Shown: one piece after another, positions 1 through 37,755 of the stretch
Layout of the letters: every line of letters begins with the position of its first letter
How positions within the stretch are numbered: the stretch's first letter is position 1
IMG/VR virus record: IMGVR_UViG_3300049215_000840
Location: 1 to 37,755 of that record
Source of the DNA: a virus
Length of the DNA: 37,755 nucleotides
Strand: one strand, 5' to 3'
The notes under the pieces: generated by a model
Database searches by the model: none
Seen by the model: only the letters and a program-made list of their open reading frames with translations
What the model was told of the DNA's origin: nothing
Position numbers and translations under genes: made by a program

Positions 1-342
1 TCAGGTCCTGGCATAGCGGTGAAGACGGCGCCGGATAGCGATGGCTCGGCCGATCATCTTCCGGGCCTGGCTCTCGATCCGGCCGGCGCACAAGTCGGCT
101 TCGGCTATCTCGGTCGATCCGGTAAACAGCTTGTAACCTGGGCAGCCGGGCCCGCTCAAGATCCGGCCATCGCTATGCTCAGCGATGGCCCTGAGCTTGC
201 GCTCTTCGAGGGCGATCTCGGCGAAGATCTGCTTCGAGGTCAGCCAACCGCGGCCGCGGAGGAAATCGCAGAGCCGCTCGACCTCCTCCGGGCTGACCTC
301 GGGGGCGAGCTCCTTCTCCATGAAGCGGAACTCGTCAGTCAT
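1..342 (-). CDS. Small winged-helix-like phage protein
   Basis: A 113-aa protein at the distal end of the early operon. The segment around residues 17-60 (LCDFLRGRGWLTSKQI followed by ERKLRAIAEHSDGRI) reads as a helix-turn-helix or winged helix. The C-terminus is basic (ESQARKMIGRAIAIRRRLHR). This arrangement of a 'GRGW-T-KQI' helix and a 'SQARKM--RAIAIRRR' tail is familiar from small early genes of Mu-like prophages, so I infer a DNA-binding accessory protein. Its start lies inside the end of the upstream 63-aa gene, so the two are probably translationally coupled. The stop codon occupies the first three bases of the window, so anything further downstream in this operon is not visible. The exact function is unknown. 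Confidence 0.7.
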   Translation of the reverse strand: MTDEFRFMEKELAPEVSPEEVERLCDFLRGRGWLTSKQIFAEIALEERKLRAIAEHSDGRILSGPGCPGYKLFTGSTEIAEADLCAGRIESQARKMIGRAIAIRRRLHRYART

Positions 343-526
343 TTTTCCCCTCTGAGATCCGGATCAGCTCCCGATCTAACTGCCGAAACAGGAGCCATTG
401 ATCGCGGACCGACTTCTCGCTCTTTGGCCACTTCCCGTTCACGGTATGGCATGCGCGGATATCAGCTGCCAATAGGCGCAGCTCCTCGGCGGCGGACCGG
501 AGAATAATTTGATCGAATATCGTCAT
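335..526 (-). CDS. Small hypothetical phage protein
   Basis: A 63-aa protein that overlaps the next gene downstream by 8 bp and lies 2 bp after the stop of the 159-aa gene upstream, so it is part of the same operon. It looks mostly helical and carries a short 'CHTVNGKWP' motif followed by a helix. Small proteins with a similar Cys-His-Thr and Trp pattern occur in early operons of Mu-like prophages. That resemblance is from memory and weak. No domain can be named and no function is proposed. Confidence 0.6.
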   Translation of the reverse strand: MTIFDQIILRSAAEELRLLAADIRACHTVNGKWPKSEKSVRDQWLLFRQLDRELIRISEGKND

Positions 527-528
527 GA

Positions 529-1008
529 TCAGAACGGGTTGTCGCTGCCTGCTACAGCGGCCGCAACGCGGAGATGCTTTTTTCTCCGGGCAAGGATGCC
601 GCAGAGCTGTTGCAGCTGGCGCTCGGTCAGGTCATCGAATCCGAGCGCCTTGAAAACCCTTCTCGCGAGCCCATCCAGATAAGCCCGCTCGCTGCCCCCC
701 CGGCTGACGCAGCCGGTGGCGAGCTCGCGCGCTCCGGCCCGCAGCGCTTCGGTCCTCAGCTCCGGCTGCTCGACCTGGCGGAGCTGGGCGTCGAGGTTCC
801 CTCCGTCGTAGACCCCGCGAAAGGCAGCCAGCACCTTATCGAATTCCGGGTTGGTCAGATCGAGGCTCGACTTGTCGGCTCCCAGGGCCTGGCGGTGGAT
901 CGCATGGCGTTTGGCGTCGGCCTGGACGGGGTCAAGGCCATGGGCACGGAACCACTTCCTGGCGAGGTTCCATTCCCGACGATAGAGGCCGAGCTGTGCC
1001 TGGGTCAT
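529..1008 (-). CDS. Possible GemA/Gp16-like early regulator
   Basis: A 159-aa basic helical protein. It starts with LYRREWNLARKWFRAHG, has a central segment on 'NPEFDKVLAAFRGVYDGGNLDAQ', and ends with a helix pair (YLDGLARRVFKALGFDDL, then QLQQLCGILARRKKHL). The position late in the early operon, the length, and the C-terminal 'L--R-FG---L-----QL--L---L-RR' pattern resemble the Mu Gp16/GemA group, small proteins thought to modulate host gene expression and DNA supercoiling. The match is by pattern only. A different small DNA-binding protein is equally possible. It is tightly packed between its neighbours, with 3 bp before it and 2 bp after it. Confidence 0.55.
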   Translation of the reverse strand: MTQAQLGLYRREWNLARKWFRAHGLDPVQADAKRHAIHRQALGADKSSLDLTNPEFDKVLAAFRGVYDGGNLDAQLRQVEQPELRTEALRAGARELATGCVSRGGSERAYLDGLARRVFKALGFDDLTERQLQQLCGILARRKKHLRVAAAVAGSDNPF

Positions 1009-1011
1009 GAA

Positions 1012-1299
1012 TCAATCCTTTCGCTGGGAGAACGGTCGCGGCTCGAATCGACTGCAGGCCGGAGCATTGGGGTGGATATCGCTATCCGGGCCCTCGGTCC
1101 AATGATCGGCCATGAGATCGCACTTCGGCGTTGTGCCCTTGGCATGGGTGACGCGGGCGAAATGAACGCATAGGCTGCAACGCTTCTTACGCGGGCCGGT
1201 TCCAGGTCGATCGGCATATCCAATCTTCCGCACGCAGCCACCCTTGCGGATGACGACCTGCGGAGAGATTGGACAGCCGAAGAGGTCACGCTGGCTCAC
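1012..1299 (-). CDS. Cys-rich (zinc-ribbon-like) small protein
   Basis: A 95-aa protein. I place the start at the GTG at 1299-1297, because GTGA overlaps the TGA stop of the upstream DUF6745-like gene, a typical coupling. A longer reading upstream only repeats the other frame of that gene. Cysteines C41, C44, C60 and C82 are spaced as CxxC...C...C in a basic context (PRKKRCSLCVHF, then a second half ending PACSRFEPRP), which suggests a structural zinc site. Two more cysteines lie at 9 and 22. Small four-Cys proteins of this form are common in phage early regions. The function is unknown; a nucleic-acid-binding role is only inferred. Confidence 0.65.
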   Translation of the reverse strand: MSQRDLFGCPISPQVVIRKGGCVRKIGYADRPGTGPRKKRCSLCVHFARVTHAKGTTPKCDLMADHWTEGPDSDIHPNAPACSRFEPRPFSQRKD

Positions 1300-2249
1300 G
1301 TCTCGATCGCCGGGGCATATTCTTCGCCCCGCATTCCCCAGGTGGACGCCACGGCGTTCCGGGCGGTCGGATCCTGAGGTTTCTGTGCCTGGAGAAACTC
1401 CCGCTTCTTGTTGTCCGGCCAATCGCCGGGAGGAAGCGGCCGCAGCTCGTGATGGACGGCGAGGAAGAACTCCTTGACGGAGCCATCGGGCTCAGGAGTG
1501 GAGTTGATGACTTTGACCATCAGGATCGGATCATCGCCGGGCTCTTCCTTGCGGTACAGAATCCCGAACTCGTCGCGGTGGATTTCCTTGGCGCCAGCCT
1601 CCCTGATATAACGCTCCTGGCCGAAGCGCTCGATCAGAACGCGGCGCACCTCTATGTTCCGCTCGTCCTCGATCTCTTTGAGGGTGATCTCCTCCGGCCT
1701 GGTGATGACGTGCTGCTTAACGTAGACGCCGTGCCAGTAGCAATCCCGGATGTCGTCGACCCATGCGAATGCCGGGCCATCGTCGGCATGGAGTCGGCGT
1801 CCTCCATCAACCTTCACTGAGATCGGTCGCTCCATGATGACGATCTCGTCCTTCAGGATGAACAAGATCCAAGCCCCTGCCTCGAAGGCATCGAGGAGGT
1901 CGATCCAGTTCAGGTATTCTTCGCGATCGGCGCGCTCTAGCGCGCCGATCGCCGCGCTAGAAACCCAGGACAAGTCCCAAGCTGCGTCCCTGGCGTCCCT
2001 GGCGGCCCTGGCGTCCATGGCGGCCCTGGCGGCCCTGGCGGCCAGGGCGGCCAGGGCGGCCCTCATAATTTCCTCCGCGGAACCGACGAAGCGGAGCTTC
2101 GTCGGTTCCTTGATGACCCGGTCCGCCCAGCGCTTGACGCTGGCGAGAATACGGGCGCGGTCGACGACCTGCTTGAGGTCGCAGGCGACCTTGTGGCGTT
2201 CCGACAACGCGGCGACTGTGGGGAGTTGGATCTGGTCAGTCTTGGACAC
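1296..2249 (-). CDS. DUF6745-like protein with Ala/Arg repeat
   Basis: A 317-aa protein if started at the GTG at 2249-2247, which has a purine-rich GGGGGGAA element about 9 nt upstream and overlaps the end of the upstream gene by 14 bp. An ATG at 2288 would add 13 residues but has no close ribosome site. The N-terminal part includes a helical segment on 'HKVACDLKQVVDRARILAS'. An Ala/Arg/Asp low-complexity stretch follows, coded by 9-bp tandem repeats. The C-terminal core has 'LHADDGPAFAWVDD---CYWHGVYVK', 'ITRPEEITLKEIEDERN' and 'EVRRVLIERFG'. This matches my recollection of DUF6745, a domain of unknown function seen in scattered bacteria, often with Ala-rich repeats. It is an unusual gene for a Mu-type early operon, and it forms a pair with the GDVLL gene just upstream. 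Confidence 0.75.
   Translation of the reverse strand: MSKTDQIQLPTVAALSERHKVACDLKQVVDRARILASVKRWADRVIKEPTKLRFVGSAEEIMRAALAALAARAARAAMDARAARDARDAAWDLSWVSSAAIGALERADREEYLNWIDLLDAFEAGAWILFILKDEIVIMERPISVKVDGGRRLHADDGPAFAWVDDIRDCYWHGVYVKQHVITRPEEITLKEIEDERNIEVRRVLIERFGQERYIREAGAKEIHRDEFGILYRKEEPGDDPILMVKVINSTPEPDGSVKEFFLAVHHELRPLPPGDWPDNKKREFLQAQKPQDPTARNAVASTWGMRGEEYAPAIET
1988..2059 (-). repeat. Eight 9-bp tandem units inside the DUF6745-like gene
   Basis: On the plus strand the units are variants of CCCTGGCGG: CCCTGGCGT, CCCTGGCGG, CCCTGGCGT, CCATGGCGG, CCCTGGCGG (twice), CCAGGGCGG (twice). The 9-bp length keeps the reading frame, so unit gain or loss would change only the length of the Ala/Arg linker. 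The switch from CCCTGGC to GCCAGGG also gives a small inverted repeat in the middle. Confidence 0.75.
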
Positions 2250-2706
2250 GGCGAATTTCCCCCCGGTTGAAGCCCCGCTGCGGGACATGATTGTAATTGC
2301 CCGCCCGGACTGCCTGGTCGGTGTGCTCGGCGTGCTTCAAAATCGAAAACCGGCCGCTGATGCGCGCTTGCCCGTTGGCCTTGGTGACGTCCGCGTGAGC
2401 GAAGGCGATTTCTCCCAGCTTGGGGTGGTCGACCACGATCCGGAGCTTGTTCTCGTCGGCGATCGGGAACGTTCCCTTGATCGGGACCCCCGCCAGCACG
2501 AGCTTCTGATTGCCGTCGCCATCGCGCAGGAGCTCACTCCCCTTCTCGTCGATATAGTGCGGATTGCCGTTCGAGCTCCCGAGGGCGACGACGATTTTGC
2601 CGTCTGTCCTTGGGACCTTTGTGAGGCCCTTCTTGGGCAAGGAATCGACGCGCTGTAGGAGCACGTCGCCCTGTCGATAGTGTGGTGCAACTGTCGGGGA
2701 TTTCAT
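2236..2706 (-). CDS. GDVLL-type hypothetical protein
   Basis: A 156-aa protein starting YRQGDVLLQRVDSLPKKG and predicted to be mainly beta. Further segments are 'KIVVALGSSNGNPHYIDEKG', a strand-rich centre with 'DENKLRIVVDHPKLGEIAFAHADVTK', and a C-terminus on 'GNYNHVPQRGFNRGEIRRVQD'. Proteins opening with a 'GDV-L--V--LP' strand followed by a glycine-rich turn and His are, from memory, encoded next to DUF6745 genes in other bacteria, which fits the adjacency and 14-bp overlap here. The closing segment resembles the end of those proteins ('-V--QREY-P---R-V-D'). The biochemical role is unknown. It is probably an accessory cassette member and not a replication gene. Confidence 0.7.
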   Translation of the reverse strand: MKSPTVAPHYRQGDVLLQRVDSLPKKGLTKVPRTDGKIVVALGSSNGNPHYIDEKGSELLRDGDGNQKLVLAGVPIKGTFPIADENKLRIVVDHPKLGEIAFAHADVTKANGQARISGRFSILKHAEHTDQAVRAGNYNHVPQRGFNRGEIRRVQD

Positions 2707-2753
2707 GGACTTCTTCTCTTGGTTTATGGTTTCTCTGGCAAAGAAATTGATGC

Positions 2754-3155
2754 TTAGTCCGCGCGGCAGATCGTGACCTCGACCAATCCGTCCTTCGGAT
2801 CGGCGATCATTGAGAATGCGGCGCGGGATAGATCGATCACCCGCCCCTTGTCCACCAGGTCGAAGTCCGGCCCGCGGTCGGTAACAACGACCAGGACTTC
2901 CCGGTCACCCCTTGTGACCAGCAGGACGGCGCCGATGGCATAATCCCAGGTCGCGCAGGTCAGCGCGTCCGGGTCGAATGGCTTGCCGTTGGCCATCAGC
3001 CGGCCGCGGTAGCTCTCGCCGTACCAGCTCGCCATGCCCCTTCGGCTGCGCACGGCCTCGATCGCATCCTTGGCCTTGCAGCAGATAGCGGCGCAGAGGA
3101 TAAGCACGAATAGCCCCAAAAGCCCGAGGATCTCACTCTTGCTGTTCGGCTTCAT
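2754..3155 (-). CDS. RlpA-like double-psi beta-barrel protein, membrane-anchored
   Basis: A 133-aa protein. Residues 9-27 form an N-terminal hydrophobic segment containing several cysteines (LLGLFVLILCAAICC), which serves as a signal or membrane anchor. The RlpA signature follows: 'MASWYGESYRGRLMANGKPFD' at about 41-61 and 'VTDRGP' at 92-97, then 'RVIDLSRAAF' at 105-114. RlpA-type domains cleave naked peptidoglycan glycan strands. The conserved Asp of the DRG motif (D93) and a Glu in the first motif (E48) are present. The usual 'T-A-H' strand reads TCATWDYAIG here, so activity is not certain. There is no SPOR domain, so it is shorter than cellular RlpA. It overlaps the signal-peptidase-like gene by an ATGA. 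It may act in cell-wall opening or exit. Confidence 0.8.
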   Translation of the reverse strand: MKPNSKSEILGLLGLFVLILCAAICCKAKDAIEAVRSRRGMASWYGESYRGRLMANGKPFDPDALTCATWDYAIGAVLLVTRGDREVLVVVTDRGPDFDLVDKGRVIDLSRAAFSMIADPKDGLVEVTICRAD

Positions 3156-3628
3156 GATTGGTGGACATAGAAGACGGCCACCACCCGGCCGATCAGGTTG
3201 GCGTCGGTGACTTCCGCCGAGTCCGGATAGAGGTTGTTATCGCCGCGGGTCCACCAGCCATGGGCAGTCTTTTCAAAGACTCGGTGGGCGACGGCATGGC
3301 CAGGGGCGAAGCGAAAGACGATGAAGTCGCCCTTGGAAAGGTCGGCGGCTGGGATCTGCTCGCAGACGACTACGAAATTCCTCGGGCATGTTGGCAGCAT
3401 CGAGGTCCCTGAGACCGGAAGAGCGAAGAACCTTCGATGGGTGGCGATCTGCAGCTGGATTGCGACAAAGCTGGCCGAATTCAGAGCCTGCTCGGCCGTT
3501 AGAGTGCTTCCCGGCTGGATTGTCGTCCAATAGGACCGGGGAGCCGCGGCAGCGTCCGCCACAAAGCAAGCCATGGCCGCGCAGAGTAGAGCGCGAGCGA
3601 AGGCTGACTTTGTGCCGGCGAGCCGCAT
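3152..3628 (-). CDS. SipW-like S26 signal peptidase
   Basis: A 158-aa protein with an N-terminal signal or anchor (residues 8-29, ARALLCAAMACFVADAAAA). The core has the S26 box 'PVSGTSMLPT' with the likely nucleophile S76, then 'LSKGDFIVFRF' and 'AVAHRVFEK' with H115. 'GWWTRGDNNLYPDS' with D130 follows, and the closing motif is 'LIGRVVAVFY'. The His in place of the bacterial general-base Lys, together with the 'RGDNN' motif, marks the SipW/archaeal/ER type of signal peptidase with a Ser-His(-Asp) arrangement. Processing of exported phage proteins is one inferred role; several late gene products carry signal peptides. It is translationally coupled to the RlpA-like gene and starts 4 bp after the Gam-like gene. 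Confidence 0.8.
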   Translation of the reverse strand: MRLAGTKSAFARALLCAAMACFVADAAAAPRSYWTTIQPGSTLTAEQALNSASFVAIQLQIATHRRFFALPVSGTSMLPTCPRNFVVVCEQIPAADLSKGDFIVFRFAPGHAVAHRVFEKTAHGWWTRGDNNLYPDSAEVTDANLIGRVVAVFYVHQS

Positions 3629-3632
3629 CGGA

Positions 3633-4169
3633 TCAGCTGGTCTCCTTTGCGCCCTCTTCCAGGATCGCGGCCACGAGCTTATCGATGTCCGAGTCGATAG
3701 CCTTGATTACGACCTGCTCGCTTGCCTCTTCGACCTCGACGCCGATCTTGCGAAGATCTGCCGCCTTGAGGTTGGCCAACGCATCCTTGGCTGGCTTCTC
3801 GACGATCTTGATGAGCGTCTGGGCCTGCTCCGGGGTGAAGTTCTTCTTGATCAGCGCGACGACCTTCTCCTCGTCCTGCCAGGTGATCTTGCCCTTGCCC
3901 TTCTGAAAGCCGACCTTGATGCCGTGCAGGCTGAAAGTCCGCGGCCTGACGAACAGATGCGGGGCAAGCTCGATCGCGGCCCTGAGATCGGATTGAGCGT
4001 CGGCCGCGGCGGCAGCGGCCTTCTTGATGAAGCCGATGTTTCGGCCACGGACTGCGGCGATCTCGGATTCGAGAAGCCGCACGTGATAGGCCAGGGTCTG
4101 CCGGCGGGCCGCATAGCGGTTCGCAAGGCTATCGATTTCCTGGAGCTTGATTTCGTTATCGGTTGGCAT
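3633..4169 (-). CDS. gam: Gam-like host-nuclease inhibitor
   Basis: A 178-aa protein. I start it at the ATG at 4169, because residues upstream in this frame (Arg/Pro-rich) belong to the shadow of the neighbouring gene. The N-terminal half is a long helix with coiled-coil character (EIDSLANRYAARRQTLAYHV onward). The second half has the Gam-type strand segment 'RTFSLHGIKVGFQKGKGKITWQDEEKV', then helices ending in 'VEVEEASEQVVIKAIDSDIDKLVAAIL'. Mu Gam is a Ku-like protein that binds DNA ends and shields the incoming linear phage DNA from exonucleases. Length (Mu Gam is about 174 aa), layout and position downstream of A and B agree. It lies 2 bp after the stop of the gene upstream. Confidence 0.8.
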   Translation of the reverse strand: MPTDNEIKLQEIDSLANRYAARRQTLAYHVRLLESEIAAVRGRNIGFIKKAAAAAADAQSDLRAAIELAPHLFVRPRTFSLHGIKVGFQKGKGKITWQDEEKVVALIKKNFTPEQAQTLIKIVEKPAKDALANLKAADLRKIGVEVEEASEQVVIKAIDSDIDKLVAAILEEGAKETS

Positions 4170-4171
4170 GG

Positions 4172-4417
4172 TCAGACGGTCTGCAGCTGGGGTTGGGGGG
4201 CGGCGCCGGCACCGCGGCCGACAACTTCGACTTTGCCGAAGTTGAGCCTGGCGACGTCGGCCGCGTCCTGCGGGGTCGCGTAATTGCCGAACTGCTTCGA
4301 GGTCTCGTCCCAACGCAGGGACCAGCCGCCGCGATCATTCGGCTCGACGAAGACGGTGGGGAGATTCTGGGGCGCGGGGTGCGCGAATGCTGAGCGGAGC
4401 TTTTCGATGAATGTCAT
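4172..4417 (-). CDS. Small hypothetical protein (DUF2188-like fold possible)
   Basis: An 81-aa protein from the ATG at 4417; the longer reading in this frame is a shadow of the genes upstream. It begins MTFIEKLRSAFAHP. The core is 'VEPNDRGGWSLRWDETSKQFGNYATPQDAADVARLNFGKVEVVGRG', a strand-strand-helix-strand pattern with a Trp and an AxxxA helix. That resembles DUF2188-type small proteins, though only loosely. The tail is Pro/Gln-rich. It sits between the 80-aa gene and gam in the replication part of the operon. The function is unknown. Confidence 0.6.
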   Translation of the reverse strand: MTFIEKLRSAFAHPAPQNLPTVFVEPNDRGGWSLRWDETSKQFGNYATPQDAADVARLNFGKVEVVGRGAGAAPQPQLQTV

Positions 4418-4428
4418 GGGTGGATTTC

Positions 4429-4671
4429 TCAGACGTTGAATGCGGCCTCCAGGGATTGGAGGGCTCCGGTGGCCGTGAGGGAGCCGATGATATCGAGAGG
4501 GTGCTCGGTGCCGTCCTCCCGCCAGGCGCCGTCCTGGCGCCATAGGTCGGGCCAGATCGGGTTCTGGACGATCCGTCCGAAGAGAACGAAGGGAGGGACC
4601 GACGGGTTGCAGAAGTGGACCATGGCCCGCTGGCCGTTCCTGAGCTGGACGAGCTTGGAATGCTGGAGCAT
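4429..4671 (-). CDS. Small hypothetical early protein
   Basis: An 80-aa protein beginning MLQHSKLVQLRNGQRAMVHFCNPS, with a Trp-rich middle (NPIWPDLWRQDGAWREDGTEHPLDIIG). The start ATG at 4671 follows an AGGAGG about 7 nt upstream that overlaps the end of the B gene, so a good ribosome site supports this start. It looks like a small beta-rich domain. Its position between the transposition ATPase gene and gam suggests an accessory replication role, but no family is recognised. Confidence 0.6.
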   Translation of the reverse strand: MLQHSKLVQLRNGQRAMVHFCNPSVPPFVLFGRIVQNPIWPDLWRQDGAWREDGTEHPLDIIGSLTATGALQSLEAAFNV

Positions 4672-4679
4672 GGCGCCTC

Positions 4680-5876
4680 CTACTTGCCCCAGCCGGACTC
4701 CGGGATCTCGGCCTGGCCGAGGATCGCGAAGTGGGCGACGAGGAAGTCATGCCAGGACGGCTCGGTGCGTTGGGTGTCGGCCGCGCGATCGTAGGCCATC
4801 CGGATCCGCTCGATGATCGCGGTGATGCCGTGCTCGTTGGCGAGCTGCTTCAGGGCAGCGATCGGGGAGTCGGCGACGTTCCGGTCGACCTGGATCACCT
4901 CATTGCGGTCGGCCCAGGGGAGACTATGGCTCTCGACGATCGCGCGGACGTCTGCGACGGTCGGGGCGGTGCCGAGGTTGACCTTGAGGACCCCGCGCCG
5001 GAAGACCTGCATCAGCTCCCGCTTGCGCTCCTGCTCGGCGCGCTGGTAGCCGAGATCCGTGTAGGAGAGCACCAGGCCGAAGTGCTTGGCGTCCCAGATC
5101 CGGCGGAGCTGCTCCATGCAGGCGAAGAAGGATCCGCGCCGGTAGACGTTGGCCAGAAGGTGGACTTCGTCGAAAATGACGACCATGTCTGGGGTGAGAG
5201 CCTTCGTGATCCGCTCGATCAGGTCGGGGGTGTTCGCGTTCGGGGAAATCCCGAGCTTGGCCGCCCAAGCCTGCAGGAGGCCGCGCAGGCCGTTGACCGC
5301 GGCGATCTCGACCAGGACGGTCTTGCCATGGTTGAAATCGATGCAGTTCTGCTTGAAGGCTTCGGTCTTACCGATCTGCGAGGCGCCAAAGATCATCACC
5401 GGGCGCCGGCTCTTCCGGGCCTGGTCGATCGCCCAATAGATGCGCTTGACGGTCGGTGTGGTGACGAACTCCTGGCGCCCCATGCGGGCCCGCTGGATCT
5501 CCAGCCGGCGGAAGTCGCGGATCTCCTTGAGGAGCTTCTGCGGGGCATCGAGGAGCAACTTGGTCTCGGGGTGCCGGTACTTCCCGGAATAGAGCTTATA
5601 GATCGTGTTCGAGTCGTAGCCGACGCGGTCGCAGAACTCCTCGAAGCGGATCGGGTGCGCCGGGTCGATGCACCAGACGAAGGCCCAGCGGAGGAGCTCC
5701 TTCGCCTCGGGCGACATATAGGCGATGTTCGACTGGACGGCGTCGGCCGAGAATCTCCAGGTCGATTTGACGGTGTCGCCCTGGTTGACCAGGGCGCGGG
5801 CCGCTTGGGTGGCTGCGGAGTCAGCGGACTGAGGTTGATTTCCGGCCGCGGATGCTGTTGGTGTGTCTGTGACCAT
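4680..5876 (-). CDS. B: MuB-like transposition target-DNA ATPase
   Basis: A 398-aa AAA+ ATPase. Walker A is GASQIGKT at 164-171 and Walker B is MVVIFDE at 231-237, followed by HLLANVYRRG. A conserved arginine-rich segment (EQERKRELMQVFRRGV, about 281-296) could hold the sensor/Arg-finger residues. Residues 60-115 form an HTH-like N-terminal domain (DRVGYDSNTIYKLYSGKY) similar to that of MuB. In Mu, B polymerises on DNA with ATP, selects the target and activates A. It is longer than Mu B (about 312 aa) because of an N-terminal Ala/Gln-rich tail and a longer C-terminus. An AGGAG lies about 10 nt before the start. The gene directly follows A after a 74-bp gap containing a strong hairpin. Confidence 0.9.
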   Translation of the reverse strand: MVTDTPTASAAGNQPQSADSAATQAARALVNQGDTVKSTWRFSADAVQSNIAYMSPEAKELLRWAFVWCIDPAHPIRFEEFCDRVGYDSNTIYKLYSGKYRHPETKLLLDAPQKLLKEIRDFRRLEIQRARMGRQEFVTTPTVKRIYWAIDQARKSRRPVMIFGASQIGKTEAFKQNCIDFNHGKTVLVEIAAVNGLRGLLQAWAAKLGISPNANTPDLIERITKALTPDMVVIFDEVHLLANVYRRGSFFACMEQLRRIWDAKHFGLVLSYTDLGYQRAEQERKRELMQVFRRGVLKVNLGTAPTVADVRAIVESHSLPWADRNEVIQVDRNVADSPIAALKQLANEHGITAIIERIRMAYDRAADTQRTEPSWHDFLVAHFAILGQAEIPESGWGK

Positions 5877-5914
5877 TTCGGGTTTCTCCTAAGTTTCTCG
5901 TCTTGGTTGATCTG

Positions 5915-5944
5915 GGGCCGCGGGCGTTAGCGCGCTCGCGGCCC
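5915..5944 (-). terminator. Strong hairpin between A and B genes
   Basis: Perfect 8-bp arms GGGCCGCG (5915-5922) and CGCGGCCC (5937-5944), extended inward by a GC pair past a one-base mismatch, with the self-complementary AGCGCGCT in the loop. It lies in the 74-bp gap between the two transposition genes. There is no U-tract, so it may be an attenuator, an mRNA processing or stability element, or a weak terminator that lowers B relative to A. Confidence 0.45.
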
Positions 5945-5950
5945 TTCGCG

Positions 5951-8068
5951 TTAAAAGATCTTCGTGGCGTCGAGGTCCTCGGATTGCTGCAGTGCCTCGC
6001 GCAGCTGGGCCTTGCGGTCGCTGGCCGAGGCATCGGAGGCGATCCCGGCCGCCAGGGCGTCGGCGGCGGCCGCGTGGCGCACCTGGGCGCCCGGCGCGGC
6101 CGTGGCGAGGCGCGAGGTGATTCCGGCCCGCGGCGTCGGGTCGGCGGTCGGCGCCTGCAGCCCCCAGGCGGTCAGCTTGGCGACGTTTGCGGCCTTCATT
6201 TCCGCGAGGGCCCGGTCCTCGTCGGCGTGGCGGGCGCGCACCGGGGCGAGGACGTGCTTGGTGATCAGCCGGGTGATCTCGCCCTGCTCGATCGCGATTG
6301 CCTCGCGGTTGCGGATATCGACGGCGCCGCGGCGATTGACCGGGCCGACATAGCGGCCATCCGGCAGCGTGACGTAGAGGCGATTCGGCTGGGCGGGATC
6401 GAAGTAGCCGAGGAGGTCGGTCCCCTCCGGCAGCTTCATCGCCGGTGAGTCCGCGTCCGCGAAGGTGTAGCCCTCGGCCAGGTGGGTGAAGGTGATCTTG
6501 TGATTCTCGACCTTGCACCGCTTCGGCGTGAGGAGGAGGAGCGCGAGCGCGTGCTCGGCCGGCTTCACCCAGGAGACGCCGGCGGTCAGTCTGGCCCACC
6601 TCTCACGCGGGCTTTCACGGCGCGGCATCGGCTGCAGGTTCTGGACGATCTCGCGGGGCAGCCGGTGTGCCTGCGCCTCGGTGACGCAGCCAGACCCATC
6701 GGGGAGTGCGTAATCGAAGACCTCCTCGAAGCCTTGCATCCTGTGCTGCGTCCGGTTCTCCAAGAAGTCGAAGACCCGATGGAAGGCCGCGAGCGCATCC
6801 TCAAAATGCCAGAACGAAGTGTGCAGCTGGCTGCGCTGCTCGTCGGTCAGGCCCTCGGTTTCGAGGAGGTTCTGGGCGTAGAGGAGACGAGCCTCCAGGT
6901 CGCCGGGCTTGAGCTGGTAGGTTGCGCCCTTCTGCCCGGCGAATGCGCCGGCCTGGTTCCAGGCCGCGTTGAAGGTGCTCTCGATCCAGCCTTTCTCCCA
7001 GGGCTTGCCGCCGCGCTCGATGAAGCCGTTCGCGAGAACCTTGTCGGCCAGAAGTCCGGTCCGGGCGACCTGGACGCCGAGCAGCGCCTGGAGCATGGCC
7101 TCGACGTCCGAGCTGATGGCTGCGGTTGCGTTCTCGCAGAGGATTGTCACCCCCCAGTCCTTGGGCAGCCCGAACTCGGTGAAGATCGAATGGAGGAGCC
7201 CCTGGACGTCGGCGCGGGTGATCGCCTGCCGGCGCCCTTCATCGGTCTTGAAACGGGGTTTCAGGCCCAGGGCAACCCGCCGGCGTGTCGCGACGTCGAG
7301 CGCGAGGAGGCCGGTGCAGGTGCAGATCTCGTAGCGGCCAGTTTCCGGGTGCCGGGCTTGGACCATGATGTCGGTCTCGAAGTCGTCGATCACGATCAGC
7401 TCCAGCGGCCGGAGAGAGCTCGTGTCGCGGATCAGATGCGGCAGGTATGGCTTGGCCGCTGCCAGTCCGCGCCGCGCCAGCTTGCGCTCGGCCTTCGATG
7501 ATTGCTTCGTGTAGAGGTTGCTCTGAGACCAGCCCCGCGGAAAGAATCCGAACGGATAGCGCTCGGGCAGGTCGCGTTCGGGGAACTGGGTCTGGAAGTA
7601 GGTCGCCCAGGTGCCATATCCGGGGATCGAGACGCCGCGAGTCCACTCGTCGCGGATCTGCATCATCACCGCTCGGGCGGGATTCTCGCGCTTGTTCTGC
7701 TCGGTGCGCTTCCGGAAAAACTCGACGAACTCTGCTGGCACCGCTTCCGGGCCCTTATACTGCGGGACCAGAACGCGCCAGTCGCGCGTCTTCCTGTAGG
7801 CGTAATAGAGGGTCTTGAGGTTGCCCGCGCTGAATCCCCGGCCGGGGTATTCGATGGCGAGGCGGTGGCAAGTGGCGACGACACCGTCCTTCGAGCCTGC
7901 GATCTCCTCGAAGAGACGTATCAGCACAGCGATCCGCTGGCGCTGCTCCTCGGTCGTCTTGGTATGGAACTCCTCGTGATGGGCGAGCGGTATGATCTCG
8001 GCCAGAGCGGCCGGGATCAGCTGGGACTGCTCAGCGGGAGCTAGGGCGGAAGAGTCGGAGGAATTCAT
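5951..8068 (-). CDS. A: MuA-like DDE transposase
   Basis: A 705-aa protein, close to Mu A (663 aa). The N-terminal 200 residues are helical and basic (TTEEQRQRIAVLIRLFEEI; NLKTLYYAYRKTRDW) and fit DNA-binding subdomains. The RNase H-like catalytic core starts at 'LELIVIDDFETD' (D228/D229, first acidic position). It continues with 'LALDVATRRRVAL', then 'VTILCENATAAIS', where the second acidic position is E312 and not Asp. The third is E363 in 'GKPWEKGWIESTFN'. A beta-barrel-like domain follows (about 480-570, with 'PEGTDLLGYFDPAQPNRLYV' and 'DGRYVGPV'), then a charged C-terminus that could be the MuB/ClpX-contact region. It would carry out strand transfer of phage ends into target DNA for integration and replicative transposition. 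The end-binding sites lie outside the window. Confidence 0.92.
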   Translation of the reverse strand: MNSSDSSALAPAEQSQLIPAALAEIIPLAHHEEFHTKTTEEQRQRIAVLIRLFEEIAGSKDGVVATCHRLAIEYPGRGFSAGNLKTLYYAYRKTRDWRVLVPQYKGPEAVPAEFVEFFRKRTEQNKRENPARAVMMQIRDEWTRGVSIPGYGTWATYFQTQFPERDLPERYPFGFFPRGWSQSNLYTKQSSKAERKLARRGLAAAKPYLPHLIRDTSSLRPLELIVIDDFETDIMVQARHPETGRYEICTCTGLLALDVATRRRVALGLKPRFKTDEGRRQAITRADVQGLLHSIFTEFGLPKDWGVTILCENATAAISSDVEAMLQALLGVQVARTGLLADKVLANGFIERGGKPWEKGWIESTFNAAWNQAGAFAGQKGATYQLKPGDLEARLLYAQNLLETEGLTDEQRSQLHTSFWHFEDALAAFHRVFDFLENRTQHRMQGFEEVFDYALPDGSGCVTEAQAHRLPREIVQNLQPMPRRESPRERWARLTAGVSWVKPAEHALALLLLTPKRCKVENHKITFTHLAEGYTFADADSPAMKLPEGTDLLGYFDPAQPNRLYVTLPDGRYVGPVNRRGAVDIRNREAIAIEQGEITRLITKHVLAPVRARHADEDRALAEMKAANVAKLTAWGLQAPTADPTPRAGITSRLATAAPGAQVRHAAAADALAAGIASDASASDRKAQLREALQQSEDLDATKIF

Positions 8069-8077
8069 GGCGATGGA

Positions 8078-8767
8078 TCAGATGGAGATGGCGCCCTTCT
8101 GGCTCTTGGCCTCCTGGTAGAGCTTCTGAAACTGCGAGTAGGTGTCGGCCACGGTCTGAGCCAGCAGGTCGAGCTGCTGTGGCGGGAGGCGCATCAGTGA
8201 CTCCCGCGATGTCACGAGCGCCCGGAAGCCATCGACGCGCTCCGCGACCTCGGCGTAAAAGTCGACCTTCTGCTCAGTGGCCTCAGCCTTCGTCAGCTCG
8301 GTCTTCACTCCGACCGCCTTGATTCCGTATTTGATGAGCAGCTCATTGAGGCTCAGCTCGCCGACGAACTTGACGGCCTTCTCGACGAAGCGGCGCTGCG
8401 CTCCCTCCATCGTGTCGAGCGCGAGCTCGGTCTGGTCGCCGGGAATCGCGAGCAGCTCGGGCTTGGTGACCTTGGCCTTCTCGGCGAAGGCCAACCCCAG
8501 GCGCATGAGGTAACTCGCCCAGCGGTCTCCGAATGCGGTGATGTTCTCCTGGACCCATGGGCCGAACGTGCCATGGGGCATCGAGTGCTTGATCCTCACC
8601 AAGGCCATGCCGACGAGCAGCCCCCGGAGAGCCTCCTCGCCACGGAGGCGCCGCATTTGGATCATGCTATCGACAACCCCTTTTTGTAATCGAACCAGTT
8701 CAGATTTGTCCGCCTTCAGGTCAGCGGATGCTAAAATGGCGAGGGTCTGGACAGAGGGCTTACTCAT
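8078..8767 (-). CDS. DUF3102-like protein
   Basis: A 229-aa protein. I start it at the ATG at 8767 (MSKPSVQ), which overlaps the stop of the upstream HTH gene by 8 bp; a start 27 nt further upstream is possible. The middle has 'GMALVRIKHSMPHGTFGPWVQENI---FGDRWASYLMRLG' at about residues 53-91, the pattern of DUF3102 (G--L---K--L-HG-F--W-------R-A--Y), found in phage and plasmid proteins of unknown role. The N-terminus is helical and the C-terminal third (EQKVDFYAEVAERVDGFRAL) may be coiled. It ends 9 bp before the transposase start and is therefore probably coexpressed with it. Confidence 0.7.
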   Translation of the reverse strand: MSKPSVQTLAILASADLKADKSELVRLQKGVVDSMIQMRRLRGEEALRGLLVGMALVRIKHSMPHGTFGPWVQENITAFGDRWASYLMRLGLAFAEKAKVTKPELLAIPGDQTELALDTMEGAQRRFVEKAVKFVGELSLNELLIKYGIKAVGVKTELTKAEATEQKVDFYAEVAERVDGFRALVTSRESLMRLPPQQLDLLAQTVADTYSQFQKLYQEAKSQKGAISI

Positions 8768-9089
8768 GGGTTGAAAGGCTTGCCTGCAGCTCACGGATCA
8801 GGGCCAGCCTGACCGAACGCGGCAGCCGGCGAAGGAGGTCAGCGCTGTGGGCTAGCGGACCGCTGAGCCGGCGGATGACGTAGTCGCGATAGCATTCGAC
8901 CGGGACCCTCGCGCAGCGCCGGGCAGTGCCTGACGCTCTGAGGTCGAGGACGACCAAAGCGCCGGTGTCGATCTCACCGAACAGGTGGCGCTCACTCACT
9001 CCAAGTCGCTCCGCGATCTCGCGGACTAGCACGGTTGACCGGCCGGGAAAATCCAACGAGGCGAAGAACTGGAGCTGCTCGGCGACCAT
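8760..9089 (-). CDS. Excisionase-like HTH protein
   Basis: A 109-aa protein with the helix-turn-helix 'VREIAERLGVSERHLFGEIDTGAL' at about residues 22-45, followed by a basic strand region 'RRCARVPVECYRDYVIRRLSG'. This is the MerR/excisionase-family layout, in which a wing binds DNA and ends in 'RVP---Y-D-V---L'. It lies between the Ner-like regulator and the transposase. In Mu-type phages such small DNA-binding proteins assist transposition or early control. The next gene's ATG overlaps its stop by 8 bp. Confidence 0.7.
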   Translation of the reverse strand: MVAEQLQFFASLDFPGRSTVLVREIAERLGVSERHLFGEIDTGALVVLDLRASGTARRCARVPVECYRDYVIRRLSGPLAHSADLLRRLPRSVRLALIRELQASLSTHE

Positions 9090-9093
9090 GGCG

Positions 9094-9312
9094 TCAGTTC
9101 GTGTTGCGCCTGAAGTTCAAGAGCAGCTGTCCGGCTCGATCGTCGATCGCCTCAAGCTCGTCGGCCAGGTCTGTCAGCTGCTTGAATTCCTGAGACCGGC
9201 CTGGGAAAATAGACGCGAGCGCTCGATAGAGGCGGACCCGTTTCGCGGCCGACTCGCCGGTTGCCCGGTCGAGCACAAAGTCTGCGAGGGCCTGGTGAGC
9301 CGGATCGATCAT
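9094..9312 (-). CDS. Small hypothetical early protein
   Basis: A 72-aa helical protein starting MIDPAHQALADFVLDRAT at the ATG at 9312, whose ATGA overlaps the stop of the Ner-like gene. Upstream residues in the same frame are Pro/Asp-rich and are a shadow of that gene. It ends ELEAIDDRAGQLLLNFRRNTN, 4 bp before the HTH gene. No family is recognised. Confidence 0.55.
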   Translation of the reverse strand: MIDPAHQALADFVLDRATGESAAKRVRLYRALASIFPGRSQEFKQLTDLADELEAIDDRAGQLLLNFRRNTN

Positions 9313-9494
9313 GCTAGGACCCTCCGGATCGCTTCCTTGGCCCGCGGGAACCGATCGGTGTTTATCGCCGTGCTGACGGTCGTCCGGTGGCGGCGGATCC
9401 GGATAGCCAGATCGGTTACCGTCATGCGGCGCTTCCACAGGCGGGTCTTCACCCACAAGGGAAACTCTTGATTATCGATCGGGGTTGTGCTCAC
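9309..9494 (-). CDS. Ner/Cro-like early regulator
   Basis: A 61-aa protein if it starts at the GTG at 9494; a TTG at 9503 would add three residues. The body 'FPLWVKTRLWKRRMTVTDLAIRIRRHRTTVSTAINTDR' is a lambda-Cro/HTH domain: the first helix lies before 'MTVTDLA', the recognition helix is around 'HRTTVSTAIN', and the end is basic (RAKEAIRRVLA). Mu Ner, a small repressor that turns down early transcription, sits in the same place as first gene of the early operon and divergent from the main repressor. Either start lies inside the palindromic operator candidate, so the leader must be very short. A GATAAT at 9476-9471 is in coding sequence and is not assigned as a promoter. Confidence 0.7.
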   Translation of the reverse strand: MSTTPIDNQEFPLWVKTRLWKRRMTVTDLAIRIRRHRTTVSTAINTDRFPRAKEAIRRVLA

Positions 9495-9520
9495 TCTGGT
9501 CAACGGACGTTGACCAAAGT
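9493..9520. promoter_or_regulatory. Divergent operator palindrome
   Basis: A 28-bp near-perfect inverted repeat: arms ACTCTGGTCAAC (9493-9504) and GTTGACCAAAGT (9509-9520) around GGAC. The inner 8 bp of each arm are perfectly complementary and 11 of 12 positions match overall. It sits exactly between the divergent Ner-like and repressor genes. Each arm contains TTGACC, which resembles a -35 box, on opposite strands. I infer that it is the operator for the repressor and/or the Ner-like protein that decides early transcription. Confidence 0.65.
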
Positions 9521-9542
9521 AAGCAAACAGTCAATAGGTAAA

Positions 9543-10058
9543 GTGGGAAAAGTAAGCACTGCATCGCAAACTTCGCGGGCTCTCAGGAAAGCCCTCGGAG
9601 GTATCACGCAGGCCGAACTCGCCGCTCGGCTTCTGATCTCCCGCAACTACGTTTCGCAACTTGAGGCCGGCCTGAAGGAGCCGTCCGACCGCCTGCTCTT
9701 GCAGATGGAGCTGATGCTTACAAAAGCAACTTCCCGACCATCGGCCAACCGGGACACCGAATCGAGCGGCATGGTTCGAGAAGACCCAATCAGCGCTGAC
9801 CAGTTGCGAGCGGAGTTGAGGGCGAAGGTCGAGCGGGCGATCGCCTGGGCCGGCGACCAGGTCGATCGCCTCGGATGGTTGAATGTTCAAGCCGATATAT
9901 CATTCCGCGTCGGGGCCAATATAAGCCCCCTGCCGGGCGCCGGCCATCTTTCCCCGGAGATCCTGAAAACAGTCGAGGAGTCGGAGCGCTTGGCCAAAGA
10001 GTTTCATCGGCAACAAGGCAAAGGACCAGGCAGTGCCGGTGGATCGATAGCCTCATGA
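9543..10058 (+). CDS. XRE-type phage repressor
   Basis: A 171-aa protein from the GTG at 9543. A TTG at 9510 inside the palindrome would add 11 residues, and AGG lies about 5 nt before the GTG. The HTH is at about residues 12-50: 'ALRKALGGITQAELAARLLISRNYVSQLEAGLKEPS', a textbook Cro/C1 domain with the 'QAELA-----S--YVS--E-G' signature. The C-terminal part (LRAELRAKVERAIAWAGDQV and on) is helical and would be the oligomerisation part. There is no S24 peptidase motif, so induction by RecA-type autocleavage is unlikely. It is divergent from the early operon, as expected for a Mu c-type lysogeny repressor. Its stop overlaps a weak ATG ORF. Confidence 0.8.
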   Translation: MGKVSTASQTSRALRKALGGITQAELAARLLISRNYVSQLEAGLKEPSDRLLLQMELMLTKATSRPSANRDTESSGMVREDPISADQLRAELRAKVERAIAWAGDQVDRLGWLNVQADISFRVGANISPLPGAGHLSPEILKTVEESERLAKEFHRQQGKGPGSAGGSIAS

Positions 10059-10343
10059 CTCGGGCAAATTCGATCTCAGGCAGCAGATCCGGCAGGCCCG
10101 GCCGCTCTGGGTCCCCTCAATCTCTGCGATCAGATAAAGCAGCAGCTGACGCAGATCCTGCTTTGAACGGGCAGAATGGGCGGCCACGCGAAGCGGCTGG
10201 GTGGGGAGAGTTGGAAAGCGGACCAGCGCTGACCCTTCCGCCGTTTGAGGAAGCATAGCGGATCGGGAGGTCCCGATCCGAAGACGCCATAAACTGGAGA
10301 TCAATTTCGGATATTACGCACTGCATCAAAACCAAAGACACCC
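10059..10343. other. Region between repressor and first late gene
   Basis: 285 bp without a convincing gene. Two weak readings exist. One is a 67-aa plus-strand frame from the ATG at 10055 (ATGA overlap with the repressor stop), which is Gly/Ser/Arg-rich and unlikely. The other is a 67-aa minus-strand frame at 10256-10053 that ends 'LLLYLIAEIEGTQSGRACRICCLRSN' and looks slightly more protein-like. The region also contains the hairpin at 10259-10280. The late promoter is probably here, but no clear -35/-10 pair can be assigned. Confidence 0.4.
10259..10280. terminator. 22-bp perfect hairpin downstream of repressor
   Basis: Arms CGGATCGGGA (10259-10268) and TCCCGATCCG (10271-10280) with a 2-bp centre; in RNA this is a 9-bp stem with a tetraloop. 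There is no T-run after it. It lies 200 bp past the repressor and 64 bp before the first lipoprotein gene, so it could terminate the repressor transcript or be an operator for the late or lipoprotein promoter. Confidence 0.5.
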
Positions 10344-10718
10344 ATGAGATACCCCTCGATTGTGATCGCCGCACTCGTTGCGGCCCTGTTTGCCGGCTGC
10401 GCCTCTGTGGGCACCGAGATGAACCTCGCCCAGGTGAGCCAGATCAAGAAAGGTGTGACGACCCGCGCCCAGGTCGAACAGCTCTTCGGAAAGCCGATGT
10501 CGGTCTCTCTCATGCCCGACGGCAAAGTCATGGCCCTTTGGTTCTATACCAAGGCAAGCAGCAACGCCGAGAACTTCATTCCCGTCGTGAACCTGGTCCA
10601 GACCAAGATCGATACCCAGACCCAGACGCTGCAGGTATATTTCGACGCATCCGGGGTCGTCGAAAACTTTACGACCAACGAGGCATCCTCGGCAGTAAAA
10701 GCCGGCTTGGCCAATTGA
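10344..10718 (+). CDS. SmpA/OmlA (BamE)-like lipoprotein
   Basis: A 124-aa lipoprotein. The signal peptide MRYPSIVIAALVAALFAGC gives lipobox L-F-A-G-C with C19 as the lipidated residue. The mature part has the SmpA/OmlA signature 'LAQVSQIKKGVTTRAQVEQLFGKPMSV' (about 29-55: I--G-T---V---FG-P) followed by strands 'MALWFYTKAS' and 'LQVYFDASGVVENF'. BamE belongs to the outer-membrane beta-barrel assembly complex. Small stand-alone copies also occur in phages, where they could change the host surface, for example in superinfection exclusion. It is preceded by an A/C-rich leader with no Shine-Dalgarno sequence. It may be a lysogenic-conversion gene with its own control. Confidence 0.8.
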   Translation: MRYPSIVIAALVAALFAGCASVGTEMNLAQVSQIKKGVTTRAQVEQLFGKPMSVSLMPDGKVMALWFYTKASSNAENFIPVVNLVQTKIDTQTQTLQVYFDASGVVENFTTNEASSAVKAGLAN

Positions 10719-10724
10719 CCGCGC

Positions 10725-10837
10725 GGCCAAATCCGCACTAGTGCGAATTTGAACCAAGAGCAGTTTTCAGCCGGCCTAGGCTATCCCTGCGCTCTGAAAC
10801 TGGGCATCGGCCAAATCCGCACCACTGCGAATTCGCA
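10725..10837. promoter_or_regulatory. Two palindromic boxes spaced exactly 84 bp
   Basis: Box 1 (10725-10749) and box 2 (10809-10833) share GGCCAAATCCGCAC followed, two or three bases later, by TGCGAATT. Box 1 holds the perfect 12-bp palindrome CGCACTAGTGCG (10734-10745). Box 2 runs into the perfect palindrome TGCGAATTCGCA (10826-10837), followed by CTAAAA. The start-to-start distance of 84 bp is eight helical turns. The boxes lie in a non-coding gap between the lipoprotein gene and the small-gene cluster, so a late activator or operator pair is a reasonable inference. Confidence 0.6.
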
Positions 10838-10918
10838 CTAAAAGGCGGAACTGGCTGAATTGACCGGGCGGGAGGGTAACACCCCCCTTGGCTTTTCTGC
10901 GAAACTGTGCGGCATCAG

Positions 10919-11149
10919 ATGCCGCCAGCCCCGGAATGTCGATCCGAAAGCCCGTCCGCGCCGCCCGTCTTTGACGCCCTGGCGACGGCCGTCGGCGTGT
11001 CAGGGGGTAAGGTTCACTGCACGGTCAGCGTGCATCAAAAGAAGCGCCTGACGGTGGCTCTAAGCCCCCGGCTTGCCCGCGATACTGGCGAGGATCTCAA
11101 GCGGGCTGCCAGGTCGATGGGCCGGCGCGGGAGGAAGCCTGGCTCGTGA
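10919..11149 (+). CDS. Small hypothetical protein
   Basis: A 76-aa protein from the ATG at 10919; a GTG at 10907 would give 80 aa. The N-terminus is Pro/Ser-rich. The second half 'GGKVHCTVSVHQKKRLTVALSPRLARDTGEDLKRAARSMGRRGR' is basic. The main support is that its TGA overlaps the GTG of the next gene (GTGA), the coupling used repeatedly in this genome. No family is recognised. It is the first gene after the palindromic boxes. Confidence 0.4.
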   Translation: MPPAPECRSESPSAPPVFDALATAVGVSGGKVHCTVSVHQKKRLTVALSPRLARDTGEDLKRAARSMGRRGRKPGS

Positions 11150-11472
11150 AATTCCCCGGTCTCAAGCAGGTCATGCTTTGGACCTCGGCCGCGGGCCAGG
11201 TCTTCGCGAACGGCTTTCTCCATGGGCTGCCGGCCGGGCTGGCGGCCGGATCGGCAGTCCTGAAGGCGACGAGGAACGCCCATTTCGCAGTCTATGCCGG
11301 ATTGGGGGCTGCCCTGACGAATGCCGGCAAGCGCGTTCTGGTCTGGTCGGATGCCAACCCGATTCCGAACCCCTTTCCCGGCTGGGTGACTCCGGCCGAT
11401 TCCGTCACCCCAGGCCCGGCTGCGGCCGGCCCTGGGCCATCGCCCTCGTCGGGGCCTGTTCAACCCGCCTGA
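11146..11472 (+). CDS. Small hydrophobic phage protein
   Basis: A 108-aa protein from a GTG start coupled to the gene before. Residues 6-60 are Gly/Ala-rich and moderately hydrophobic (VMLWTSAAGQVFANGFLHGLPAG, then HFAVYAGLGAALTNAG) and could form one or two membrane helices. A Pro-rich tail follows (PNPFPGWVTPADSV, then PGPAAAGPGPSPSSGP). The neighbours are lipoproteins, so an envelope function such as a holin is possible, but the hydrophobic stretches are short and broken by charged or polar residues. No family is recognised. Confidence 0.5.
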   Translation: MKFPGLKQVMLWTSAAGQVFANGFLHGLPAGLAAGSAVLKATRNAHFAVYAGLGAALTNAGKRVLVWSDANPIPNPFPGWVTPADSVTPGPAAAGPGPSPSSGPVQPA

Positions 11473-11474
11473 TC

Positions 11475-12068
11475 ATGAAGAAAATCCTCGTATCGATCAT
11501 CGCTCTCGGCCTCGCCGGCTGCGCTTCAGTCCCGTCCTCGACAACGTCGGCGCCGGCGGCCGCCTCAACGTCCGCTCCGTCGCCGCTCGTCTTGGCGCTG
11601 GAAAACCCGAACAATATCGGCAAGGCCACGCAAGCCGGGGTGCAGTTGGCAGCGACCGCATTTCTCGCCCGCAATCCGACGTATGCCGCCGAATTGGACG
11701 CGGCCGCCGATGCCCTCCTGGTGTTCGCAGCCGGCAGTCCCTCGACCGTCTCGCAGGCCGACATCGCCTCGGTCCTGGCCAAGACCTCGATCAGCACGAC
11801 GACCCAGACCGAGGTCGCGAGCTATGCGACCTCCGCCCAGAGTCTCTTCGAGAGCAGCTTCAATGTCAGCTTTCCAACGCTGAAGCCGAATTACGCGATC
11901 TATTTGGACGCCGTCGCGAACGGCCTCTTTGGCGCGACCGGAAAGACCTCCTCGGAGGTGACGCTCCCGGTCATTCCCTGGCCGCCGGCGCCCGCGCCGG
12001 CCGCGGCCTCCCCGGCGTCTGCACCAGTTCCCGCGCAGACCGACGCGATCGAAGTCCCGGCCTCCTGA
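11475..12068 (+). CDS. Lipoprotein of unknown function
   Basis: A 197-aa lipoprotein from the ATG at 11475, 2 bp after the stop of the previous gene. Signal peptide MKKILVSIIALGLAGC has lipobox G-L-A-G-C with C16 lipidated. A Ser/Thr/Ala-rich linker follows. Then comes a helical domain: 'NNIGKATQAGVQLAATAFLARNPTYAAELDAAADALLVFA', 'STVSQADIASVLAKTS', and 'PNYAIYLDAVANGLFGATG'. The tail is Pro/Ala-rich (PWPPAPAPAAASPASAPVP). The middle domain repeats a helix-turn-helix pattern with 'Y---LDA-A--L' twice. It is probably anchored to an outer membrane. The function is unknown; superinfection exclusion or lysis are candidates from context only. Confidence 0.7.
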   Translation: MKKILVSIIALGLAGCASVPSSTTSAPAAASTSAPSPLVLALENPNNIGKATQAGVQLAATAFLARNPTYAAELDAAADALLVFAAGSPSTVSQADIASVLAKTSISTTTQTEVASYATSAQSLFESSFNVSFPTLKPNYAIYLDAVANGLFGATGKTSSEVTLPVIPWPPAPAPAAASPASAPVPAQTDAIEVPAS

Positions 12069-12069
12069 C

Positions 12070-12276
12070 ATGTTCTTGGGATTCATAGCCTTCCTCAAGT
12101 CCCTCTTCGGCGCGGCCCAGGCGGTCTCGCAGGAAGTGAAGCAGCGCGACGCCGAGAACAATTCCCCGGCCATGCAGGCGAACGCTGCGGCATCGACCGA
12201 CGCCTCGGCTGCCAAACAGGCCGCGGCCGATGTCGCCAACCCAAACCCGGCCAATTTCGAGAAGGACATCTCGTGA
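12070..12276 (+). CDS. Small protein with N-terminal hydrophobic helix
   Basis: A 68-aa protein. Residues 1-14 (MFLGFIAFLKSLFG) form a short hydrophobic or amphipathic helix, and the rest is a polar Ala/Gln/Asp-rich helix (VSQEVKQRDAENNSPAMQAN). It starts 1 bp after the lipoprotein stop and its TGA overlaps the GTG of the next gene, so it belongs to the same translational chain. No family is recognised. Confidence 0.55.
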   Translation: MFLGFIAFLKSLFGAAQAVSQEVKQRDAENNSPAMQANAAASTDASAAKQAAADVANPNPANFEKDIS

Positions 12277-12692
12277 TCATACACCTGACCTTGGTGCTCC
12301 TGTTTGTCGCCAGCGCCATCGCCGCTGTTTGGAGAACTCCGCCCGGCGGATACACGCGAGCGCCGTTCACGTTCTTCGCGTTCGTCTTTCTCGTCGGGGC
12401 CCTTTTAACGGGCTGCTCGACCGTCACCCCGAAGTTGCTGCCGCCCCCCGCAGCGGCCGCCCAGACCGTGACGAAGGTCTCTGGCGGTTTCATCATTACC
12501 GCCGAGCAACGCGACAAATACAACGCGCTCATCGCGCTCGGCTATGGGACGCCAGCGCATCATATCCTGCCGGCCTTGAAAAAGGACGACGGGCTCAAGC
12601 CGCTGACCTCGTCGACCTGGTGGATCGACGACGAACACGCCACAGATTTCGCGGAGATGAATCTGCTCTTCCGCTCCGGCATCAAACCCTGA
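12273..12692 (+). CDS. Two-TM protein with internal lipobox
   Basis: A 139-aa protein with a GTG start coupled to the previous stop. The first hydrophobic helix is LTLVLLFVASAIAAVW (5-20). A second, APFTFFAFVFLVGALLTGC, ends in a good lipobox (L-L-T-G-C, C48). No ATG, GTG or TTG lies between the two helices in this frame, so the lipobox cannot simply be an internal signal peptide with its own start. The soluble part has 'VSGGFIITAEQRDKYNALIALGYG' and 'STWWIDDEHATDFAEM'. It could be a membrane lipoprotein with a cytosolic or periplasmic first helix, or a modified outer spanin. The function is unassigned. Confidence 0.6.
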   Translation: MIIHLTLVLLFVASAIAAVWRTPPGGYTRAPFTFFAFVFLVGALLTGCSTVTPKLLPPPAAAAQTVTKVSGGFIITAEQRDKYNALIALGYGTPAHHILPALKKDDGLKPLTSSTWWIDDEHATDFAEMNLLFRSGIKP

Positions 12693-12705
12693 CCTTCACT
12701 CGCCG

Positions 12706-13095
12706 ATGATCCTCGCACAAGCCGCTTCATCCGGGGGCGGATCAACCACTCAAGTCATCATGGCCATCGGCATCATCGTCGCGCTCGGCTTGAATGCAAT
12801 CCAGCTGATCCGGGGCATCAATGGGACCGACAGCCAACGCCAGATCGAGCCGACGGCCATCGCCGATATTCGGACGGAGCTCAAAGCTCAGACCGTCACT
12901 CTCGGCAAGTTGGACAGGGAGATGGGTGGAGTGACCAACAACGTCCAGGCGATCGCAAGGCAGATGGATACCGTTCAGGAGAATCACCGGGCCGACATCG
13001 AACAGATCCATCATCGCCTCGGCGGCATCAGCCGGGAGCTCGCCGCGACGACGGCCCGAGTGGAAGGCATCGAAAAGCGGGAGGACCGCTCCTGA
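12706..13095 (+). CDS. TM plus coiled-coil protein (DUF2730- or i-spanin-like)
   Basis: A 129-aa protein. One membrane helix at about 15-36 (TQVIMAIGIIVALGLNAIQLI) is followed by a long helix with heptad character (IRTELKAQTVTLGKLDREMGGVTN; QMDTVQENHRADIEQIHHRL; ELAATTARVEGIEKRED). Small N-terminal-TM plus coiled-coil proteins at this place in Mu-like phages include the DUF2730 group (Mu gp25) and inner-membrane spanins. Either reading fits, and both would sit in the inner membrane with the coil outside or inside. It lies in the small-gene cluster before the terminase. Confidence 0.65.
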   Translation: MILAQAASSGGGSTTQVIMAIGIIVALGLNAIQLIRGINGTDSQRQIEPTAIADIRTELKAQTVTLGKLDREMGGVTNNVQAIARQMDTVQENHRADIEQIHHRLGGISRELAATTARVEGIEKREDRS

Positions 13096-13097
13096 CC

Positions 13098-13358
13098 ATG
13101 CTCAACCGCCGTCAATTCAAGATCCGCCGGGCGCTGCTGCAGGCCGCGGCGGATATTCCCGATGACCTGATGCTCCCGGACGATCTTCTCCGGGCTGAGG
13201 CCGGTCGCCTGGTCGTTCCGAAGCCGACAACCGCCGAGTTCGACGAGCAGATCAAAGCCGCTGACGCCGCGCGCCAGCTGATCGGCGTCGTCAGCGAATC
13301 CGGCACCAAGTGGAAGCTCGGGACCGCTGGCCGCGCCTGGCTCGCCGAAAACGACTGA
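13098..13358 (+). CDS. Small winged-helix phage protein
   Basis: An 86-aa protein starting 2 bp after the previous stop. It has a basic first helix (LNRRQFKIRRALLQAAADIPDDLMLPDDLLRAEAG), a helix 'TTAEFDEQIKAADAARQL', and a wing 'LIGVVSESGTKWKLGTAGRAWLAE' that ends as in winged-helix domains (W-LT--G---L). This type is common just before the small terminase in Mu-like phages. The function is unknown; binding DNA is inferred from the fold. Confidence 0.65.
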   Translation: MLNRRQFKIRRALLQAAADIPDDLMLPDDLLRAEAGRLVVPKPTTAEFDEQIKAADAARQLIGVVSESGTKWKLGTAGRAWLAEND

Positions 13359-13369
13359 ATTTCCCCGCC

Positions 13370-13687
13370 ATGCCGCTGACACGACATCTGGAGACACCCA
13401 CACGGTCCGCTCGATCGCGAGCGCAGCTCCATCGGATCCTGTCCGGCATGGCGATTCTTTGTGTGTTGTGCAACCCGGCGGCCGCCGCCTTCGTGCGCGC
13501 GGGCTTTCCCATCGACCTCGGATTAGGCCAGGTCGGGGGTTTCTCCCCGTGCAAGGCATACGGCCCAGCGCCGAGCCTGACGGCCGCCGGTTCAATTTCT
13601 TGGACATTCCCTCCACAAATCCGCGGCCCAGGGATTCCGGATGATGCCGACGCGATGGCCGTGAGCGCGTCGTCGAGGAAGCCGTGA
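13370..13687 (+). CDS. Doubtful 105-aa secreted-like ORF before terminase
   Basis: This fills most of the 332-bp gap between the winged-helix gene and the small terminase. From the ATG at 13370 the frame has a basic N-terminus (RSARSRAQLHRI), a hydrophobic stretch MAILCVLCNPAAAA (27-40) that reads as a signal peptide, then a Gly/Pro-rich sequence (GFPIDLGLGQVGGFSPC), and stops 3 bp before the terminase ATG. Placement supports a gene. Sequence composition does not strongly, and the other forward frame is also open from 13459. An export or lysis role is conceivable but not shown. Confidence 0.3.
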   Translation: MPLTRHLETPTRSARSRAQLHRILSGMAILCVLCNPAAAAFVRAGFPIDLGLGQVGGFSPCKAYGPAPSLTAAGSISWTFPPQIRGPGIPDDADAMAVSASSRKP

Positions 13688-13690
13688 TGT

Positions 13691-14227
13691 ATGGCCCAAA
13701 AACCACGCTCCGACTCGACGCTGGACTCGCTCACCTCGAAGCAGAAGGAGCAGCTCCGGGACTGGTTGGTGGAAGAGAACCTCTCCTACGCGGACGCCAT
13801 CGAGCGGCTGCGCCAGGATTTCAACGTCCGGACCTCCGCCGGCGCGCTCTCGCGGTTCTATGCAACGCAGTGCTTCTCGCTGCGCTCTTCGGAGGCGGCC
13901 GAGTTTGCGGAGAATGTCGTCAGCCAGGTGACGAGCTCCGGGGAGAACTACGACAAGGCGACCCTGGCGCTGATCAAGCAGAAGGCATTCGAGCGGGCCT
14001 ACGCTCGGGGGGGCAACCTGGACGAGCTGGCCACCCTGGCGAAGATCATCGGGGATTCGGCCAAGCTGGAGCTCAAGCGCCGGGACCAGGAGCTCGCCGA
14101 GCGCCGGATCAAGCTCCTAGAGGAGAAGGCGCGGCAGGCCGATACAGCGAAGCAGATCTCCGGCGACTCGGCGCTGACGCCGGCGGAGAAGGAAGCGCGG
14201 CTCAAGGCGGTCTTCGGGATCCAATGA
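13691..14227 (+). CDS. Small terminase subunit (Mu gp27/DUF3486-like)
   Basis: A 178-aa protein. The N-terminal part has an HTH: 'LTSKQKEQLRDWLVEENLSYADAIERLRQDFNVRTSAGALSRFY' at about 14-57, the DUF3486 pattern. A long helix follows (LATLAKIIGDSAKLELKRRDQELAERRIKLLEEK, about 114-147) likely to oligomerise, and a short C-terminus ends 'LKAVFGIQ', a typical large-terminase contact. The protein would recognise the phage pac end and deliver it to the large subunit for headful packaging. Its TGA overlaps the ATG of the large subunit. Confidence 0.8.
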   Translation: MAQKPRSDSTLDSLTSKQKEQLRDWLVEENLSYADAIERLRQDFNVRTSAGALSRFYATQCFSLRSSEAAEFAENVVSQVTSSGENYDKATLALIKQKAFERAYARGGNLDELATLAKIIGDSAKLELKRRDQELAERRIKLLEEKARQADTAKQISGDSALTPAEKEARLKAVFGIQ

Positions 14228-15645
14228 GCCGCCGCATCATCACGCCGAAGAGCCTCCTCCTGCCATATCAAACGCGGTGGGTGGACGACGCCGCGCGTTT
14301 CAAGGCCGGAATCTGGTCGCGGCAGACGGGCAAGGACTTCTCCTCGGGCGAGGAGGTCGTCGAGGACTGCATCCGCCGCGCGAAGACCACCTGGCTGATT
14401 GCCGCCCCCTCGGAGCGCCAGAGCCTGGAGTCCCTGGAGAAGTGCAAGGAGTGGACCGAGGCGTTCAAGATCTCGATCGCCGATGCGCTGAGCGAGAACA
14501 TGGATGCGCATCCCCAGGCGCTCCTCAAGTCGAGCACGATCGTCTTCCCGAACAAGTCCCGGATCGTGGCCGTCCCCGGCCGCCCTGACACGGTGCGCGG
14601 GTATTCGGCCAATGTCCTCGCGACCGAGTTCGCCTTCTTCGAGGACGACGAGGCGACCTGGCGGGCGCTCCTTCCCTCGATCACCAACCCGCTCCGCGGC
14701 GGCGAGAAGAAGGTCCGGGTGATTTCGACGCCGAACGGCAAGCAGGGCCGATTCTTCAAGATCATCGACGAGAACCAGCTCAACCCGGTCCCCGGCCGGA
14801 AGATGATCTGGAGCTGCCACAAGGTCACGATTCACGATGCGGTCGCGGCCGGGCTCCCGGTCGACATCGAGCAGATCCGGGAGGGGATGGACGACCCCGA
14901 GGGCTTCTCCCAGGAATTCGAGTGCGAATTCATCGACACGTCGAACGTCCTCCTGCCCTACGACATCATTGCCCTGGTGGAGAGCGCGGAGGCGACCGAG
15001 TTCTGCGATCCCGCATTTTTCAACGGCTCGGGCTCGAATCCGGTCTATCTCGGGATCGACTTCGGCCGGACGAACGACCCGACGATCTGCTGGGGCAACG
15101 AGCTGATCGGCGATGTCGAATGGACGCGCGAGGTCCTGGCGCTCAAGGGCGTCTCGACCCCCGACCAACAGAAGATCCTTTCGGGCCGGATCCGTCGCGC
15201 GACCCGCGTCTGCTTCGACTACACGGGGCCCGGCATCGGCCTGGGCGACCTCCTGGTCCAGGAGCATGGCGAGTTCGACCCGGAGAAGCACAAGTTCGGC
15301 AAGATCGAGCTCTGCACCTTCACGGCCGGGTTCAAGCGGGAGATCTTCCCGAAGCTGCGCCGGGCCTTCGAGGCGCCGGTCCGGCTCCGGGTGCCGATCT
15401 CCAAGACGGTCCGGGAGGACCTCCACGCGATGCGCCAAATCGTCAAGAACGGGGAATACAGCTATTCGGCGCCGCGGACTTCAGAGGGCCACAGTGACCG
15501 CTGCACGGCCCTTGCATTGGCCCACCGGGCCAGGGGCAACGGCGGTGTCTTCGCCCATGCGGCCGTCGCCATTCCCGGCCGCAACGCCCGCCAATTCAGC
15601 CGGCGCCGCCTCCAATTCGCCGGCGCCTTCTCCAAATCGGCGTGA
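14224..15645 (+). CDS. Large terminase subunit (Mu gp28-like)
   Basis: A 473-aa protein. The ATPase domain has an adenine-side motif 'LLLPYQTRWVDD' (11-22) and a Walker A-type P-loop 'WSRQTGKD' (31-38). The Walker B/catalytic Glu region is 'VLATEFAFFEDDEATW', and motif III-like is 'VRVISTPNG' (165-173). The C-terminal RNase H-like nuclease has acidic residues in 'YLGIDFGRTNDP' (D279), 'VCFDYTGPGIG' (D332) and 'GHSDRCTAL' (D425). It drives DNA packaging and headful cutting. Length and motifs match the gp28 group of Mu-like phages. The start overlaps the small subunit stop (ATGA). The last 30 residues are basic and low in structure. Confidence 0.92.
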   Translation: MSRRIITPKSLLLPYQTRWVDDAARFKAGIWSRQTGKDFSSGEEVVEDCIRRAKTTWLIAAPSERQSLESLEKCKEWTEAFKISIADALSENMDAHPQALLKSSTIVFPNKSRIVAVPGRPDTVRGYSANVLATEFAFFEDDEATWRALLPSITNPLRGGEKKVRVISTPNGKQGRFFKIIDENQLNPVPGRKMIWSCHKVTIHDAVAAGLPVDIEQIREGMDDPEGFSQEFECEFIDTSNVLLPYDIIALVESAEATEFCDPAFFNGSGSNPVYLGIDFGRTNDPTICWGNELIGDVEWTREVLALKGVSTPDQQKILSGRIRRATRVCFDYTGPGIGLGDLLVQEHGEFDPEKHKFGKIELCTFTAGFKREIFPKLRRAFEAPVRLRVPISKTVREDLHAMRQIVKNGEYSYSAPRTSEGHSDRCTALALAHRARGNGGVFAHAAVAIPGRNARQFSRRRLQFAGAFSKSA

Positions 15646-17363
15646 AAACGAAGCCCAAAGGCCCGGCAAAGCGGCAAATCGATTTTAAGGCCCAAACTCC
15701 CGCGGCTGCGCGCGAGAGTGCGGGGGGGGGTGGCAAATTGGCTAAAACCCCGGTTGCAAGGCTTGCAAGAAAGGGCGCTGCATCGGATCTGCCTGCCGCC
15801 GGCAGCCATATTTCCGACGCGACCCGGATCTGGGTGAAGCGCTCGCGCTACAACCCGCTCCGCCAGCTGACCCCGCAATACCTGTCGAACGTCATCGATC
15901 AATGGCGGAACGGCTACCTGCGGGACTTCAGCCTGATGGCCGACGCCATGCGGCGGCGGGACACCCAGATCAACGTCGCCCTGCACAAGCGCGAGAAGGG
16001 AGTCGCCCGGCATGGCTTCCAGGTCCTGATCCGGCAGGGCCTGACCGAGGATCAGAAAGCCCAGGCGGAGAAGCACCAGCGCGCCCTCCAGTATTTTTAC
16101 GACAACCTCACGGTCTCCGATGTCATGGAGCAGAACATCCGGGGCAAGTTCCGGCTCCTGGTCGAGCAAATGATGCAGGCGATCGGGGATCGGTACGCCG
16201 TCCACGAGATCGTCTGGCAGCCGAGTATCGACTCGATTACGGGCGAGCCGCGGCTGACCGCGGAATTCAATTACGTCCCGGTCTGGTTCTTCGAGGCGAC
16301 GACCGGGAAGCTCAGGTTCATCCAGCATTATTTCGGGACCATCATGGGGGAGGAGATGGCGCCCGACGAATGGCTGATCACGGTCGGCGACGGCCTGATG
16401 GAGTCCCTCTCGGTCTGCTACCTTTTCAAATATACCGCGATGGACTCCTGGGCCGCCTTTGGCGAGCGTTTCGGGACGCCGGGGATCCACGGCAAGACGA
16501 GCGCGCCGAAGGGCTCAGACCAATGGAACAACTTTGTCCAGGCGCTCCAGGACTTCGGCCAGGAGTGGGCGACCGTCACGAATCTCGATTCGGTGATCGA
16601 GCTGATTGAGGCGAAGGGATCCGCCGGGACCCTCCCGTTCCCCGAGCTGCGCGAGACGATGGACAAGGCGATCGCCACGGTCGTCCGCGGCGGCGACCTC
16701 TCGACGATGTCGAGCGGCAAGGGATCGATGGGCCGCGGCGCCAGCCTCCAGGGCGATGAGACCGAGCTCCTGGAGCAGGACGACGCTCAGCTGATTTCCG
16801 AGACGCTGGAGCGCGTGAGCGAGATCGTGATCAGGCAACTCTTCGGCGACGAGCTTCCGCTCGCGGTCATCAAAATCATGGTGCCGGAGAAGAAGAACAA
16901 CGACGACACGATCGCGAAGCTCGGCTTCCTGGTGAATAGCGGCGTCCCGGTCGGCGTCGACTATGCCCGAAAAGAGCTCGGCGTGCCGCCCCCGCTCGAC
17001 GGCGAAGAGACGTTGCAGCAGAACCAGCAGGTCGCGCAGATCATCGCCGCCGACAAGCCATCGCCGCAGGTTGCCCTGGCAAACGCGCTCATCCACCAGG
17101 TCGACGCAGGCGCTGCCGTCTTCCAGCGCAATGCGGCCCGCAAGCTGACGAAGGCCCAAGCCGAGGCCATCCAGCCGGTCCTCGATCGGATCGCGGCCCT
17201 GAAGGAGCTCCCGGCGGAAGACTTCGCGGCCGGGATCCAGAAGCTCCGCAATGATCTGCCCCGGCTCTTCGCCGAGGCCCGCCTCCACTCACCCGACATT
17301 GCCGCCGTCTGGGAGCAGGTCCTCGGGACCGCGCTTGTCGACGGCCTGGCCGACAAACCATGA
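15642..17363 (+). CDS. Portal protein (Mu gp29/DUF935-like)
   Basis: A 573-aa protein from a GTG coupled to the terminase stop. After a basic tail of about 45 residues come 'SRYNPLRQLTPQYLSNVIDQWRNGYLRDFSLMADAMRRRDTQI', the usual DUF935 opening, then 'ALHKREKGVARHGFQV'. The core has 'MMQAIGDRYAVHEIVWQ', 'FFEATTGKLRF', 'DEWLITVGDGLMES' and 'FKYTAMDSWAAFGERFGTPG'. The stem and C-terminal region have 'LLEQDDAQLISETLERVSEIV' and 'LGVPPPL'. It forms the dodecameric vertex ring for packaging and tail joining. Its position right after the terminase is standard. Confidence 0.92.
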   Translation: MKTKPKGPAKRQIDFKAQTPAAARESAGGGGKLAKTPVARLARKGAASDLPAAGSHISDATRIWVKRSRYNPLRQLTPQYLSNVIDQWRNGYLRDFSLMADAMRRRDTQINVALHKREKGVARHGFQVLIRQGLTEDQKAQAEKHQRALQYFYDNLTVSDVMEQNIRGKFRLLVEQMMQAIGDRYAVHEIVWQPSIDSITGEPRLTAEFNYVPVWFFEATTGKLRFIQHYFGTIMGEEMAPDEWLITVGDGLMESLSVCYLFKYTAMDSWAAFGERFGTPGIHGKTSAPKGSDQWNNFVQALQDFGQEWATVTNLDSVIELIEAKGSAGTLPFPELRETMDKAIATVVRGGDLSTMSSGKGSMGRGASLQGDETELLEQDDAQLISETLERVSEIVIRQLFGDELPLAVIKIMVPEKKNNDDTIAKLGFLVNSGVPVGVDYARKELGVPPPLDGEETLQQNQQVAQIIAADKPSPQVALANALIHQVDAGAAVFQRNAARKLTKAQAEAIQPVLDRIAALKELPAEDFAAGIQKLRNDLPRLFAEARLHSPDIAAVWEQVLGTALVDGLADKP

Positions 17364-18553
17364 AGATCGAGATCGAGCAAGTCATTGGCTGCGTCAATAG
17401 CCTCACCCTCGACGCCGAGGGATGGGCTCTGATCCCCTATTCGGACAGCCGGCACAGCGGCCGCGACGCGATCAAGGGGGCTGCCAACGGCAAGACCGAG
17501 AAGCCGAGGCCGATGATCCAGCGCTTCGATCGCGAAGCTGCGATCGCGTTGGTCAACGAATTCAAGAGCGCTTGGGGAGCGTTCAAGCGCGCTGTGGTCG
17601 GACTGCCGATCTTCAAGGGCCATCCCGACGCCCCGAGGTTCAAGAGCATCTATCCCGACAAAACCCCCCGCGGAACGATTGCCGACATGGAGGTCACCGA
17701 TGAGGGGCTCCGGATCCGGCCGGTTTTGACCCAGCAGGGTGCCGACGATGTCCGGGGCGGCTGCGACGAGTTCTCTCCCTTTTGGCTCCTCAAAAAGGTC
17801 GGCGAGGAAAACGGCGTCACGATCGCCCGTCCCTTCTCGCTCAAGTCCATCGGCATCGTCGAGAGCGGAAACATTCCGGGCCTCTCGCTGGTGAATGCCC
17901 TCGAAGACGATCCGAATTTCTCTGAACCCATGAAAAACCATATCATCAAACTCTTGGCCGCGAAGGGCATCACCCTCGCCGCTGACGCCAGTGACTCCGA
18001 CATCGCCGCGGCCGTCGACGCCGCTTGCCCGACCATCGCCGCCGCCAACTCCGCCGAAGCGGAACTGCCCACCGTCAAAGCCGCCAATGCGGATCTGACG
18101 GCCAAGCTGGCAGCGGCCGAGGCATCCAAGACCGCCGCCGAGACCGAGAAGATCGCCCTGGTCAACGCCAAGACGACCGCCGAGGACGCATTCAAGGCCG
18201 AGCGCAAGGAGCGCGCGACGCTGCTTGTCAACGCCGCGATCACCGACGGCCGGCTGCCGGCCACCGAACAGGCCGCGACGGTCACCGCCCTCTGCAACGC
18301 TGCCGACTTCCCGGCGGAAGTTGCCAAGCTGGCCGCCCGGCCGAAGGTACTGCGGACCGAGTCGCGAGCCCGCGATCTCGGCGCCGCCCGCCAGGCCGAC
18401 AGCAGCGATGTCCTCGCGCTCGTCAACGCCCGGATGAAGGACCAGGGCGAGAACTACGAGACCGCCTTCGCCGCGATCCAGAGCGATCCGCAGCACAAGG
18501 CGCTCTTCGCGCGAATGAAGACCCCCGAGATCAAGATCCGCGGCCGCCGCTGA
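17360..18553 (+). CDS. Mu I-like prohead protease with C-terminal scaffold
   Basis: A 397-aa protein, ATGA-coupled to the portal gene. The N-terminal 190 residues are the protease part, with 'GWALIPYSDSRHSGRDAIKG', the conserved 'GLPIFKGHPDAPRF' (about 81-94), 'IADMEVTDEGLRI' and 'SLKSIGIVESGNIPG'. The C-terminal 207 residues are Ala/Glu/Lys-rich helices with coiled-coil character (ANADLTAKLAAAEASKTAAETEK), the scaffold. An internal in-frame ATG at 17930 (MKNHIIKLLAAKG) follows an A/C-rich leader. By analogy with Mu I and Z, it could start a separate scaffold protein of 207 aa. The end includes 'NYETAFAAIQSDPQHKALFARM'. Confidence 0.88.
   Translation: MKIEIEQVIGCVNSLTLDAEGWALIPYSDSRHSGRDAIKGAANGKTEKPRPMIQRFDREAAIALVNEFKSAWGAFKRAVVGLPIFKGHPDAPRFKSIYPDKTPRGTIADMEVTDEGLRIRPVLTQQGADDVRGGCDEFSPFWLLKKVGEENGVTIARPFSLKSIGIVESGNIPGLSLVNALEDDPNFSEPMKNHIIKLLAAKGITLAADASDSDIAAAVDAACPTIAAANSAEAELPTVKAANADLTAKLAAAEASKTAAETEKIALVNAKTTAEDAFKAERKERATLLVNAAITDGRLPATEQAATVTALCNAADFPAEVAKLAARPKVLRTESRARDLGAARQADSSDVLALVNARMKDQGENYETAFAAIQSDPQHKALFARMKTPEIKIRGRR
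17930..18553 (+). CDS. Possible internal-start scaffold protein
   Basis: Same frame as the protease gene, from the ATG at 17930, giving 207 aa made only of the helical scaffold. In Mu the scaffold Z is produced from an internal start in I. Here the supporting points are the ATG at the domain border and the lack of protease motifs after it. There is no Shine-Dalgarno sequence, but other late genes in this window also lack one. It is inferred, not seen as a separate gene. Confidence 0.4.
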   Translation: MKNHIIKLLAAKGITLAADASDSDIAAAVDAACPTIAAANSAEAELPTVKAANADLTAKLAAAEASKTAAETEKIALVNAKTTAEDAFKAERKERATLLVNAAITDGRLPATEQAATVTALCNAADFPAEVAKLAARPKVLRTESRARDLGAARQADSSDVLALVNARMKDQGENYETAFAAIQSDPQHKALFARMKTPEIKIRGRR

Positions 18554-18600
18554 TCCTTTCACCACATCCTCAACCACGACAATCAACCCAGTCATCCGTC

Positions 18601-18780
18601 ATGCCTCCTCCTCCCGCCAAGTCCTCAACGCCCGATTACGACAAGATCCTCACGCAGAAGGTCGCCGCCGGGCTGCCCCTCGCCCAAGCCAAGGAAGTCA
18701 TCGCCCGCCAGAAGAAGCGCGATGCCAAGGTCGCGGCCCTCGCCGCCGCCAAGGCCGCGCTCGAATCAGCGGACGCCTGA
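18601..18780 (+). CDS. Small head-region protein
   Basis: A 59-aa protein starting at the ATG at 18601, with a Pro-rich N-terminus (MPPPPAKSSTPDYDKILTQK) and one long helix (VAAGLPLAQAKEVIARQKKRDAKVAALAAAKAALES). The 'LTQKVAAGLPLAQAKEVIARQ' pattern reads as a small helical phage protein, perhaps a head accessory. It lies between the scaffold and the cement protein, with an A/C-rich leader and no Shine-Dalgarno sequence. Confidence 0.6.
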   Translation: MPPPPAKSSTPDYDKILTQKVAAGLPLAQAKEVIARQKKRDAKVAALAAAKAALESADA

Positions 18781-18835
18781 TCCCGGTCCTCTCCACCTGT
18801 CCTCTCCGCACGTTCTCTCAACTCAGAATCCATCC

Positions 18836-19417
18836 ATGAATCTCATCCTCGCTTTCATCTCCGCCGCGCTCCTGCTGGCCATCGTGGTCCGCTGGGCGAT
18901 GGGCTTCCGTCAACCGCCGTTCCTCTTCCTCGCGTCCCGCTTGCCGATCCTGCGTCGGCGCGGCGTCTTCGCCCTGGCCAACGTGGCGGAAGGCCAGAAC
19001 CTTCACGGCCAAAAGACGTTTATCTCCGATGTCACGACCGCCGCGCGATTCCTGATCGCCAAGACCGGGAGTGCCTCGACCAATGTTGCCGTCGCCACCA
19101 ACGCGGATTTTCCGATCGGCGTGATGACCGACCAGGTCGGGACGGCGGGCGACCCGGTTGCGGTCTCGCTCTTCGGTGCCTCAGAGGGCACGCAGAAGGT
19201 GAGCGTCCAGAGCGTCGTCAACTTCGGCGACTGGCTCGTCGTCGACCCGGCCAATCCGGGCTATGCGCTGACGAAGCCCGCCGCGAACGGCACCTACTGG
19301 GTCTTCGGCAAGGCCCTGAATCTCACGGCGAGCGCGGCCGGCGACATCATCGAGTTCACGCCCTGCCTGCCGCGGCAGATTACGATCGCCGGCGGCACGC
19401 CGACGGTCACGGCCTAA
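18836..19417 (+). CDS. Capsid cement/decoration-like protein with N-terminal TM helix
   Basis: A 193-aa protein from the ATG at 18836. Residues 1-24 (MNLILAFISAALLLAIVVRW) form a strong hydrophobic helix followed by a basic stretch (RLPILRRRG, about 35-43). The rest is a beta domain of the DUF2190/decoration type: 'VAVATNADFPIGVMTDQVGTAGDPVAVSLFG', 'VVNFGDWLVVDPANPG', 'ANGTYWVFGKALNLTASAAGDIIEFTPCLP'. That part caps capsomers in related phages. A membrane helix on a cement protein is unusual and might be cleaved. The gene lies directly before the major capsid gene. Confidence 0.75.
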   Translation: MNLILAFISAALLLAIVVRWAMGFRQPPFLFLASRLPILRRRGVFALANVAEGQNLHGQKTFISDVTTAARFLIAKTGSASTNVAVATNADFPIGVMTDQVGTAGDPVAVSLFGASEGTQKVSVQSVVNFGDWLVVDPANPGYALTKPAANGTYWVFGKALNLTASAAGDIIEFTPCLPRQITIAGGTPTVTA

Positions 19418-19460
19418 CGGCGCCTCGCCCAGCAACCATAGCCATCGACCCAGTAATCTC

Positions 19461-20549
19461 ATGAGCAAAGCCTCCCAATCCAAGTTCCTCCGGCGCGAAC
19501 TCCCCCGCGTCATCGCGCTCGCGAACAGCGACCGCCTGCCCATTGCGGGCAGCTTCGACTCCGGCGACATCAAGCCGGGGGAAATCTACGCCCTGGCCAA
19601 CGACTCGCGGTTTTCGGAAACCTACTTCTCCGAGCCGTTGACCACCTTCGCGACCGGGTGGAAGGACCCGAACAACATCGACCAGACGCTCGAATTCTTC
19701 GCGCCGAAGGTCGTCGTCCCCGGCCGACTCTTCGAGTGGAAGCAGTGGACCAACGCGGAGGAGTTCTACTCCGAGTCCGACGACATCCGCGCGATCGGCG
19801 CCGACTTCAAGCGCGTGGAGTACACCGGCCATGACGAGACCGGGAAGAGCCTCAACAAGGGGCTCATGATGCGCATCGACCTGGACAACGTCCCGGTCCA
19901 GATGCCCGGCTGGGAGAATCGCTTCGTCGCGAAGCTCCTTCGCCGGCTGATGCGCAACGAGCTCCGGCGCGCGTTGGCGCTCCTCTCGGCCGCCGCGGTC
20001 AACACCGCGAAGACCTGGAACGTTGCGACAACACAGACGGCGGATCCCGACAACGACGTCGTGGCCGAGATGGTCACGGCCGCCAATGAGGTCGGCTTCG
20101 TGTTCAACCGGGTCGGCTACGGCCACACGGCCTGGTCGCTCCGGTTCGGCCAGCTGCGCGGCAACGCCAACGCGGCCAAGTTCGCGACCGCCGGGTTTTC
20201 CGCCGAGCAGCTCGCGGACATGCTCAACGTCGACCAGGTGCTCGTCTCCCGCGAGCGCTACCAGTCGAGCGCGAGCGCCAAGAGCGAGCTCGTCGGGAAC
20301 CTGGTCTACATGTTCTACGCCCAGCCGGGCCAGGACATCGAGGACCCGTCGAACATCAAGCGGTTCGTCAGCCCGCCGCCCAACGTGCTCGCGAAGAACG
20401 AGCAGTCGCCGTCGCATCCGCCCGGCGCCCTGGACGTGAATGTCTACATTCACCAACTCAGCCCCAAGCTGGTCGACATCTACGTCGAGTATTACTCGGC
20501 GCTGATCATGACCAGCACGCTCGGGGTGAACACGTTCACCGTCAGCTGA
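19461..20549 (+). CDS. Major capsid protein
   Basis: A 362-aa protein in the standard place after scaffold and cement genes and before a strong hairpin. Features consistent with a HK97-like coat are the N-terminal helix (SKFLRRELPRVIALANSDRL), the long charged stretch 'FFAPKVVVPGRLFEWKQWTNAEEF', the spine helix 'ENRFVAKLLRRLMRNELRRALALLSAAAV', the P-domain segment 'GHTAWSLRFGQLRGNANAAKF', and a C-terminal strand rich in Tyr/Val (VDIYVEYYSALIM). I assign it by position, length and composition; there is no unique motif. It is preceded by an A/C-rich leader without a Shine-Dalgarno sequence. Confidence 0.82.
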   Translation: MSKASQSKFLRRELPRVIALANSDRLPIAGSFDSGDIKPGEIYALANDSRFSETYFSEPLTTFATGWKDPNNIDQTLEFFAPKVVVPGRLFEWKQWTNAEEFYSESDDIRAIGADFKRVEYTGHDETGKSLNKGLMMRIDLDNVPVQMPGWENRFVAKLLRRLMRNELRRALALLSAAAVNTAKTWNVATTQTADPDNDVVAEMVTAANEVGFVFNRVGYGHTAWSLRFGQLRGNANAAKFATAGFSAEQLADMLNVDQVLVSRERYQSSASAKSELVGNLVYMFYAQPGQDIEDPSNIKRFVSPPPNVLAKNEQSPSHPPGALDVNVYIHQLSPKLVDIYVEYYSALIMTSTLGVNTFTVS

Positions 20550-20570
20550 TCCCTCCGAGGGATTTCTTCG

Positions 20571-20595
20571 AGCCCCGCCCCGCGCGGGCGGGGCT
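20571..20595 (+). terminator. Strong hairpin after the capsid gene
   Basis: Perfect 10-bp arms AGCCCCGCCC (20571-20580) and GGGCGGGGCT (20586-20595) with a 5-nt loop, 22 bp after the capsid stop. A smaller hairpin (ATCCC/GGGAT) precedes it. No long T-run follows, only TTCATAG. It is probably a partial terminator or mRNA-stabilising element that lifts capsid expression over the genes downstream. Confidence 0.7.
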
Positions 20596-20614
20596 TCATA
20601 GAAACCCACTCCCG

Positions 20615-21070
20615 ATGCCCGCCTGGATCACCATTACCGACACCGACCTCATGGCCGACAGATATTCGGCCTGGGTGACGAGCGTCCAGGCCAAGGCGGC
20701 CGCGGCCGGGCAGTCGGACCCTACGCCGACGATGATCGCCAACGTCACGGCCGAGATCCGGGGCATGATCGGCTTCCGTTCCCCGCAGCTCCTGGACGCG
20801 ACGACGACGACCGTGCCGCCGAACCTGAAGAGCCTCGCCGTCGACAAGATCGGCCGGATGCTGAAGCTCTGGCTCAACGTCACCTTGACTGAGGGAGAGC
20901 TCGCCGATGAGCGCATCTACCAGAAACGGCTGGAGGATCTGCGCGACGGGAAATGGCCGGTTGACGTCCCGATCAATGCCGCGCCGCCGACCGCGCAAGC
21001 CGGAACCGGGGCCGAGCTCGTCCGCTCGGCTCGCCGGCAAATGACCCGCGAGCGTCTGCGCGGCCTCTGA
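20615..21070 (+). CDS. Head-tail connector-like protein (gp36/DUF1320-type)
   Basis: A 151-aa, mostly helical protein. It starts 'WITITDTDLMADRYSAWVTSVQAKAAAAG', followed by 'MIANVTAEIRGMIGFRSPQLLD' and 'NLKSLAVDKIGRMLKLWLNV'. The C-terminus is a basic tail (SARRQMTRERLRGL). Length, helix content and the place between the capsid and MuF-like genes fit the adaptor proteins of Mu-like phages (Mu gp36). Assignment is by context and pattern, not by a signature. Confidence 0.6.
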   Translation: MPAWITITDTDLMADRYSAWVTSVQAKAAAAGQSDPTPTMIANVTAEIRGMIGFRSPQLLDATTTTVPPNLKSLAVDKIGRMLKLWLNVTLTEGELADERIYQKRLEDLRDGKWPVDVPINAAPPTAQAGTGAELVRSARRQMTRERLRGL

Positions 21071-21073
21071 GCC

Positions 21074-22291
21074 ATGCTCCTCGCCCTGGCTATGATCTTC
21101 ACCACTCCAATGCCGCTTGCCGCCGCAGTGGACCGCCTGGAGTCCAAGACTCCAATCGCGGCCGACCTGACCTCGGATCAGTGGGCGCAGATCGAGCTCG
21201 GCCTGTCCGATCGGGCATTTTTCTCCTCGCGGGTGAACGACATCGGAGTCGTCACCGAGATGCAGTCGCGGATCGACGACGCCCTTTCGCTCGCCCGGCG
21301 AGATGGCGGGGCCTTCATGGACCGGAGCCGCTTCATCGCCGACCTGCGCGGGATCCTCGGGGCCGAGCCGGGCGACTCCGGAGATCTGACGGACATCACC
21401 TCCTCGGCTCGGTTGGGTCTCATCTATGACTTCAACACCGAGGAGGCAATGGAGTATGGCCGATGGGTCGCTCGGCAGAATCCTGCGATCCTCGATGCCT
21501 TCCCCTGCAACGAATTGGTCCGCGTCGAAGCCCGCGAGGTCCCGCGCGGATATCGTCGCGGCGCCAAGGGTCGACTGGTCGAGGTTCCCGAGGAGAGCTG
21601 GCCCGCGCGCTGGGACCGCGCCGGCGGCGACTTCGTTGGCGGCCGAATGATCGCCCTCAAGAACGATCCGATCTGGATCCGGATCTCCCGCTTTGGGCGC
21701 CCCTGGCCGCCTTTCGACTTCAATTCCGGTATGGGATTGGCCGACGTCAGCCGCGACGAGGCTGAGCAGCTCGGCGTCATTCAGCCTCACGACCTGGTTC
21801 CCAAGCCGATGCAGATGGACTTCAACCACAACCTGCAGGCCAGCATCCCGGATGCGACCCCCGCGGTCATGGAGTCCATGAAACGGATCTTCGGCGACCA
21901 GGTCGCCGTTGCCAAGGACGGGACCGTGGCTTGGCAGGGTCAGCAGCTGGCTGCCCTCTACAAGCGGGCCCTGGGCGGCCAGGAGGCCGATTGGACGCTC
22001 GACCTGGGCGAGGCCACCCCCGAGGCGATTGAGGCCGGCGGAGACGATCTGGCGGACTCTCGCCTGCAGCTGACGGCCGACGACCTGCGCACCTCCGGGG
22101 CCCTGTCTGTCCTCGATGCGCAGCTGATCCCGCATATCTGGCGGGATCCCGACCAGGTCGAGACCGGGCCGGCCGGCGAGCTCGTCTTCACCAAGAGCTT
22201 TCTCGGCCGGAAGGCCACGGCGACCTTCGACCAGGTCGACGGCGCTTTGACCCTCGCGAGTCTGACGATCGACCAGGAGGACACTCCATGA
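21074..22291 (+). CDS. MuF-like head morphogenesis protein
   Basis: A 405-aa protein starting 3 bp after the previous stop. The core pattern is 'SSARLGLIYDFNTEEAMEYGRWVARQNPAILDAFP' (about 115-149), then 'WDRAGGDFVGGRMIALKNDPIWIRISRFGRPWPPFDFNSGMGLADVSRDEAEQLG'. This is the MuF/SPP1 gp7 family arrangement of an 'IY-TN' helix, then W-x-G, and 'PPFDF-SG'. The C-terminal end ('LIPHIWRDPDQVET', 'ELVFTKSFLGRKATATFD') resembles the small nuclease-like domains often fused to MuF proteins, but this is only a hint. The first 19 residues are hydrophobic (LLALAMIFTTPMPLAAA), possibly because the true start is further in. MuF proteins enter the head and are ejected with the DNA. Confidence 0.72.
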   Translation: MLLALAMIFTTPMPLAAAVDRLESKTPIAADLTSDQWAQIELGLSDRAFFSSRVNDIGVVTEMQSRIDDALSLARRDGGAFMDRSRFIADLRGILGAEPGDSGDLTDITSSARLGLIYDFNTEEAMEYGRWVARQNPAILDAFPCNELVRVEAREVPRGYRRGAKGRLVEVPEESWPARWDRAGGDFVGGRMIALKNDPIWIRISRFGRPWPPFDFNSGMGLADVSRDEAEQLGVIQPHDLVPKPMQMDFNHNLQASIPDATPAVMESMKRIFGDQVAVAKDGTVAWQGQQLAALYKRALGGQEADWTLDLGEATPEAIEAGGDDLADSRLQLTADDLRTSGALSVLDAQLIPHIWRDPDQVETGPAGELVFTKSFLGRKATATFDQVDGALTLASLTIDQEDTP

Positions 22292-22896
22292 GCGGCAGCT
22301 TTGAAATCAGGCTCGGCCGCGATGAGGCCAGCGCGAAGGTGGCCCAGGTCCATGAGGCGCTCTCGCCGAATCAGAGGATTGGGCTGATGCAGGTCCTCGG
22401 CGTCAGCGCCGAGAGGGAGCTCAGGGCCTGGTTCACGAAGCGCGATGCAGACTCGCCCAACAAGAAGGGTTGGCCCCGGCAGCACTTCTGGGCACGGATC
22501 GCAAAGCGAACGGCCTTCGATCCGTCGGAGACGACCTCGAACACGGCCACGATCGCCGTGGCGGATCCTGCCCTCGCAGCGAAGATCTATGGGGCGACGA
22601 TCCGGGCGACCGGCAACCCCGCCAAGAACCTTGCAATCCCGATGCAGGCGGCCGCCTATGGCGTTCTTCCGCGGTCCGGGATCATCCCCGGCCTTTTCTA
22701 CATCCGGAAGACGAACGGCAATGGCGGCTTCCTGGTGGCCCGCCAGGGCAAGGATCTGACCTTCTTCTATCGGATCCTTCCGCAGGTTACCGTCCCGAAG
22801 GATCCCCAGGCGCTCCCGCCGGCGGACCAGCTCGGCACCGCGCTCGCGGCCACGGCAGAGTCCTTCTTCCGCCGCAACTCAGGAGGGGACAACTGA
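22288..22896 (+). CDS. Mu G-like virion morphogenesis protein
   Basis: A 202-aa protein with an ATGA overlap to the MuF-like gene. It has 'ALSPNQRIGLMQVLGVSAERELRAWFTKRD' (first helices), 'WARIAKRTAFD', 'NTATIAVADPALAAKIYGATIRATG' (a strand pair) and a C-terminal helix 'LGTALAATAESFFRRN'. The layout of two helices, a 'F-------P-W' basic stretch and the strand 'V-----PA---I---GG-I' matches the phage virion morphogenesis (gpG) group that joins head and tail. Its stop overlaps the next ATG by one base. Confidence 0.65.
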   Translation: MSGSFEIRLGRDEASAKVAQVHEALSPNQRIGLMQVLGVSAERELRAWFTKRDADSPNKKGWPRQHFWARIAKRTAFDPSETTSNTATIAVADPALAAKIYGATIRATGNPAKNLAIPMQAAAYGVLPRSGIIPGLFYIRKTNGNGGFLVARQGKDLTFFYRILPQVTVPKDPQALPPADQLGTALAATAESFFRRNSGGDN

Positions 22897-23354
22897 TGCC
22901 GACCCCGAATCCATTCTTCGCAGTCCAGACCCGGATCCAGACGCTGCTCCTGGCGTCGAGCTATTACTCGGGGCTAACCGGCCAGATCCTCACTGAGGAG
23001 GTCGGCGACTTGGACTTCCAGGTCAACAAGGCGATTCTTCCTCTCGGCTTCGGCGCTATCATCACGACCGCCACCGGGAAATCCTTCAACGCGGAGTTCA
23101 ACGCCCTGCAGTCGATGGAGGATTTCAACGTCTCGATCGTTTGGAATCCGAAGCTCGATCCGACGCACAACACGCTCGACGCCCTTACGGCGGCCATCTT
23201 GGCGATCCACGGCCAGACGGTCCAGACGACACCGCCGCCGGTCAAGCGGCCGTTCGACTGCTTCGTCGTCACCGGGCACCAGCCACGCATCGACGGTCCG
23301 CCCGACTGCAATGTTCACGAGCTCCATGTCACAGGCGGCCTTCGCCTCCTCTGA
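22896..23354 (+). CDS. Tail terminator-like protein
   Basis: A 152-aa protein starting at TGATG, preceded by an AGGAGG, one of the few clear Shine-Dalgarno sites in the late region. It has 'FFAVQTRIQTLLLASSYYSGLTGQIL' (a helix), beta segments 'LGFGAIITTATGKSF', 'FNVSIVWNPKLDP' and 'HELHVTGGLRLL'. This alpha-beta pattern and the place just before the tail tube gene match tail completion/terminator proteins (Mu gp37- or lambda U-like). It would cap the tube and bind the head. No specific signature motif is visible. Confidence 0.65.
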   Translation: MPTPNPFFAVQTRIQTLLLASSYYSGLTGQILTEEVGDLDFQVNKAILPLGFGAIITTATGKSFNAEFNALQSMEDFNVSIVWNPKLDPTHNTLDALTAAILAIHGQTVQTTPPPVKRPFDCFVVTGHQPRIDGPPDCNVHELHVTGGLRLL

Positions 23355-23387
23355 GTTTCCCATCCCGTCAAACAACCCGTTCAACCC

Positions 23388-23930
23388 ATGAATCAAAATC
23401 GCATCGTCACAGGTTCGCAATCCACGTTCTTCCCGAACGGGGTCGCCTTCACCGTTCCCGCGGCCGGCACCGCGGGGGTCGCATCGAAGCCCGGCATTGC
23501 CGACGCCGGCTGGATCGCCATCGGCCCGGTCAAGTGGGCGAAGTCGCCGAAGAACAAGACCGAGGAGTACATGACGCCGCAGCCTGGCGCCTACGTCCAG
23601 TCCGACGAGATCGTCCTCTCGAAGGGGCTCGTTCTCAAGGGCAAGCTGGAGATGCAGTCGAACATCGCGGTCCAGCTGCAGCAGGCGACCGCACTGCTCC
23701 CCAACTCCCCGACCGCCGGCGGGGTGTTCAACCCGCTGTCCGGATCGCCCTGCATCAAGGGCTGGCTCCACGTCCAGGAGTACGACCAGAACAACAACCT
23801 GGTGAACGTCGTCGACTACTGGGTCTCCCTCAAGGCGAGCGGCGACACCAACAACGACGACAAGGCCACCGAGACGCCGGTCGAGGCGACCGTCCTCTAC
23901 TCGACGCTCAACGTCGGCAACCTGAGCTGA
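23388..23930 (+). CDS. Major tail tube protein
   Basis: A 180-aa beta-rich protein. Examples are 'RIVTGSQSTFFPNGVAFTVP', 'GWIAIGPVKWAKSPKNKTEEYM', 'KGLVLKGKLEMQSNIAVQLQQAT' and 'CIKGWLHVQEYDQNNNLVNVVDYWVSLKASGD'. It resembles tail tube subunits in having two beta sheets around 'G-W---G-V' and a long beta arm. It lies between the terminator and the tape measure block and is followed by a strong hairpin, as expected for a highly made protein. No sheath gene accompanies it, which supports a siphovirus tail. Confidence 0.8.
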   Translation: MNQNRIVTGSQSTFFPNGVAFTVPAAGTAGVASKPGIADAGWIAIGPVKWAKSPKNKTEEYMTPQPGAYVQSDEIVLSKGLVLKGKLEMQSNIAVQLQQATALLPNSPTAGGVFNPLSGSPCIKGWLHVQEYDQNNNLVNVVDYWVSLKASGDTNNDDKATETPVEATVLYSTLNVGNLS

Positions 23931-23940
23931 TCGATCCGGG

Positions 23941-23968
23941 GGCGGACGGGAAATTCCACCCGTCCGCC
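23941..23968 (+). terminator. Strong hairpin after the tail tube gene
   Basis: Perfect 10-bp arms GGCGGACGGG (23941-23950) and CCCGTCCGCC (23959-23968) with an 8-nt loop AAATTCCA, 10 bp after the stop codon. No T-run follows. As after the capsid gene, a partial terminator or stability element after a very abundant protein is the likely role. Confidence 0.7.
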
Positions 23969-23997
23969 TCCGGCGCTTAGCGCGACTTTTCGCTCCG

Positions 23998-24771
23998 ATG
24001 TCAACTCCCCCGCAGACGATCAACTACCCATCGCTCGATGCGCCGACCGAGACGGCGCCCGGCACGATCGCACCTGCGGCGCTGACCGGCACCGCACCGG
24101 GCGAGACCAATCCTGCGGCCCCGACCAACGTCGGACCGAGCCAGACCAACCCAGCCGCTCTCACCGGGACGGCGCCAGGGGAGACCAATCCGGCCGCGCT
24201 GTCCGAGACGGCGCCCGGCCAGACCAACCCAGCCGGTCTCACCGAGACGGCGCCAGGGGAGACCAATCCGGCCGCGCTGTCCGAGACGGCGCCCGGCCAG
24301 ACCAACCCAGCCGGTCTCACCGAGACGGCGCCCGGCCATACAAACCCAGCCGCTCTCACCGGGACGGCGCCAGGGGAGACCAATCCGGCCGCGCTGTCCG
24401 AGACGGCGCCCGGCCAGACCAACCCAGCCGGTCTCACCGAGACGGCGCCCGGCACGATCGCACCTGCGGCGATTTCGTCGGTGCCTCCGGTCACCGAGGC
24501 TTTCCCTCCCGGCATTCAATCACTCCCGACAAACATGCCCGCCATCTTCACTCCCGCCTTCACCAACCTGACCGGCGACGGCCCCTGCCTGGCTTCGCTC
24601 AACGCTTCGACGGCCGACGCGGCCGCCGGCAAGATCCTGACCGGAACCAACAACGGCGCCATCGTGAACTATCAAGTCTGCGCCGGCACCGATGCGCAGG
24701 CGCTGCCTGGGATCGTTCGCCCGGCGAACTTCGATCCCGTGAATAACCCGGTCGTCTTCGTCCAGCGCTGA
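23998..24771 (+). CDS. Repeat-rich protein with 13-aa units
   Basis: A 257-aa protein. After a 16-residue leader come eleven 13-residue repeats (about residues 17-159) of the form TETAPGQTNPAGL or TGTAPGETNPAAL; the third is divergent. A non-repeat C-terminus follows (NMPAIFTPAFTNLTGDGPCLASLN, then 'YQVCAGTDAQALPGIVRPANFDP'). The repeats are Pro/Thr/Gly-rich and should make an extended, flexible or fibrous stalk. The C-terminal part ends like a small globular cap with two Cys. It sits directly before a fibre-like gene. A virion decoration or stalk role is inferred. The near-identical DNA of the units indicates recent expansion. Confidence 0.65.
   Translation: MSTPPQTINYPSLDAPTETAPGTIAPAALTGTAPGETNPAAPTNVGPSQTNPAALTGTAPGETNPAALSETAPGQTNPAGLTETAPGETNPAALSETAPGQTNPAGLTETAPGHTNPAALTGTAPGETNPAALSETAPGQTNPAGLTETAPGTIAPAAISSVPPVTEAFPPGIQSLPTNMPAIFTPAFTNLTGDGPCLASLNASTADAAAGKILTGTNNGAIVNYQVCAGTDAQALPGIVRPANFDPVNNPVVFVQR
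24046..24474 (+). repeat. Eleven 39-bp tandem coding repeats
   Basis: Eleven units of 39 bp (13 codons). Units 4-7 and 8-10 form a higher-order 78-bp pattern, with one unit using CAGGGGAGACC and the next CCGGCCAGACC, and long stretches identical at DNA level. Because the unit is 39 bp, changes of copy number keep the frame. Confidence 0.85.
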
Positions 24772-24781
24772 TTTTGATCCC

Positions 24782-27202
24782 ATGAAAAAGCTCCTTATCT
24801 TCTGCGCCTTCGCGACCGCGGCCTTCGGCGTAAACACGCCGAATGGACAGTTCCCATACAATCCGAACACCGGGAATGCAGGGGCGGCGCTCAACTTCAC
24901 GACCGGCCAGCTGACGATCAATGGCAACTCGCTCGACACGCTCGCAAGCGACTTGACCTATATTCCGCTGACGGACGCCTCCAACACCTTCACGGCTGCG
25001 CAGACCGTCCCATCGCTCGCCATCGACGGAGCTGCCGGCTTGGGGTTTATTTCGCTCCCGTCGCAGAGCTCCGCGCCGGCATCGCTCTCGGGGAACATCA
25101 GGCTCTATTCCGACCTCAACAACAAATTGGCCTGGATCGGCGCCAGCGGGTTCGTCCGCAGCTTCGACGGCACGATCACCGCGAATCGATCCTATTCACT
25201 GCCGGACGTCAGCGGGAATGTCGTTGTCGACGATGCGACCCAGACGCTGACCAACAAGTCAATCGCGGCCTCGGAGATCACCTCTGGAACTCTGAGCTCC
25301 TCGCTTCTCCCGACGCCGACGACTTCCGCCCTTGGAGGCATCGAGGCGATCAATGCCGTTTCCCATCAATGGATCAGCTATATCGATGCGTCGGGAATCC
25401 CCCACCTGGCGCAGCCAGCCTTCACCGACATCAGCGGATCCGTCGCCTCTACCCAGATGCCGGCCTTGACCGGCGACGTGACCATGAGCGCCGGGAGCAC
25501 GACGACCACCGTTGGCCATGTCAACGGCGTCAGCTATGGGACGGCCCCGAGCACGAACACCGTCCCGGTCGTCACTGCCGCAAATAACATCACTTATGAG
25601 GCGGTCCCGAACGCCGCCCTGGCGTATTCCTCGATCACGATAGCCGGAACCAGCACGGCCCTGGGAAGCTCGATCACCCTGGACACGATCACTGGCCTTT
25701 CCACTACCGGCCTGGTCAAGCGGACTGGCGCCAACACTCTGGCGATCGCCACCGCAGGCACCGACTACGCCCCGGCGGCCGGCGACTCCAGCATTGCCAC
25801 CGTCGGCACAGTCACGGCAGGCACCTGGCAGGGCACCGCTATCTCCGGCTCGTACCTGGCGGGTCCGCATAATTTCACCAGCTTGACCTCGGGGGCACTA
25901 CTCGTCGGCGCCGGTACGAGCCCGATCACCGCGAGCGCAGTTTCACTCTCGGGGAATGCGATCACCGCCCTCAATTCCGTTACCGCCGCCGCCTCGACCG
26001 ATTTCACGGCATTCGGGGGCAGCTCCGGGGCCGAGCTCGATCTTGGAAACGGAACTAACGGCGCGGTCTCGATCACTCCAGCCGGGACTGGGGGGTTCAC
26101 CGTCACCATGGCGAACGGATCGGCGCGGCCTGGGAACATCATCAACAACGGCTCAGGCCAGGGCGTGCTGAATTTCGAGAACACCAATTCGGCGGGCTAT
26201 TCCGAAATCGACTTCCTGAACAACAGCGCCGTTTCCGAGGCTTTTATCGGCTTCGCGAATTCGGGAGCGTCCTTTGATCCCTCGAAGTTCTACGCCTTGG
26301 GCCGGTCCGGGGTGACGATGGTCATCGGGGGAGCCCAAGACTCTCAGATCACCCTGACGGGCTCTTCCGTCACCTTCGACTCCAGCAGCCCGACGACCTT
26401 TCAGGCGACGACTACTTCCACGTCGACGACGACCGGGGCGGTTATCGTCGACGGGGGCCTTGGCGTCTTCGGAAACATTAACGATGGCGGGTCGGTCACG
26501 ATTTCCAGTAGCAGCTCCGGCAGCGGAGTTCTTTACCTCAACCAAAGCGCGAACAGCCACGCGGCTCAAATCGTATTTCAGACTGGTGGATCGACCAATT
26601 GGTACGTTGGCATGAACGCTGACGAGACTGGCAACTATGAAATATCCAATAGCAGCGGCGGCCTGGTCTGGTTCGTCACGAATTCAACCAACCAGATTCA
26701 AATTGGAAGTTCTTCTTCTGCTTCAGCCTGGGGCGCTAACGGGATTCAAGAATGGCATCAGGGGAAAACCTATACGGATTCCTCCACCGGAGCTTCATCG
26801 ACCGCATCTCTTGAAACTTTCACGTCATTCTCCAGCCCCACGCTCTCCGCCACCAATACCGGCGTCACAACGACGACTGCAGCGACGGTCTACGTCGCTG
26901 GTGCTCCGATTCCGGGCACCAACCAGACGATCACGAACCCATATGCTCTGGATATCGCCAGCGGAGCGTCTTTTTTCGGGGGCAATGTCCTCATCAATGG
27001 CAGCCTGAGCCTTGGATCTCCCGAGATAATTAAGACTTACCTGACGTCCGGACTGCCCTCCGCATCGGCGAACACCTTTGGGCTAGCAGCGGTGTCCGAC
27101 TCGACGAGTTCTCCGGGCACCAACATAGGGTCGGCCCCAACGGGGGGCGGCTCCTATTTCCGAATCGTCTACTCCACAGGCAGCTCGTGGCTGCAGCTCT
27201 GA
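24782..27202 (+). CDS. Fibre-like protein with signal peptide
   Basis: An 806-aa protein, Ser/Thr/Gly/Asn-rich and almost purely beta, of the long-fibre type: 'YSLPDVSGNVVVDDATQTLTNKSI' (the 'TLTNK' fibre motif), 'TALTGDVTMSAGSTTTTVG' and 'TGLVKRTGANTLAIA'. Further along, 'GTVTAGTWQGTAI' recurs in tail-fibre shafts and the end is 'SSPGTNIGSAPTGGGSYFRIVYS'. The first 16 residues, MKKLLIFCAFATAAFG, are a credible signal peptide, which is unusual for a virion protein made in the cytoplasm. No chaperone domain is seen at the C-terminus. It may be a host-binding fibre, a spike-like protein, or an exported protein. It lies between the tail tube and the tail assembly chaperone genes. Confidence 0.7.
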   Translation: MKKLLIFCAFATAAFGVNTPNGQFPYNPNTGNAGAALNFTTGQLTINGNSLDTLASDLTYIPLTDASNTFTAAQTVPSLAIDGAAGLGFISLPSQSSAPASLSGNIRLYSDLNNKLAWIGASGFVRSFDGTITANRSYSLPDVSGNVVVDDATQTLTNKSIAASEITSGTLSSSLLPTPTTSALGGIEAINAVSHQWISYIDASGIPHLAQPAFTDISGSVASTQMPALTGDVTMSAGSTTTTVGHVNGVSYGTAPSTNTVPVVTAANNITYEAVPNAALAYSSITIAGTSTALGSSITLDTITGLSTTGLVKRTGANTLAIATAGTDYAPAAGDSSIATVGTVTAGTWQGTAISGSYLAGPHNFTSLTSGALLVGAGTSPITASAVSLSGNAITALNSVTAAASTDFTAFGGSSGAELDLGNGTNGAVSITPAGTGGFTVTMANGSARPGNIINNGSGQGVLNFENTNSAGYSEIDFLNNSAVSEAFIGFANSGASFDPSKFYALGRSGVTMVIGGAQDSQITLTGSSVTFDSSSPTTFQATTTSTSTTTGAVIVDGGLGVFGNINDGGSVTISSSSSGSGVLYLNQSANSHAAQIVFQTGGSTNWYVGMNADETGNYEISNSSGGLVWFVTNSTNQIQIGSSSSASAWGANGIQEWHQGKTYTDSSTGASSTASLETFTSFSSPTLSATNTGVTTTTAATVYVAGAPIPGTNQTITNPYALDIASGASFFGGNVLINGSLSLGSPEIIKTYLTSGLPSASANTFGLAAVSDSTSSPGTNIGSAPTGGGSYFRIVYSTGSSWLQL

Positions 27203-27211
27203 TTTTCTCCA

Positions 27212-27691
27212 ATGAAACGCATCACCTTCCTCTTCCTCGCGCTCGCCGCGAGTCTATCCGCCCAGGCCGCGCCGAAAGGCATTCAACTGACCGTCAACCA
27301 GGAGGTCCGCCTCTATTCAGCGATTCACGATGGGCTCGCCGGGGCCCAGACGATCACCAAGGTCAACGGCGTCGATTCCGCGGTTCTGCTGCCCTATACG
27401 CTCTCGGCGGCTACGCGATTCACCCTGGCCGACGACCTGGCGCTTCTCCAGCCGCAGGTCGAAGCAGCCCAGCGGATGCCGGGCGAGCTGCTCCACCAGC
27501 TCGATCCATCCGGGAAGGGGATCCCGAATACCGACCCGCGTGCCGCCGAGTATGTCAAGCAGCTGAACGAGCTCGGCGATCGAGTGGAATCCCTCCCGCT
27601 GGAGCAGATCAGCAAATCGGACTTGAACCTCGATTCAAACAACATTTCCCCGGCCGTCCTGGCCGATCTTCGGCCCATTCTCAAACCATGA
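27212..27691 (+). CDS. Secreted hypothetical protein
   Basis: A 159-aa protein with signal peptide MKRITFLFLALAASLSAQAA (cleavage near residue 20). The mature part is alpha-helical with 'IQLTVNQEVRLYSAIHDGLAG', 'TRFTLADDLALLQPQVEAAQRMPGELLHQLD' and 'SKSDLNLDSNNISPAVLADLRPILKP'. The spacing suggests a small helical periplasmic protein. It is coupled to the next gene by ATGA. No family is recognised. It is the second of three consecutive genes with signal peptides. Confidence 0.65.
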   Translation: MKRITFLFLALAASLSAQAAPKGIQLTVNQEVRLYSAIHDGLAGAQTITKVNGVDSAVLLPYTLSAATRFTLADDLALLQPQVEAAQRMPGELLHQLDPSGKGIPNTDPRAAEYVKQLNELGDRVESLPLEQISKSDLNLDSNNISPAVLADLRPILKP

Positions 27692-28053
27692 AGACGTTCC
27701 TCGCCATCCTGCTCTCCGCGGCCGTCCTTTCGGTCGCAGCGGTCGCCCAGGCGCCCGCCATCTCCCAATCCTCCGAATATCCCTGGAGGCTTCAGGTGGA
27801 CTTCGCCTATTCGGGGGGATCTATCACGGCGGCCCCGGTGACCCAGTTCTATCGATCGGACGTCACCCAGGGGACGGTGATCATCGCTCAGCCGGCATCC
27901 AATCCGGCAAGCCTGACCGTCGACCTGGTCGCCAACGGCGCGAAGACTGTAACCGTCAACGGCGCGACCTACACCTACAACCAGGCAGTGCAGATCCTGA
28001 CGGCCATCTTCGCCCAAGAGCGAGCCGCACAGCTCGCCGCACCCAGCAGCTGA
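27688..28053 (+). CDS. Secreted hypothetical protein
   Basis: A 121-aa protein with signal peptide MKTFLAILLSAAVLSVAAVAQA (cleavage near residue 22). The mature part is beta-rich: 'YPWRLQVDFAYSGGSITAAPVTQFY', 'GTVIIAQPASNPASLTVDLV', 'AKTVTVNGATYTYNQAVQIL'. A C-terminal helix ends in 'ERAAQLAAPSS'. ATGA overlap with the gene before. Small, beta-sandwich-like and probably periplasmic or surface-exposed. No family is recognised. Confidence 0.62.
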   Translation: MKTFLAILLSAAVLSVAAVAQAPAISQSSEYPWRLQVDFAYSGGSITAAPVTQFYRSDVTQGTVIIAQPASNPASLTVDLVANGAKTVTVNGATYTYNQAVQILTAIFAQERAAQLAAPSS

Positions 28054-28076
28054 CAACCCTCCGCCCTCTGCGCACC

Positions 28077-28592
28077 ATGTCCAACCCTCTCCCTCCTCCT
28101 GCCAACGCCACGCCGAGCACACTCGTCAACGATCTCCGCTTCCAGGTCAAATACGCCAAAAACGGCCTGGAGGAGATGGTCACGGTCAAGGAGCTCGCCG
28201 TGACGGACCTCTATCAATTTCTGGAGCATATGTCCCAGGGAAAGACTCCAGCCCTGGTCGGCCTTTGCACCGGCCGCAACAGGGCCTGGGTCGATTCCCT
28301 CGAACTGCGTTCCTTCACCCAGCTTGCCCAGAAGTGCGTGAAGGTAAATTTCCAGCGGGCGATGGTGATAGCGGAGGAGACCGTCGCCGGGATGACAGCA
28401 GCTCCGCTCTTGCTGAAGCTTGGCCAGACCCTGGGCCTGACGGCTTCCCTGAGTTCGGCGAGCGAGAGCCTCCAAGCGACCAGGAAATCACCCGAGAGGT
28501 CCTCTCACGATGGGGAGGCTGGTGCCGACAGATCGCCCGAGCCTGCTGCCTCGGAATCTGCGGCGGCGATTGGGACCGCTGCATCCGGCTGA
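28077..28592 (+). CDS. Tail assembly chaperone (gpG-like)
   Basis: A 171-aa protein. The N-terminal part has 'LVNDLRFQVKYAKNGLEEMVTVKELAVTDLYQFLEHMSQGKTPALVGLCTG' and 'FTQLAQKCVKVNFQRAMVIAEETV'. The C-terminal segment after about residue 130 is Ser/Pro/Ala-rich and looks like a shadow of the overlapping frame. Immediately upstream of a tape measure gene the expected product is the G protein of lambda type, which keeps the tape measure soluble during tail assembly. A -1 frame overlaps from within the gene to the tape measure start, as in the G/GT pair. The leader is C-rich and lacks a Shine-Dalgarno sequence. Confidence 0.65.
   Translation: MSNPLPPPANATPSTLVNDLRFQVKYAKNGLEEMVTVKELAVTDLYQFLEHMSQGKTPALVGLCTGRNRAWVDSLELRSFTQLAQKCVKVNFQRAMVIAEETVAGMTAAPLLLKLGQTLGLTASLSSASESLQATRKSPERSSHDGEAGADRSPEPAASESAAAIGTAASG
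28346..28388 (+). promoter_or_regulatory. Candidate -1 frameshift signal
   Basis: The heptamer AAATTTC (28346-28352) is in the correct phase for frame 0 (GTA AAT TTC, so A-AAT-TTC). It is followed after 5 nt by a stem-loop with arms GGCGATGG (28358-28365) and CCGTCGCC (28381-28388), eight pairs including one U-G wobble. A slip here would join the first 91 codons or so of the chaperone gene to the -1 frame that reads to 28744. The layout is that of a classical frameshift site. Confidence 0.45.
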
Positions 28593-28744
28593 CTCCCTCC
28601 CGCCTCAACTGCCTGCTGGAAGAGGCGGAGAGAATTCACGCGCAGCGCCAGCTTGATCTCATAGAGGCCACAAACCTCGGAATGGTCGGTGGCCAGAGCG
28701 CCGACTCACGCGTGGAAAAGCTCCTGGCGATCATCAATGGCTAA
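28347..28744 (+). CDS. -1 frame extension (GT-type T part)
   Basis: The -1 frame has no stop from before 28265 to 28744. Its last part, from about 28470, reads as a credible protein ('DQEITREVLSRWGGWCRQIARACC', 'DWDRCIRLTPSRLNCLLEEAERIHAQRQLDLIEATNLGM'). It overlaps the tape measure start by 8 bp. No good separate start codon is evident, so expression by frameshifting from the chaperone gene is likely. The true slip point could lie later than the candidate heptamer, because frame 0 still looks protein-like to about 28480. Confidence 0.55.
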
Positions 28745-31700
28745 TCTCATCGAGCTCATCATCAGCGCGGTCGGTGCCGACGACGCGGCCGCGTCGGTGC
28801 AGAAGGTCGCGGGCTCGGTGCGCCAGATGGCCCAGACGATCACCTCTGAGGCTTCGCCGGCGGCCGCCGGCCTCGGGGACTCGTTGGGCGATACTTCCCT
28901 TGTCATGAGGGACAAACTTGGGGGGGCGCTCGACGATACGACGAAGCAGCTTTTGGCATTCGGGCTGGCTGCGGTCTCGGTCCGGGGAATCTATGACGGC
29001 CTCCGAGACGCTGTCGGCGACGGGGCCGCTTTCGTCCAGCTTTCCCGTCGAACAGGAGAGAACGTCGCCGACCTGGTCGTCCTTCGCCAGGCATTCGAGA
29101 ACGCCGGCCTCGGGATCAATTACGTCGCGACTGCTTCCAACCTCCTGGACCGGATCCTGAGCGGAACTGCCGCTAACGGAAAACGCACCAATGAGGTCTT
29201 CCAGGAGATGGGGATCACGGTCGAGCAGATGCGGGAGCTTCCCTTTACCCAGCAGCTGCAGCTCCTGGCGACCGGCTTTGCCCGGCTCCCCGACCAAGCC
29301 GCTCGGGCCGGCGCGGCGATGGCCCTCTTCGGCCGCTATGCCGGGGGCCAGATGCTGCAGCTCCTCGGCGATGCCGATGCTTTCTCTCGGGCCCAGGACC
29401 AGGCCGGGCGCCTGGCCGATCGGATGCAGCTGGACGCTGCCGCCTTCAATGAGGTCTCGATGCGGCTTTCGGTTGTAAAGGTTCGCATTGAGGAGCTGTT
29501 TGTCGCCGCTGCAGAGCAGCTGCTGCCGACTCTCCAAGCCGTTGCAAAGGAGGCTTCGGGGATAAACCTGTCGGGCCTCGGCACCGTACTCGGAGATGTC
29601 GGGCCGACTTTGATCGGCGGCTTGGTCGCGGCGAAGATCACCGACAAGCTCGATCTGGCGCTCCTCAACTCCGCGGAGCGGTGGGGTGGCACGATGAGGG
29701 GCGAGCTTGCAGGGGTGGCGTCACAGTTTACCGGGGTCCTCGCCAACGTCCTTCCGGTCGGTCTCGGCGCCGCTGTCGCTGCCCAGCTCGTCATCGGGAT
29801 CTTCTCCGCGATGGAGAATGCCAAGGTGCAGGCCCTGATGGAGCACCAGCGGGCAGTCAGTTCCGAGGTCAATCCTGACATCCAGGCGGCCCAGGGAGTG
29901 ACAAGCCAGGAAGACGCTTCCCAGAAGGCGGCCGTAATCCAGGCGAGGATCCAGGAGCTCCAGCGGCAGAAGTCCGACCTCGAAGCTCGGGCAGCCTCCG
30001 ACCAGGCGACTTTCGACGCCTCTGGCGGCAGCCTTGGGGCCGTCGCTTCCCGCCTGGATTCCGAGCAGGAGCAGATCGCCCGGATCAACGAGGAGCTGGT
30101 CCAAAAGACGGCGCTCTACAAGGGATTGACGGACGCCCAGGAGGTCGCCGCTGCGGTTGCCCGGAATCAGCTCAAGGAGACAAAGGAGGCCCTGGAGCCG
30201 CTCGTCGCCAAGTTGGCTTCCCTCCGAGATGAGCATGACAAGCTGAGCCTCGACACCCTGGCTCCAAATCAGCAGGCGATGGTCCTCCAGGGTCGGGAAG
30301 CCTCGCTTCAGCGCCAGCTCGCCGCTGGGCCCCCGAAGGGCCTTTCGGGCGATGAGAGCGAGGCTTATACCCTCTCCATCGAGAACCAGCTCCTAGAGGT
30401 CAGGAAGCAGGAAAAGGACGTGGCCGAGAAGATGACCGAGGCGGCCAACAAGCTCAGTGAACAGGAGAAACAGCAGCTGGCGGCCGCCGAGAAGCGGGCC
30501 GTCTATGCGATGCAGACGCAGATCGAGGTCGCGAAGGCGGCCGGCGATGACGAGCTCGCAGAGAAGCTCAAGGAGCAGCTGGAACTCAAGGAGGCGATCT
30601 TCTCGATGTCCGGGCTGGACCTGCAGCTGGCCAAGCAGCGGATTGACGCCGAACACCGGATCTTCGAGCAAGATCAGGCGCAGAAGGAAGCGAAGGCGAA
30701 CATCGAAGCCGAACGGCTCTCCTTGGAGAATACGCTCGGGGCGATCCGAAAGAACCTTTCCGACCTCGAAGCCGATACCGACAAAACCGAGTCCCAGAAG
30801 TGGGAGGAGCGGAAGGCGGCGATCCAGAAGGAAATCGAGACGCTTCAGGCGGCGATCGCCGAGGACCGGCTGCTTGCCGCCCAAGCCAGGGCGAAGGGCA
30901 ACGACCAGGTCGCAAACCAGTATGACGCGAGTGCGAATGACAAATCGAAGCAGCTAGCAAGCGCACAGGGGGACGCTGCGCATCTCGGGCCCAACCCGAA
31001 CGACTGGATCGCGCAGACCCAGAAGTCCCTCTCGGCCCTGCAGCAGCAAATGGGGACGGTTGCCCAGCAGATCGCCCACAGCATTTCGAGCGTGATCGGC
31101 GGAGCTTTCGATTCGGTCGAGAACAACCTGACCAAGGTGTTCACCGGGACCGAAAAATGGCGCCAGGCGATCGGTCAGATCGGATTTAGCATCGAGAAGT
31201 CCATCGTCGGCGCGATCGTCGACATGGGAGTGAAGTGGGTCGAGAACCTGGTCATCATGGCGGCCCGGTGGGTCGCAACTCAGATCGGAATGGCGACAGC
31301 AGGAAAGGGCGTGGCCGCGGCCAATGTCGCCGCCCTGGTGCCGATCGCCATGGCGACCTCGGCAGTCTGGTCGGCCCCGGCAACCCTGGCGACCATTGCG
31401 ACTTTCGGTGGCGCGGCGGCCGAGGCTCCTCCCTCGATCGCGGCCGCCATGGCGACCTCGGCCGGGCTCTCTTTCGCCGGGTTTTCCTCCGGCGGTTATA
31501 CCGGCGAAGGCGGCGGCATCGTCCACCCGCGGGAGTTCGTCTTCTCGGCACCGGCAGTCAAGGCCATCGGGCTCCAGAATCTGGAGTCCGCGCACCGCGC
31601 CGCCCTCAACCCTGGAAACACCGGGGGCTTCGGCGGAGGGAGCCGAGCGAGCACAGCGAGGGAGCGCCCGCAGAACCATTATTGGTACTTCGACAAGACC

Positions 31701-31778
31701 GCATTCTCCAGCGCATTGGCCGGGGATATGGAGGGCATCGCCCACAGCGTTTTCGACAAGCGATCAAGGACTTCCTGA
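28737..31778 (+). CDS. Tape measure protein
   Basis: A 1013-aa protein from the ATG at 28737, the longest gene of the tail block after the tip gene. It begins with Mu-type tape motifs 'MANLIELIISAVGADDAAASVQKVAGSVRQM'. The first 310 residues are helical. A membrane-type helix lies at about 331-365 (TGVLANVLPVGLGAAVAAQLVIGIFSAMENAK). Long heptad-rich coiled coils run from about 385 to 770 (EQEQIARINEELVQKTALYKG; QKWEERKAAIQKEIETLQ). Hydrophobic segments at about 820-900 and a C-terminal 'GGYTGEGGGIVHPREFVFSAPAV' complete it. The protein fixes tail length (roughly 150 nm at 1.5 angstrom per residue, an estimate) and enters the host envelope with the DNA. Confidence 0.9.
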   Translation: MANLIELIISAVGADDAAASVQKVAGSVRQMAQTITSEASPAAAGLGDSLGDTSLVMRDKLGGALDDTTKQLLAFGLAAVSVRGIYDGLRDAVGDGAAFVQLSRRTGENVADLVVLRQAFENAGLGINYVATASNLLDRILSGTAANGKRTNEVFQEMGITVEQMRELPFTQQLQLLATGFARLPDQAARAGAAMALFGRYAGGQMLQLLGDADAFSRAQDQAGRLADRMQLDAAAFNEVSMRLSVVKVRIEELFVAAAEQLLPTLQAVAKEASGINLSGLGTVLGDVGPTLIGGLVAAKITDKLDLALLNSAERWGGTMRGELAGVASQFTGVLANVLPVGLGAAVAAQLVIGIFSAMENAKVQALMEHQRAVSSEVNPDIQAAQGVTSQEDASQKAAVIQARIQELQRQKSDLEARAASDQATFDASGGSLGAVASRLDSEQEQIARINEELVQKTALYKGLTDAQEVAAAVARNQLKETKEALEPLVAKLASLRDEHDKLSLDTLAPNQQAMVLQGREASLQRQLAAGPPKGLSGDESEAYTLSIENQLLEVRKQEKDVAEKMTEAANKLSEQEKQQLAAAEKRAVYAMQTQIEVAKAAGDDELAEKLKEQLELKEAIFSMSGLDLQLAKQRIDAEHRIFEQDQAQKEAKANIEAERLSLENTLGAIRKNLSDLEADTDKTESQKWEERKAAIQKEIETLQAAIAEDRLLAAQARAKGNDQVANQYDASANDKSKQLASAQGDAAHLGPNPNDWIAQTQKSLSALQQQMGTVAQQIAHSISSVIGGAFDSVENNLTKVFTGTEKWRQAIGQIGFSIEKSIVGAIVDMGVKWVENLVIMAARWVATQIGMATAGKGVAAANVAALVPIAMATSAVWSAPATLATIATFGGAAAEAPPSIAAAMATSAGLSFAGFSSGGYTGEGGGIVHPREFVFSAPAVKAIGLQNLESAHRAALNPGNTGGFGGGSRASTARERPQNHYWYFDKTAFSSALAGDMEGIAHSVFDKRSRTS

Positions 31779-31781
31779 GCC

Positions 31782-33833
31782 ATGATAGCCGTCACCGCAC
31801 TCGGCCAGAATTGCTGGCTCATTCCCTACGGTCCGAACACCGATGAGACGACCTCGATCAAGCCACGGATCGAGGTCGACGAGGAGCGCGGCCTGACCGG
31901 GCGCCAATCCCGGCGCCCCCAGGCGATGCTGCTGCGCTATCAGCTGACCTGGACCTGCCTTATGAAGGCAGAGGAATTCTTCCAGGCCCGCCGCGCATCG
32001 TTGTCATTCCAGGACGAGCCCCTGCTCGCCCCGTTTTGGCCGGCAGCCAGGGCTGTCGGCACAGAGCTGCCTGTGACGGCTGGCCTGACTGTCGCATGGA
32101 CGAACGATTGGGCGACCTGGGCAATCGCCCCTGAAGACCTTTCCGGCTTCGACTTCTATGCCCCGCTTCTCTGGGGGCGCTTCGCTCAGCCGGTCCGGAT
32201 GACCGGCGCGAACGGCAGTCATATCCTGTCGGAGTGGACGATCACTGAGGACTCTCCGATCGCAGCGGCGATCCAACCGCTGTCAGCCACTGATGCGACC
32301 TTCGACACTGCCGGGGGCCTCGCCGCTGCAATCTTCCCTTATGTCCCAGAGGTCAGCGATCCTCCAAAATCGGGGCTTGCGACAGTTCAGGCGACCCGGA
32401 AGGCATTCGGGCCAGGGCGGCAACAGTCGACCGAGTTCTATCCCCAGGATCCGGAGCAGGGCCTGCAGTTACAGCTCAAGTTCACCTGCAGCGCGGCTGC
32501 ATTCGGCTTTTTAGGCTGGTTGCAGCGCCGGGGAGGGTCCGCAGACCCCATATGGGTAGCGACGGGCCAGAACCTGGGTTTCCTGGCGGCGGACGCGGCT
32601 TCTGGCGCCATGAGCCTTGCCTTCGTATGCGCACCGCCGGTCGAGGTCGGCGACACGATCGCGCTCTATGGATCGGACGGCATAGTCGAGCTCAACCTGG
32701 TCCAATCGATCGCCGGTACGACGGTTGGCCTTGCGTTCCCATTGGCCAACGTGCGTCCCGCGGCCGCAACGATAGTCGCCCCCGCCATCCTGGCGAAGCA
32801 CTCCGATAAGGAGATTACGATCGACTTCCGTCGTGCCGACACCGACTGGACGGCCACGATCCCACTCAGCTTCGCCGAGGTCTCTGCGGAATATCAACCA
32901 ACCTCCGACGAGACCGTCGGGACGACCATCGGGAGGCTCCCGCCAGGAGCATGGCTTTTCGAGATCGAGCTCGACTATTCGGGCGCGACCCAAAGCTGGT
33001 ATTTTACGAACTTCGAGGGCGGAGTCACGACCCCCGACTCACAGGTCTGGGAATATCACGACTGCGGCTTCGACAAGCTGATCCAATCGCTCGATCTGGA
33101 GGATGATAACTGCAACCTCAATATCCGCTGGTGGGATGGCTGCCCATGGGAGAACTGGCTGCCTGGCAACCTCGCGGCGACCGGAACGCTGACCATCTAT
33201 CGCGCCCCCGTGGCTACGGACGGCGCGATTGGAGAGCAGGTCCAGAAATGGACCGGCACGCTCGGCAAACCGACCCGGAATGGCGCCATGCTCAAGGTCC
33301 AGGTCTTGGGCGCGAACAACGTCTTTGCACGGCTTTCGCCTCGTCAATTGATGTCCCCAGCCTGCGGGACGACTTTCTGCAGCGCCCGGTGCGGCCAGGT
33401 CCTGGCCAACTGGACCTTCAACGCGACGGTCACCGCGATCGGAGATAACACGCTGACGATTGGCTCGATCGCGCTCGCTATCGGAGGCGGGACACCGGCC
33501 GGGTTTGGGTTTCAGGACTGGTTTGCCCTGGGTTTCGTTCAGCTTTCTGGGCCGCCCCCGCTCCGCGCCGAGGTCCTGGGGTCGACGGTTCCCGACGAGG
33601 GTGGCAATATCCAACTCACCCTCGGACGGATGCTTAATTTCGAGGTCGGCCAGTCTGTCACTGTCGCTCCCAACTGCGACAAGCAGGCGGCGACCTGCCA
33701 GGCTTACGATCCCGACGCCAACCCTCTCGGGAAGTTCAACAATTATCTGCGGTTCCGGGGTTTTCCGCTCATGCCGGCGATCGATCCCTGCTTCATCATC
33801 CCTCAGCCGAACACGACCCCGGCCAAGAAATGA
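31782..33833 (+). CDS. Tail hub protein with BR0599-like C-terminus
   Basis: A 683-aa protein starting 3 bp after the tape measure. The N-terminal 480 residues are tail-type beta domains (MIAVTALGQNCWLIPYGPNT; RYQLTWTCLMKAEEFFQARR; two-copy 'W-F-I-LD-SGATQSWYFTNF'). The C-terminal 200 residues have 'PRQLMSPACGTTFCSARCG', beta strands, 'VTVAPNCDKQAATCQAYDPDANPLGKFNNYLRFRGFPLMPAIDP'. That is the phage BR0599/DUF2163 pattern. Cys 528, 533, 537, 632 and 639 include the C-x6-C spacing of the lambda gpL [4Fe-4S] ligands (205/212 there), so an iron-sulfur cluster is inferred. The protein would form the tail tip hub. It overlaps the next gene by ATGA. Confidence 0.85.
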   Translation: MIAVTALGQNCWLIPYGPNTDETTSIKPRIEVDEERGLTGRQSRRPQAMLLRYQLTWTCLMKAEEFFQARRASLSFQDEPLLAPFWPAARAVGTELPVTAGLTVAWTNDWATWAIAPEDLSGFDFYAPLLWGRFAQPVRMTGANGSHILSEWTITEDSPIAAAIQPLSATDATFDTAGGLAAAIFPYVPEVSDPPKSGLATVQATRKAFGPGRQQSTEFYPQDPEQGLQLQLKFTCSAAAFGFLGWLQRRGGSADPIWVATGQNLGFLAADAASGAMSLAFVCAPPVEVGDTIALYGSDGIVELNLVQSIAGTTVGLAFPLANVRPAAATIVAPAILAKHSDKEITIDFRRADTDWTATIPLSFAEVSAEYQPTSDETVGTTIGRLPPGAWLFEIELDYSGATQSWYFTNFEGGVTTPDSQVWEYHDCGFDKLIQSLDLEDDNCNLNIRWWDGCPWENWLPGNLAATGTLTIYRAPVATDGAIGEQVQKWTGTLGKPTRNGAMLKVQVLGANNVFARLSPRQLMSPACGTTFCSARCGQVLANWTFNATVTAIGDNTLTIGSIALAIGGGTPAGFGFQDWFALGFVQLSGPPPLRAEVLGSTVPDEGGNIQLTLGRMLNFEVGQSVTVAPNCDKQAATCQAYDPDANPLGKFNNYLRFRGFPLMPAIDPCFIIPQPNTTPAKK

Positions 33834-34270
33834 TTCCGCCCGACAAATTGGCCGCTCTCGAAGCGGCCGCCAGCTCTTGGGATCGTACCCCATTTTGCGA
33901 GGGATCGCCCATTAAGGGAGCTGGGGTGGCGTGCCATCATCTCGCCGCCGAGATCTATTTCGAGGCGGGTCTTTTGCCGCGGATTGGGATTCCCAACGGT
34001 CCATCGAACTATCGAGGGCACGCACGCAGCTTGATTGTGGAATGGGTCGAGAGCAGCGGCTATTTCATCGCCGTCGCTGGCCCTCCCGAGGCCGGCGATC
34101 TCCTAGGCTTTAGGATCGGGAGAACAATTCACCACGCGGCGATCCAGCTCTCCGGCCGTCGGATCGTCCACAGCATCAAAGGTCACGGTGTCCAGATCCC
34201 TCCGGCAATCTCCGGGGTCTGGACCAAGCGCCTGGACAAGATCTGGAGGCTAAAGGAGTTCGCACTATGA
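33830..34270 (+). CDS. NlpC/P60-like tail peptidase
   Basis: A 146-aa protein, ATGA-coupled to the hub gene. The catalytic Cys region is 'GAGVACHHLAAEIYFEAGLLP' (C35). 'PPEAGDLLGFRIG' (85-97) and the His region 'TIHHAAIQLSG' (H101/H102) follow, in the order Cys, GD-LLxF, HhA-I seen in NlpC/P60 proteins of phage tails. It would cut peptidoglycan stem peptides during injection. Length suits a single-domain tail peptidase (lambda K-like). It is the clearest cell-wall enzyme in the late region. Confidence 0.85.
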   Translation: MIPPDKLAALEAAASSWDRTPFCEGSPIKGAGVACHHLAAEIYFEAGLLPRIGIPNGPSNYRGHARSLIVEWVESSGYFIAVAGPPEAGDLLGFRIGRTIHHAAIQLSGRRIVHSIKGHGVQIPPAISGVWTKRLDKIWRLKEFAL

Positions 34271-34452
34271 GCCTGGATAATCAACCCACCCCGGTCAATT
34301 TGGTCCCGTTCCAACAAGAGAACGTCTCGACGAACCAGCAGGATATTCCGCTCCCATATTTCGCCGGGGAGCGCCTCATCGCCTTGCGATGGATATCGCC
34401 TGCCTTCAATGAGACGACCACCCAGGCGCAGGGCGCAGGCAAGAAGGGCTGA
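34267..34452 (+). CDS. Short N-terminal segment of the tip protein
   Basis: A 61-aa protein with an ATGA overlap to the peptidase gene. It reads 'VNLVPFQQENVSTNQQDIPLPYFAGERLIALRWISPAFNETTTQ', which matches the typical opening of J/TipJ-like tail proteins (a 'Q-IP---G---L--RWIS' segment). It ends QGAGKKG and stops with TGA. The frame is the same as that of the big tip gene: only TGA TCC separates it from the ATG of that gene. It could be a separate small tail protein, a readthrough product, or a split gene. Confidence 0.65.
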   Translation: MSLDNQPTPVNLVPFQQENVSTNQQDIPLPYFAGERLIALRWISPAFNETTTQAQGAGKKG

Positions 34453-34455
34453 TCC

Positions 34456-37400
34456 ATGGGAAGCTCCGGCGGCAAAGGAGGCAGCTCCTCCTCCCAGCAG
34501 AACCTCAATTATTATGGCAACCTTGTCGGAGCCATTGGTTGGGGGCCGCTCGACTGGCTGACCGCGATCATCTATAACGGAAGCTACCTCTGGCAATGCG
34601 CCGATGGGGTGCCTTTGGACCTGACGGCCGACGGGGTTGTCAATGCGGAGGGTTATATCGACCTGACAGGCGCTCTCCTCGATCCGACCGTGATCGGACC
34701 TGGCGGATATTTCCGCCTTTATCGCGGGCTCCCGAACCAGGCTGCTGACGGGGGCGCGCCTGGCCATCCACCTTACCTCGACACAATCATCGTCGTCGGG
34801 GTGAATGTCTTCTTCGGAGAGAATTCAGGCAGTGCTCCGAACTTCCAGATCATCGGTGGGCGCCTTCCGCGCATCGATACCTCGATCGTGGCTGCGGAGG
34901 ACAACATCGCGAATGACCGGCAGATCAATCCGGTCGCGGCATTGGCGGAGCTCCTGACGGACGACCGGGGTCTCGGGCTTTCGATTGATCAGCTTGATTC
35001 CGCCAGCTGGCAGGCTGCCGGCCATTGGGTTGCGCAAGACCAGGCGCATATGGACTTCTGTTTCTGTTCCCCACTGGTCAACGGGCAGGATGCTTTTAGG
35101 GAGATCGTTAAAACGTTTTTGGACCCGTTCAATGGTTACCTCCAATGGACCCCGGAGGGGAAGCTAGGCTGCTATATTTACGAGTGGGGGACCAATCCCG
35201 GAGGGCTGCCGACCTTCGACGGCCGCCATTGGATCGAAGACCCTGAGATCGAGGACGGCGATTGGCAGGACGTGAAGACGGAGATCATGGTCACGTTCAC
35301 CGATCGGGCCTATGAGTTCCAGACCAACTCCGTGCTGGTTCCCAATGTCCGGGCGCAAATTATCCGTCAGCTCGACGATCAAGGCAGGCTTGATCGGTCG
35401 AATATCACCCGCCAGGCGCAGGCGCAGAGCCAGGGCTTGGAATACAATCGGCGGATCGGCTCGGCTCCAGGATCCGGCACGATCAAGATCCGGGGGCCAT
35501 TCGCTGCCGGCCTTTCCGCTGGCTCAAAAATCCTGGTCAATGACAATCCCGAGCCAGCGGAATCAGGGGAAGCCCAGCTCTGCCGGGTCGAGAAGATCGA
35601 GCAGGACCAGAGCGACCAGGTCACACTCACTTTAACGACGGATCCGCTCCTGCCTGCCACGGCCTATTCGCCCGCCTGGATTTCCACCCTCCCTGGGACA
35701 CCCGTCGTCGCTCCGACCTGCTCGCCGATCCCTCATTGCCTTGGCCTTGCCCTTCCCCCGCTAGGATGGGGATATCCTCCGTCGGTCGGTTTTCTGGCCA
35801 CCCGGCCGAATTCGCAAGTTCTGGGATTTCATGTCCTTTTTGGAAGCGACCCCGATGGGGCGTTCGCCGACCTGGGGCTGCAGGTTGGATTCGCTGTTCG
35901 CTGTGGCCTGATCTCCGATATCGCCAGCGGGGATGCTACGATCCGGCTGCAACTGCTTGACGGAGCGAATGGGCCGGATGCTTACCTTGCGGCCAATACC
36001 CCAGGCGGAAACCTGGTCGAGGCCCAGGACAACGTTCTGCTCGTTGTGCTGGCGCAACTTGATGAATATGGGCGAGTCGCGATCGACGAGAACAATGATC
36101 CGATCATGGAGTTCTCCTCGGTCATCCAGAGGAGCGCCGTCGACTCCGATACCTTCGACTATTCGGTCCTTCGGGGCGTCCTCGGCACCTCTCCAGCTGC
36201 CTGGAACACCGGCGTTGCCGCCTGGATTGTTCCATTTGGCAACCTGGTGCCCTGGACCCATCCGCTATTTGGGTCCCTCCTTGGCTCGACCGGCTATTTC
36301 AAGCTCATCGATTACACCTCGAACGCGACCGACGAGAGCGATCCATCGCCAGAGGCGGACATCGTCTTTCCGGGATCCTATTCCCAAGCGCCTGGGTCCT
36401 CGGGCCCGGACGATGGGGTCACCCCAAACCCGGTGACTGGCGTCGGGATTACGACAGGGGTGGAGATGATCGTTCTTACCTGGTCGAACGAGACCAATAC
36501 CCCATTGGCCGCGACTCTCATCTATGAGTCCGACACTGACGTTATTCCAGATGAGCCGACCCTGTCAGTAGCTGCGCCGCAGGCATTCTTGTTTCGGAAT
36601 GGGGTGATCGAAGGGACGACCCGTTACTATTGGCTCCAGGAGCAGGCCGTTAGCGGTCGTCTCAGCTCTATCGTAGGTCCATTCTCAGCGACCGTCGAGA
36701 CCTGGCCGGTTGTCGCCGATATCGAGGCCACAATCACTGCCGAGACGGATGCCAGGATCTTGGCCGATACTACCGAGGCGGACACCCGCGCGACGGCCGA
36801 CGACGGCTTGGCGGCCGATATTTCAACAGAAGCCTCTGCTCGCGAGAGCGCCGATGGGACCCTTACCTCCAACCTTACGACTGAAGTCGCCGCCCGCGAA
36901 TCTGCTGATTCCTCCCTAGGAGCATCGATCACCGAGGAGGCAACTGCTCGGGAGACGGCCGACGATAGCTTGGCAGCCGAATATGTCCTTCAAGTTACTA
37001 CCGATGACGGCGGCGTCGAGCGGGTCGCTGGCTTCCGGATCACCAACCTCGGGGGTGCCGGCGGTTCCAGTGAATTTGTAGTCCAGGCCGACGTCTTTGC
37101 GGTCATCAATTCTGACGGCGACAGCGATAGCCAGGTCGCACCTTTTGCGATCGAGGGGGGGGTTGTCTACCTCAACACGGCAATGATCCAGGATGCCTCG
37201 ATCGTTGACGCGATGATTGGGTCCATGACCGCCGACAAGATCTCGGCCGGGACTATCGCGGCGGCTGTGGCTCTCGATTCCCCGCTTCTTTCAACCCTTG
37301 GGGCCGTCTATAACGACACCTTTGGGACATCGAGCTCCTTCCCAGCAACTGCTTCGCAGGTCAACTCCTGGAGCGGCAGCGCCTCGTCTTCGGCTTTGGA

Positions 37401-37755
37401 TTATATTGGCCCGATTTCGACTTTCTATGGATGGGCAACTGGCACTGGATTCGCCGACAACAGGTTCGCCAAGAGCACTCAGGTCTTCCTGGTGATCGCC
37501 TCTGGAAACTTCGGCCTTTATTCGAGCGGAGACGCAGGGAACGCCCAGCTTTGTTACCGGATCGACGGCGGAGCATGGATGGGGGTTGGCAGCAACACAG
37601 CTGTCCAAAATTTCGGCTTTTTCCTGAATGCCTTTCCAATCCAGATCACCGGCCTAACTGGGTCCGAGCAGATCGATTTTGGCATTCAATACTTCACTTC
37701 CGGGGGTGCCGTTCTGCTTACCGTCGATCTTTGCGCCCTCGCCTTCAACCTCTAG
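34456..37755 (+). CDS. J-like tail tip/host-specificity protein
   Basis: A 1099-aa protein, the last gene of the window. The N-terminus is Ser/Gly-rich (MGSSGGKGGSSSSQQ), then typical tip domains: 'NLVGAIGWGPLDWLTAIIYNG', 'PVAALAELLTDDRGLGLSIDQLD', 'FREIVKTFLDPFNGYLQWTPEGKLGCYIYEWG', 'SVIQRSAVDSDTFDYSVLRGVLGTS'. A fibronectin-like domain lies around residues 655-755 (MIVLTWSNETNTPLAATLIYESDTDV). A coiled repeat (about 757-840, 'EASARESADGTL--NLTTEVAARESADSSL') leads to the C-terminal part with 'DASIVDAMIGSMTADKISAGTI' and a beta-rich receptor end. It would bind the host and hold the tip. It stops at the final bases of the window. Confidence 0.88.
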   Translation: MGSSGGKGGSSSSQQNLNYYGNLVGAIGWGPLDWLTAIIYNGSYLWQCADGVPLDLTADGVVNAEGYIDLTGALLDPTVIGPGGYFRLYRGLPNQAADGGAPGHPPYLDTIIVVGVNVFFGENSGSAPNFQIIGGRLPRIDTSIVAAEDNIANDRQINPVAALAELLTDDRGLGLSIDQLDSASWQAAGHWVAQDQAHMDFCFCSPLVNGQDAFREIVKTFLDPFNGYLQWTPEGKLGCYIYEWGTNPGGLPTFDGRHWIEDPEIEDGDWQDVKTEIMVTFTDRAYEFQTNSVLVPNVRAQIIRQLDDQGRLDRSNITRQAQAQSQGLEYNRRIGSAPGSGTIKIRGPFAAGLSAGSKILVNDNPEPAESGEAQLCRVEKIEQDQSDQVTLTLTTDPLLPATAYSPAWISTLPGTPVVAPTCSPIPHCLGLALPPLGWGYPPSVGFLATRPNSQVLGFHVLFGSDPDGAFADLGLQVGFAVRCGLISDIASGDATIRLQLLDGANGPDAYLAANTPGGNLVEAQDNVLLVVLAQLDEYGRVAIDENNDPIMEFSSVIQRSAVDSDTFDYSVLRGVLGTSPAAWNTGVAAWIVPFGNLVPWTHPLFGSLLGSTGYFKLIDYTSNATDESDPSPEADIVFPGSYSQAPGSSGPDDGVTPNPVTGVGITTGVEMIVLTWSNETNTPLAATLIYESDTDVIPDEPTLSVAAPQAFLFRNGVIEGTTRYYWLQEQAVSGRLSSIVGPFSATVETWPVVADIEATITAETDARILADTTEADTRATADDGLAADISTEASARESADGTLTSNLTTEVAARESADSSLGASITEEATARETADDSLAAEYVLQVTTDDGGVERVAGFRITNLGGAGGSSEFVVQADVFAVINSDGDSDSQVAPFAIEGGVVYLNTAMIQDASIVDAMIGSMTADKISAGTIAAAVALDSPLLSTLGAVYNDTFGTSSSFPATASQVNSWSGSASSSALDYIGPISTFYGWATGTGFADNRFAKSTQVFLVIASGNFGLYSSGDAGNAQLCYRIDGGAWMGVGSNTAVQNFGFFLNAFPIQITGLTGSEQIDFGIQYFTSGGAVLLTVDLCALAFNL

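Follow-up and report, generated by a model that had tools for sequence, protein, structure and literature searches.

Why genes for signal-peptide proteins lie inside the tail module of a Mu-like phage is the question that this locus raises. Virion proteins, receptor-binding proteins among them, are normally made without a signal peptide, which is a usual rather than a strictly defining property. The preliminary description of the locus had proposed an unusual block of four genes between the tail tube and the tail assembly chaperone, encoding a protein of 13-residue repeats, an 806-aa fibre-like protein with a signal peptide and two small secreted proteins. We think it likely that this Mu-like siphophage carries here a cassette for host recognition (tail fibres) which is exchanged between relatives, and that its 806-aa protein is the fibre that binds the receptor.

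The window, by which we mean the whole stretch of 37,755 nt that was analysed, is a 37.8-kb IMG/VR contig of an uncultured Mu-like phage. Its portal is of the Mu type (PF06074, 6.8e-53), a Mu Gam-like protein is present (9.9e-9), and two ORFs, at 5951 to 8068 and 4680 to 5876, were assigned by reading to the transposition genes MuA and MuB, which they match in size and position. The MuA-like ORF of 705 aa found no relative among 50,697 phage records, and two scans of bacterial genomes returned no relative. The tail module is of the siphophage type, with a tape-measure gene and a tail-tip protein (PF09327, 4.7e-19). The final base of the record is also the end of its final ORF, as would be the case if a prophage had been cut at the edge of a gene. 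A lipoprotein-like gene that precedes the packaging genes (11481 to 12068; MKKILVSIIALGLAGC) has a 62% identical copy in the prophage G005. All four genes of the block were found where the preliminary description had placed them, and the features of the slot, its borders and the tail tip are as follows.

23388 to 23930, plus strand: putative tail tube protein, bordering the slot on the left; identified from its position and conservation, with no match in PHROGs.
23998 to 24771, plus strand: repeat protein of 257 aa, proposed adaptor, first slot gene in all five phages.
24052 to 24480, plus strand: 11 tandem 13-residue units of the repeat protein (consensus TAPGxTNPAALTE; residues 19 to 161).
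24535 to 24768, plus strand: C-terminal domain of the repeat protein, 51 to 57% identical in L014, L015 and L036.
24782 to 27202, plus strand: tail-fibre-like protein of 806 aa with a signal-peptide-like N terminus, proposed receptor-binding fibre.
24782 to 24829, plus strand: signal-peptide segment of the fibre, MKKLLIFCAFATAAFG, followed by VNTPNG, of which NT is kept in three fibres.
25007 to 25225, plus strand: fibre residues 76 to 148, 68% identical to the L014 fibre.
26711 to 27193, plus strand: fibre residues 644 to 804, 45% identical to the C terminus of the L007 fibre-like protein.
27212 to 27691, plus strand: 159-aa protein with a signal peptide; its signal-bearing L014 homologue, of 149 aa, is 26 to 28% identical.
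27688 to 28053, plus strand: 121-aa protein with a signal peptide; its L014 homologue, of 136 aa, is 72% identical over the mature part.
28077 to 28592, plus strand: tail assembly chaperone (phrog_1442, 5e-4), bordering the slot on the right.
34456 to 37755: tail-tip protein (PF09327).

The tail tube is 57 to 72% identical to the tubes of L014, L015 and L016. From the repeat protein to the chaperone, genes are spaced by 10, 9, −4 and 23 nt, the overlap being the ATGA at 27688 to 27691 that had been read as coupling of the two small genes. The block contains no promoter-like site and no terminator-like site on the plus strand, and by spacing and promoter scan the slot is arranged as a member of an operon within the tail module. 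The repeats are also apparent in the DNA, which is 72% self-identical at a lag of 39 nt and 78% at a lag of 78 nt. None of the slot proteins, the 806-aa protein included, matched a family above threshold in Pfam, PHROGs or NCBIfam, and no Mtd, C-type-lectin or reverse transcriptase family was matched. Sequence searches of the PDB, for which the queries were the 806-aa fibre and profiles of the 159-aa and 121-aa proteins, gave nothing significant, and neither the fibre nor the small proteins nor the repeat-protein domain had a relative among the named phage records. AlphaFold2 gave no usable model for the 121-aa protein (pLDDT 47) or for the C-terminal domain of the repeat protein (pLDDT 59), which found its best viral fold match at E 0.58.

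What occupies the same slot in other phages is more informative. With the tail tube as query we found four close relatives, all of them metagenomic records and two of them nearly identical (L016 and L010), and a baseplate-hub profile found more distant ones. Their slots hold, in order:

L014: repeat protein of 143 aa; fibre of 587 aa with a signal peptide; proteins of 136 aa, 156 aa and 149 aa.
L015: repeat protein of 168 aa; fibre of 829 aa with a signal-like segment; no further gene.
L016 and L010: repeat protein of 97 aa; Mtd of 318 aa; template repeat; reverse transcriptase; a small gene; then either a 158-aa faintly signal-peptidase-like or a 183-aa lipoprotein-like protein.
L026: protein of 234 aa; fibre-like ORF of up to 2529 aa with no obvious signal; three small genes.
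L021/L027 and L024/L025: no gene or one small gene.

The slot is thus occupied in all four close relatives, with the repeat protein always first. The preliminary description had expected nothing or one small gene here in other phages, which is true of L021/L027 and L024/L025 but of neither the four close relatives nor L026. In two of the four, L014 and L015, the repeat protein is followed by a fibre whose N terminus is signal-like. Because L015 has a fibre and neither small protein, the 159-aa and 121-aa proteins are not obligate, and the phages with Mtd carry different small proteins. The 159-aa protein was suspected to be related to a 118-aa protein in the corresponding position of L026, but profile comparison did not bear this out. 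Elsewhere, L036 encodes a 145-aa protein (6788 to 7225) with the repeat-protein C-terminal domain and no 13-residue repeats; the gene follows a different set of tail genes, and the contig ends just behind it. Two further proteins, encoded at L014 13252 to 13722 and L010 6407 to 6958, are related to each other (28%, E 6e-10), and their Cys, GHA and DPQ/EPQ positions resemble those of a papain-type peptidase; the L010 copy is lipoprotein-like (LVTGC).

The identity of the adhesin in L016 and L010 suggests what the slot is for. Judged from sequence, the identification as Mtd is strong: the proteins match PF21916 (7.7e-20) and phrog_11262 (2.9e-98) and are 43% identical to Mtd of the Bordetella phage BPP-1 over residues 4 to 317. 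A complete diversity-generating retroelement (DGR) of Mtd, template repeat (TR) and reverse transcriptase (RVT_1, 2.2e-12) spans 1939 to 4593 in L016 and 7242 to 9896 in L010, corresponding to mtd, TR and brt of BPP-1. As in BPP-1, substitutions fall at template adenines, which account for 14 of 18 differences between template and variable repeat in L016 and 15 of 19 in L010; the four that remain in each phage are all at the 3' end of the region compared. The two target genes agree at 945 of 957 nt, and all 12 differences are inside the variable region. Two features depart from BPP-1. The window's own slot proteins are neither Mtd nor reverse transcriptase, and the Mtds of L016 and L010 begin at BPP-1 residue 59, lacking the first 58 residues, and are preceded by the repeat protein. 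The Mtd and repeat genes share 4 nt, and the late start together with this overlap would fit a repeat protein that replaces the missing N-terminal part. The C-terminal domain of the repeat protein is missing where the slot holds Mtd. Because two relatives carry an Mtd/DGR cassette at this place, we read the block as an interchangeable host-recognition module.

Where the fibre gene lies in other phages points the same way. In L027 and L025, distant relatives whose slot is empty, a candidate fibre gene follows the tip gene; that of L027 matches a tail-protein PHROG (4.2e-16) and that of L025 a PHROG of unknown function. Conversely, in two integrated prophages with a filled slot, G005 and G006, the tip gene is followed by no more than one small ORF (about 120 to 150 aa) before host genes begin (tRNA-Val and asd in G005, nadA in G006). 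Because these phages end after the tip gene, their slot gene is the only long fibre gene, and none other was found besides it and the tip protein. The complementary pattern, a candidate fibre after the tip where the slot is empty and none there in these two prophages with a filled slot, argues for a fibre cassette. Partial homology agrees, and with the slot contents of relatives it upholds the earlier view of a fibre-like protein in an unusual block: the long protein in the slot of L015 has matches to two tail-fibre PHROGs (3.5e-8 and 2.7e-7), and the C-terminal 160 residues of the window fibre resemble those of a modular, podophage-type (T7-type) fibre-like protein in L007. The N terminus of the L007 protein, by eye, is T7-type, whereas the window fibre has a signal peptide instead. 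As counterpoints, no family library recognises the 806-aa protein itself, and it may instead be the tail tip that binds the receptor.

Position, relatives and partial homology, then, would make the 806-aa protein the fibre that binds the receptor. The repeat protein is probably the shared first component, an adaptor or spacer that joins interchangeable receptor-binding parts to the tail. The signal peptide probably directs the fibre, at least in part, to the Sec pathway, in which case the fibre may fold extracytoplasmically and be added to virions at lysis or later; alternatively, the segment may be an uncleaved anchor. The 159-aa and 121-aa proteins would be accessory exported proteins, most likely residing in the cell envelope during infection, where they might, for example, mask the receptor against readsorption or superinfection.

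How much weight the signal peptides bear depends on how they were called. The rule was our own and not SignalP, calling for a positive n-region, an uncharged hydrophobic core and small residues at −3 and −1, and it was applied to start codons that we chose. By this rule, three of the four block proteins carry a signal, as had been claimed, and none of the 16 other late genes does. The N termini are MKKLLIFCAFATAAFG before V in the 806-aa protein, MKRITFLFLALAASLSAQA before A in the 159-aa protein and MKTFLAILLSAAVLSVAAVA before Q in the 121-aa protein. The rule also passes 6.5% of shuffled N termini and 6.7% of all ATG ORFs at eight loci, genes included. The signal segments resemble the rest of their genes in GC by codon position, and so the chosen starts look coding. 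The L014 fibre and the L014 homologues of the 121-aa and 159-aa proteins are likewise signal-bearing, and the Mtds of L016 and L010 have no signal by the rule. In L015, the signal-like segment lies about 28 residues past the first ATG, giving a long n-region, and the rule selects a different stretch. The window and L014 fibre bodies are 68% identical over 73 residues, and the L015 body shows nothing significant. Nevertheless, each of the three signal-bearing fibres has a hydrophobic signal-like segment and then [VT]-N-T. That fibres sharing little of their bodies keep the signal and the NT suggests a kept function. Export of the 806-aa protein is plausible, and the protein may also be cleaved and assembled outside the cytoplasm. 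Elsewhere in the window, the genes at 18722 to 19417 and 21074 to 22291 also have hydrophobic starts with upstream start codons (MNLILAFISAALLLAIVV... and MLLALAMIF...). Their starts may be wrong, which counsels caution for signal calls across the genome.

Membership in the virion and export are in some tension, because receptor-binding proteins are normally not exported and the Mtd of the same slot has no signal. One resolution, which we consider a possibility of secondary rank, is that the hydrophobic N terminus of a virion fibre only resembles a signal and is an uncleaved anchor by which the fibre docks to the tail or the repeat protein. Assembly of tailed virions takes place in the cytoplasm, the slot Mtd has neither a signal nor the first 58 BPP-1 residues, so that docking may involve the repeat protein, and the window ORFs at 18836 and 21074, read with upstream start codons, also show hydrophobic N-terminal stretches. 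Against an anchor, the segment is complete as a signal peptide (KK, an uncharged core, a small residue at −1), the conserved NT falls directly past the predicted cut, and the adjacent genes are signal-bearing as well. Our confidence in this alternative overlaps that in the preferred reading because both make the 806-aa protein a virion fibre and differ only on export. The boldest form of the preferred reading, a Sec-exported fibre that folds extracytoplasmically beside exported partners and is fitted at lysis to a 13-residue-repeat adaptor accepting either a fibre or Mtd, we hold to be doubtful.

An unlikely alternative takes all three signal-bearing proteins as an exported set outside the virion: the 806-aa protein would be a fibre-shaped decoy or adhesin that, with the small periplasmic proteins, masks the receptor, protects progeny and excludes other phages. 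All three proteins and their L014 homologues are signal-bearing, and there are precedents. Llp of phage T5 is a small periplasmic lipoprotein that blocks the site of the receptor-binding protein on FhuA (PMC9586334). Lom of lambda, which bears a signal, has its gene between those for the tail spike and the tail fibre (PMC12309495). By description, Llp and Cor of the T1 family resemble the window's small proteins as small envelope proteins tied to host recognition (PMC9586334); the latter, however, have no lipobox and no family match. An Llp- or Cor-like function may nevertheless apply to them by analogy. Lom, likened to the window proteins by signal and by gene position amid tail genes, differs in being an outer-membrane beta-barrel. 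Speaking against a wholly exported set, the slot elsewhere holds Mtd, a virion adhesin without a signal, and a non-virion counterpart of the 806-aa protein would leave the integrated relatives with no long fibre gene.

The preliminary description had further suggested that the phage matures these proteins with its own signal peptidase. The gene is real, and its neighborhood is as follows.

2754 to 3155, minus strand: DPBB/RlpA-like lytic transglycosylase with an N-terminal hydrophobic segment, a possible lysis or envelope enzyme; overlaps the next gene.
3152 to 3628, minus strand: signal peptidase I of the ER/archaeal type (TIGR02228, 58.7 bits against a cut-off of 51.85; Pfam S24, 2.9e-8).

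By eye, the peptidase has GTSMLP, AHRV and RGDNN, corresponding to what we take to be the signal peptidase I motifs, in which GxSMxP, HRV and GDN supply the catalytic Ser, His and Asp. It is rare, with a tblastn match in only 1 of the 50,697 named phage records, and our literature searches for phage-encoded signal peptidases found no paper. That it is dedicated to the three slot proteins is improbable. In favour of such a role are the TIGR02228 score, the motifs and a weakly similar protein in the L016 slot (32% over 63 aa, E 7e-4). The gene, however, adjoins the Mu Gam-like and DPBB genes on the minus strand, away from the late genes. Moreover, no TIGR02228 match was found in G005, a near-complete prophage that has the signal-bearing fibre, both small proteins and the DPBB gene (62% identical); in all, 15 of the 17 records searched, most of which are fragments, gave no match. 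Because G005 shows no match while carrying the same signal-bearing genes, a dedicated link, and with it the proposed role in maturation, is unsupported.

Finally, we consider it most improbable that the block is a moron, an island for lysogenic conversion that has its own control and nothing to do with the virion: it varies among relatives and its products look exported, but we rank this reading low because the block has no promoter-like site and no plus-strand terminator-like site, and moreover it is tightly packed with tail genes, the repeat gene comes first in five of five phages, and Mtd and its retroelement take the same place in relatives.

A modular host-recognition cassette is known, and what is unusual here is the export signal on the fibre. 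A parallel by description is Hankyphage, a transposable phage of Bacteroides in which a DGR diversifies the tail fibre (PMC12135933); L016 and L010 likewise pair a transposable phage with a DGR-diversified adhesin, whereas the window slot has no DGR. Under the cassette reading, a single slot in Mu-like phages alternates between a retroelement-diversified adhesin and signal-bearing fibres behind a common repeat protein, and it offers a ready system for studying how phages exchange their host-recognition parts. If export of the fibre is true, it would revise the view that the virion proteins of tailed phages are made and assembled only in the cytoplasm.
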